A stretch of DNA of 36,394 bases from a virus. The translations under genes and the position numbers were made by a program. The stretch's first letter is position 1; the number at the start of each line of letters is the position of its first letter. Below, piece after piece: positions 1-36,394 of this stretch. The notes beneath the pieces are model-generated. The model was not told the origin of the DNA, made no database searches, and saw only the letters and a list, made by a program, of their open reading frames with translations. The stretch lies in IMG/VR virus record IMGVR_UViG_3300042868_004683, positions 1 to 36,394 of that record; one strand, written 5' to 3'.

Positions 1-81
1 TCAAGCCCGAGATGGTCATCCTCAACGGCGACATCTTGGACGGCGCTCGCATCAGCCGGCACCCCCGAATCATGTGGGAGC
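1..81. repeat. Left copy of 81-bp terminal direct repeat (contig closure)
   Basis: Bases 1-81 are identical to bases 36314-36394. The repeat lies inside one continuous reading frame, the metallophosphoesterase, which becomes intact when the two ends are joined. This fits a circular assembly, where the overlap is an assembler artefact or reflects circular permutation. It does not look like a designed packaging repeat. Confidence 0.95.
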
Positions 82-641
82 AGCAGCCGCAGCTCAAGGA
101 CGAGATCCATACCGTCCAAGATCGCTGTGCTGAGATCGAGCGGGCGGCAGGCTCGGCCAAGCTGGTGCGCACAATCGGCAACCACGACGCGCGGTTTGAG
201 AACTACCTCTCCGGCCGGGTCGCTGAGGTTGAGGGGATGCCTGGCACGACGCTGCTCGACTTCCTGCCGTCATGGCGCGCCGGCTGGGCGCTGCACTTGA
301 ACGCCAAGACGGACGGCTGGGTCTGCGTCCGGCATCGCCCGGTGAACGGCGGCATCCATGCGGCGTACAACAGCGCCCTAAAGAGCGGCGTGTCCTACGT
401 CCACGGCCACCTCCACCAGCTCAAGGTCACGCCGTGGGGCGACTACCGAGGCAGGCGCTACGGCGTGGACACCGGCACGATGGCCGACATCACCGGCCCG
501 CAGTTCACCTATGTCGAGGCGGGACCGGTCAACTGGGCGTCAGGCTTTGCCGTGCTTACGTTTCGCGAAAAGCGAATGTTGCCGCCCGAGCTCTGTGTGG
601 TCGAGGGCGGCAAGGCGTGGTTCCGGGGCGAGGCGGTCTAG
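1..641 (+). CDS. Metallophosphoesterase, C-terminal part (continues from 35953-36394)
   Basis: This is the 3' part of a calcineurin-like metallophosphoesterase whose 5' part is at the right end of the window; joined, the protein is 333 aa. The part here carries the metal-binding motifs NGDILDG (whole-protein residues 129-135), IGNHDAR (around 179-185) and a later VHGHLHQ. These supply the Asp, Asn and His ligands of the two-metal centre typical of the family. Phage members are thought to hydrolyse phosphodiester or phosphomonoester bonds; the substrate here is unknown. The gene ends at TAG 639-641, sharing the tetranucleotide CTAG with the stop of the convergent DUF3310 gene. The first in-frame ATG in this piece (position 12) is not the true start. 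Confidence 0.9.
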   Translation, partial: KPEMVILNGDILDGARISRHPRIMWEQQPQLKDEIHTVQDRCAEIERAAGSAKLVRTIGNHDARFENYLSGRVAEVEGMPGTTLLDFLPSWRAGWALHLNAKTDGWVCVRHRPVNGGIHAAYNSALKSGVSYVHGHLHQLKVTPWGDYRGRRYGVDTGTMADITGPQFTYVEAGPVNWASGFAVLTFREKRMLPPELCVVEGGKAWFRGEAV

Positions 642-859
642 CGCTCCCTCGGGTCCACGCCGGCGAGCATCGAGGCGTACCAGAGCATCTTCTTGGCGTC
701 CTGCTCCACGGAATCCTTCAGCCCCAGGCGCCAGTTATATTTTGCCACTTGGCCGCGTAAGTACCCGCGAAACTCCGTCGGCGAGAGCTGCGCCTCGATG
801 GCGTCGATGCACTCGATCTCGCCGGCCTTGTAATGGTTCGGGTTGATGGGGTCGCTCAT
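638..859 (-). CDS. DUF3310 family protein (SaV-like)
   Basis: This 73-aa protein has the DUF3310 signature: NPNHYKAGEIECIDAIEA near the N-terminus, then EFRGYLRGQVAKYNWRLGLK and a C-terminal DAKKMLWY segment. DUF3310 proteins are common small early phage proteins, often named after SaV or loosely labelled nucleotide kinases; their biochemical role is not settled. The family is recognised with high confidence, and no function is claimed. It is the last gene of the leftward operon. Its ATG overlaps the TGA of the small membrane protein upstream (TCAT at 856-859 on the plus strand), and its TAG overlaps the TAG of the convergent metallophosphoesterase, so no terminator fits between them. Confidence 0.9.
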   Translation of the reverse strand: MSDPINPNHYKAGEIECIDAIEAQLSPTEFRGYLRGQVAKYNWRLGLKDSVEQDAKKMLWYASMLAGVDPRER

Positions 860-966
860 GTCATCACCTCCACGAGAAGCGCGCAGAACAGCAGGATGCC
901 AATCGCCGCGATGATTGCGTCGCGCAGCAGCCGAAAGAAGGCGTCAAAGTCAGGCGGTTTTTCCAT
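856..966 (-). CDS. Small single-pass membrane protein (36 aa)
   Basis: A 36-aa frame starts at ATG 966, behind a purine-rich GGAGAGAGTGGAAG leader, and ends at TGA 856-858, overlapping the DUF3310 start by 4 bp. It has a polar N-terminus (MEKPPDFDAFFRLLRD) followed by a strongly hydrophobic stretch of about 18 residues (AIIAAIGILLFCALLVEV), so it is probably a single transmembrane protein. The start lies 17 bp inside the preceding gene. Tight packing on both sides supports it as a real gene. The function is unknown; a small membrane-acting early protein is only a guess. Confidence 0.65.
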   Translation of the reverse strand: MEKPPDFDAFFRLLRDAIIAAIGILLFCALLVEVMT

Positions 967-1147
967 CTTCCACTCTCTCCGCGAGCGCGGCGTCAAGCAC
1001 GGTTATCGCAGCCCGGATTGGGCGCAGCGGTTCACACTCATCACAATCCGAATCGCCGCAGTCTGTGTCGGCGAAGCAGACCAGGAAATACAACTCTGAG
1101 CGAATCCGCTTAACGACGGCGCGGGGCAGGGTGATGTTATCGCTCAC
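950..1147 (-). CDS. Hypothetical early protein (65 aa, GTG start)
   Basis: I chose the GTG at 1145-1147 because AGGAGG lies 7 nt upstream and because the GTG overlaps the TGA of the preceding gene (GTGA), as elsewhere in this operon. An in-frame ATG at 1186 would extend it but sits inside the neighbour without a good ribosome site. The protein begins with a basic segment (SDNITLPRAVVKRIRSE) and contains a cluster of Cys and Asp (CFADTDCGDSDCDECEP), four cysteines that could bind a metal. I do not recognise the family. Confidence 0.65.
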   Translation of the reverse strand: MSDNITLPRAVVKRIRSELYFLVCFADTDCGDSDCDECEPLRPIRAAITVLDAALAERVEDGKTA

Positions 1148-1377
1148 AACTTCACCTCCTTCGGTCCAGAACACTCGCCCGCCCACATCCGGGCGCAGCG
1201 GCCATCCACCATGCAGTCGGGGTAGCCGCAGCCAGCACGCTGCCCGCGCAGCCGCTCGAGCTCGGCGGCGTATTCGGCGCAGCGCTCCATCAGTTCCTTA
1301 CACTTCGCCCGGTACTCGGACTCCGAGTGCGCGCGCGCGAGCCATTCCCTGTCCCAGTCGTCGAGTTCAATCGCCAC
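1144..1377 (-). CDS. Hypothetical Cys-containing protein (77 aa)
   Basis: A 77-aa unknown protein. The first 45 residues are charged and probably helical (DDWDREWLARAHSESEYR, then a Glu/Arg-rich stretch). The C-terminal third carries four cysteines in CGYPDC, GRCARM and GECSG, spaced like a small zinc-binding knuckle. It starts 11 bp inside the end of the methyltransferase gene and ends in a GTGA overlap with the next gene, so it is probably translated by coupling. No function is proposed. Confidence 0.65.
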   Translation of the reverse strand: MAIELDDWDREWLARAHSESEYRAKCKELMERCAEYAAELERLRGQRAGCGYPDCMVDGRCARMWAGECSGPKEVKL

Positions 1378-2929
1378 GGTCCACCTCCGCGATCCGCTTG
1401 CCGATCCAGGCCATGCACGGCACGGCCATGCTGTTTCCGAGCGCCTTGTAGCGCGGCCCGTCCGGTGCCTCGGGCGACTTGCGCCACGGGATGTTCGTGT
1501 AGCCGTCAGGGAAGCCCTGCAACCGCTCGCACTCGACGGGCGTGAGGCGGCGGACTTGCATCACAGTCGCGTGGACAACGGCGACCTGCTGCGTCACCTC
1601 GCTGCTCTGCGGGCTGCGGCTCGGGTCGTTGCTTGCCGTCAGCGCAGGCGCCACCGGCTGCATCACCGTCGGCCCGCTCGCGTTGACGCTGCTGCCCGGC
1701 GTGCCAAGCGTGGCCGCGACATCGCCCGTGATCGCGCCGTTGTAGCAGTCGGTGCCGTAGACCGGCTGCGCGACCCGTGCGCCCTCGTAGCCGCCAGACT
1801 GATGCGAGCGCAATGTGCCGATCAGTTCCTCGGAGCAGTTCTGCTCGCCGTCAATGCCATACGCCACCGGCTGCGCGACCGCCACCGCAGGGTAGCCTTG
1901 GCCTGGCTTGCCGCCGCCAACCTTCAACGCGCCGGCGGTGTCGTTGACCGTAAGCTCTCCGCGCTGGTTTTCGTGGAAGGCGACGGGCTGCGCCACAAAC
2001 TGATCTTGCGCCGCCGCCAGCGTGAACGCGCGCTCCTCGCTGCCGAGGTAGCCTTTGCCCGCCTGCTTGCCGATGTTGGTGCTGCCGCGCGAGCCGTCCT
2101 CGCGCTCGACGCCGCCGCGGACTTTGAATACCACCGGCACCAACGGCGTGCCGCGCCCGGTGCCGTCCTCTTCCGCCGCTGATCGCGTGGTCAAAGCGTG
2201 CGTGATGTCGCCGGTGGCGCACTTTACCTGCTGCGCGACTAGTGGCGTCTGGTTGTTGACGTGCGAGTCGATGTTGGAGCAGGTCAGGTACGGCGCATTT
2301 AGCGCTCCGCCCTCTGCGTTACCGAGGTAAGTGCCGCCTCCAACGCTAGCGGCAGCGCCTTGCCGCGCTTCCCGGCTCGGCGCAGGATTCCGCTGCACGC
2401 TTTCGCGCTCAAAAAGAACCGCTGCGGCACGCTGCCAGTCTCCAAGATGTGCGACAACGAACACACGGCGGCGTCTCTGGGCCACTCCGAACCACTGAGC
2501 GTCCAAGACTCGGTAGGCCCACCCATACCCCAGCTCCCCCAACGCCCCGAGGAAGGTGCCAAAGTCCCGTCCTCCGTTCGATGACAGAACGCCGGGGACG
2601 TTTTCCCACACAAGCCATCGAGGCCGGTAGCGTTGAGCGATCGCAAGGTAAGTGAGCATGAGGTTTCCTCGAGGGTCTTCGAGGCCCTTGCGGAGACCCG
2701 CGACGCTGAAGGATTGGCAGGGGGTTCCTCCGACAAGAAGGTCAACTGGTTCATCAGGCCACTCCTGAAATTTGGTCATGTCGCCGAGGTTCGGCACGTT
2801 GGGGTAGTGGTGCGCGAGCACCGCAGACGGGAACGGTTCGATTTCGCTGAACGCCACCGGCTGCCAGCCTAGTGGGTGCCATGCGACGGATGCGGCTTCG
2901 ATGCCGCTGCAGACTGAGAGGTACTTCAA
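1367..2929 (-). CDS. C5 cytosine-specific DNA methyltransferase
   Basis: This phage Dcm-like enzyme transfers a methyl group from S-adenosylmethionine to C5 of cytosine in DNA. Visible motifs, numbered from the TTG start: motif I SVCSGIEAAS (5-14), motif IV GGTPCQSFSVAG with catalytic Cys71, motif VI ENV (109-111), motif VIII QRRRRVF (151-157), and near the C-terminus LTPVECERLQGFPDGYT and ALGNSMAVPC. About 190 residues between motif VIII and the C-terminal motifs form a repetitive target-recognition region. I prefer TTG 2927-2929: GGAGG lies 7 nt upstream and it overlaps the TGA of the preceding gene. An ATG at 2983 would add 18 residues ahead of motif I. No partner restriction enzyme is evident, so protection against host restriction is the likeliest role (520 aa). 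Confidence 0.93.
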   Translation of the reverse strand: MKYLSVCSGIEAASVAWHPLGWQPVAFSEIEPFPSAVLAHHYPNVPNLGDMTKFQEWPDEPVDLLVGGTPCQSFSVAGLRKGLEDPRGNLMLTYLAIAQRYRPRWLVWENVPGVLSSNGGRDFGTFLGALGELGYGWAYRVLDAQWFGVAQRRRRVFVVAHLGDWQRAAAVLFERESVQRNPAPSREARQGAAASVGGGTYLGNAEGGALNAPYLTCSNIDSHVNNQTPLVAQQVKCATGDITHALTTRSAAEEDGTGRGTPLVPVVFKVRGGVEREDGSRGSTNIGKQAGKGYLGSEERAFTLAAAQDQFVAQPVAFHENQRGELTVNDTAGALKVGGGKPGQGYPAVAVAQPVAYGIDGEQNCSEELIGTLRSHQSGGYEGARVAQPVYGTDCYNGAITGDVAATLGTPGSSVNASGPTVMQPVAPALTASNDPSRSPQSSEVTQQVAVVHATVMQVRRLTPVECERLQGFPDGYTNIPWRKSPEAPDGPRYKALGNSMAVPCMAWIGKRIAEVDRGD

Positions 2930-3480
2930 TCGGAATCCTCCGCGCTGTGCCAGTCGCGCTGCCGGCGCAGGAACGTCGGCCATTCAATCTTCGTGGTCCA
3001 GCTGCGATCCTCTATCAGCACCTGGTTAGTCGGCTGCGCCGTGAATCGGCCGTTCTCGAGCTGCAGGAAATAGAACTCCTTCGACTGCGCCGGCGAGGCG
3101 CTGAACGCATCGCCGACCGGCGCCAAGGTGAAGAGGTACATGCCAGCGTGCTCGGCGCCGTCCTGCAGCCGCACCCTTGCATTCATGGAGTGAAGGTACG
3201 GATACTCAAGGGTCGCAAACTGCCACCCGTATGCGTCCCAGGTCTGCGCCTGCGCCGCGGTCCACGGCGGGGCGTCTTTATCCGTGGACAGCTGGTGCAG
3301 CGGCACGTTGCGGTACACGGCGCCGCACTCGAGCAGGACGTGACACCCGAAGGCGCGGCCGGGCCACGAGGTCAACCCGAACCAGACCGCGCGCAGCGGA
3401 TCGTGCTTGCCGATGGCGTCGGCGTCCAGCCAGACATATTGATGGGTGGGCAGCGGGCCGGCGTGTGTGTGTAGCGTCAT
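2926..3480 (-). CDS. Hypothetical early protein (184 aa)
   Basis: A soluble 184-aa protein rich in aromatic residues (many Trp, Tyr, Phe), with no signal peptide or membrane segment. Landmarks are VWLDADAIGKHDPLRAVWFG near the N-terminus, WDAYGWQFATLEYPYL in the middle and WTTKIEWPTFLRRQRDW near the C-terminus. I do not recognise a family. It lies between the nuclease gene (66-bp gap upstream) and the DNA methyltransferase, which it overlaps by 4 bp, so it belongs to the same early DNA-metabolism operon. The ATG at 3480 is the only obvious start but has a weak ribosome site. Confidence 0.75.
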   Translation of the reverse strand: MTLHTHAGPLPTHQYVWLDADAIGKHDPLRAVWFGLTSWPGRAFGCHVLLECGAVYRNVPLHQLSTDKDAPPWTAAQAQTWDAYGWQFATLEYPYLHSMNARVRLQDGAEHAGMYLFTLAPVGDAFSASPAQSKEFYFLQLENGRFTAQPTNQVLIEDRSWTTKIEWPTFLRRQRDWHSAEDSD

Positions 3481-3546
3481 AAGGTACCGGCTGTCTGGAC
3501 GGGGCCGGGCTCCGAAGTGGGTATCGCCAGACTCGAGGGTGGATGA

Positions 3547-4254
3547 TTACGCCGCGCGCTTCTTTAATTTTTCTTGCAAATCGTAAAGCGCCCGCAGGTG
3601 CAGGAAAGCCGGCCAGGCATCGTCGTCAAGGGACGGGTAAAAGTGATGACCAAAGTCGCCGTTTTCTTTCGAGAATCGCAACAAATGATAACCGCCGTCG
3701 ATCTTGCTGCCGGTGCATTCTTCATACGCCTTGGCATACGCCGCGAGCTGGCACAACATCTCAGGGTACACCCCGTTTGATGTCTTGAAGTCGCCCAGCA
3801 CCAGCTTGCCAGCGAGGCGGCCGATGAAATCAAGAGTTCCGCCATAGCGATGCGCTTCGCTGATCACCTGCACCTCGCAGTCGATGATCTCTAATTGCGT
3901 ACCCCTGCACCAAAACTCAAATGCGCTGTACGCCGAGCTCGCCTGGCGCTTGAAAGCGTCGCGGTCTACAACCGTCTTCGCGTCTAACGCCTCGGTAAGA
4001 ACCGCCTGCGGGTCTCCGCCTTTAACCCAAGATTCGCACATTGCATGGACCGCCGTTCCGATCGCCAGCACATCCGAGCCCTCGTAGAGGCCGGCGGGGG
4101 CGGGTTCGCCGCGCCCCTCCAGAATGCCGTGATCTCTCCCGGTTTTGTAAGCCCAAAAAATTAAGGCTCCTGGGTCCTTAATTTTTAAGCATGTAGTAAC
4201 CGACGGGATCTTCTTCCCGTCTGCCGCCCTGTATCCCAGTCGTGCGGTGGGCAC
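3547..4254 (-). CDS. PD-(D/E)XK superfamily nuclease (Cas4/RecB-like)
   Basis: The protein resembles phage exonucleases of the PD-(D/E)XK superfamily. The core is visible as GGTLDFIGRLAGKLVLGDFK (Asp of the first strand, then D-x-K) followed by a QLAAYAKAYEE helix matching the QxxxY motif of RecB/Cas4-like nucleases. An upstream IGTAVHAMCES helix supplies the conserved His. I chose GTG 4252-4254, 2 bp after the stop of the SSB-like gene, giving 235 aa and an N-terminus (GYRAADGKKIPSVTT) typical of such phage nucleases; the longer ATG frame would overlap the SSB gene in a GC-biased shadow. The likely role is end processing in recombination with the neighbouring SSB. A perfect 11-bp inverted repeat lies inside the 5' part of the gene. 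Confidence 0.85.
   Translation of the reverse strand: MPTARLGYRAADGKKIPSVTTCLKIKDPGALIFWAYKTGRDHGILEGRGEPAPAGLYEGSDVLAIGTAVHAMCESWVKGGDPQAVLTEALDAKTVVDRDAFKRQASSAYSAFEFWCRGTQLEIIDCEVQVISEAHRYGGTLDFIGRLAGKLVLGDFKTSNGVYPEMLCQLAAYAKAYEECTGSKIDGGYHLLRFSKENGDFGHHFYPSLDDDAWPAFLHLRALYDLQEKLKKRAA
4156..4186 (-). repeat. Perfect 11-bp inverted repeat inside nuclease gene
   Basis: AAAAATTAAGG at 4156-4166 is exactly complementary to CCTTAATTTTT at 4176-4186, with a 9-nt loop. On the coding (minus) strand the hairpin is followed by a run of six T, like an intrinsic terminator with an AT-rich stem. It covers codons about 23-33 of the nuclease gene, in otherwise GC-rich DNA. Confidence 0.7.
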
Positions 4255-4256
4255 GA

Positions 4257-4901
4257 TCAGAAGCTCAGGTCGTCGTCGGCAAATGCCTCGCCACCCGCTG
4301 GGGTCGGCGCAGCAGGTGCCGCCTTCGCGGCCACCTTTGGCGAATCGATGATGCGGCCGACGATCTTTTCTTGCATCCAAGCCGGGAGCTTGCCGAACAT
4401 CTCGCCATTGGGCGCGTCGGTTGAGTAGACGAGCGCCTCGCCCTCAAGCACCGGCGGCGTCATGCCCCTCGGCATCGGCATAATGGAGGTCAAATTCGCG
4501 TAAGTGCGATCGCCCTTCGTCGCGTGCGTGACGTTGATAAAGGCGGGCTTCCCGGCGACCTTCGACAGGTCGAACGACTTGAGCTCCTCGGCCGTGAATG
4601 CTTTGCCGCGCCAGGCGGTAAGCAAAGCGTACAGGGTCGACTTCTCGTTAAGGCTGAGGCCCACGGTGCGGCTGATGACCGCCGGCAGGTCCTTCGTCTC
4701 GCCGTCTTTCGTAATCTCGACGCGGATGCTCGGGATTTGGAATCGCAAGATCACCGTGCGCTTCGGCGCATATTGACCGCCAGGTGATGGCTGGATTCCG
4801 ACATCCACAATCATATCGCAAATAGCCGGGTAAGCGCCGGCTTCCAGGGGCTTGCGGGGCTCGAAACTGCTGCCTGATGCAGCGCTGACAAATAAGCTCA
4901 T
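4257..4901 (-). CDS. Single-stranded DNA-binding-like protein with acidic C-terminal tail
   Basis: A 214-aa early protein whose last residues, EAFADDDLSF, mimic the acidic tail ending in Phe by which bacterial SSBs and T7 gp2.5 recruit partners. The body has a beta-rich N-terminus (PRKPLEAGAYPAICDMIVDV, RTVILRFQIPS) consistent with an OB-fold, a central NVTHATKGDRTYANL segment, and an Ala/Pro-rich linker before the tail, the usual SSB layout. It lies directly between a 73-aa protein and the nuclease. AAGGAGAG precedes the ATG, and TAATG joins it to the upstream gene. The assignment rests on architecture and context, not on a recognised family signature, so it is probable rather than certain. 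Confidence 0.7.
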   Translation of the reverse strand: MSLFVSAASGSSFEPRKPLEAGAYPAICDMIVDVGIQPSPGGQYAPKRTVILRFQIPSIRVEITKDGETKDLPAVISRTVGLSLNEKSTLYALLTAWRGKAFTAEELKSFDLSKVAGKPAFINVTHATKGDRTYANLTSIMPMPRGMTPPVLEGEALVYSTDAPNGEMFGKLPAWMQEKIVGRIIDSPKVAAKAAPAAPTPAGGEAFADDDLSF

Positions 4902-5122
4902 TACTTCTCTCCTTCTTGGTTTTTTAAATCTACTCTTCGGATTTCGATCACGCCGTCGTGACCTGTAAAAATTGAAAGGCCGCTGAACCTGAGCGCCTGC
5001 GCCAGCTCGCCGACCGATACGCCAACGAGGCGCGCGCGGGTCGGGGCGGCGATGCTGACGGAATCAGTCCGCAGGCCCACCGACCGCTCAAGGTTCTTGT
5101 AGAAGGTGTCGACGGCGCTCAT
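4901..5122 (-). CDS. Hypothetical early protein (73 aa)
   Basis: The ATG at 5120-5122 overlaps the TGA of the small membrane protein (ATGA); a longer upstream frame is only a shadow of that gene. The protein MSAVDTFYKNLERSVGLRTD... has no membrane segment. It contains a VGVSVGELAQALRFSGLS stretch with two predicted helices and a C-terminal IEIRRVDLK strand, roughly the look of a small helix-turn-helix or DNA-associated protein, but I do not recognise it. The stop TAA overlaps the SSB-like start by one base. Confidence 0.65.
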   Translation of the reverse strand: MSAVDTFYKNLERSVGLRTDSVSIAAPTRARLVGVSVGELAQALRFSGLSIFTGHDGVIEIRRVDLKNQEGEK

Positions 5123-5313
5123 ACGAACCACCGCGAGTGCTTGTGCGGCTGCACGACGCGCGCGCGGATGGTCGGGTGCGGCAGCCGCTCGCGGCGGTCG
5201 CGCAGGCACGGCCACGGCGCGGGGCGCGCGTACATGAAGAGCGCCAAGACGCTGAAGAACAGCAACGCCAGAAGCCCGACGGCGGCGCAGAAGGCGGTCT
5301 CGAGGGGAGTCAT
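5119..5313 (-). CDS. Small membrane protein (64 aa)
   Basis: Starts at ATG 5311-5313, overlapping the TGA of the 138-aa gene by 4 bp, and ends in a 4-bp overlap with the next gene. After MTPLETAF there is one long hydrophobic segment (CAAVGLLALLFFSVLALFMY), then a basic, proline-rich tail (RDRRERLPHPTIRARV) that would stay in the cytoplasm. A longer in-frame start at 5493 lies wholly inside the neighbouring gene and is not supported. The function is unknown; it is the second predicted membrane protein of the early operon. Confidence 0.65.
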   Translation of the reverse strand: MTPLETAFCAAVGLLALLFFSVLALFMYARPAPWPCLRDRRERLPHPTIRARVVQPHKHSRWFV

Positions 5314-5726
5314 GCGGCACCCGGCAGCGACGGCGCAAAAGCGTGTCGGCTTCTGAATCTGGTCGTCACGCCGATGATCTGATTGTCTGTCAAAAAAAGC
5401 CGTGGCGGAGGAGACGACTGCCAAGACTCGACGCGCGCCACTTCTGCAAGATGCCACGCGCTCGCATGACGCACTAGCGTGACTTGAGTGCATTTGCGCG
5501 CGTACTTATAACCGCGCGCAACTGAGCCGCCCGAGACGGCGACAAAATGCGCGCCGCGACGGTCTTTTGCAAGCACCCCCGCTTCAACTATATTTTTTTC
5601 TGCTGTTATAGCAAGTGCTAAAATCTGATCTACAGAATAAGTGTGTTCTGTAGCGCGACCGTTTGCTGCTGAAAGCGTCGCGTCGATTTTGATTCTGTTT
5701 TTTTCACAGACATTGATGCTTTTCAT
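5310..5726 (-). CDS. Hypothetical first gene of the leftward operon (138 aa)
   Basis: This is the promoter-proximal gene of the minus-strand operon. I chose ATG 5724-5726 (MKSINVCEKNRIKID...), preceded by GAAGGAGACAAAA, over an in-frame ATG at 5771 without a ribosome site. The protein has a central YSVDQILALAITAEKN helix and an AGVLAKDRRGAHFVAVSGG segment; no family is recognised. Its 5' half is unusually AT-rich (18 of 60 G+C at 5581-5640), unlike its GC-rich neighbours, suggesting recent acquisition or a regulatory constraint. It contains a perfect 8-bp inverted repeat at 5630-5653. Confidence 0.7.
   Translation of the reverse strand: MKSINVCEKNRIKIDATLSAANGRATEHTYSVDQILALAITAEKNIVEAGVLAKDRRGAHFVAVSGGSVARGYKYARKCTQVTLVRHASAWHLAEVARVESWQSSPPPRLFLTDNQIIGVTTRFRSRHAFAPSLPGAA
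5630..5653. repeat. Perfect 8-bp inverted repeat near the early control region
   Basis: CTACAGAA (5630-5637) and TTCTGTAG (5646-5653) form a perfect dyad with an 8-base centre. The right arm runs into CTGTAGCG (5648-5655), which recurs at 5840-5847 within the promoter region. GTGTTCTGT (5643-5651) recurs inverted at 5797-5805. It may be an operator or an mRNA hairpin. Confidence 0.55.
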
Positions 5727-5867
5727 TTTTGTCTCCTTCTTTCGCTTCTGGTCCAGCACCGCGCCGTCCATGGATAGGACTTTAGGCTATACAAAAACAG
5801 AACACAAGCCCCTTTTGTAAAAATAATTTGCTTGACGGGCTGTAGCGTACAAAATACGCTTGTCAAC
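5727..5867. promoter_or_regulatory. Divergent early control region
   Basis: This 141-bp AT-rich, non-coding stretch separates the leftward operon from the rightward replication genes. It holds the heptamer TACAAAA at 5790-5796 and 5848-5854, its inverse TTTTGTA at 5813-5819, and ACAGAACAC at 5797-5805, whose inverse lies at 5643-5651. A leftward promoter is possible (minus strand TTGTGT, 17 bp, TAAAGT) but weak. Confidence 0.6.
5832..5860 (+). promoter_or_regulatory. Putative rightward promoter with overlapping operator
   Basis: TTGACG (5832-5837) and TACGCT (5855-5860) are 17 bp apart, a good sigma70 -35 with a weak -10. The palindrome AGCGTA-N5-TACGCT (5844-5860) covers the spacer and the -10, where a bound repressor would block initiation. 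The HTH gene starts 7 bp downstream, so autoregulation by its product is a natural inference. Confidence 0.55.
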
Positions 5868-6077
5868 ATGAAAAAGCCAACACCCCAGGCGGTCGCTCTC
5901 ATGCACGCTATTGACAAACTCGGCGGGCAGACCGCCGCGGCCCAAAGGCTCTCGGTTACGCAGCAGGCCGTCCAATACTGGATCAAGAGCGGGCGGCTGC
6001 CGCCGCTGCGCGTGCTTGCGGTCGAGGCGGCCTCTGGTGTATCACGCAAGGCCCTGCGGCCGGATATCTACCCATGA
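5868..6077 (+). CDS. Small Cro/YdaS-like helix-turn-helix regulator (69 aa)
   Basis: A compact DNA-binding protein: KPTPQAVALMHAIDKLGGQT, then AAAQRLSVTQQAVQYWIKSG, a canonical helix-turn-helix like those of YdaS/Cro proteins, and a C-terminal LAVEAASGVSRKALRPDIYP. The last segment, in which the bound charge of the host or phage DNA is not involved directly, is typical of YdaS-like proteins (RxxLRPDIYP). I chose ATG 5868 because an earlier start (5832) would place translation inside the promoter. It is the first rightward gene, directly next to a palindrome overlapping its own promoter, so it probably represses the early promoters in Cro fashion. No partner CI-type repressor with a cleavage domain is present. 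Its stop overlaps the next start (ATGA). Confidence 0.85.
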   Translation: MKKPTPQAVALMHAIDKLGGQTAAAQRLSVTQQAVQYWIKSGRLPPLRVLAVEAASGVSRKALRPDIYP

Positions 6078-8080
6078 GCACCCAGTCAATCACCCGCGCC
6101 GGCGACCACGGCCCGCTCATCACCTACACCGTGTGGCCGGATGTGTGGCCCAAGGCCAAGACCGAGCACGCCGACGCGCCATGGGTCGAGCTCGTCCGAA
6201 CCCTAGCCAACCCGCCGGCGTACATGTCGAAGGCCGCCTGCCCGCTGCTCTCTCTCTGCGAGTACGGGGACAACCCGTCCGACAAGGGCTACCTGCGCCA
6301 CGCCGGGAATGTCGTGCGCGTCTACGGCATTGAGGTGGACTACGACAACGAGTCCGTCACCCCAGAGGAAGGACAGGCGCGGCTGCAGGCCGCCGGGCTT
6401 ACCTCGGTGATCTATACCTCGGCGTCCTACACCGAGGGCGCACCGCGCTGGCGCGCCATCCTGCCGCTCTCCGAGGCCGCGCTGCCGGCGCAGCGGGCCT
6501 ACTTCGTCGCGCGCGCCAACCGCGCCCTGGGCGGTATCGCCTCGCGTGAGTCGTTCACCCTCTCCCAGTCCTTCTACTTCGGCCAGGTGCGCGGCGCCCG
6601 CTACAAGTTTCTAGAGACCCACGGCCGCTGCGTGGACGAGGCGTCAGACCTTGAGCCGCTGTACCACCAGGCACAGGGCACCGACCCCAAGACCGGGCGC
6701 GACACCCGCACCAACAAGGATCTGCTCGAGGCCTTTAACCGCGGCGAGGGGCGCTATGAGGCGATGCTCAAGCTCTCAAGCCGCTGGGCCGCGCGCGGGC
6801 TTGATTACGACGATATCGTGGCCGCGCTGGAGGATCTGCTCGCAAACGGGTCGAGCATGAACGGCGACGGCATAGACCTGCGCAGCCGCATCGAGCCGAT
6901 GGCGGCGAGCGCCGTGCGCAAGTTCGCGGGCACCAGCCCAGAGGTGCGCATCAGCACGCCAGCCGTGCCGGCGCAGCTCGAAGAGTCGCCGCCAGTTGGC
7001 GCGTGGCAGGATGCGCCCGAGGCGCGCGGCATGGTCCGCAGCCTTGAGCCAGATGCTGCGGCGGTAGCGCCGGGCGTTACTAGCGCCACAGGGTTCTCGG
7101 TCGTGCTGCGCCATGTCGCCGATATCGTCGAGGAGAACCGCGAGCCGGAGTGGCTCCTGCACCATGTCATCGAGGCTAAGGTCGTGGCCGTCCTGGCGGG
7201 GCCGCGCGCGAGCTTCAAGAGCTTCATAGCCTTGGATTGGGCCATGCGGATCGCCAACGCCGGCAACCCGGTGGCGCTGCTCTCCGGCGAGGGCGGCGGT
7301 CTCGGCAGGCGCGTCAAGGCGTGGATGCAGACCTTCGGCGGCGGCCAAGACCTGCGCGCGCTGCCCGTGCTCGCCCTTGAGCGCCCCCTCAACCTCAACC
7401 GCGAGGAGGAGATGGCGATGCTGGTCGAGGCCATGGACAAGGCCGGCATCCGGCCGACGCTCGTGGTCATCGACACGCTCTCCAAGTTCAGCGCCGGCAT
7501 GGACGAGAATAGCAACCAAGAGGTGGCGGCGTACCTGTCGGCCGTGTCGCGCTTCATCCGCGAGCGGTACGACGCGAGCGTGCTGATCGTCGCGCACTCC
7601 GGGCACGGCGACGCCGACCGCCCGCGAGGCGCCAGCGCCCTCATGGCGAACCCGGACAGCGAGTTCATCGTCAAGCGCGCCGCCCAGCCGAACACCCATG
7701 TGGAGGTCACGAGGCAGCGGTTCAAGGACACCGGCGAGCTGCCGAACCTTGCCTACGAGGCCGAGGTCATCGACCTGGGCGCGGCCGACCGGTACGGCGA
7801 GCGGCTGACTAGCCTCGTCATGCGCCATAGCGTGGCGCAGGGGGAGCGCCCCATCAGCGCGCAGGCGCCGCAAGGGAAGGCGCAGCGGACCGTCCTGCTC
7901 GCCCTCAGGGAGCGCCAGAAGCGGAGCGAGACGGCCCTCGTTTGGACCGTCGAGGAGCTGCGCCAGATCGGGAGGGAGTGCGGCATCAGCCGGCAGTCTG
8001 TCCACGATGCGGTCGAAAAGCTCCTCATGTCGCCCTTCCTGACGGCCACGGTGGGCGGCTCGAGGCTCTCAAATGAGTGA
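6074..8080 (+). CDS. Primase-helicase-like replication protein (RepA-type AAA ATPase)
   Basis: A 668-aa replication protein in two parts. The N-terminal 190 residues resemble phage AEP-type primase domains: VYGIEVDYDNE (83-93, acidic motif), YTSASYTEGAPRWRAILPLS (114-133) and FTLSQSFYFGQV (161-172). The C-terminal part is a RecA-like hexameric helicase of the RepA class: Walker A GPRASFKS (376-383), Walker B TLVVID (Asp467), and VLIVAHSGHGDADRPRGASA (about 503-521), with a helix-turn-helix-like C-terminus (ECGISRQSVHDAVEKLL). It probably primes and unwinds DNA at the phage origin; an iteron-like array begins right after its stop. The helicase call is strong. The primase part is less certain, since the usual S-x-H motif reads SASY. 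Confidence 0.87.
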   Translation: MSTQSITRAGDHGPLITYTVWPDVWPKAKTEHADAPWVELVRTLANPPAYMSKAACPLLSLCEYGDNPSDKGYLRHAGNVVRVYGIEVDYDNESVTPEEGQARLQAAGLTSVIYTSASYTEGAPRWRAILPLSEAALPAQRAYFVARANRALGGIASRESFTLSQSFYFGQVRGARYKFLETHGRCVDEASDLEPLYHQAQGTDPKTGRDTRTNKDLLEAFNRGEGRYEAMLKLSSRWAARGLDYDDIVAALEDLLANGSSMNGDGIDLRSRIEPMAASAVRKFAGTSPEVRISTPAVPAQLEESPPVGAWQDAPEARGMVRSLEPDAAAVAPGVTSATGFSVVLRHVADIVEENREPEWLLHHVIEAKVVAVLAGPRASFKSFIALDWAMRIANAGNPVALLSGEGGGLGRRVKAWMQTFGGGQDLRALPVLALERPLNLNREEEMAMLVEAMDKAGIRPTLVVIDTLSKFSAGMDENSNQEVAAYLSAVSRFIRERYDASVLIVAHSGHGDADRPRGASALMANPDSEFIVKRAAQPNTHVEVTRQRFKDTGELPNLAYEAEVIDLGAADRYGERLTSLVMRHSVAQGERPISAQAPQGKAQRTVLLALRERQKRSETALVWTVEELRQIGRECGISRQSVHDAVEKLLMSPFLTATVGGSRLSNE

Positions 8081-8189
8081 TGTCCGAAAATGTCCGAAAG
8101 CGTCAAATTCGGACAGTTTCGGACGGTCAAGATGTCCGAAAATGTCCGAGAGTCCTTAGGACTCGGACATTCGGACATGACTTCGGACA
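8081..8189. repeat. Iteron-like TGTCCGA array, candidate replication origin
   Basis: TGTCCGA occurs at 8081, 8091, 8133 and 8143; its inverse TCGGACA occurs at 8109, 8163, 8171 and 8183, with a one-mismatch copy (TCGGACG) at 8119. Copies come in like-oriented groups, most 10 bp apart, about one helical turn. A hairpin GAGTCC-TTA-GGACTC (8150-8164) lies near the right end. The array starts at the stop of the primase-helicase gene, the classic place for an origin. It could instead be an operator cluster. Confidence 0.8.
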
Positions 8190-8211
8190 TTGGTTCAGAC
8201 ACGGAGGAAGC

Positions 8212-8415
8212 ATGAGGTACAAGACAAGTCCGTTGCGTAGTGTTGCATTAGAGCAACATAGTGCAGACACGCCACTAGCAAGGCGGATGGTTGAGGGTCT
8301 GGGGCAGGAAGGGTTCCAGATTGCCAAGGCCATGCAGTCGATGTTCAACGCCAAGGTCGTCCACTACCAGGACGCCAAGGGCGAGGTCGGCAAGCGGCCG
8401 GGGTGGGCGCAATGA
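8212..8415 (+). CDS. Hypothetical protein (67 aa)
   Basis: I chose ATG 8212, which has GGAGGA 3 nt upstream, rather than GTG 8077, which would translate the whole repeat array. The protein (MRYKTSPLRSVALEQHSADT...) is basic, with a central helix (ARRMVEGLGQEGFQIAKAMQ) and no recognised family. The next gene begins in its stop (ATGA). Its place just downstream of the putative origin suggests an accessory replication or regulatory role, but nothing in the sequence shows this. Confidence 0.65.
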   Translation: MRYKTSPLRSVALEQHSADTPLARRMVEGLGQEGFQIAKAMQSMFNAKVVHYQDAKGEVGKRPGWAQ

Positions 8416-8705
8416 GCCAGGGCATCATCCGCTTCGACAGGCTGGGGCCGCTCGAGTGGAAGGAGGACGACAAGTGGGGGCTCCTGACCGGGTGCGGTCG
8501 GTTTGCTGTGATGTCGTCCAAGGTCGACGGCAAGGTGCGCCATGTGCTCTGGGCTCATGGGGCGGATGGCAGGGTCATCCCAAAGTGGCTCGGGGTCTTC
8601 GAGACCACCGAGGCGGCCAAGGCCGAGGCCGAGGAGCGGAAGTTCGACGACCCTCCGAAGCGCAACGGCATATACGACCACAAGTCCAAGTGGGCGAAGA
8701 AGTGA
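8412..8705 (+). CDS. Hypothetical protein (97 aa)
   Basis: Starts at ATG 8412, overlapping the previous stop (ATGA); an in-frame GTG at 8403 is possible but less likely. The protein has a beta-rich N-terminal half (GIIRFDRLGPLEWKEDDKWG, FAVMSSKVDGKVRHVLWAH), a WLGVFETTEAAKAEAEERK helix and a charged C-terminus. It looks like a small soluble phage protein; the family is not recognised. It ends in a GTGA overlap with the next gene. Confidence 0.7.
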   Translation: MSQGIIRFDRLGPLEWKEDDKWGLLTGCGRFAVMSSKVDGKVRHVLWAHGADGRVIPKWLGVFETTEAAKAEAEERKFDDPPKRNGIYDHKSKWAKK

Positions 8706-9076
8706 AGCTCTGCCCGATCTGCCTGACCGAGAACACCGGCGGCCGGCCTCATCGGCACCATAAGCTCGCCGCGAGGAAGTCCGGCCACACGCTCGAGGAG
8801 CTGGCGATCGCCGCCCGGGCTACCATTGAGCAGAACGCAATCAAGGCCATCGTGATAAATGCGGTCGACGAGGCGAGGCATCCAGACCATTGGCGGTCGA
8901 AGCCGAAGACGGACAGGGCCGAGTATCATCGGGCCTACTATTGGCGAAAGGTCGAGGTTCGACGCAACGCGACGAGAGACACCAAGCGCCGGGCGCGGAT
9001 GTTCAAGAAGCTCAGGCCCTTGATTGCTGACCTGTGCCGTGCTGTAGACTTGGGCCGCATTACTGCGAGATGGTGA
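8702..9076 (+). CDS. Hypothetical protein with N-terminal zinc-binding-like motif (124 aa)
   Basis: GTG 8702 overlaps the TGA of the upstream gene (GTGA), which fixes the start; earlier in-frame starts lie inside neighbours. The N-terminus reads VKLCPICLTENTGG followed by RPHRHHK, a CxxC plus His cluster that could bind zinc. The rest is strongly basic and helical (KPKTDRAEYHRAYYWRKVEV, then RDTKRRARMFKKLRP), suggesting nucleic-acid contact. I do not recognise the family; it sits between the origin-like array and a resolvase-like nuclease. Confidence 0.7.
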   Translation: MKLCPICLTENTGGRPHRHHKLAARKSGHTLEELAIAARATIEQNAIKAIVINAVDEARHPDHWRSKPKTDRAEYHRAYYWRKVEVRRNATRDTKRRARMFKKLRPLIADLCRAVDLGRITARW

Positions 9077-9079
9077 GAC

Positions 9080-9403
9080 ATGGGACTGAGACAACGGCAA
9101 CGCGGGGCAGAGACCGAGCGAGAGGTCTGCAAGATCATCACGGACAAGACGGGGTGGCAGACCAATCGGATCTTGGGGCAGGCCAGAGACGGCGGGGCTG
9201 ATATCCGGCTCGCTCGGTGGGTGCTCGAGGTCAAGCGCAGGAAGTCCATCGCGGTCTACGAGTGGGTCGACCAGGCCACCGCGGCGTGTGCGCCCTACGA
9301 GATCCCGGCGGTCGTGTGCCGGGGCGACGCGCGCGAGTTCCTGGTCATCCAGCGACTGGATGACTGGCTGGCCTTGGTCAAGCCGCAGTTGCCCGAAAGA
9401 TGA
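9080..9403 (+). CDS. PD-(D/E)XK resolvase-like nuclease (Holliday junction resolvase-like)
   Basis: A 107-aa minimal restriction-endonuclease-like fold. Residues consistent with the active site are Glu11 in GAETEREVCK, Asp41 in RDGGADIRL, and Glu50-x-Lys52 in VLEVKRRK, followed by a helix YEWVDQATAA. This order and the small size match phage and archaeal-type Holliday junction resolvases and related phage PDDEXK proteins, which trim branched DNA before packaging. It lies two genes before the small terminase, and its stop overlaps the zinc-ribbon gene (ATGA). The fold call is fairly strong; the precise substrate is inferred. Confidence 0.78.
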   Translation: MGLRQRQRGAETEREVCKIITDKTGWQTNRILGQARDGGADIRLARWVLEVKRRKSIAVYEWVDQATAACAPYEIPAVVCRGDAREFLVIQRLDDWLALVKPQLPER

Positions 9404-9690
9404 AATGCCCGAAGTGCAGCCGGCCGTCTGAGGTCGTCAAGGTCTACCAGTTCGACACGGAGGCTCGACGGCGAAGAGAATGCACGGCCTGCGGGTTTCG
9501 GTTCTCCACGACCGAGCGAGTCTGGCGCCGGGTCTATGCGGATGAGAAGCGGCCGAAGTTTGAGAGACAACCGAGGCGGGTCGAGGCCGAGAGGCCGAGG
9601 CGCACCTATTCCAACTTCGACATCGTGGCGCTGGATGGCTATGACATGGACTACGAGGACGTCACGACCTACGTGCACGTGAGCGACTGA
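9400..9690 (+). CDS. NrdR-like zinc-ribbon protein lacking the ATP-cone
   Basis: The N-terminus MKCPKC...RRRRECTACGFRFSTTERV closely matches the zinc ribbon of the bacterial ribonucleotide-reductase repressor NrdR, with cysteines at 3, 6, 28 and 31 and the diagnostic RRRREC and RFxTxE stretches. NrdR uses this ribbon to bind NrdR boxes and an ATP-cone to sense nucleotides. Here, after residue 45, there is a basic linker (EKRPKFERQPRRVEAERPRR) and an acidic tail, with no ATP-cone. The protein could bind DNA at NrdR boxes without nucleotide control, or have a purely phage role. It overlaps its neighbours by 4 bp (upstream) and 1 bp (downstream). Confidence 0.75.
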   Translation: MKCPKCSRPSEVVKVYQFDTEARRRRECTACGFRFSTTERVWRRVYADEKRPKFERQPRRVEAERPRRTYSNFDIVALDGYDMDYEDVTTYVHVSD

Positions 9691-10211
9691 TGCCTGGGAC
9701 ACCAATCAAGCGCGCCAAGCGTGAGAAGGCCCAAGAGCTGATGAAGACCCAAGACTTCTGGGACCAGCTCTGGATTCACTTGGGCGAAGGTAACTCTCTG
9801 CGATCATTCACGGGAGACGGCAGCGTCGTTCCTTACTCGGTGCTGTTCGATCGCATCCAGAAGGACCCGGAATTGAGCGAGCGCTACGAGATGGTGCGCA
9901 ACGCGAGGGCGCTTGCGAATGCCGAACGCATCGAGCAGCTGGCCGAGAAGGTCGAGGCCGAGCAGATGGACCCGAACGCCGCGAAGGTGGCGATGTCTGC
10001 GCGGCAATGGCTGGCCGAGCGGATGGATGCGAAGCGATGGGGCAACAAGATCCAGCAGGACATCAAGGTGACGGACACGACGCAGCTGCACCTCGAGGCC
10101 GTGCGTAACCTGATGCGCACCGTGAGCACTCAGGAACCGGAAAAGCTGACGCGCGACACATCGTCGCGGTCGGATGCTGGCGCGCGCGACACATCTGTGG
10201 ATAACCTGTGA
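9690..10211 (+). CDS. terS: Terminase small subunit
   Basis: A 173-aa protein in the right place and of the right size for the DNA-recognition subunit of the packaging motor. The N-terminal half resembles the small-terminase HTH region (LGEGNSLRSFTGDGSVVPYSV, then FDRIQKDPELSERYEMVRNA). A long helical segment follows (ARALANAERIEQLAEKVEAE), then ARQWLAERMDAKRWGNKIQQ, typical of this phage TerS group. The ATG overlaps the previous TGA (TGATG). The last codons (GAT AAC CTG TGA) lie within the DnaA-box array, so the 3' end of the gene doubles as a regulatory or origin sequence. Confidence 0.85.
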   Translation: MPGTPIKRAKREKAQELMKTQDFWDQLWIHLGEGNSLRSFTGDGSVVPYSVLFDRIQKDPELSERYEMVRNARALANAERIEQLAEKVEAEQMDPNAAKVAMSARQWLAERMDAKRWGNKIQQDIKVTDTTQLHLEAVRNLMRTVSTQEPEKLTRDTSSRSDAGARDTSVDNL

Positions 10212-10237
10212 GTAACCTGTGGATAACCTGTGGATAA
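10196..10237. repeat. Four DnaA-box units in exact 11-bp register
   Basis: TGTGGATAA, the inverse of the consensus DnaA box TTATCCACA, occurs at 10196-10204, 10218-10226 and 10229-10237. A variant, TGTGAGTAA, is at 10207-10215. All four share the 11-bp spacing TGTGGATAACC. The first box and part of the second lie inside the 3' end of terS. All point the same way, as in DnaA-filament sites. Confidence 0.85.
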
Positions 10238-10530
10238 CTCACGGCCTGGCGATCAGCACGCGCTCGGGCACCGATGCGCAAGCGCACGCACGGCGCAAGT
10301 GCTTGATTCGCAAGGGGTTGCGGCGCGTAGTGCGTATAACACCCATTATGTTAAATCGGGGCGATTGTGACCGCCCTGCGGACAATCCCCCCCCTCAACG
10401 ACGGGGGCGCGCGTAAGTGCTTGATTTCCCTAGGGTCGGGGCGCCGGGCGATTCCGGCCGGCCGCCGACCCCCCCCCGGCGGGTGGCCCCCGGCGGGGGG
10501 GCGGCGCTTGCGTAACCCCACACGGACCGT
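10212..10530. other. Non-coding terS-terL intergenic region (candidate pac/cos or origin region)
   Basis: About 319 bp without a convincing gene. It contains the end of the DnaA-box array; a 12-bp direct repeat AAGTGCTTGATT at 10297-10308 and 10415-10426; an AT-rich patch at 10333-10356, the only one nearby; a C8 run at 10387-10394, which can pair with G5 at 10403-10407; and the extreme GC hairpin at 10469-10501. Packaging sites often lie beside terS, and an AT-rich patch near DnaA boxes may be an unwinding element; both are inferences. TATAAC at 10335-10340 lacks a well-placed -35. Confidence 0.6.
10469..10501. other. Homopolymeric C/G hairpin just upstream of terL
   Basis: A run of nine C (10469-10477) can pair with a run of seven G (10495-10501), and the inner bases pair partly around a TGG loop (10484-10486). 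Every base of both arms is G or C. The run lengths also allow a G-quadruplex on either strand. There is no T tract, so an intrinsic terminator is unlikely. Confidence 0.6.
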
Positions 10531-11937
10531 ATGAAAAATTCTGAAAACCCGTACTTCGCCTTCGTCAAACGCTACCACGCGGCCCCTGTGGCCTTCGTGG
10601 AGGAGGTCCTAGGCGTCACCCCCGACCCGTGGCAGCGCCGCCTCCTAGAGCTTCTGGCGGCCGGTGAGCGCAAGATCAGCGTCCGCTCCGGCCACGGCAC
10701 CGGCAAGTCCACCGTGGCCTCGTGGGCCATGCTCTGGTTCATGCTCACCCGCGTCCCGGTCAAGGTGGTCGTCACGGCCCCCACGGCCAGCCAGCTCTTC
10801 GACGCCCTCTTCGGCGAGTGCCGCCGCTGGGCCAAGCTCTTGCCGCCGGCGGTGGCCGAGCTGCTCGAGATCAAGTCCGACCGCATCGAGCTGAAGGCGA
10901 GCCCGGAGGAGGCCTTCATCTCGGCGCGCACCAGCCGCGCGGAGCAGCCGGACGCCCTGCAGGGCATCCACGCCGAGTATGTGCTGCTGGTGGTGGACGA
11001 GGCCCCGGGCGTGTCCGAGGCGGTCTTCGAGTCGGCGGGCGGCTCGATGTCCGGCCACAACGCCACGACGCTGCTGCTCGGCAACCCCACCCGGACGCAG
11101 GGGTACTTCTACGACACCTTCCACCGCCTGTCCGGCGAGTGGAAGAACCTGCACGTGAGCTGCCTTGACTCGCCCCGGGTCTCGGAGGATTACATCGCCG
11201 AGATGTCGAGCCGGTACGGGGAGGGCAGCAACGCCTACCGGGTGCGCGTGCTGGGCGAGTTCCCGGTGGCGGACGACGACACGCTGATCGGGCTTGAGCT
11301 CGCCCAGTCGGCGGTGGACCGGGACGTGGTGCAGAACCCGGGCGCGCCGGTGCTGTGGGGCCTGGACGTGGCGCGCTTCGGCGCGGACTCCTCGGCGCTA
11401 TGCAAGCGCCAGGCGAACGTGGTCGTGGCGCCGGTGAAGACATGGAAGGGCCTCGACCTGATGGCGCTGACGGGGGCGGTGATGCACGAGTGGGAGAGCA
11501 CCGACCACCGCGACCGCCCGGTCGAGATACTGGTGGACAGCATCGGCCTTGGCGCGGGCGTGGTGGACCGGCTGCGGGAGCTGAAGCTGCCGGCGCGCGG
11601 GATCAACGTCGGCGAGTCGCCGGCCTTTAAGGGGCAGTACATGAACCTGCGCGCGGAGCTCTGGGGCAAGGCGAAGGCGTGGCTGGAGGCGCGCGACTGC
11701 AAGCTGCCGCGCGACGAGCGCCTGGTGAATGAGCTATCCTCGCCGCGCTACTCGTTCATGTCGAACGGGAAGCTGCGCCTCGAGGGCAAGGACGACATGA
11801 AGCGCCGTGGCCTTGCGTCGCCCGACGTGGCGGACGCGTTCGTGCTGACCTTTGCGTCTGAGGCGGCGACGGGCGGCGGCGTGTACGCGCCGACCTGGCA
11901 GAAGGCGATGAAGCGGCAGATCCGGGGTGTGGTATGA
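10531..11937 (+). CDS. terL: Terminase large subunit
   Basis: The packaging motor ATPase and nuclease, 468 aa. The ATPase domain has Walker A SGHGTGKST (53-61), Walker B VLLVVDEA (151-158, with Asp156-Glu157) and coupling motif LLLGNPTRTQG (181-191). The C-terminal RNase H-like nuclease has its three acidic residues in WGLDVARFG (Asp279), EILVDSIGLG (Asp336) and ASPDVADAF (Asp432 or 435). It translocates the genome into proheads through the portal and cuts concatemers. The ATG follows a weak GGA site after the long intergenic region. Its stop overlaps the next gene (ATGA), so the following carbohydrate genes are co-transcribed with packaging genes. Confidence 0.96.
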   Translation: MKNSENPYFAFVKRYHAAPVAFVEEVLGVTPDPWQRRLLELLAAGERKISVRSGHGTGKSTVASWAMLWFMLTRVPVKVVVTAPTASQLFDALFGECRRWAKLLPPAVAELLEIKSDRIELKASPEEAFISARTSRAEQPDALQGIHAEYVLLVVDEAPGVSEAVFESAGGSMSGHNATTLLLGNPTRTQGYFYDTFHRLSGEWKNLHVSCLDSPRVSEDYIAEMSSRYGEGSNAYRVRVLGEFPVADDDTLIGLELAQSAVDRDVVQNPGAPVLWGLDVARFGADSSALCKRQANVVVAPVKTWKGLDLMALTGAVMHEWESTDHRDRPVEILVDSIGLGAGVVDRLRELKLPARGINVGESPAFKGQYMNLRAELWGKAKAWLEARDCKLPRDERLVNELSSPRYSFMSNGKLRLEGKDDMKRRGLASPDVADAFVLTFASEAATGGGVYAPTWQKAMKRQIRGVV

Positions 11938-12605
11938 ACTGGCGGGATTTCTTTTTGGTGGACCCGTACTCGGGCGCGAAGATAGTCGAGCACGACCTGC
12001 AGGGCTGGGGGTCGGACGACCCGATGTTCGAGCAGGTCCTGGCGGCGGTGCGCCCCACGACCATCATCGAGGTGGGCTCGTGGAAGGGGCGCTCGGCGGC
12101 TAACATGATGGCGATTTGCAAGCGCCTGGGGCTCGACGCGCGCCTATTGTGCATCGACACCTGGCTCGGGTCGCACGAGAATTATGCGCGCCACGACGGG
12201 GACAATCGCTGGCTGCACGAGGCGCTGCGGCTGCACGCGGGCTACCCTCGGCTGCACGAGCTGTTCCTGTCGAACATGGTGCACCTTGAGCTGACCGAGC
12301 GCGTGACCCCCCTCCCCCTGCCGGCGACGATCGCGGCGCGGGTGGTGGCCGAAAAAAATATCGTGGCGGACGTAATCTACATCGACGGCTCGCACGACTA
12401 TGAGGATTGCAAGGCGGACCTAGCAAACTACTGGCCGCTCCTGCGCCGGGGCGGGATTCTGTTCGGGGACGACTACCAGGCGTGGCCCGGCGTGACGCGC
12501 GCGGTGGACGAGTTCTGCGATGCGCACGGGCTGCACCGTGTGGCGGTGCGCCGCTCGGGCAAGTTCGCATTTGGCAAGGACTGCGGCGTGGAGGGAATCG
12601 AGTGA
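11934..12605 (+). CDS. Class I SAM-dependent methyltransferase (Methyltransf_24-like)
   Basis: A Rossmann-fold methyltransferase of 223 aa. Motif I is IIEVGSWKGRSA (44-55), the acidic end of strand 2 is LLCIDTWLG (71-79), and VIYIDGSHDYEDCKADL (148-163) with LRRGGILFGDDY follows. This pattern is that of the Methyltransf_24 family, common in glycan-modifying clusters, where members methylate sugars or related small substrates. The gene overlaps terL and the following GT25-type gene by 4 bp each. Such genes are not part of the normal packaging module, so it looks like an inserted accessory gene. The substrate is unknown; a sugar hydroxyl is likely from context. Confidence 0.82.
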   Translation: MNWRDFFLVDPYSGAKIVEHDLQGWGSDDPMFEQVLAAVRPTTIIEVGSWKGRSAANMMAICKRLGLDARLLCIDTWLGSHENYARHDGDNRWLHEALRLHAGYPRLHELFLSNMVHLELTERVTPLPLPATIAARVVAEKNIVADVIYIDGSHDYEDCKADLANYWPLLRRGGILFGDDYQAWPGVTRAVDEFCDAHGLHRVAVRRSGKFAFGKDCGVEGIE

Positions 12606-13210
12606 AGTACTACTGCATCACGCTCTCCGAGACCCCGGAGCGCACCGAGCACGCCCGCGCGCAGGCCGCGAAGGCTGGCATCGAGTTGGATTTCATCTAC
12701 GGCATCTTCGGCAAGACGATGCAGGTGAAGTCCGAGATTCCGATGCACTCGGACTATTTCGTGACCCGCGGCGCGACGTGCTTGGTCTTGTCGTGGCACA
12801 TCGCGTGGCAGATTGCGTGGCGCGAGGGGCACGAGGAGTTCGTGATCTTCGAGGATGACTTCATCCTGCCGGATAACTTTGCCGAGCGCTGGGCGCAGAT
12901 GCGCGCCGAGGTGCCCGAGTGGTGCGACCTGGTGTACTTGAACTCGTGCTGCACGGACCAGAAGCCGGCGAAGAAGGAGTCGGCGAGCCTGTGGGAGATC
13001 AAGTACCCGCTGTGTACGGCCGCGATCTGGCACCGCCGGCGCGCGATCCCGACGCTGCAGATGTACACCAAGCCCGCGAACACGCCCGTGGACATCCTGC
13101 TCGAGTGGCACGCGCTGCCGCACCTGCGGGTGCTGACGGCGGTGCCGCCATTGGTCTCCCAGGCAACGCAGGACCTTGCGGTGCCGATGCCATCGACTAT
13201 CCACATGTGA
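12602..13210 (+). CDS. Glycosyltransferase family 25-like protein
   Basis: Starts at GTG 12602, overlapping the methyltransferase stop (GTGA). The 202-aa product has the GT25/LPS-biosynthesis pattern: YYCITLSETPERTEHARAQA at the N-terminus (ITL-x5-R), a central CLVLSWHIAW, and FVIFEDDF (80-87) with the acidic EDD metal/nucleotide-sugar motif. Later, DLVYLNSCC and a C-terminal VPPLVSQ match the family layout. GT25 enzymes transfer sugars onto lipooligosaccharide or, in giant viruses, onto collagen-like proteins. Here it may decorate a virion protein or modify host surface glycans. A GH-like beta-propeller gene follows. Confidence 0.82.
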   Translation: MKYYCITLSETPERTEHARAQAAKAGIELDFIYGIFGKTMQVKSEIPMHSDYFVTRGATCLVLSWHIAWQIAWREGHEEFVIFEDDFILPDNFAERWAQMRAEVPEWCDLVYLNSCCTDQKPAKKESASLWEIKYPLCTAAIWHRRRAIPTLQMYTKPANTPVDILLEWHALPHLRVLTAVPPLVSQATQDLAVPMPSTIHM

Positions 13211-13221
13211 GGTATCCGTGA

Positions 13222-13359
13222 ATGCTAAAGCCAAGCGACGTGGCGCGGTTCCAGCGCCGGCTCGACAAGAAGTCCCCCGAGAAGCCGCCGCCCCCGGAGC
13301 CGCCGAAGGGTGGCGGGAAGGGTGCGCCGCGGCCTCCTTCGGACAAGAAGGCGGCCTGA
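13222..13359 (+). CDS. Small basic proline-rich protein (45 aa)
   Basis: MLKPSDVARFQRRLDKKSPE is followed by a proline/lysine/glycine-rich tail. The codons nearly all end in G or C, as in other genes here, whereas the overlapping frame of the next gene shows many A-ending codons over the same bases, so this frame is the coding one. ATG 13222 has an AGGT site 9 nt upstream. It is probably disordered; no function can be assigned. Its stop TGA (13357-13359) overlaps the probable start of the glycosidase-like gene. Confidence 0.6.
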   Translation: MLKPSDVARFQRRLDKKSPEKPPPPEPPKGGGKGAPRPPSDKKAA

Positions 13360-14234
13360 TACTCAGCGACCGGCTGCCGGCGGGGCGCTTCGTGCGCCTC
13401 GAGGTGCCGTGCGCGCCGATGCTGCCGTGTAACCCGTCGGTGGCCGTCGGCCCGGGCGGGGAGTTGCGGTGCCTTATCCGCGCCGTGAACTACGAGCTCG
13501 GCGAGACGGACGGGATCTGGTTTCGGGACGACCCGGGGCCGGATACGGTCAACTACATCGCCGACCTTGGCGATGACTTGACGCTGGCGCGGGTCGAGCG
13601 CGTGGACGACGCCTCGCAGCGTGTCTCGCGGCTGCCGTGCCGGGACGGCTTAGAGGACGGGCGGCTCTTTTGGTTCCGCGGCCGGTGGCGCTTTACGGCC
13701 TCGGGGCTGCACCACGGCCCCCGGGTGCGCACGACGATGGCGCTCTGCGCCCTGGATGGCCGCCTGGTCGACGAGCTCGAGTTTCTGCACAGCCCGCACG
13801 CGAGGGAGATGGAGAAGAATTGGATGCCGCGCGCCGACGGCGACCGGCTCTCGTTCGTGTACTCGCACCACCCGGCCGAGTCGTACCAGCTGCTGCCGGC
13901 GCGGGAGAAACTCTGCTTTGAGTCGTTCCCGGGATTGGCCGGCTGGTCCGGCGGCTCGCAGATCATCCGCCACGGCGACGCCTGGGTCGGGGTGGTACAC
14001 CAGCGGCGCAAGGAGCGCGGGCGGGTGTACTACGCGCACCGGCTGGTGCGCTACGACGACAAGCTGATGCCGTCGCACGCCGGGCGGGAGTTTTACTTCC
14101 GCGGCGCGCAGGTCGAATTCTGCGCCGGGCTCGCCGAGCACGGCGGCGGGTTCGTGCTCTCGTTCGGGGTGAAGGACCGCGAGGCGTGGCTGGTTCGGCT
14201 AACGGTCGCCGAGTTTGGCGCCCTTTTAGGCTGA
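13356..14234 (+). CDS. Beta-propeller glycosidase-like protein (GH130/GH43-like)
   Basis: The roughly 290-aa protein has the repeating blade layout of five-bladed GH130/GH43-type propellers: NPSVAVGPGGELRCLIRAVN, DGLEDGRLFWFRGRWRF (E-D-x-R type), MEKNWMPRADGDRLSFVYS (K-N-W), GWSGGSQIIRHGDAWVGVVH, and AQVEFCAGLAEHGGGFVLSF. Known relatives cleave or phosphorolyse mannosides, or bind sugars. The start is uncertain: no ATG suits, and the frame upstream of 13356 is non-coding by codon usage. CTG 13356-13358, overlapping the previous TGA, is a working choice; GTG 13218 is the alternative. It completes a methyltransferase, glycosyltransferase and propeller cassette between terL and portal. Confidence 0.72.
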   Translation: MILSDRLPAGRFVRLEVPCAPMLPCNPSVAVGPGGELRCLIRAVNYELGETDGIWFRDDPGPDTVNYIADLGDDLTLARVERVDDASQRVSRLPCRDGLEDGRLFWFRGRWRFTASGLHHGPRVRTTMALCALDGRLVDELEFLHSPHAREMEKNWMPRADGDRLSFVYSHHPAESYQLLPAREKLCFESFPGLAGWSGGSQIIRHGDAWVGVVHQRRKERGRVYYAHRLVRYDDKLMPSHAGREFYFRGAQVEFCAGLAEHGGGFVLSFGVKDREAWLVRLTVAEFGALLG

Positions 14235-14273
14235 CAATGGGGATAGACCAAAATCGGCACGGGTGGCGATTTC

Positions 14274-16472
14274 ATGTATAGAGCAGACGGGTCCCTGATC
14301 GAGCAGAGCGAGCAGTCCCTTGGTTTCGTGGAAACCATGGACGACGCCGACCTCGAGGCGCTGGTCGGCGGCGAGCTGACGGATGCCACCTCGTTTATCG
14401 ACGCGGAGCTCTCACCGGTCCGCGCGCGCGCCATCCAGTACTACCGCGGCGAGCCCTTCGGCAACGAGGAGGAGGGGCGATCGCAGGTCGTCTCGACCGA
14501 CGTGCGCGACACCATCAACGGCATCATGCCGTCGCTGATGAAGGTCTTTTTTGGCTCGAAGAAGATTGTCCAGTTTGCGCCGCGCAACCCGGAAGACGTG
14601 GCGTCCGCCGAGCAGGCGACCGACTACATCAACCACATCTTCCAGAACGACAACAACGGCTTCTTGATCTGCTACTCGGTCTTCAAGGACGCCCTGCGCG
14701 GCGCGCTCGGCATCGCCAAGTACGTCTGGGAGGAGCGGGTCGAGGTCAAGACCGAGTACTTCACCGGGCTCGATGACTCGGCGCTGACGGTGCTGCTCTC
14801 GGAGCCGGATGTCGTGGGTAGCGCCATCTCGGCGATGGACGACCCGTCGTACCAGCCGCCGGTGGACCCGATGACGGGCGCGCCGGTGGTGGACCCGATG
14901 ACGGGCCTGCCGCCGCCGGCGCCGCAGATTTACTCGGTCGAGCTCAAGCGCGAGACCAAGAACGGCCGGGTGCGCATCGAGGCGATTCCGCCCGAGGAGT
15001 TCCTGATTGACCGCCGCGCGCGCTCCGTCGAGGACGCGACCCTGGTCGCGCACCGGCGGATGATGCGCGTCTCCGACCTCGTGGCGCTCGGCTACGACAA
15101 GGATGAGGTCGAGGCGCAGATGGGCGTCTACGAGCTCGACACGAACGACGAGTACCTGGCGCGCAACCCCTACGCCCAGTCCTATGGCCCGGGCGGCACG
15201 CAAGACGACAAGCGCGTGCTCTACTGCGAGGCCTACATCCGGGTCGACTACGACAAGGACGGCATCTCGGAGCTGCGCAAGATTTGCACCATCGGCCCGA
15301 GCTACAAGATGGTGATGAACGAGCCGTGCTCGCACTCGCCGTTCGCGCTCTTCTGCCCGGACCCGGAGCCGCACGCGCTCATCGGGCTCTCCATGTTCGA
15401 CATGACCGCCGACCTGCAGAAGATCAAGTCGGCGATCATGCGCAACATGCTCGACTCTCTGTCGCTCGCCATCCACCCACGGGTGGGCGTGGTCGAGGGG
15501 CAGGTCAACATGGACGACGTGCTGAACACCGAGGTGGGCGGCGTCATCCGTATGCGTCAGGCCGGCGCGGTCCAGCCGTTCGCCGTGCCGTTCGTCGGCC
15601 AGGCCGCCTTCCCGATGCTGGGCTACCTCGACGAGGTACGCGAGACCCGCACCGGCATGAGCAAGGCCTCGATGGGCCTCGACGCCGACGCACTCCAGAG
15701 CACCACCCGCGCGGCGGTAGCCGCGACGGTAAGCGCAGCGCAGCAGCACCTTGAGCTGATCGCCCGGATCTTCTCCGAAACCGGGATGCGCGCCCTGTTC
15801 AAGGGTATCCTCAAGCTCGTCGTAGAAAATCAGGACCGAGCGCGGGTGGTGCGCCTTCGCAATCAATGGGTGCCGATTGACCCGCGGTCCTGGAACGCCG
15901 ACATGGACGTCGAGGTGGACGTCGCCTTGGGCGGCGGCACCGAGGAGCAGCAGGTCTCTGTGCTGACCGCCATCGCCCAGAAGCAGGAGCAGATCCTGCA
16001 GACGATGGGGCCGCAGAACCCGCTCGTGACGCCGCAGCAGTACCGGAACACGCTCGCGCGTCTGGTGCAGGCATCTGGATACAAGAACGCCGACGAGTTC
16101 TTCTCGAACCCGTCGCTGATGCCGCCGCAGCCGCCCCCGCCGCCCCCGCCGCCTGACCCGGCGATGATCTTGGCCGAGGTGGAGCGCCAGAAGATCATGG
16201 CGGACATCCAGAACAAGCAGGCGGAGCTGGAGCTCAAGCGCCAGCAGATGCTGCTCGAGGATGACCGCGCGCGCGACAAGCAAGAGGCGGAGATGATGCT
16301 GCGCGCCTACGAGATCCAGTTGAAGAGCGGCACGGCCGTGGACGTCGAGAGCATCAAGGCGATGATGGCCGAGCCGCGCGTGGCGAGCCCGAGCGTGCAG
16401 CGCCCGGTGCTGCCGGAGATTGTCCCGTTTGAGCCGCCGCCGGTTGCGCCGATGGCGCCGCCGGTCGGGTGA
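14274..16472 (+). CDS. Portal protein
   Basis: A 732-aa podovirus-type portal, forming the dodecameric ring through which DNA passes. Recognisable features are an N-terminal ARAIQYYRGEPFGNEEEGRS, then QVVSTDVRDTINGIMPSLMK, EQATDYINHIFQNDNNGF and DALRGALGIAKYVWEE. A central SCSHSPFALFCPDPEPHALIG-type core precedes a C-terminal coiled-coil (IMADIQNKQAELELKRQQML) after a proline run. A duplicated PVDPMTG stretch occurs near residues 195-215. The gene follows 39 non-coding bases after the glycosidase-like gene. It is of the long portal group with an extended C-terminal barrel/helix. Confidence 0.9.
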   Translation: MYRADGSLIEQSEQSLGFVETMDDADLEALVGGELTDATSFIDAELSPVRARAIQYYRGEPFGNEEEGRSQVVSTDVRDTINGIMPSLMKVFFGSKKIVQFAPRNPEDVASAEQATDYINHIFQNDNNGFLICYSVFKDALRGALGIAKYVWEERVEVKTEYFTGLDDSALTVLLSEPDVVGSAISAMDDPSYQPPVDPMTGAPVVDPMTGLPPPAPQIYSVELKRETKNGRVRIEAIPPEEFLIDRRARSVEDATLVAHRRMMRVSDLVALGYDKDEVEAQMGVYELDTNDEYLARNPYAQSYGPGGTQDDKRVLYCEAYIRVDYDKDGISELRKICTIGPSYKMVMNEPCSHSPFALFCPDPEPHALIGLSMFDMTADLQKIKSAIMRNMLDSLSLAIHPRVGVVEGQVNMDDVLNTEVGGVIRMRQAGAVQPFAVPFVGQAAFPMLGYLDEVRETRTGMSKASMGLDADALQSTTRAAVAATVSAAQQHLELIARIFSETGMRALFKGILKLVVENQDRARVVRLRNQWVPIDPRSWNADMDVEVDVALGGGTEEQQVSVLTAIAQKQEQILQTMGPQNPLVTPQQYRNTLARLVQASGYKNADEFFSNPSLMPPQPPPPPPPPDPAMILAEVERQKIMADIQNKQAELELKRQQMLLEDDRARDKQEAEMMLRAYEIQLKSGTAVDVESIKAMMAEPRVASPSVQRPVLPEIVPFEPPPVAPMAPPVG

Positions 16473-16478
16473 TGGGCG

Positions 16479-17828
16479 ATGCAGGAGCTGATTGTCCCGG
16501 CGCCGCCTAACCCTAACCTGGCGCCGCAGGCATACTTCCCGCAGTACCACAACCAGCTCAACAACCAGTTGAGGCTCTACCTCAACACCCTGGCGAGCAA
16601 CCAGCGCGAGATCGTCGAATTCATCAACGGCCTGACGAACTTGAACCTACTCAGCAAAAACAACTTCGACGCATTCGGGCGACTTCGCGTCTCGCAGCCG
16701 TTCACGCTGTTTGACAGCCAGAACCGCTACGCGGCGGACCCGTCGTTTGATACATCGCTGACGGGCTCGGGGACCTCGACATTCCTCACCAACGAGTCGG
16801 CGGTGAGCCTAGCCGTGACCACGGCGTCGGGCGACAAGGTGATTCGGCAGACGAAGCGGTATTTCCCGTACCAGCCTGGGAAGAGCCTCGCATTACTCAT
16901 GACCTTTGTGATGGCCGCCGGAAAGGCGAACCTGCGCCAGCGCGTCGGGTACTTCGACCCGAACAACGGGCTCTTTTTGCAGCGCAACGGGACTGAGCTC
17001 TCGTTCATCATCCGCACCTACACCGGCGGATCTGCCGACGACACCCGAAAGGTGGTCCAGTCTGCATGGAACGGCGACCCGTTGGACGGCAGCGGCGCGA
17101 GCGGCATCACGCTCGACACCACCAAGGCGCAGATACTTTTCGCGGACTTTGAGTGGCTCGGCGTGGGGTCGGTGCGCGTCGGGTTCGTTATCGACGGCCA
17201 GTACATCACGGCGCACACGTTCGACAACGCCAACGAGGTGACGTCGGTCTATATGCAGACCGCGACGCTGCCGCTGCGAATCGAGATTGAGAACACGGCC
17301 GCGACCGCGAGCAGCTCGAGCATGAAGCAGATCTGCTCGACGGTTATCTCTGAGGGCGGCTACGAGCAGACCTCTGTCGAGCGCGTGGCCCGAAGGTCCA
17401 CGACGCTCACCGGAATCGGGACATCGTTTGTCCCGCTGGTGTCGATCCGGCTTGCGTCCGACTCGCTCGGGGCGGTGATTTTGCCAAAGCAGGTGCGCGT
17501 GCTTCCGATTGCCAACGGCGACTACGAGATAGCGCTGGTCAGGAACGCGACGCTCACCGGCGCGTCCTACGATACGACGACCTTTGCCAGCGTGGACTTT
17601 GATGTGACCGCGACCGCCATGTCTGGCGGGGACATCGTGCTGAATGAATACGCCACGGCGAGCAACCAAGCCGGCGCGCAGGCGCAGAACGATTTGATCT
17701 ATAACTTCGATATGCAACTCGGCGCGACCATCGCCGGGACGAGTGATGTCTACACGGTCGCCGTCAGAGTCTTGAGCGGCACCGGGTCTGCCATCGGCTC
17801 ATTGGCCTTTTATGATTTGTCGGAATAG
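16479..17828 (+). CDS. Virion structural protein with FDAFGRLRVS motif
   Basis: A 449-aa beta-rich protein. The N-terminus carries a proline-rich start and a helical QYHNQLNNQLRLYLNTLASN, then NNFDAFGRLRVSQPFTLFDS, a motif widespread in phage virion structural proteins, notably from aquatic phages. The rest has repeated Ser/Thr-rich strands and no enzymatic signature. It is likely a head- or tail-decoration or fibre-like protein; its place between portal and scaffold is consistent with that. The family is recognised by motif; the exact location in the particle is unknown. Confidence 0.72.
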   Translation: MQELIVPAPPNPNLAPQAYFPQYHNQLNNQLRLYLNTLASNQREIVEFINGLTNLNLLSKNNFDAFGRLRVSQPFTLFDSQNRYAADPSFDTSLTGSGTSTFLTNESAVSLAVTTASGDKVIRQTKRYFPYQPGKSLALLMTFVMAAGKANLRQRVGYFDPNNGLFLQRNGTELSFIIRTYTGGSADDTRKVVQSAWNGDPLDGSGASGITLDTTKAQILFADFEWLGVGSVRVGFVIDGQYITAHTFDNANEVTSVYMQTATLPLRIEIENTAATASSSSMKQICSTVISEGGYEQTSVERVARRSTTLTGIGTSFVPLVSIRLASDSLGAVILPKQVRVLPIANGDYEIALVRNATLTGASYDTTTFASVDFDVTATAMSGGDIVLNEYATASNQAGAQAQNDLIYNFDMQLGATIAGTSDVYTVAVRVLSGTGSAIGSLAFYDLSE

Positions 17829-17840
17829 GTTAGGTGACGC

Positions 17841-18593
17841 ATGAGCAACGCATTCATGGGGCAGAGACAGCAGGCCTCGCCGATGGGCTTCGGCGGCTAC
17901 AGCGGCGGCATGGGGTTGAGGCAGGACTACGGGCCATCATTTGCCGGGCGATTTACTGACGACATGGGTGGCTATGGCGGCGGAATGGGCGGCTTCAACC
18001 CGTTCGGCGGCGGCGGCTACGGCACGCAATTCGGCGGCTATGACATGGGCGGCGGAGGCGGCTTTGGCGGCTACGGCGGCGGGATGCGCGCGCCGGCCTA
18101 CGAGCCGACCATCAACGACGCATTCTCCCGCTACTTCTCGCAGCAGTACTATGGCGGTCCTGCCTTCGACCCGTTCGCGGCGACGTCGTTCTTCGGCGGC
18201 GGCTACGGCGGCGGATTCGGCTTCGGCGGCGGTGGTCGCCGTGGCGGCGGGATGGGCGGCCGGATGCGCCGACGGCGGCAGATGTTTGAGGATTTGTTTG
18301 GGCCGCAGCAGCCGGTTGCACAGCCGGCACCAACCCTACCAGAGCCGATGCCGCCGCCGATAACGGTCAGAGATGACCTCGCGCGGATTCAGCCGATGCC
18401 GATTGGCGGCGGCGCTTTCCAGCCGGGTGGCGGCGGGCAGCGCGTCGAGATGGGGCCGGTCACGCCGCAGCCGTACATGGGTGGAGTTGATTCCATCATG
18501 CCGGTGCAGATGCAGGACACGCCGGTGTATGCTCCGGCTGGGCCGTCATACTTCGACGACCGATTCTTGAGCCGAGGAGGCATGTACAGATGA
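17841..18593 (+). CDS. Glycine-rich virion-associated protein (250 aa)
   Basis: Residues 15-150 are dominated by Gly with Tyr/Phe/Met (MGGYGGGMGGFNPFGGGGYG and similar), interrupted by an ordered-looking YEPTINDAFSRYFSQQYYGG segment. A basic RRGGGMGGRMRRRRQMFEDL patch and a Pro-rich C-terminus follow. It is low-complexity and probably disordered or self-associating. No known family is recognised. It lies inside the structural operon and ends in a 4-bp overlap (ATGA) with a conserved small protein, so it is expressed with head genes. Confidence 0.75.
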   Translation: MSNAFMGQRQQASPMGFGGYSGGMGLRQDYGPSFAGRFTDDMGGYGGGMGGFNPFGGGGYGTQFGGYDMGGGGGFGGYGGGMRAPAYEPTINDAFSRYFSQQYYGGPAFDPFAATSFFGGGYGGGFGFGGGGRRGGGMGGRMRRRRQMFEDLFGPQQPVAQPAPTLPEPMPPPITVRDDLARIQPMPIGGGAFQPGGGGQRVEMGPVTPQPYMGGVDSIMPVQMQDTPVYAPAGPSYFDDRFLSRGGMYR

Positions 18594-18739
18594 AAACCGG
18601 ACTCTACGCAAACATCAACGCCAAGCGCGCGCGGATTGCCGCCGGCAGCGGCGAGAAGATGCGAAAGCCTGGCGCCAAGGGCGCGCCGACCGCCGCGGCC
18701 TTCAAGGCCTCGAAGAAGACGGCGAAGAAGCGCGGGTGA
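18590..18739 (+). CDS. Conserved small basic phage protein (49 aa)
   Basis: MKTGLYANINAKRARIAAGS is followed by EKMRKPGAKGAPTAAAF and a Lys-rich end. Proteins of this exact style (KTGLYANI...GEKMRKPG) are frequent in podovirus structural operons but have no assigned role. Very basic and probably nucleic-acid binding or packaged in the virion. The ATG overlaps the TGA of the glycine-rich gene, and the stop overlaps the following GTG (GTGA). Confidence 0.78.
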   Translation: MKTGLYANINAKRARIAAGSGEKMRKPGAKGAPTAAAFKASKKTAKKRG

Positions 18740-19062
18740 AGACGCCGGCGTGGCAACGCGCCGCCGGGAAGAACCCGCGCGGCGGATTGAACGCCAAGGG
18801 GCGCGCGTCGTACAAGGCGCAGACCGGCGGCACGCTGAAGGCGCCCGTCAAGGGAGCGCCGGACTCTCCGCAGGAGATGCGCCGCAAGGGTTCGTTCCTG
18901 ACGCGCATGGGCTCGATGCCCGGGCTCCTGGTGGATGAGCAGGGCGACAAGACGCGCCTCAAGCTGAGCCTCGAGGCGTGGGGGCACCGTGGAGACAAGG
19001 CCAGCGCCGTCGCCAAGGGGCGGCGGTTGTTGGAGAGATACCGAGGGACGAAGGGTGGCTGA
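18736..19062 (+). CDS. DUF6321-like phage protein (108 aa)
   Basis: Begins with GTG 18736 in a GTGA overlap. The sequence (KTPAWQRAAGKNPRGGLNAK, GRASYKAQTGGTLKAPV, then RRKGSFLTRMGSMPG and RLKLSLEAWGHRG) matches a conserved small basic phage family I associate with DUF6321, found beside head genes. The function is unknown. Its strong positive charge and its neighbour of the same kind suggest a DNA-contacting virion or morphogenesis role. It overlaps the next gene by 8 bp. Confidence 0.75.
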   Translation: MKTPAWQRAAGKNPRGGLNAKGRASYKAQTGGTLKAPVKGAPDSPQEMRRKGSFLTRMGSMPGLLVDEQGDKTRLKLSLEAWGHRGDKASAVAKGRRLLERYRGTKGG

Positions 19063-20113
19063 ACGCAAGGAATGGTGGGAGATTCTGCGCGACCAGTTTG
19101 CGTCGCGCGGGCTGCTTGACCCAGAGTCGGAGCGGCTGCAAGAGGCCGCGCAGGCGGCCCCTGCCGTGCAGCGCCAAGCGCGCGGGCTACTGTCTCTCGA
19201 CCCGCAGGCCGAGAGCGACACGGCGCTCGAGATGGGCCTCGGCTCGCTCCCCGGCGTCGGCCAGGCGATGGCGCTGCGCGATCTGGAGCGCGCGCGTAGA
19301 GCAAAGGACCCTGGCGCCGCTGCGATGGCGGCGAGCAACTTTATCCCGTTCGGCACTCTGCTCAACAGGTTCCGCCGTGGGCCTATGTCAGAGTTGGATG
19401 TCTACCACGGCACCCCGCATCGGTTCCCCGAAACGGAGGCTAACCCGCTAGGCGAGTTTGACGCTAGCAAGATTGGCACGGGTGAGGGAGCGCAGGCTTA
19501 CGGGCATGGAATTTACCTTGCTGAAGCGCCAGAAGTTGCTGAAATTTATCGTTCGGCAACCAACCCCGCATCACGAAAAGCCGAAATGACATTGCAAATG
19601 ACAAGCGGCAATGTGGACGAAGCAATAAAATTTGTTAAAAAAGAACAAAAAACTATCGAACAATTTAAAAACGATTCAATTTTTAATCAAGATTCATATC
19701 AAAAAATTTTAGATACGCTTGATTATTTAAAACAAACCAAAAAAGGTAAAAAGCCAACAGTCGGAGCGTTTTACAAAGCCGACCTCCCCGACGAGATGAT
19801 AGACCGTATGCTTGACTGGGATAAGCCGTTGAGTGAGCAGCCGGAGGCGGTGCGGAAAGCGTTACGAGACGTATATAACGCAGATTGGTTAGGCGATGAA
19901 AGCAAGCAGACTGGTCAAGATTTGTACAAGCGAATGGGTAAAATGCACGGCGATGATATTGCAGCCGTATCCCGTGATTTGCGAGACATAGGCATCCCCG
20001 GCATCCGCTACCTAGACGCAGGCAGTCGCGGCGGTGACTCTGCAACCGGAACGCGCAACTTCGTCGTGTTCCCCGGTGAGGAAAAGAAGGTCAAAATTTT
20101 GGAGAGAAAGTAA
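19055..20113 (+). CDS. ADP-ribosyltransferase-like protein (ART-PolyVal type)
   Basis: A 352-aa protein starting at GTG 19055 behind GAGGGACGAAGG. The N-terminal 110 residues include a hydrophobic, glycine-rich LEMGLGSLPGVGQAMALRDL segment. The domain from residue 115 has VYHGTPHRF (His118), then YGHGIYLAEAPEVAEIY and a late IPGIRYLDAGSRGG, the layout of ADP-ribosyltransferases of polyvalent phage proteins. Such enzymes use NAD+ to modify host targets and are often delivered with DNA. Residues about 189-229 are a Lys/Gln/Asn-rich helical insert encoded by DNA of only 20% GC (24 of 120 at 19621-19740). Activity is untested, and the catalytic Gln/Glu is not obvious. Confidence 0.75.
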   Translation: MAERKEWWEILRDQFASRGLLDPESERLQEAAQAAPAVQRQARGLLSLDPQAESDTALEMGLGSLPGVGQAMALRDLERARRAKDPGAAAMAASNFIPFGTLLNRFRRGPMSELDVYHGTPHRFPETEANPLGEFDASKIGTGEGAQAYGHGIYLAEAPEVAEIYRSATNPASRKAEMTLQMTSGNVDEAIKFVKKEQKTIEQFKNDSIFNQDSYQKILDTLDYLKQTKKGKKPTVGAFYKADLPDEMIDRMLDWDKPLSEQPEAVRKALRDVYNADWLGDESKQTGQDLYKRMGKMHGDDIAAVSRDLRDIGIPGIRYLDAGSRGGDSATGTRNFVVFPGEEKKVKILERK

Positions 20114-20292
20114 TGCCTAGCAAGTCCGCCAAACAAGCCCGGCTCATGGCAGCCGCCGCGCACTCCAAGGAGTTTGCCAAGAAGGTGGGCGTGCCGATGA
20201 AGGTCGCCAAGGAGTTCAACAAGGCCGACAAGGGCGGCAAGCTCTTGAAGCGCGCCATGAAGAACCGCCCCAAGACCGGGCTTCTGGCTTGA
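20113..20292 (+). CDS. Conserved small basic phage protein (59 aa)
   Basis: MPSKSAKQARLMAAAAHSKE, then FAKKVGVPMKVAKEFNKADK, is a widely distributed small phage protein of unknown function, typically 50-70 aa and basic. The ATG overlaps the upstream TAA by one base (TAATG), and the following gene starts by TTG inside its stop. It is close to the scaffold and capsid genes, so a role in head assembly or as a minor virion component is plausible but unproven. Confidence 0.78.
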   Translation: MPSKSAKQARLMAAAAHSKEFAKKVGVPMKVAKEFNKADKGGKLLKRAMKNRPKTGLLA

Positions 20293-20558
20293 GCGAGCGC
20301 AACCCGTACATCGACGCCGGCAAGGGGGTGCAGGCCAAGGAGCTGCTCGAGAACCCCATCATGGCCGAGGCCTTCGCCGAGCTCGAGCGCCGGTACATGG
20401 AAGCCTGGCGGCAGAGCAAGCCCGCCGACCAAGAGGAGCGCGAGCGTCTGTGGCTCGCGGTCGGCATCCTGGCCGAAATCCAGCGCCACCTGCGGGTGGT
20501 GATCGACAACGGCGCCATCGCCAACCGAGACATCGACAAAATCTCTGGTAGACGGTGA
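20289..20558 (+). CDS. Conserved phage protein (89 aa, TTG start)
   Basis: The TTG at 20289-20291 overlaps the previous TGA (TTGA). The protein is helical and acidic: QAKELLENPIMAEAFAELER, RYMEAWRQSKPADQEERERL, then WLAVGILAEIQRHLRVVIDN. This pattern (NPxMxxAF...AWxxSKPxDxxxRExLW) recurs in many podovirus genomes just before the scaffold gene. The role is not established. Ten bases separate it from the scaffold start. Confidence 0.75.
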   Translation: MSERNPYIDAGKGVQAKELLENPIMAEAFAELERRYMEAWRQSKPADQEERERLWLAVGILAEIQRHLRVVIDNGAIANRDIDKISGRR

Positions 20559-20568
20559 CAATGGACTC

Positions 20569-21537
20569 ATGAGCACTACCGGCACGGGTACACCCCCGGG
20601 AAACGTACAGTCCACGCAAGATGTCTTCGAGCAGATGCTCGCCGCCGACGAAGGCGAAAACGAGCAGCCCGAAACGGAAGGCGTGGTGGAAGATGAGCCC
20701 GAGTTAGCGGCAAGCGAGTCCGCCGACGAGGGCGAGCAGACCGAAGGCGAGGAGGATGCCGAAGAGGCGCCCCAGCCGGGCCAGACATTCCGCGTCAAGG
20801 TTGACGGGGAAGAAGTCGATGTCCCGCTGGATGAGCTGCTGAAGGGTTACTCCCGCACCGCGGATTATACGCGCAAGACGCAGGCGATTGCCGAGGCCCG
20901 GAAACAGGCACAGCAAGAGTCGGCTCTGGCGCGGGAAGAGCGGCAACGGTATGCGCAGACCTTGGCAGCCCTGGAGGGCACGCTCAAGTCGCTGCAACCG
21001 CCCGAAATTGACTGGGAGAGGCTCTACGCAGAGAACCCGGTCGAGTGGGTGCGACAGCGAGAGCTGGTCCGGTCCAGGCAAGAGCAGGCGGCGTGGGTGC
21101 AGACCCAGAAGCAGGCTCTGGTGGAGCAGCAGCAGGCTGAAGAGAGAGCGGAGGCCGAGAAGACCCTCGAGTCCGAACGCAGCAAGCTCTTGGAGGCCAT
21201 GCCAGAGTGGCGCGACGCTGACAAGGCGCGCGCCGAGAAGGCGAAGATCGTCGAATATGCCACCGAAAGACTCGGCTTTACGGTCGAGGAGATTTCGGAC
21301 ATCTACGACGCCCGGGCCGTCCTGGCGCTGCGCAAGGCGATGATGTTCGACCAGCTGATGAGCAAACGCGATCAGATGCGTCCGCAGATCATCCAGAAGG
21401 CCAAGCCCATGAGGGCCGGAGCCGCCTCCACGCCGCAGTCGTCCAAGGTCGTCGCATCGAAGGCCGCTTTTTCAAGACTCGCAAATAGTGGCAGCACGCG
21501 CGACGCGGCTGTCGTGTTTGAACAATTCTTGGAGTAA
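20569..21537 (+). CDS. Head scaffolding protein
   Basis: A 322-aa protein with typical scaffold features. The first 70 residues are highly acidic and disordered. A FRVKVDGEEVDVPLDELLKG segment and YSRTADYTRKTQA follow, then a long coiled coil of alternating charge (residues about 105-215) and a basic C-terminus (QKAKPMRAGAASTPQSSKVV). It lies directly upstream of the major capsid gene, the canonical place. Scaffold proteins direct prohead assembly and are removed before packaging; the N-terminal domain resembles the phage scaffold family with the YTRKTQ motif. Confidence 0.88.
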   Translation: MSTTGTGTPPGNVQSTQDVFEQMLAADEGENEQPETEGVVEDEPELAASESADEGEQTEGEEDAEEAPQPGQTFRVKVDGEEVDVPLDELLKGYSRTADYTRKTQAIAEARKQAQQESALAREERQRYAQTLAALEGTLKSLQPPEIDWERLYAENPVEWVRQRELVRSRQEQAAWVQTQKQALVEQQQAEERAEAEKTLESERSKLLEAMPEWRDADKARAEKAKIVEYATERLGFTVEEISDIYDARAVLALRKAMMFDQLMSKRDQMRPQIIQKAKPMRAGAASTPQSSKVVASKAAFSRLANSGSTRDAAVVFEQFLE

Positions 21538-21543
21538 CTTCTA

Positions 21544-22524
21544 ATGTCCCAGACCAGCAATACGTTTGATACCTTCAACGCAAAAGGTATCCGTGAGTCC
21601 CTCTCGAATGTGATCTACAACATCTCGCCGGAAGAGACGCCGTTCATGTCGAACGTCGGCCGCGAGAACGTGAAGAACACCTACTTCGAGTGGCAGACCG
21701 ATTCGCTCGCCGCCGCTTCGACGACCAACGCGCAGATCGAAGGCGACGACATCACGACCTTCGACTCGACCGCCGCGACCGTCCGCCTCGGCAACTACAC
21801 CCAGATCAGCAACAAGACGCTGCTCATCTCGGGCACCCTCGAGTCGGTGGACAAGGCCGGCCGTCGCTCGGAGTTGGCCTACCAGCTCGCCAAGCGCTCG
21901 GCCGAGATCAAGCGCGACATGGAGAGCATCATCCTCACCAACCAGGCGGCCGCGGCCGGCTCGGCTGGCGTGAGCACGGCGCTGCGCAAGACGGGCTCGC
22001 TGTTGGCCTTCCTCAAAACCAACACCGACAAGGGCACGGGCGGCGCCGATCCGGTGTACACCTCGTCCCCGACGGCGACCCGCACCGACGCGACCGCCGC
22101 CAACCTGCGCACCTTCACGGAGGCCATCCTCAAGTCGGTCATCCAGAAGGTCTGGGCGTCCGGCGGCACCCCCAAGGTGCTAATGGTTGGCCCGGTGAAC
22201 AAGGCGCGCGTGTCGGGCTTTACCGGCATCGCGGAGATCCGCCGCGAGGTGACGGGCAACCGCCAGGCGACCATCATCGGCGCGGCCGATGTCTACGTTT
22301 CCGACTTCGGCAGCGTGAACGTGGTCCCGAACCGGTTCCAGCGTGAGCGTGACGCCTTCGTGCTCGACCCCGAGTACGCGGCCGTCTCGTTCCTGCGCCC
22401 GTTCAGCACGGTGCAGCTCGCCAAGACGGGCGACGCCGAGAAGCGGATGCTGGTGGTCGAGTGGGGCCTCAAGGTCAACACCGAGGCCGCGCACGGCCTC
22501 GCGGCTGACCTCACCACGACCTAA
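21544..22524 (+). CDS. Major capsid protein (SU10/DUF5309 type)
   Basis: A 326-aa HK97-fold capsid protein of the SU10-like DUF5309 family. The N-terminal signature is TFNAKGIRESLSNVIYNISP followed by EETPFMSNVG and YFEWQTDSLAAA; later TQISNKTLLISGTLESVD, GGTPKVLMVGPVNKARVSGF and VLDPEYAAVSFLRPFSTVQL are also typical. It assembles the icosahedral shell on the scaffold. The preceding TAACTTCTA gap lacks a strong ribosome site, but high GC codon bias fits high expression. A hairpin terminator follows its stop. Confidence 0.93.
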   Translation: MSQTSNTFDTFNAKGIRESLSNVIYNISPEETPFMSNVGRENVKNTYFEWQTDSLAAASTTNAQIEGDDITTFDSTAATVRLGNYTQISNKTLLISGTLESVDKAGRRSELAYQLAKRSAEIKRDMESIILTNQAAAAGSAGVSTALRKTGSLLAFLKTNTDKGTGGADPVYTSSPTATRTDATAANLRTFTEAILKSVIQKVWASGGTPKVLMVGPVNKARVSGFTGIAEIRREVTGNRQATIIGAADVYVSDFGSVNVVPNRFQRERDAFVLDPEYAAVSFLRPFSTVQLAKTGDAEKRMLVVEWGLKVNTEAAHGLAADLTTT

Positions 22525-22543
22525 TCGGGTGATGTAAACTCGG

Positions 22544-22572
22544 GGGCGCCGGTAATTGTGCCGGCGCCCTTT
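22544..22572 (+). terminator. Probable intrinsic terminator after the major capsid gene
   Basis: GGGCGCCGG (22544-22552) pairs perfectly with CCGGCGCCC (22561-22569) across an 8-base loop, followed by TTT at 22570-22572. The 9-bp GC stem is strong but the T tract is short, so termination may be partial, letting some transcripts continue into the tail genes. Confidence 0.65.
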
Positions 22573-22586
22573 GAGTTGAGGTAAAT

Positions 22587-22907
22587 ATGCAATCTTCGGG
22601 CAAGAAGCTTTTCGACTTTGACCCGACGACAGGCACCACGAAGTGGTGGCACTACGACGCCGACCGTGACGAGGCGACCATCGAGACGGTCTTCGAGGTC
22701 GGCGACATCGTAGAGCAGAACAAGGCCCAGTATTCAGCGACCGACGAGAGGACGCGCTGGGGCGAGTGGAGCAAGGTGGCCTCGATACCGATGCCGTTGT
22801 TCTACCGGCTAAAGAGCCAGGGCATCGTTGACGACCCGAAGAAGATGAAGGCCTGGCTGAACGACGCAGACAACAGGTTTTTTAGAACACGACCGGGGCG
22901 CGTATGA
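22587..22907 (+). CDS. Conserved phage protein downstream of capsid (106 aa)
   Basis: A 106-aa soluble protein: KLFDFDPTTGTTKWWHYDAD, then VFEVGDIVEQNKAQYSATDE and IPMPLFYRLKSQGI, and ending with AWLNDADNRFFRTRPGRV. This PMPLxYRLKSQG...WLNDxDNRxFRTRPG pattern is a conserved small protein next to capsid genes in many podoviruses; its role is not known. GTTGAGGTAAAT gives a fair ribosome site. It overlaps the next gene by ATGA. Confidence 0.78.
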   Translation: MQSSGKKLFDFDPTTGTTKWWHYDADRDEATIETVFEVGDIVEQNKAQYSATDERTRWGEWSKVASIPMPLFYRLKSQGIVDDPKKMKAWLNDADNRFFRTRPGRV

Positions 22908-23569
22908 GCCGCTCGGTCGCAATTTTAGTCCCAGCAAGGGACACGGTGATGACCTCGTTCGCCTATGACCTAGCGCGAGCGATGTCGTTCCACACCGCGA
23001 CAACAGACGACCGTGTGCTGCTTTACACCTCGCACGGGACTCTGATCGCCTCTCAAAGGATGGAGCTTGCGCGGCAGGCTCTGGAGGAGAAGGCGGACTA
23101 TCTCCTCTGGCTTGACTCAGACATGCGCTTCCCGCGGGAAACCATCGGGCACCTCATGTTGCGAGACAAGCCCATCGTGGCCGCGAATTATGCGACCCGT
23201 CGGATGCCGGTCAAGCCGGTGGCGATGATGGACAACAACGGGGAGATCGGGCGGGTGTATACCGCGCCGGACTCCGAGGGGCTACAGCCGGTGGACTACA
23301 TCGGCATGGGCGTGATGATGGTGAAGCGCGAGGTGTTCGAGAAGGTGGAGGCGCCGTGGTTTGCGATCCCCTACTCCACCATCGGGAATCACTACATCGG
23401 CGAGGACGTGTTTTTCTGCCGCAAGGCGCGCGAGGCGGGGTACGAGGTACTCGTGGACCATGACCTCTCGCACCAGGTGCGGCACATCGGGACCTTCGAG
23501 TATTCACACGAAGGCGCATGGGCGATGAAGGAACAGGTGGATGGCCCTCAACTCATACAGCGCGCTTAG
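22904..23569 (+). CDS. Glycosyltransferase-like protein (GT-A fold, family 2-like)
   Basis: A 221-aa protein with the GT-A nucleotide-sugar-binding pattern: an N-terminal SVAILVPARDTVMTSFAYDL, LIASQRMELARQAL, then YLLWLDSDMRFP with the DxD-type motif (Asp71-Ser-Asp73). A YIGMGVMMVKREVF segment and a GEDVFFCRKAREAGYEV acceptor-side motif follow, as in family-2-like phage glycosyltransferases. It probably adds a sugar to a virion or host component. It sits between a capsid-linked gene and the adaptor, the second glycosyltransferase in the structural region. Overlaps: 4 bp upstream, 29 bp downstream. Confidence 0.83.
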   Translation: MSRSVAILVPARDTVMTSFAYDLARAMSFHTATTDDRVLLYTSHGTLIASQRMELARQALEEKADYLLWLDSDMRFPRETIGHLMLRDKPIVAANYATRRMPVKPVAMMDNNGEIGRVYTAPDSEGLQPVDYIGMGVMMVKREVFEKVEAPWFAIPYSTIGNHYIGEDVFFCRKAREAGYEVLVDHDLSHQVRHIGTFEYSHEGAWAMKEQVDGPQLIQRA

Positions 23570-24173
23570 GGCGAGCATCGCCGACTGGCTGAACCGGGAC
23601 GACCTCACGTCGGTCATCCCAGACTTCATCTCGTTGGCCGAGGCGCAGCTTGAGCGCCGGCTGCCTACGCAGAAGATGGTCAAGCGCGCCGACGCCACCA
23701 TCGACACGCCGTTCTCGGCGCTGCCGTCTGACTTTCTTTCGGCCAAGTCTCTGGTGCTGACCTCGACGGCGCCCGTGCAGCAGCTCGTGTTCTTGACCGA
23801 GGACGAGCTGGACTCGAAGAAGACCCTGTACCGCACGACCGGCAAGCCGCTGTATTTCGCTCTGGTCGGGAACCAGATCGAGGTGCTGCCGCCGCCCGAC
23901 ACCGGGTACACGGCGGAGCTCACCTATGTGGCGACGCTCGCCAAGCTCTCCGATTCCAACGCATCGAATTGGATATTGGAGCGGCACCCTGATGTGTACC
24001 TATACGGGTCTCTGCTGCAGGCGGCCCCGTACCTTCGCGACGACGAGCGCGTCGCCCTCTGGACCCCGCTCTACGGGCAGGCCATCGAGGACATGATCCT
24101 GCAGAACGAGCGCGCGGCATTTAGCCAGGGGCGCATGGCAATGACAGTCAAACCGACGAGGGTTATCCCGTGA
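23541..24173 (+). CDS. Head-tail adaptor protein (SU10-like)
   Basis: A 210-aa helical protein resembling the phage adaptor that docks under the portal: YSALRASIADWLNRDDLTSV, then IPDFISLAEAQLERRLPTQK, and YLYGSLLQAAPYLRDDERV near the C-terminus with VKPTRVIP at the end. The pattern (short N-terminal helices, xEAxLxRxLR, central beta strands LTYVATLAKLSD, C-terminal helix) is that of podovirus gp4/SU10 adaptors. ATG 23541 lies inside the glycosyltransferase gene and is preceded by AAGGAACAGG. GTGA joins it to the next gene. Confidence 0.85.
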   Translation: MALNSYSALRASIADWLNRDDLTSVIPDFISLAEAQLERRLPTQKMVKRADATIDTPFSALPSDFLSAKSLVLTSTAPVQQLVFLTEDELDSKKTLYRTTGKPLYFALVGNQIEVLPPPDTGYTAELTYVATLAKLSDSNASNWILERHPDVYLYGSLLQAAPYLRDDERVALWTPLYGQAIEDMILQNERAAFSQGRMAMTVKPTRVIP

Positions 24174-24553
24174 GTGCATTTTCCAACTATCTCGAGAACA
24201 AGATCCTGCTGCATGTGCTGTCGAACACGGCGTACACGTCGCCGACGACGGTCTACCTGGGCCTGCACACCGCAGACCCTACCGACGCCGGCACCGGCAC
24301 CGAGGTGAGCGGCGGCTCGTACGCGCGCCAGTCGTTCGCCTCGACCATCTCGGGCAACGCGGCGTCGAACACGAGCGCGATTGAGTTCCCGACGGCCACC
24401 GGGTCGTGGGGAACGGTCGGCTGGGTCGCCGTGTGGGACAACCTCACCGGCGGCAATCTGCTGTTCCACGGCGCCCTGACGGCCAGCAAGACCATCGCCT
24501 CGGGCGATGTGTTCCGGGTGCCGGCGGGCGACCTCGACATCACGCTGGACTAA
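24170..24553 (+). CDS. Tail or virion structural protein (127 aa)
   Basis: GTG 24170 overlaps the adaptor stop. The protein (MSAFSNYLENKILLHVLSNT, then TVYLGLHTADPTDAGTGTEV and GGSYARQSFASTIS) is a beta-sandwich-like phage structural protein seen often next to adaptor or tail genes. Its YLGLHTADPT and GGSYARQ motifs are characteristic of that group. Assignment to the tail is by family and position. Confidence 0.78.
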   Translation: MSAFSNYLENKILLHVLSNTAYTSPTTVYLGLHTADPTDAGTGTEVSGGSYARQSFASTISGNAASNTSAIEFPTATGSWGTVGWVAVWDNLTGGNLLFHGALTASKTIASGDVFRVPAGDLDITLD

Positions 24554-24556
24554 TTG

Positions 24557-25402
24557 ATGTCAGGCTACGGCTCCGGGTTATATGGCCGTGGCAACTATGG
24601 CATCGACCCTAAAGAGGGCGCTGCCAGTCTGAGTGCGTCGGCGGCGCTGTCGTGCGTCGGCGTGAGGGTGAGGCTCGGGGCGGCCGCCATAAGCGGCGCC
24701 GCCACGATGATAACGGTCGGGGTGCGGGTGCAGCCCGGCGCGAGCGCGATGTCGGCGTCTGCGACGCAGGCGGCGGCGGCGGTCATCGTCAAGGATGCCT
24801 CGGCGGCCTTGGCGGCCTCTGGGGCGCTCTCGTGCTCGTCGAGCATAGTGCGCGACGGCGCGGCGGCGATCGCCGGGTCGGCCTCTTTGGCGGCCTCGGC
24901 GGTGCGGGTAAGGCTCGGCGCCGCCGCGGTATCCGGCGCGGCCACGCTCGCGGCGGATGCGCTCAGGGTGCGGCTCGCGGCGTCTGCGATGTCTGCGGCG
25001 GCGAGCCAGTCGGCCGCTGGCGTGCGGGTTCGTCTTGGGGCGGCGTCGCTCGAGGGCTCTGCGGGCCAGGACGCGACGGCGAACGTCGTGTACATCGACA
25101 GCGCGGCCCTCTCTGGGTCGGCTGCTCTGGTGGCGGCGGGCGGCGTCATACAGTCGGCGGCGGCGGCGCTCTCGGGGTCGGCGGCTCTGTCGGCCGCCGG
25201 GCGGCTGAAGTGGGAGAACGAGCCCGACACGGCCGAGAGCTGGGCGCCGGTGGCGGACACGGCAGAGAGCTGGAGCGCGGCGAGCGATACGGTCGTCGCC
25301 TGGAGCGCGGTGGCGGACACCGCAGAGACATGGGCGCCGGTGGCAGACACGGCGGAGACTTGGACAGAGAAGACACACCCGGCCTATCTACAGGCCGCTT
25401 GA
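24557..25402 (+). CDS. Tail-associated repeat protein
   Basis: A 281-aa protein starting at ATG 24557 (TTG 24554 is possible). The first 20 residues (MSGYGSGLYGRGNYGIDPKE) carry the GYGSGxYGxGxYG motif of phage tail proteins. Residues 21-220 are ten consecutive, exactly 20-residue repeats of pattern x-A-A-x-hydrophobic-S-G-x-A-x-L ending in VRVRL. Residues 224-273 are five exactly 10-residue repeats like DTAESWAPVA. No enzyme motif is seen. A repetitive beta-structured fibre or spacer in the tail is the likely role. It ends 11 bp before the tail-fibre gene. Confidence 0.75.
   Translation: MSGYGSGLYGRGNYGIDPKEGAASLSASAALSCVGVRVRLGAAAISGAATMITVGVRVQPGASAMSASATQAAAAVIVKDASAALAASGALSCSSSIVRDGAAAIAGSASLAASAVRVRLGAAAVSGAATLAADALRVRLAASAMSAAASQSAAGVRVRLGAASLEGSAGQDATANVVYIDSAALSGSAALVAAGGVIQSAAAALSGSAALSAAGRLKWENEPDTAESWAPVADTAESWSAASDTVVAWSAVADTAETWAPVADTAETWTEKTHPAYLQAA
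24617..25216 (+). repeat. Ten 60-bp coding repeats (20 residues each)
   Basis: Ten contiguous units encode 20-residue repeats without a single insertion or deletion between units; for example GAAAVSGAATLAADALRVRL and AASAMSAAASQSAAGVRVRL. DNA identity varies, so the period is kept by selection or by repeated duplication. Confidence 0.85.
25226..25375 (+). repeat. Five 30-bp coding repeats (10 residues each)
   Basis: DTAESWAPVA, DTAESWSAAS, DTVVAWSAVA, DTAETWAPVA and DTAETWTEKT follow without gaps. Each keeps a Trp at position 6 and an Asp-Thr start. Confidence 0.85.
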
Positions 25403-25413
25403 GGTAACGAAAA

Positions 25414-27123
25414 ATGGCTGACACAACCACCACCAACCTTGGCCTGACGAAGCCGGAAGTCGGCGCATCGGCGGACACCTGGGGCGGCAAGATCAACACC
25501 AACCTGGACCTGGTGGACGGACTGTTCGCCGCCGCCGGCAGCGGCACCTCGGTGGGCCTCAACGTCGGCACCGGCAAGACGCTGGCGGTGGGCGGGACGC
25601 TGACGATGTCGGCGCTCACGGCGTCGACGGCGCTGGCGCTGAACGCGAGCAAGCAGGCGGTGTCGGTCACGAACACCGGCACCGGGAACAATGTGCTCTC
25701 GGCGTCTCCGACGCTGACGGGCACGATCGACGCCGCGGCGCAGACCCTCTCCGGCAACCTCACGCTCAACGGCGGCACCGCCAACGGCGTGTTGTACTTG
25801 AACGGCAGCAAGGTGGCGACGAGTGGGAGTGCGCTGACGTTTAGTGGAACGCAACTCGCCGTAACTGGGTCGGTTAGCAGCAGCAATTCTGGTAACGAAA
25901 ATTATTTTTTGTCAGATGGATTAACTCGCACGTCGTTGCAGCAAAGCGGCAATGCGTTGTATTGCAACGTTAACGACAACAGCGCGACTACCGGTTCGTT
26001 TATTTGGCGTAACACCAATGCACTTTCTGAGTTAATGCGCCTCACCTCGACGGGCCTCGGCATCGGGACGAGTTCGCCTGTTTCAAAATTGCAAGTTGCC
26101 GGTCAAGTTAGAATTTCGGGAGTTTCTGCTGGTTCTAGTGCGCTTGTTATTCCAGCCGGTGATATTTTGGGTGACGTTTCATCTGGCGCGTTTGCTATTG
26201 GAAACTATGGCGATGCCTCGTCTGAAATGCGAATTAGCACTCGCGGATTTACGACATTTAGAACTGGCGCGACGGATGGAACCAACGGCACCGAACGCGC
26301 CCGCATCACGGCGGCGGGGGAATTTGTTGTAGGCTCTACAACCAGCGCCTATACGTCAGCAGGTCGTGGTGTTATTGAGGTAAACGGAAGCGACCAATCG
26401 CTTTATGGCTTCCGAACAGGCGGCACAGCGCGTGGCTATTTGCTGCATGAGGCCACCAACTTAATTATCAACAATTCTGTTTCCACGGGAGCGTTAATTT
26501 TCCAGACTAACGCAGCCGAACGCGCCCGCATCACGTCGGCGGGTTACAGCAAGTTCAGTAATAATGGAACATACTCCAATGCGACTGGAGTTAATCACGA
26601 ATTTAATCAAAATGCAGCCGATTGGGTTGCATTTTTCACAAATACTAACGCAGCCCCGCTTGGATTGGTTTTAGCACATAGCACCGATTCAAATGGAACA
26701 GGAAATGAGTTTATATACTGCCAAGGTGGTGTAAGCACACTTCGCGCATCTATCCGCTCCAACGGCGGTTTGGCTAACTACAGCGCAAACAATGTCAACT
26801 TGTCCGACGAGCGCACGAAGAAAGATATCGTTCCGCTTGGCTCCATGTGGGACAAGTTCAAAGCGATTGAAATTGTCAAGTTCAAGTACAAAGACCAAAC
26901 GCACGATGATGACAACATTGGCGTCATTGCCCAGCAGGTTGAATCTGTCGCGCCTGAGTTTGTAGACGTTGATGGGTGGGGTAAGGAGCCGCCAGAAGAC
27001 GGTGTGCCGTTAAAATCTATCTACACGGCTGACCTGTACCACGCCGCCATCAAAGCCCTGCAAGAAGCAATGGCCCGTATCGAACAACTTGAGGCAAAGT
27101 TCGCCGCATTGGAGAGCAAATAA
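25414..27123 (+). CDS. Tail fibre with C-terminal S74 intramolecular chaperone
   Basis: A 569-aa receptor-binding-type protein. The N-terminus ([37 protein letters not shown]) is a common phage fibre anchor. The shaft is Ser/Thr/Gly-rich beta structure with repeated [14 protein letters not shown]-like and [20 protein letters not shown] segments. The C-terminus has the peptidase S74 chaperone: [13 protein letters not shown] with Ser464 as the likely autocleavage residue, then [18 protein letters not shown] and a terminal coiled coil. The chaperone trimerises the fibre and is cut off. G+C drops from about 73% (25501-25560) to about 40% after 25860, suggesting exchange of the distal fibre. Confidence 0.9.
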
Positions 27124-27444
27124 ATGACCACTATCACTTGGAACATCTCTGTCCTCGACTGCCTCCCGCAGTCTGCTGAAGGCGCGAATTTTGTAGTAAC
27201 CGTTCACTGGCAGTGCAACGGCGTAGACGGCGACTACAACGGCAGCGTCTATAGCACCTGCTCGTTCCCGGTCGTAGAAGGCACCTCCTTCACCCCCTAC
27301 GCTGACCTCACGCTCGACCAAGTGCTTGGCTGGATATGGGCCAACGGGGTGGACAAGGCGGCAACAGAGGCTGCGGTGGAGCAGCAGATTGAGGCCCAGA
27401 AGAACCCGCCGGTCGTCTCGCCGCCGCTGCCGTGGGTGGCGTAA
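27124..27444 (+). CDS. Conserved tail-fibre-associated protein (DUF7936-like)
   Basis: A 106-aa protein immediately after the fibre stop: MTTITWNISVLDCLPQSAEG, FVVTVHWQCNGVDGDYNGSV, and FTPYADLTLDQVLGWIW followed by VEQQIEAQKNPPVVSPPLPW. This fold and ending (NPPxxxPPLPW) mark a common small phage protein placed after fibre genes, which I associate with DUF7936. The function is not known; a fibre assembly or attachment accessory role is often presumed. The G+C content (33 of 60 at 27181-27240) is intermediate, like the end of the fibre gene. Confidence 0.78.
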   Translation: MTTITWNISVLDCLPQSAEGANFVVTVHWQCNGVDGDYNGSVYSTCSFPVVEGTSFTPYADLTLDQVLGWIWANGVDKAATEAAVEQQIEAQKNPPVVSPPLPWVA

Positions 27445-27593
27445 TGGAAGCCAAACTTGAAGTGACTTTGGAAGAAGCCGTCGCCATCGTGAACCTGCTG
27501 GGTTCGCTCCCGACGAGTCAAGGCGGGTATCCGCTCTGGGCGAAGTTGAAAGCGCAGGTGGAGGCGCAGGTGCCGAAGGACGGGGAGCCGTGA
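27444..27593 (+). CDS. Hypothetical small protein (49 aa)
   Basis: MEAKLEVTLEEAVAIVNLLG is followed by SLPTSQGGYPLWAKLKAQVE. The ATG overlaps the previous TAA (TAATG), and GTGA joins it to the next gene, which argues for a real gene. Two short amphipathic helices and no membrane segment are visible. Similar 50-aa proteins with TLEEAxxIxNxLGxLPTxxGxxPL are common beside phage tail or lysis genes; no role is known. Confidence 0.7.
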   Translation: MEAKLEVTLEEAVAIVNLLGSLPTSQGGYPLWAKLKAQVEAQVPKDGEP

Positions 27594-27766
27594 CAGTCCC
27601 GATCGAGCGCGTGGGCGATGTCGCCGCCGCCGGCAGCGTGACCGCCGCCAGCGTGTCGTGGATGACCCAGGCCAACGAGGTCATCTCGCTGGTCGCCGGG
27701 CTCATCGCGATCGCGGCCGGCTGCTTCGCGATCGCCGTACACTTTAAGAATTTGAGGAAGCCCTGA
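27590..27766 (+). CDS. Small holin-like membrane protein (58 aa)
   Basis: GTG 27590 overlaps the preceding stop. The protein has a polar N-terminus (MTVPIERVGDVAAAGSVTAA), one clear transmembrane segment (EVISLVAGLIAIAAGCFAIAVHF) and a basic end (KNLRKP). It sits directly before the endolysin (TGATG), so it is probably a holin or holin-like pore that triggers lysis. Only one strong membrane segment is visible, with a possible weak second. Confidence 0.7.
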   Translation: MTVPIERVGDVAAAGSVTAASVSWMTQANEVISLVAGLIAIAAGCFAIAVHFKNLRKP

Positions 27767-28251
27767 TGGAGCCACGCTGGCTTATCGCCGCGCGCGCCTT
27801 CCTCGGCCTTCGGGAGATTCCCGGCAAGGCGACCGCGCCCGTCATCGGAAGATGGCTGCGCGAGCTCAAGGCGTGGTGGTCAGATGATGAGACCCCGTGG
27901 TGCGGCACCTTCGTCGCGGCCGTGCTCGAGGGTGAGGGCATCAAGCGCCCGAAGCATTGGTACCGCGCCAGGGCGTGGCTCGACTGGGGCGACCATCTCC
28001 GTGATCCAGCCGTGGGCGCCGTCGTAATCCTTGACCGCAAGGGCGGCGGCCACGTCGGGTTCGTGGTCGGAAACGACGAAGCCGGGCGCCTGATGGTGCT
28101 CGGCGGGAACCAGGGCAACGCCGTGACGGTGGCTCCCTTTGATCGCGCCCGGGTCCTCGGCTACCGCTGGCCCCCGGACTTTACCGTGCTGGGCGGCCCC
28201 ATGCCGCTCATCGCATCCAACGGGGCGAAGGCCTCGGCCAACGAAGCATAG
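27766..28251 (+). CDS. Endolysin, NlpC/P60-like (TIGR02594 family)
   Basis: A 161-aa peptidoglycan-degrading enzyme that cuts the cell wall at lysis. It has the cysteine-peptidase fold signature of the TIGR02594 family: DDETPWCGTFVAAVL with catalytic Cys46, GGGHVGFVVG with His96, and LGGNQGNAVTV with Asn115, followed by DRARVLGYRWPPDF. There is no signal peptide, so it depends on the adjacent holin for release. The start overlaps the holin stop by one base. Confidence 0.88.
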   Translation: MEPRWLIAARAFLGLREIPGKATAPVIGRWLRELKAWWSDDETPWCGTFVAAVLEGEGIKRPKHWYRARAWLDWGDHLRDPAVGAVVILDRKGGGHVGFVVGNDEAGRLMVLGGNQGNAVTVAPFDRARVLGYRWPPDFTVLGGPMPLIASNGAKASANEA

Positions 28252-28260
28252 GAGACGAAC

Positions 28261-28437
28261 ATGAACGCAGAACAAATCGCCGGGATCGTCCGCGCCGTCG
28301 TGGCCGCCATCGGCGGCTACCTTGTCGGCAAGGGCCTCGCCGACGCCGAGACCGTCGCCGCCGTGGGCGGCGCGCTCGCCACCCTCGCCGTGGCGGCGTG
28401 GTCGGTGCTGTCGAAGAAGAAGCCCGAGGCGGCGTGA
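28261..28437 (+). CDS. Pam3-gp28-like putative holin (58 aa)
   Basis: MNAEQIAGIVRAVVAAIGGY, then LVGKGLADAETVAAVGGALA and TLAVAAWSVLSKKKPEAA. Two hydrophobic stretches are separated by a short polar loop, with a basic C-terminus, as in the Pam3-gp28 family of putative phage holins. It lies just after the endolysin, GTGA-coupled to Rz. It is the second holin-like gene here, so one may be a holin and the other an antiholin or pinholin partner. Confidence 0.8.
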   Translation: MNAEQIAGIVRAVVAAIGGYLVGKGLADAETVAAVGGALATLAVAAWSVLSKKKPEAA

Positions 28438-28874
28438 GGATCTGGCTGGGGGCGGCTCTGGCGCTTGCGCTGGCCGCCCTCGGCTGGGCCGGGCACCGGT
28501 CGGCCTACCAGGGCGGCCACGAGGCTGGCTCGGCGGCCGTGAGGGCAGAGTGGTACCTTGAGCGGGCGAAGGCCGCAGAGGCCGCCAGAGAGGCCGAGGC
28601 GCTGATTTACGCCCGGCACCAGGAGGTAGAGCGTGGACTGTCGGAGAGGTTGGACGCCGCTGATCGCCGTGGCCGCGAGCTTGCTCGCCGGCTGCGCGAC
28701 GCCCGCGCCGCCCCCGGCGTGCCCGCCGCCTGTCCCGGTGCCGCCGCGGCTGATGTCGCCCCCGGAGAGCCCGGCGACGCGCGAGCGATTGACGAGGCTT
28801 TTATCGCTCACCTCGGGGCGTGCGAGCGAGACGCCGAGCGGCTCGCCGAGCTCCAGAGACTGACAGAGGATTGA
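28434..28874 (+). CDS. Rz-like inner-membrane spanin (i-spanin)
   Basis: GTG 28434 overlaps the stop of the putative holin. The 146-aa protein has an N-terminal transmembrane anchor (RIWLGAALALALAALGWAGH) and a long periplasmic coiled coil (AEWYLERAKAAEAAREAEAL to RGRELARRLRDA), then a C-terminal cysteine-containing helical end (HLGACERDAERLAELQRL). This is the layout of Rz, which joins an outer-membrane lipoprotein to fuse the membranes in the final lysis step. An Rz1 lipoprotein is encoded inside it in another frame. Confidence 0.82.
   Translation: MRIWLGAALALALAALGWAGHRSAYQGGHEAGSAAVRAEWYLERAKAAEAAREAEALIYARHQEVERGLSERLDAADRRGRELARRLRDARAAPGVPAACPGAAAADVAPGEPGDARAIDEAFIAHLGACERDAERLAELQRLTED
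28633..28863 (+). CDS. Rz1-like outer-membrane lipoprotein spanin (embedded in Rz)
   Basis: A 76-aa frame in a different phase lies wholly within the Rz gene. It starts at GTG 28633 with a perfect AGGAGG at 28621-28626, 6 nt upstream. The N-terminus is a lipoprotein signal, WTPLIAVAASLLAGC, with lipobox LAGC and lipidated Cys21. The mature part begins with proline-rich ATPAPPPACPPPVPVPP. A nested, proline-rich lipoprotein within an Rz gene is the classic Rz/Rz1 arrangement. Together they imply a host with an outer membrane. Confidence 0.85.
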   Translation: MDCRRGWTPLIAVAASLLAGCATPAPPPACPPPVPVPPRLMSPPESPATRERLTRLLSLTSGRASETPSGSPSSRD

Positions 28875-28875
28875 C

Positions 28876-30354
28876 GTGGCACTTATTCCGCTGAGCATCC
28901 AGCCGGGCGTGTACCGCAACGGCACCGAGTACCAGAGCCGCGGGCGCTGGCGTGACGCCTCGCTTGTGCGCTGGTACGAGAACACCATGCGCCCCGTGGG
29001 CGGCTGGCGCAAGCGCGCCTCCGGGCAGGTCACGGGCAAGTGCCGCGGCCTCTTGGCGTGGCGCTCGAACGCCAACGCGCGATGGATCGGCATCGGGACG
29101 CACTCGAAGCTGTACGCCATGAACGAGGCCGGGACCCTGACCGACATCACCCCGTCGGGCTTCACGCCCGGCAACGCCGATGCGGTGCTGAACCTGGGGT
29201 ATGGCGGCGGCCCCTACGGGCTGTTCTCCTACGGCACCCCGCGCCCGGACACGGGCACGGTGACGCCGGCCACGACCTGGACGCTCGACAACTGGGGCGA
29301 GTTCCTGCTGGCGTGCAGCAACGCGGACGGCAAGATCTACGAGTGGGACCTCAACACCGCGAACGACGGCGTGGCGCTCGCCAACGCGCCGGTCAGCAAC
29401 AAGGCCGTGCTCGTGACGGCCGAGCGGTTCGTGTTCGCCCTCGGCGCCGGCGGCAACGCGCGCAAGGTGGCCTGGTCCGACCAGGAAGACAACACCATGT
29501 GGACCCCGGCCATCACGAACCAGGCCGGTGACTTCGAGCTCGAGACGGTGGGCTCCATCGTCACCGCCAAGCGCCTGCGCGGCGTGAACCTGATATTCAC
29601 GGATGTGGACGTCCACACGGCACAGTATCAGGGGCCGCCGTTTGTCTACGGCTTCGAGCGCATCGCCACCGGCTGCGGCCTCATCGGCTCCCAGGCCGTG
29701 GCGGCGGTGGAATCGGTCGCCTATTGGTGGAGCCCGACCGGCTTCTTCATGTACGACGGCTTCGTGCGCCCGCTCAAGTGCGACGTGCTCGACTATGTGG
29801 TGAACAACCTCTCGCAGACCCAGCGCTCGAAGGTGTACGCCGTCGCCAACAACCAATTCGGCGAGGTCTGGTGGCTCTACCCGAGCACCTCAAACAGCGA
29901 GTGCGATTCGTATGTGTCGTACAATTACCGCGAGGGGCATTGGTCCATCGGCACCTTGGCGCGCACCGCCGGCACCGACCGCGGCGTCTTCAGCTACCCG
30001 CTGATGGTCTCGCCGGACGGCTATGTCTACGAGCACGAGGTCGGCGTCACCTACGACGGCACGGCGCCGTATGCGCGCTCTGGCGCCATTGAGCTGGGCG
30101 GCGGCGAGCGGCTGATGGTGGCCCGGCAGGTTATCGCCGACGAGAACGCGATGGGGGCGGTGTCGCTGCAGTTCATCACAAAGTTCGCGCCGAATGGCGC
30201 GGAGACGACCAAGAGCTACACCATCGACTCCATCTACACCCCGGTGCGATTCACCGGGCGGCAGGTCGAGATGCAGATCACGGGCGCCTCTCCGAGCACA
30301 GACTGGCGCGTCGGGACGATGCGGCTCGATGCCGTGGCGGGGGGAGAGCGATGA
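28876..30354 (+). CDS. Tail/DNA-stabilisation protein (P22 gp10-like)
   Basis: Starts at GTG 28876, preceded by AGAGGA. The 492-aa protein is a beta-propeller-like structural protein: LIPLSIQPGVYRNGTEYQSR, LVRWYENTMRPVGGWRKR, RGLLAWRSNANARWIGIGTH, then repeated strands to VAYWWSPTGFFMYDGFVRPL. This matches the podovirus tail-nozzle/packaged-DNA-stabilisation group related to P22 gp10, which closes the head after packaging. It follows the lysis genes, so lysis lies between the fibre and the distal tail and ejection genes. It ends in an ATGA overlap. Confidence 0.8.
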   Translation: MALIPLSIQPGVYRNGTEYQSRGRWRDASLVRWYENTMRPVGGWRKRASGQVTGKCRGLLAWRSNANARWIGIGTHSKLYAMNEAGTLTDITPSGFTPGNADAVLNLGYGGGPYGLFSYGTPRPDTGTVTPATTWTLDNWGEFLLACSNADGKIYEWDLNTANDGVALANAPVSNKAVLVTAERFVFALGAGGNARKVAWSDQEDNTMWTPAITNQAGDFELETVGSIVTAKRLRGVNLIFTDVDVHTAQYQGPPFVYGFERIATGCGLIGSQAVAAVESVAYWWSPTGFFMYDGFVRPLKCDVLDYVVNNLSQTQRSKVYAVANNQFGEVWWLYPSTSNSECDSYVSYNYREGHWSIGTLARTAGTDRGVFSYPLMVSPDGYVYEHEVGVTYDGTAPYARSGAIELGGGERLMVARQVIADENAMGAVSLQFITKFAPNGAETTKSYTIDSIYTPVRFTGRQVEMQITGASPSTDWRVGTMRLDAVAGGER

Positions 30355-30722
30355 AAGAGGTCGAGGGCATCGAGCACATCGCGCCCTTCCGCGAGCTTAT
30401 CGAGCGCGCGCTCGCCGAGGGCTACGGCCAGATGGGCTACAACGACGTGCTCGACGGGATCGCGCGCGGCGAGTACCAGTTTTGGGCCTCGAATGATTCG
30501 TGCGTGGTGACGACCGTTGACATCTTTCCGCGCATCAAGCAGCTCACCGTCATCATCGGCGCGGGCGACCTGCGCGAGATTGATGATGTGATACGCCCGG
30601 TCATCGAGGCCTGGGCGCGCAGCATCGGCTGCGACACGATGTTAATTATGGGCCGCCCCGGCTGGCAGAGGGCGCTTGAGGACTACAAACGAACCGCGGT
30701 GGTTCTAGAGAAGAAACTATGA
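30351..30722 (+). CDS. GNAT-like internal virion or accessory protein (123 aa)
   Basis: A 123-aa protein with an alpha/beta layout seen in phage proteins related to GNAT acetyltransferases: an N-terminal FRELIERALAEGYGQMGYND, central strands SCVVTTVDIFPRIKQLTVII and GAGDL, and a C-terminal MGRPGWQRALEDYKRTAVVL. The GRxGWxRxLxxYK ending is typical of small podovirus proteins annotated as internal virion protein A or GNAT-like. The acetyl-CoA-binding Q/RxxGxG/A loop is not evident, so enzymatic activity is doubtful. It overlaps both neighbours by 4 bp. Confidence 0.72.
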   Translation: MKEVEGIEHIAPFRELIERALAEGYGQMGYNDVLDGIARGEYQFWASNDSCVVTTVDIFPRIKQLTVIIGAGDLREIDDVIRPVIEAWARSIGCDTMLIMGRPGWQRALEDYKRTAVVLEKKL

Positions 30723-32431
30723 GCAAGATATTTTCGAGCAAAAAAAAGGAAGTCTCCAAGTCGGAGATCGACCCGAGGATCTACGACCGCGTGCTGCGGA
30801 ACCTGCAGTTCGCCGAGGAGGTCTCGGCGATCCCGTACGAGCCGTACCGCGGGATGATGGTCGCGCCGTTCACGCGCGACTATATGGAGGGCGAGGCCGC
30901 GACGCGCCGCATCGCGCGAGAGGGCGGCTTCGTCCCCGAGGTGGAGGCCGCCGCGCGCAACGCGCAGGCGCTGATGGGCTACCAGCCCGAGCGTGTCTCG
31001 GCTGGTCGCATTGGCACGCAGTTCGGCGCGCGCGACATCGGCGCGGAGCGCGTCGGTGCGGCCCTTGGGCGCGGCCCGGAGCGTATCTCTGCCGGCCGCG
31101 TCGGGACCACCTTTGGCGCGCGCGATATCAGCGCGCCGGGCGCTGCGCCGATGGTGCAGGGCGCGTCGGTGCTGGGGCGTGACATCGGGGAGTACATGAA
31201 CCCCTACGAGCGCCAGGTCATCGAGGCAGGCCTCGGCGATATCTCGCGCGCCGAGGAGCGAGCACGCGGCGGGCGCTCCGCGCGCGCCACCGCGGCCCGT
31301 GCCTTCGGCGGCTCGCGCGCCGCGATCGAGGAGGGCATCGCTGCGGGTGAAGCCGCCCGCGAGCGCAACCGCTATGTGGCCGAGCAGCGCGCGCAGGGCT
31401 TCCGCGAGGCGGCGGCGCAGCGCGAGGCAGACGTCGCGCGGCAGCAGCAGGCTGGACTCAGCAACCAGGCGGCGGCGCAGAGTGTGATGGAGCTCGCCCA
31501 GCGCGGGGAGATCACGAACCAGCAGCGCGACCTCGAGCTCGCTCGGCTTGGGCTCACGGCCGAGACGACGAACGTCCAGGCGGCGCTTGAGGCCGAGCGC
31601 GCGAACCAGCAAACCGTTCAAGACTACATGCGCATGGGCCTCACGGCAGAGGAGGCAAACCAGCGCGCCACGCTCGACGCCTCCGGGCGCAACCAGCAGG
31701 CGGAGCTTGAGGCGCAGCGCCTGGGGATGACCGCGGAGCAGTTCAACGAGCAGCAGCGAATGGAGGCCGCGCGCGCGAACCAGGGCGCCGGGATGCAGGG
31801 CGCAGAGTTCCGGCTCGGCGCCGGGCGCGACCTGGCGGGCTACGGCCAGACGGCGCTCGAGAACCGCTACGGGGCGGGGCGGGCGATGATGGGCCTCGGA
31901 ACGCAGCAGCAGAACCTCTACCAGCAGTTCCTCAACGCGCAGCGCGAGGAGGACTTCCGGCGGCAGCAGTACCCGCTGCAGCAGCTTGCGATTCGGCAGG
32001 GTGCGGTGTCGGCGTCTCCGTTTAACCAGACTAACACCAGCACCGTGACGGGTCGCCAGTCGCCATTTGATATTGGTATGCGATTTGCTTCTATGATCCC
32101 GATGGGCGGAGCGCCCACTCCAGGCTCCGACGAGCGCATGAAGCGCAACATCGGCGGCATCAAGAACCCGCTCGACAAGGTGCGCCGCCTAAAGGGCATT
32201 GAGTTTGAGTGGGAGGACGGCTACGGCGAGAATGAGGGCGAGGACAAGGGCGGCGAGGAGGACATGGGCATGTCGGCCCAGTCCGTCGAGCGCGCCATGC
32301 CCGAGGCCGTCTCGCGGCGCGAGTCGGACAACATGCGCCAGTATGATCTGCCGCAGGTGGTCGGACTGCTCACCGAGGCCGTGAAAGAATTGGACAAGAA
32401 GGTCGGCGGCAAGCGCCGCGGGAGGGCGTGA
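30719..32431 (+). CDS. Helical ejection/virion protein with C-terminal S74-like chaperone
   Basis: A 570-aa protein. After a basic N-terminus (SKIFSSKKKEVSKSEIDPRI) it has duplicated motifs PERxSAGRxGTxFGARDI, long Ala/Arg/Gln/Glu helices and three consecutive 29-residue repeats (31547-31807) starting LGLTAE. The C-terminal 100 residues form an S74-like chaperone: SDERMKRNIGGIKNPLDKVR with Ser470, FEWED, MGMSAQSVERAMPEAV and VGLLTEAVKELDKKV. An internal virion or tail-tip protein delivered with DNA is likely. Two separate genes with S74-type ends in one phage is notable. Helical repeats here differ from the beta-rich fibre. Confidence 0.78.
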   Translation: MSKIFSSKKKEVSKSEIDPRIYDRVLRNLQFAEEVSAIPYEPYRGMMVAPFTRDYMEGEAATRRIAREGGFVPEVEAAARNAQALMGYQPERVSAGRIGTQFGARDIGAERVGAALGRGPERISAGRVGTTFGARDISAPGAAPMVQGASVLGRDIGEYMNPYERQVIEAGLGDISRAEERARGGRSARATAARAFGGSRAAIEEGIAAGEAARERNRYVAEQRAQGFREAAAQREADVARQQQAGLSNQAAAQSVMELAQRGEITNQQRDLELARLGLTAETTNVQAALEAERANQQTVQDYMRMGLTAEEANQRATLDASGRNQQAELEAQRLGMTAEQFNEQQRMEAARANQGAGMQGAEFRLGAGRDLAGYGQTALENRYGAGRAMMGLGTQQQNLYQQFLNAQREEDFRRQQYPLQQLAIRQGAVSASPFNQTNTSTVTGRQSPFDIGMRFASMIPMGGAPTPGSDERMKRNIGGIKNPLDKVRRLKGIEFEWEDGYGENEGEDKGGEEDMGMSAQSVERAMPEAVSRRESDNMRQYDLPQVVGLLTEAVKELDKKVGGKRRGRA

Positions 32432-32432
32432 G

Positions 32433-32714
32433 GTGGACTTTTTCAAGAAGCTGACGGACCGCGCGGCGCAGCGCAGGATTGACGCCGACGAAGAGATGTT
32501 CAAGCGCTACGGCACGCGGTACGCCGAGGGCACCGGCGTAGAGCGCGGAATCATGCGCCTTGCCGCGCAAAGCGAAGACGCTGAAGAGATGGACCTGACG
32601 CCGACCTTTAGGGCCAAGGTTGGCGAGCCTACCGGCGCCGACCCGCTCGAGATGTACCGCAAGATGTACCGCACCTACGGCGGCCGCAAGACGCGCGGCC
32701 TGCTCTTTGATTGA
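32433..32714 (+). CDS. Hypothetical virion-region protein (93 aa)
   Basis: GTG 32433 has GGAGG 7 nt upstream. The soluble protein begins MDFFKKLTDRAAQRRIDADE, contains RYGTRYAEGTGVERGIMRL and ends with LEMYRKMYRTYGGRKTRGLL. No family is recognised. It lies between two large ejection-type proteins, spaced 1 bp from the first, so a structural accessory role is probable. The next gene begins 11 bp after its stop. Confidence 0.7.
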   Translation: MDFFKKLTDRAAQRRIDADEEMFKRYGTRYAEGTGVERGIMRLAAQSEDAEEMDLTPTFRAKVGEPTGADPLEMYRKMYRTYGGRKTRGLLFD

Positions 32715-32725
32715 GGACCACGAAA

Positions 32726-34018
32726 ATGGCAGAGAAAACAAAAAAGCCCGGATTTTTTAGCCGCTACATCGGCGGGCTGCTTGGCGAGGACGCTGAGTCC
32801 ATGACCGAAGACGATCGCCGCCGGGCGACCTTGAGCTTGCTTGGCGCGATTGGCCGCAACTATTTGTCACCCGGCTCGGGCGACGAGTCGCTTGCTGCCA
32901 TGCGCGCCAGCCGCGCCGCAGAGCGTGAGGCCGCAGACGACGCACGCCGCAACGCCGCCGCCGAGGCGCTGATTCCGCAGGTGGTGGGGCGTCTTTTTGG
33001 TGGCCCCACCGGCACGACAATCGAGGCGCTTCCGGGTGCCGGCGGCGAGGCGGCCCCGCTTGCCGCGCGCCGAGTGCCAAGCCGAGAAGGGGCGAGAGAG
33101 GCGCTTAGTATGCTCTACGGCACGCAGGCTGGGCAGGATGTCGCCACGATGGCGCCGGGTCTTGTCGAGATTGCCACCGCGGGCGTCACCGGGCGCACGG
33201 TGGGCGGGTCGGTGTACAACCCGTTGACGGGTAGGTTTGACGCGCCGCGCACGGCGCAGGTTAAGACGCTTACCCCGGAGGAGGTGGTTGCCATTTCTCC
33301 CGCGTTGCGTGGCGCGGTAGTCCAGCGCTTGCCGAACGGTGAGCTCAACATTGTGAGCCAGCCGCCGCGGCTGGGGGCGGTTGGTGGTAGTGGTGGTGGT
33401 GCACCGCGAGTGGGCGGCGCTCCGGGGGCGGCTCCAGTGCCGGGCGCGGGACGGCTTGGGAACCTGCTCACGGCCGAAGAGCTGCGCGCCGCTAAGTTGC
33501 CCGAGGGCACCGTGGCGCAGTTCAACCCCAAGACGGGCCAGATAAATACCCTTAGCCAAGTCCCGCCGGCCGAGCGTACCGCCCTCGGGGCGAAAGAAAT
33601 CGCGGTCAGTCGCACTGAGTCTGCGGGCGAGCTTTTGCAGGAGCAACTTGAAAAGGTGTCTGGCGGAGGTCCGATTGGCATTCGCGGAGCGGCTGCGCGC
33701 ATTTTCGATTCTCAGGATGCCGCCCTATTTGAGACATTCAAGCAGCAGTTCTCGACCGCTTTGCGGGCGGCGCTGCGTTTGCCGGGTGAAGGGCCAATGT
33801 CGGATCGTGATGCGGCGCAGGCCGGCCTCACGCTGCCGTCGTTGTCGTTCAGCAAGGAGAGGAATATACAGATTATCCGCGCGCTAGAAGACCAGGTGCG
33901 GCTGGTGGCAAAACTCCCCACATTGAAAGAAGAAAAGCCCGAGGGCATCTCAATTTCAGACTGGCTGATGATGCTTCCATCTGAGCGCGACGCATTCAAG
34001 CGCGCAGGAGCCAAGTGA
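32726..34018 (+). CDS. Putative internal virion (ejection) protein (430 aa)
   Basis: I chose ATG 32726, preceded by TTGAGG, over TTG 32711. The protein has an N-terminal PGFFSRYIGGLLGEDAESMT and Ala/Arg-rich helices (AAMRASRAAEREAADDARRN). A glycine/proline-rich flexible middle (near GSGGGAPRVGGAPG) precedes a C-terminal helical domain (ESAGELLQEQLEKVSGGG to ISDWLMMLPSERDAFKRAG). No enzyme motif is seen. Position between other ejection-type genes and composition suggest a protein released into the host with the DNA. A TGATG overlap joins it to the next gene. Confidence 0.7.
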   Translation: MAEKTKKPGFFSRYIGGLLGEDAESMTEDDRRRATLSLLGAIGRNYLSPGSGDESLAAMRASRAAEREAADDARRNAAAEALIPQVVGRLFGGPTGTTIEALPGAGGEAAPLAARRVPSREGAREALSMLYGTQAGQDVATMAPGLVEIATAGVTGRTVGGSVYNPLTGRFDAPRTAQVKTLTPEEVVAISPALRGAVVQRLPNGELNIVSQPPRLGAVGGSGGGAPRVGGAPGAAPVPGAGRLGNLLTAEELRAAKLPEGTVAQFNPKTGQINTLSQVPPAERTALGAKEIAVSRTESAGELLQEQLEKVSGGGPIGIRGAAARIFDSQDAALFETFKQQFSTALRAALRLPGEGPMSDRDAAQAGLTLPSLSFSKERNIQIIRALEDQVRLVAKLPTLKEEKPEGISISDWLMMLPSERDAFKRAGAK

Positions 34019-35643
34019 TGAACGAAGAGCAGCAGAAGATCCTGGAGCGGGCGCGTGCCCGCGCGCGCGGCGAGCAGGCCGCTCCAGAAATGGGCGGCCT
34101 TGAGGCCTTTGGCCGCGGCGCGCTCCAGTCCGTAAAGGACATCGGCTACGGCTTGCAGCAGGTTGGCGCAGAGGCCGGCAGCGCCGTCGGGCTCGTGGAG
34201 CCATCAACCGTGCAGCGGCTGCGCCAAGAGGAAGAGCGTCGGCGCGCCGAGAACGCGCCGTTTATGGAAAGCGGAGCCGGAAAGGCAGGCTACATCGCCG
34301 GCTCCATCGGTTCGCTTCTGGTGCCAGGCGCGGCGCTCGCGCGTGTGCCCGGCATGGTCGGCACAGGCGCGCGCGCCCTTACCGCTCCGACGACCTTCCG
34401 AGCCGCTGCCACAGGCGGCGGACTGCTCGGCGCTGCGCAGCCGCTCTCCGAAGAGGAAAGCCGCGCCACCACCGCCGCCATCGGCACTCTGGGTGGCACC
34501 GTTGGACAGGCCGTCGGGCGCGGCGTCTCGCGCATCGCGCAGCCCGTGACCAGCGCCGCCACGCCGCAGGTGGAGCGTGCCGTGCAGCGGCTTGAGCAGG
34601 CGGGAATACCGGCGGACATCGCCGAGCGCACCGGCTCCGAGAACCTGCGCGCCGTTCGGCGCTTCTTGACCGACAACCCCATCTCGGCCAGCGTGATGAA
34701 GAGGGGAGCCGAGAGAACCCAGAGCGCCTTCAACACGGCCGCCCTGCGACTCATCGGCGAACAGGGCGACGCGGCGCTGCCCGAGGTTTTGGCGCGCGCC
34801 GACGATCGCATCGGCGAAGTCATGGACGAGATTGCGCAGAACAACCGCATCAGGGTCGATGACCGGATGGTGTCGGAGCTTGCGGCGCTCGAGGAGGCCG
34901 CGAGCATGACGCTCGAGACCGCGCAGTTTGCCCCGCTGCGCAACCAGCTCAACAACATCCTGAGCAAGGTGGACGACCAGGACCGCATCTCGGGCGAGGC
35001 CTACCAGCGCATCCGCACCATCGCCGCCGACATGGGCCGCAACCCGGCCCTCGCCGGCGTGTCGCGGCAGCTCCGCGAGACCATCGACTCCGCCCTCGAG
35101 CGCAGCGCCGGCCCGGACGCCGCCGCCGCCATCAGACAGGCCCGCAGGCAGTACCGCAACCTCAAGCTCTTGGAGCCGGCGGTGGCAGCCAACGCGACCG
35201 GCAACATCTCGCCGGCGGCGCTCGCCTCCTCCACGGGCACCGCGCGGCAGCGCGGCGCGGCGCTTTACGATCGCGGCGACGCAGACATGGCGCGCCTCGC
35301 GCGTGATATGAGGACGATGGCCGAGACCATGCCGCAGTCTGGAACCGTGCCGCGCGCCGGCATCCAGGCGGTAGGGGCGGCGATTCCGGCGGCTGGCGCC
35401 CTTGGCTACAACCTATACACCGGACAAGAGCCAGCCGAGAATGTACTCGGCCTCGGAGCCCTCGGCGCGGCCGCGATGTTCGCCCCACGCGGCGCGGCGC
35501 GGCTCTACCAGAGCCCGGCTATCCAGCAGTATCTGATGCGTGGTATACAGTCGCCGCTCGCCAGGCGTGCAATGATGTCGCGTGGCACTCGAGGGATCGC
35601 AACCTATGCCCCAGCAGCAGGACTCCTCTCGTCGGAAGACTGA
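34018..35643 (+). CDS. Putative internal virion protein (541 aa)
   Basis: A 541-aa Ala/Gly/Arg-rich protein with long helices. Glycine/alanine-rich hydrophobic segments at about residues 90-165 (AGYIAGSIGSLLVPGAALAR; TTAAIGTLGGTVGQAVGRGV) and near the C-terminus (GIQAVGAAIPAAGALGYNLY; ENVLGLGALGAAAMFAPRGA) could insert into membranes, as in podovirus ejection proteins. The central part is charged (ADDRIGEVMDEIAQNNRIRV, RQARRQYRNLKLLEPAVAAN). It probably forms part of the conduit through the cell envelope. No lytic-transglycosylase motif is visible. It overlaps the metallopeptidase gene by 38 bp. Confidence 0.72.
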   Translation: MNEEQQKILERARARARGEQAAPEMGGLEAFGRGALQSVKDIGYGLQQVGAEAGSAVGLVEPSTVQRLRQEEERRRAENAPFMESGAGKAGYIAGSIGSLLVPGAALARVPGMVGTGARALTAPTTFRAAATGGGLLGAAQPLSEEESRATTAAIGTLGGTVGQAVGRGVSRIAQPVTSAATPQVERAVQRLEQAGIPADIAERTGSENLRAVRRFLTDNPISASVMKRGAERTQSAFNTAALRLIGEQGDAALPEVLARADDRIGEVMDEIAQNNRIRVDDRMVSELAALEEAASMTLETAQFAPLRNQLNNILSKVDDQDRISGEAYQRIRTIAADMGRNPALAGVSRQLRETIDSALERSAGPDAAAAIRQARRQYRNLKLLEPAVAANATGNISPAALASSTGTARQRGAALYDRGDADMARLARDMRTMAETMPQSGTVPRAGIQAVGAAIPAAGALGYNLYTGQEPAENVLGLGALGAAAMFAPRGAARLYQSPAIQQYLMRGIQSPLARRAMMSRGTRGIATYAPAAGLLSSED

Positions 35644-35956
35644 CCGCCACGCCCGGCTGCAGATCCCGCGTCGGTTCCAGCTGCACGGCCACGAGGTCAC
35701 GGTGCGGATCATCCCGCGCACCCGGTGGCCGCATTCGATGGATACCGTCGGGATGTACGACCCGACCCGTCACCGCATCGACCTGCGGGGCGATTTGGGC
35801 GACACCGAGCTCCAGCAGGCCTTCTGCCACGAGTGGACGCACGCCCTGCTGTGCGAGATGAACCACCCGCTAAACGACGACGAGGTATTCGTGGACAACT
35901 TGGCGAGCCTACTTCACCAGTCGCTGACGACCTTTGACTGGGACGCCAAGCCATGA
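35606..35956 (+). CDS. HExxH metallopeptidase-like phage protein (116 aa)
   Basis: I prefer ATG 35606, preceded by GAGGGA, to GTG 35582, which has no ribosome site. The protein has an N-terminal basic stretch, strands LHGHEVTVRIIPRTRW and RHRIDLRGDLGDTE, then QAFCHEWTHALLCEMN with zinc-binding HEWTH (His75, Glu76, His79). A downstream acidic helix DEVFVDNLASLLHQS is likely to supply the third ligand. This is the compact zincin layout of IrrE/SprT-like phage proteins. The substrate is unknown. Its TGA overlaps the metallophosphoesterase ATG. Confidence 0.75.
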   Translation: MPQQQDSSRRKTDRHARLQIPRRFQLHGHEVTVRIIPRTRWPHSMDTVGMYDPTRHRIDLRGDLGDTELQQAFCHEWTHALLCEMNHPLNDDEVFVDNLASLLHQSLTTFDWDAKP

Positions 35957-36394
35957 TGACCGCATCCGACCAAGACTTCATCGCGGCATGGCAGCGCCTA
36001 AAACGACCCGCAGATGTGGCAAGGGCGCTGAACCTTTCGGTGCGGCAAGTGTTCACGCGCCGCCGATCGCTCGAGACAAAGCACGGCATCGTGCTCGAAT
36101 CTGAAAACAGCAGGGTCTGTACCGAGAACACGCGAGGCCCGTCGGGCGCCGCCTTCCGCGCTCACAAGCTCGCCGCCGAGCGGGCGACCAAGTACGAGGG
36201 CGAGATGCACGACACCATCGAGGACGGCGTGGTGCTCGTGGCGAGTGATTGCCACTATTGGCCAGGTGTCGTCACCGTCGCGCACGAGGCATTCTGTCGG
36301 CTCGCCAAGAAGCTCAAGCCCGAGATGGTCATCCTCAACGGCGACATCTTGGACGGCGCTCGCATCAGCCGGCACCCCCGAATCATGTGGGAGC
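35953..36394 (+). CDS. Metallophosphoesterase, N-terminal part (continues at 1-641)
   Basis: Starts at ATG 35953, in an ATGA overlap with the metallopeptidase gene; a second ATG follows at once. The first 45 residues carry a helix-turn-helix-like segment (KRPADVARALNLSVRQVFTR). The metallophosphoesterase domain opens at VVLVASDCHYWPG (Asp99 and His101, the D-x-H metal ligands) and NGDILDG (129-135). The frame runs off the window through the 81-bp repeat and resumes at base 1, giving a 333-aa protein. The HTH-like leader suggests DNA contact, perhaps a DNA-directed phosphatase or nuclease; this is inference. Confidence 0.9.
   Translation, partial: MMTASDQDFIAAWQRLKRPADVARALNLSVRQVFTRRRSLETKHGIVLESENSRVCTENTRGPSGAAFRAHKLAAERATKYEGEMHDTIEDGVVLVASDCHYWPGVVTVAHEAFCRLAKKLKPEMVILNGDILDGARISRHPRIMWE
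36314..36394. repeat. Right copy of 81-bp terminal direct repeat
   Basis: Exact copy of bases 1-81; base 36313 has no counterpart in the window. Joining the copies restores the metallophosphoesterase frame, so the biological molecule is circular, circularly permuted, or closed by assembly. Confidence 0.95.

Follow-up and report, generated by a model that had tools for sequence, protein, structure and literature searches.

In phage lambda, the host protein IHF bends the DNA at cosB so that the small terminase subunit TerS can dock; IHF helps packaging, which is not strictly dependent on it, and the yield without IHF is ~30% (PMC4856287). For phage T5, repeats and DnaA boxes have been described in the injection stop signal, within the terminal repeat region (PMC13250531). 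These have so far been isolated textbook facts, and no paper on DnaA, Fur, or Zur boxes in phage packaging sites was found in the open literature (subscription journals were outside this scope). Sinorhizobium phage phiM5 has an annotated 357-bp direct terminal repeat, which takes in the last part of terS together with a C-run hairpin, stops 13 bp past the hairpin, and contains no DnaA, Zur, Fur, or IHF box.

The window, by which we mean the whole 36.4-kb stretch of viral DNA analyzed here, is a circularly assembled genome, since its ends share an 81-bp overlap. The genes for a primase-helicase, a RusA-like nuclease, an Sf6-like TerS, TerL, a portal, and an SU10-type capsid protein run rightward, and those for an exonuclease and a methyltransferase run leftward. 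Neither an integrase nor homologues of DnaA, Fur/Zur, or IHF were recognized among the scanned ORFs (some small ORFs lay outside the scan), and no phage RNA polymerase and no two-step transfer genes were recognized in the window phage. Its TerL is 54% identical to that of phiM5, and a TerL search of bacterial genomes found no relatives. A small protein with an NrdR-type zinc ribbon (PF22811) is encoded at 9400-9690, immediately 5' of terS, and genes of sugar-modifying type, coding for a TylF/CmcI-like methyltransferase and a glycosyltransferase-like protein, are found inside the structural operon (11934-12605 and 22904-23569). The locus studied here runs from terS to terL and contains the following features.

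9690-10211, plus strand: terS, Sf6-type small terminase subunit of 173 amino acids (PHROG 1482, E 2e-19; PF20901, E 6e-15)
10195-10238, plus strand: slot 1, array of four 11-bp units (CTGTGGATAAC), assigned by exact match and by the Zur or Fur box of relatives at the same slot
10296-10308, plus strand: IHF consensus site 1 (CAAGTGCTTGATT), the first of two direct repeats, assigned by exact match to the consensus and by spacing
10335-10350, no strand: conserved imperfect palindrome TATAACACCCATTATG, reading ATAAT-ACCC-ATTAT in relatives
10414-10426, plus strand: IHF consensus site 2 (TAAGTGCTTGATT), assigned by exact match to the consensus and by comparison with relatives
10469-10501, plus strand: C-run followed by a GC-rich hairpin, counterpart of the hairpin that ends the phiM5 terminal repeat
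10510-10522, plus strand: conserved GCGTAACCCCACA, putative right boundary of a direct terminal repeat, placed by position relative to phiM5
10531-11937, plus strand: terL, large terminase subunit of 468 amino acids (64% identity to the annotated TerL of MW202879)

Slot 1 of the window holds three exact DnaA boxes, TGTGGATAA (TTATCCACA on the other strand), at 10196-10204, 10218-10226, and 10229-10237, and one variant box, TGTGAGTAA, with two mismatches at 10207-10215. The coordinates confirm three perfect boxes and one variant in 11-bp steps and a single orientation, as reported in a preliminary description of this DNA, and the four form a closely and regularly spaced cluster of matches to TTATNCACA. 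No other exact DnaA box occurs in the window; after dinucleotide shuffling, the mean was 0.05 exact boxes per window, and no shuffle placed two of them within 40 bp of each other. The units can be regarded as DnaA boxes at the level of motif matches, and the proposed tie between the array and the packaging region is borne out at the same level. The 11-bp register is strict in the window and looser across the relatives, where the first step is often 12 bp. The first box had been placed in the stop region of terS; box 1 lies within the final terS codons, and the stop codon (10209-10211) lies inside box 2. This overlap is incidental, since in relatives such as L001 the array comes only after the terS stop.

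To compare the locus with related phages, we used TerL to search IMG/VR, which yielded 80 close relatives (87-100% amino-acid identity), mostly on short contigs, and further scans added more. Judging from the sample numbers, the relatives presumably come from freshwater-type habitats. Slot 1 was readable in 82 loci, and a host-regulator box occupies it in 80 of them. These boxes are of three types: a DnaA array (43 loci), a palindrome, TGTTATAACATAACA, that we assign to Zur (22), and a putative Fur box, AATGAGAATNATTCGCATT (15); the two other loci have no box. Conservation of the array in related phages thus extends to 43 of the 82 loci, with a Zur or Fur box instead in 37. On a tree of TerL DNA, the type of slot 1 changes at least nine times: the DnaA type looks like one clade, and the Zur and Fur types switch repeatedly among close relatives. 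Among 12 long relatives, the Zur motif is confined to the gap, and so are exact DnaA boxes, with one exception. The array is one state of a modular slot. We note that slot 1 of relatives with a Zur box, a Fur box, or no box (e.g., L033, L055, and L042) also contains one or two TTTATGCAC-like sites, possibly weak DnaA boxes, and that TTATGCACC also follows the DnaA arrays of the unrelated record G013. In a sister clade (TerL identity 65%; L485, L519, and L588), a Fur box and a C-run hairpin are both found upstream of terS, so box and hairpin move together.

The palindrome is a predicted Zur box because the exact 19-bp motif precedes zinc-regulon genes in bacteria. In bacterial genomes it is mostly found 28-90 bp before genes of zinc-regulon type, including those for CobW/COG0523, ZnuA, an ABC ATPase, TonB receptors, TonB, a DksA-like protein, and DUF1826, and a few of its neighbors are unlike the usual zinc regulon. 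In the phage loci, conservation of the Zur box is 98%, compared with 58-65% in the 40-bp flanks. The classical 19-bp Fur box has the consensus GATAATGATAATCATTATC, and the putative Fur box, AATGAGAATCATTCGC, agrees with it at 13 of 16 positions when aligned by hand.

The gap between terS and terL is ~330 bp in length and has a single layout across the relatives. The terS stop is followed by slot 1, a direct repeat, TATAATACCCATTATG, and a second direct repeat or slot 2, and then by the C-run with its GC-rich hairpin, GCGTAACCCCACA, and terL. The direct repeats are the only two exact IHF sites (YAANNNNTTGATW) in the window, where 0.15 are expected. In some relatives IHF site 2 is replaced by, or joined with, a second DnaA or Fur box in slot 2. 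Of 85 loci counted, 19 have slot 2 occupied by a DnaA array, by a Fur-like box, or by both. IHF site 1 lies 38-39 bp from the conserved palindrome in nearly all relatives. This palindrome belongs to a near-invariant element, ATAAT-ACCC-ATTAT(G), and is a candidate TerS site. An AT-rich patch had been described at 10333-10356; it is real, and it coincides with the window copy of this strongly conserved element. The two IHF sites, slot 2, the exchange with Zur and Fur boxes, and the terminus-like C-run hairpin were absent from that description. The predicted fold of the C-run hairpin is not better than those of shuffled sequences (z -1.35), and the idea of an unusually stable fold was rejected.

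Several lines of comparison suggest that this gap contains a genome end. When the offset between hairpin and repeat end in phiM5 is transferred to the window, the end falls in GCGTAACCCCACA. By analogy, the terS-terL gap is probably a concatemer junction or a direct terminal repeat. A repeat extending over the array may exist, by analogy with phiM5 and with terminal direct overlaps of two unrelated records: an overlap of 221 bp in G013 contains seven DnaA boxes, and one of 233 bp in G130 contains a Fur box and an IHF site (TAAGTCATTGATT) and ends at a C-run, and both could be assembly overlaps rather than true repeats. Within the family, the end overlaps of 81 bp in the window and 127 bp in a relative (G001) were rejected as proof of termini, as they are k-mer-like and probably reflect assembler k-mers.

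We also surveyed the boxes in unrelated phages, starting for DnaA from 50 IMG/VR records with a three-unit array, 34 of which contain TerL. The array was located within 2 kb upstream of TerL in 17 of 34 records (3.8 expected, simulated P <1e-5). These 17 arrays lie 0.6-2.0 kb upstream of TerL and are on the same strand in 13 cases. Zur boxes (10 of 27, 3.7 expected, P 0.001) and Fur boxes (10 of 32, 3.1 expected, P 0.0004) are also enriched there, and the three box types together cluster 0.5-2 kb upstream of TerL. Most enrichments in short records are phylogenetically non-independent; when only records of 20 kb or more are considered, numbers fall but the trend is the same, with 5 for DnaA, 2 for Zur, and 4 for Fur against 0.8, 0.7, and 1.1 expected. 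IHF consensus sites were found within 200 bp of DnaA arrays in 15 cases (5.1 expected) and of Fur boxes in 21 (7.6 expected) at unrelated loci; for Zur boxes the excess was not significant (7 vs 4.2, P 0.12). The controls were position-matched within loci and unmatched for AT-rich intergenic DNA, and the records are non-independent. In 15 of 50 records the DnaA array is no more than 350 bp away from a contig end (2.2 expected), an enrichment to which assembly breaks in a hypervariable region could contribute, and the excess of Zur boxes at contig ends was not significant (5 vs 2.3 expected, P 0.07).

Described phages show similar positions. DnaA boxes are found inside the PhageTerm repeat of Siara and inside the terminal repeat of BF23, at a distance of ~50-90 bp from the right end in Arthrobacter phages (e.g., Seahorse and Tiff81), near the record ends of BD1 and VB_Ship_A7, and, in T7-like Berlinviruses, either in the interval from terL to gene 0.3 or where the record ends. 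In two 120-kb records of T5-like size (G119 and G151), Fur boxes are present ~10 kb from one end and also close to the opposite end, as if within a T5-like long terminal repeat. DnaA-box arrays were also seen in noncoding DNA of the unrelated microviruses PQ006258, MG945484, and KT264804. Among distant TerL relatives chosen regardless of boxes, 1 of 77 carries a box in the 1.5 kb upstream of TerL. The trait is thus not ancestral to the wider terminase clade; it is lineage-specific and repeatedly acquired rather than universal. This scarcity and the boxless phiM5 repeat indicate that packaging as such does not depend on the boxes.

We tentatively favor, with confidence a little short of even, the reading that the array is a host-factor nucleoprotein site at a genome terminus or concatemer junction, which aids packaging or end handling. 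Within the family, this reading is based on the 80 occupied slots, the type changes, the conservation of the Zur box, and the rigid spacing of IHF site and core; outside it, on the position of the phiM5 repeat, the precedent of IHF at lambda cosB, and the clustering of boxes near TerL, contig ends, and terminal repeats in unrelated phages. What the sequences show is a set of elements that are conserved and exchanged in the family and that accompany terminases and genome ends in unrelated phages; from this we infer binding of host proteins, a terminus position, and a role in packaging. In the proposed mechanism, host DnaA (Zur or Fur in relatives) would bind slot 1, and host IHF would bend the DNA at one or two fixed sites. 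The bound factors would assemble into a nucleoprotein complex next to the site of terminase cutting, presumed to be at the C-run hairpin and GCGTAACCCCACA, and this complex might help the Sf6-like TerS/TerL to recognize and cut the junction, or might otherwise handle the end. DnaA, Zur, and Fur would then be additional or alternative architectural proteins. The boxless phiM5 repeat, the scarcity of boxes among distant relatives, and the two relatives without a slot-1 box count against this reading.

The main rival to a packaging role is one in DNA entry, where a host protein on the incoming terminal repeat would act as a stop or anchor (a ratchet) in ejection, or as a shield against exonucleases. 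Any abundant site-specific protein could do this, which fits the exchange among DnaA, Zur, and Fur. Several phages have boxes close to a physical end, and in some of them the neighboring genes are early rather than late (Siara and BF23). For T5, a description of the injection stop signal notes an abundance of repeats and DnaA boxes (PMC13250531), but equating the BF23 cluster (~5.4 kb) with the stop signal would be an assumption. The rigid arrangement of IHF site, core, and C-run beside terL resembles a packaging site instead, and we consider an entry role unlikely.

A transcription switch, in which the boxes would repress a promoter of terL and the structural genes until phage copies exceed the host repressor, seems to us distinctly improbable. 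Fur and Zur are repressors, and the boxes flank a TATAAT-like element just 5' of the late operon. However, a scan of the gap for promoters and terminators found nothing, the ATAAT-ACCC-ATTAT element contains no recognizable promoter, and no sigma-70 promoter was found in 9900-10700, which makes transcription control less likely. The TATAAT-like element reads TATAAC in the window lineage, the boxes are ~60-100 bp away from it without overlap, and elsewhere boxes precede early genes.

The preliminary description had proposed that the phage recruits host DnaA for replication. An oriC-like origin is indeed composed of DnaA boxes, IHF sites, and an AT-rich element, and the slot of Zur and Fur relatives retains one or two weak DnaA-like TTATGCAC sites, which the DnaA lineage does not have. 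The boxes are not kept as an origin would be, since Zur or Fur boxes replace the array, and strong DnaA boxes are missing in about half of the relatives; the phage also has its own primase-helicase. DnaA-driven replication therefore has a poor chance of being correct, and this proposal was not supported. The minimum of the cumulative GC skew lies elsewhere, near 7 kb; this is weak evidence against an origin here, and because the skew tracks gene orientation, we discarded it as evidence on the origin. A titration decoy, in which phage copies soak up DnaA, Zur, or Fur and so disturb the host cycle or derepress metal uptake, is just as doubtful: multicopy Fur and DnaA boxes titrate their proteins and the box types are interchangeable, but the fixed place by the IHF sites and the terminase gene would be left unexplained, as would single Zur boxes.

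Returning to the terminus and packaging reading, our observations suggest that host regulators are recruited interchangeably by phages for marking or handling the chromosome end. In the family described here, a single slot next to IHF sites alternates among DnaA, Zur, and Fur boxes, and unrelated phages have these boxes in terminase regions and at ends. A broader proposal, which we regard as possible and more probably wrong than right, is that unrelated tailed phages have independently equipped their genome ends with IHF sites and with interchangeable docking sites for the abundant host regulators DnaA, Zur, and Fur. Which protein binds would then matter little, because any tightly bound host protein may serve as an architectural clamp, roadblock, or anchor for packaging or entry. 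If true, interchangeable docking would tie the metal or replication status of the host to the handling of the phage chromosome. It would also offer a general rule for phage ends and a sequence handle for predicting termini in metagenomic phages, make it possible to link phages to hosts via regulators, and open the old puzzle of DnaA boxes at phage ends to testing.

Compared with known systems, the locus resembles oriC-type clusters in that its boxes run head to tail, separated by 2 bp, and are accompanied by an IHF site and an AT-rich element, but Zur and Fur boxes substitute in half of the relatives. The T5 repeat is ~10 kb in length and carries pre-early genes, unlike the window with no recognized two-step transfer genes. 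At a T7-type concatemer junction, too, a terminal repeat flanked by short tandem repeats adjoins a terminase gene, and the Berlinviruses P483, nasanit, and VB_Ship_A7 carry DnaA-box arrays at such a junction. The window phage differs in its lack of a recognized phage RNA polymerase, and to our knowledge IHF sites and metal-regulator boxes are no part of the T7 junction. phiM5 resembles the window in its TerL and in a repeat that spans the end of terS and the C-run hairpin before terL, and differs in having no boxes. Lambda cosB, with its R sites and IHF site I1 next to cosN, differs in that the window family uses DnaA, Zur, and Fur boxes in interchangeable slots, its TerS is of Sf6 type, and the window phage is probably a terminal-repeat phage, as phiM5 suggests, whereas lambda has cohesive ends. 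In both, compact noncoding DNA with one or more IHF sites adjoins the terminase genes: at the level of the consensus, predicted IHF sites lie in the putative packaging region of the window, near the presumed cut site. In cosB, TerS-binding R sites flank the IHF site; in the window, the rigidly placed palindrome 39 bp from IHF site 1 is a candidate for such a site. In both, the host factor would be helpful rather than universal.
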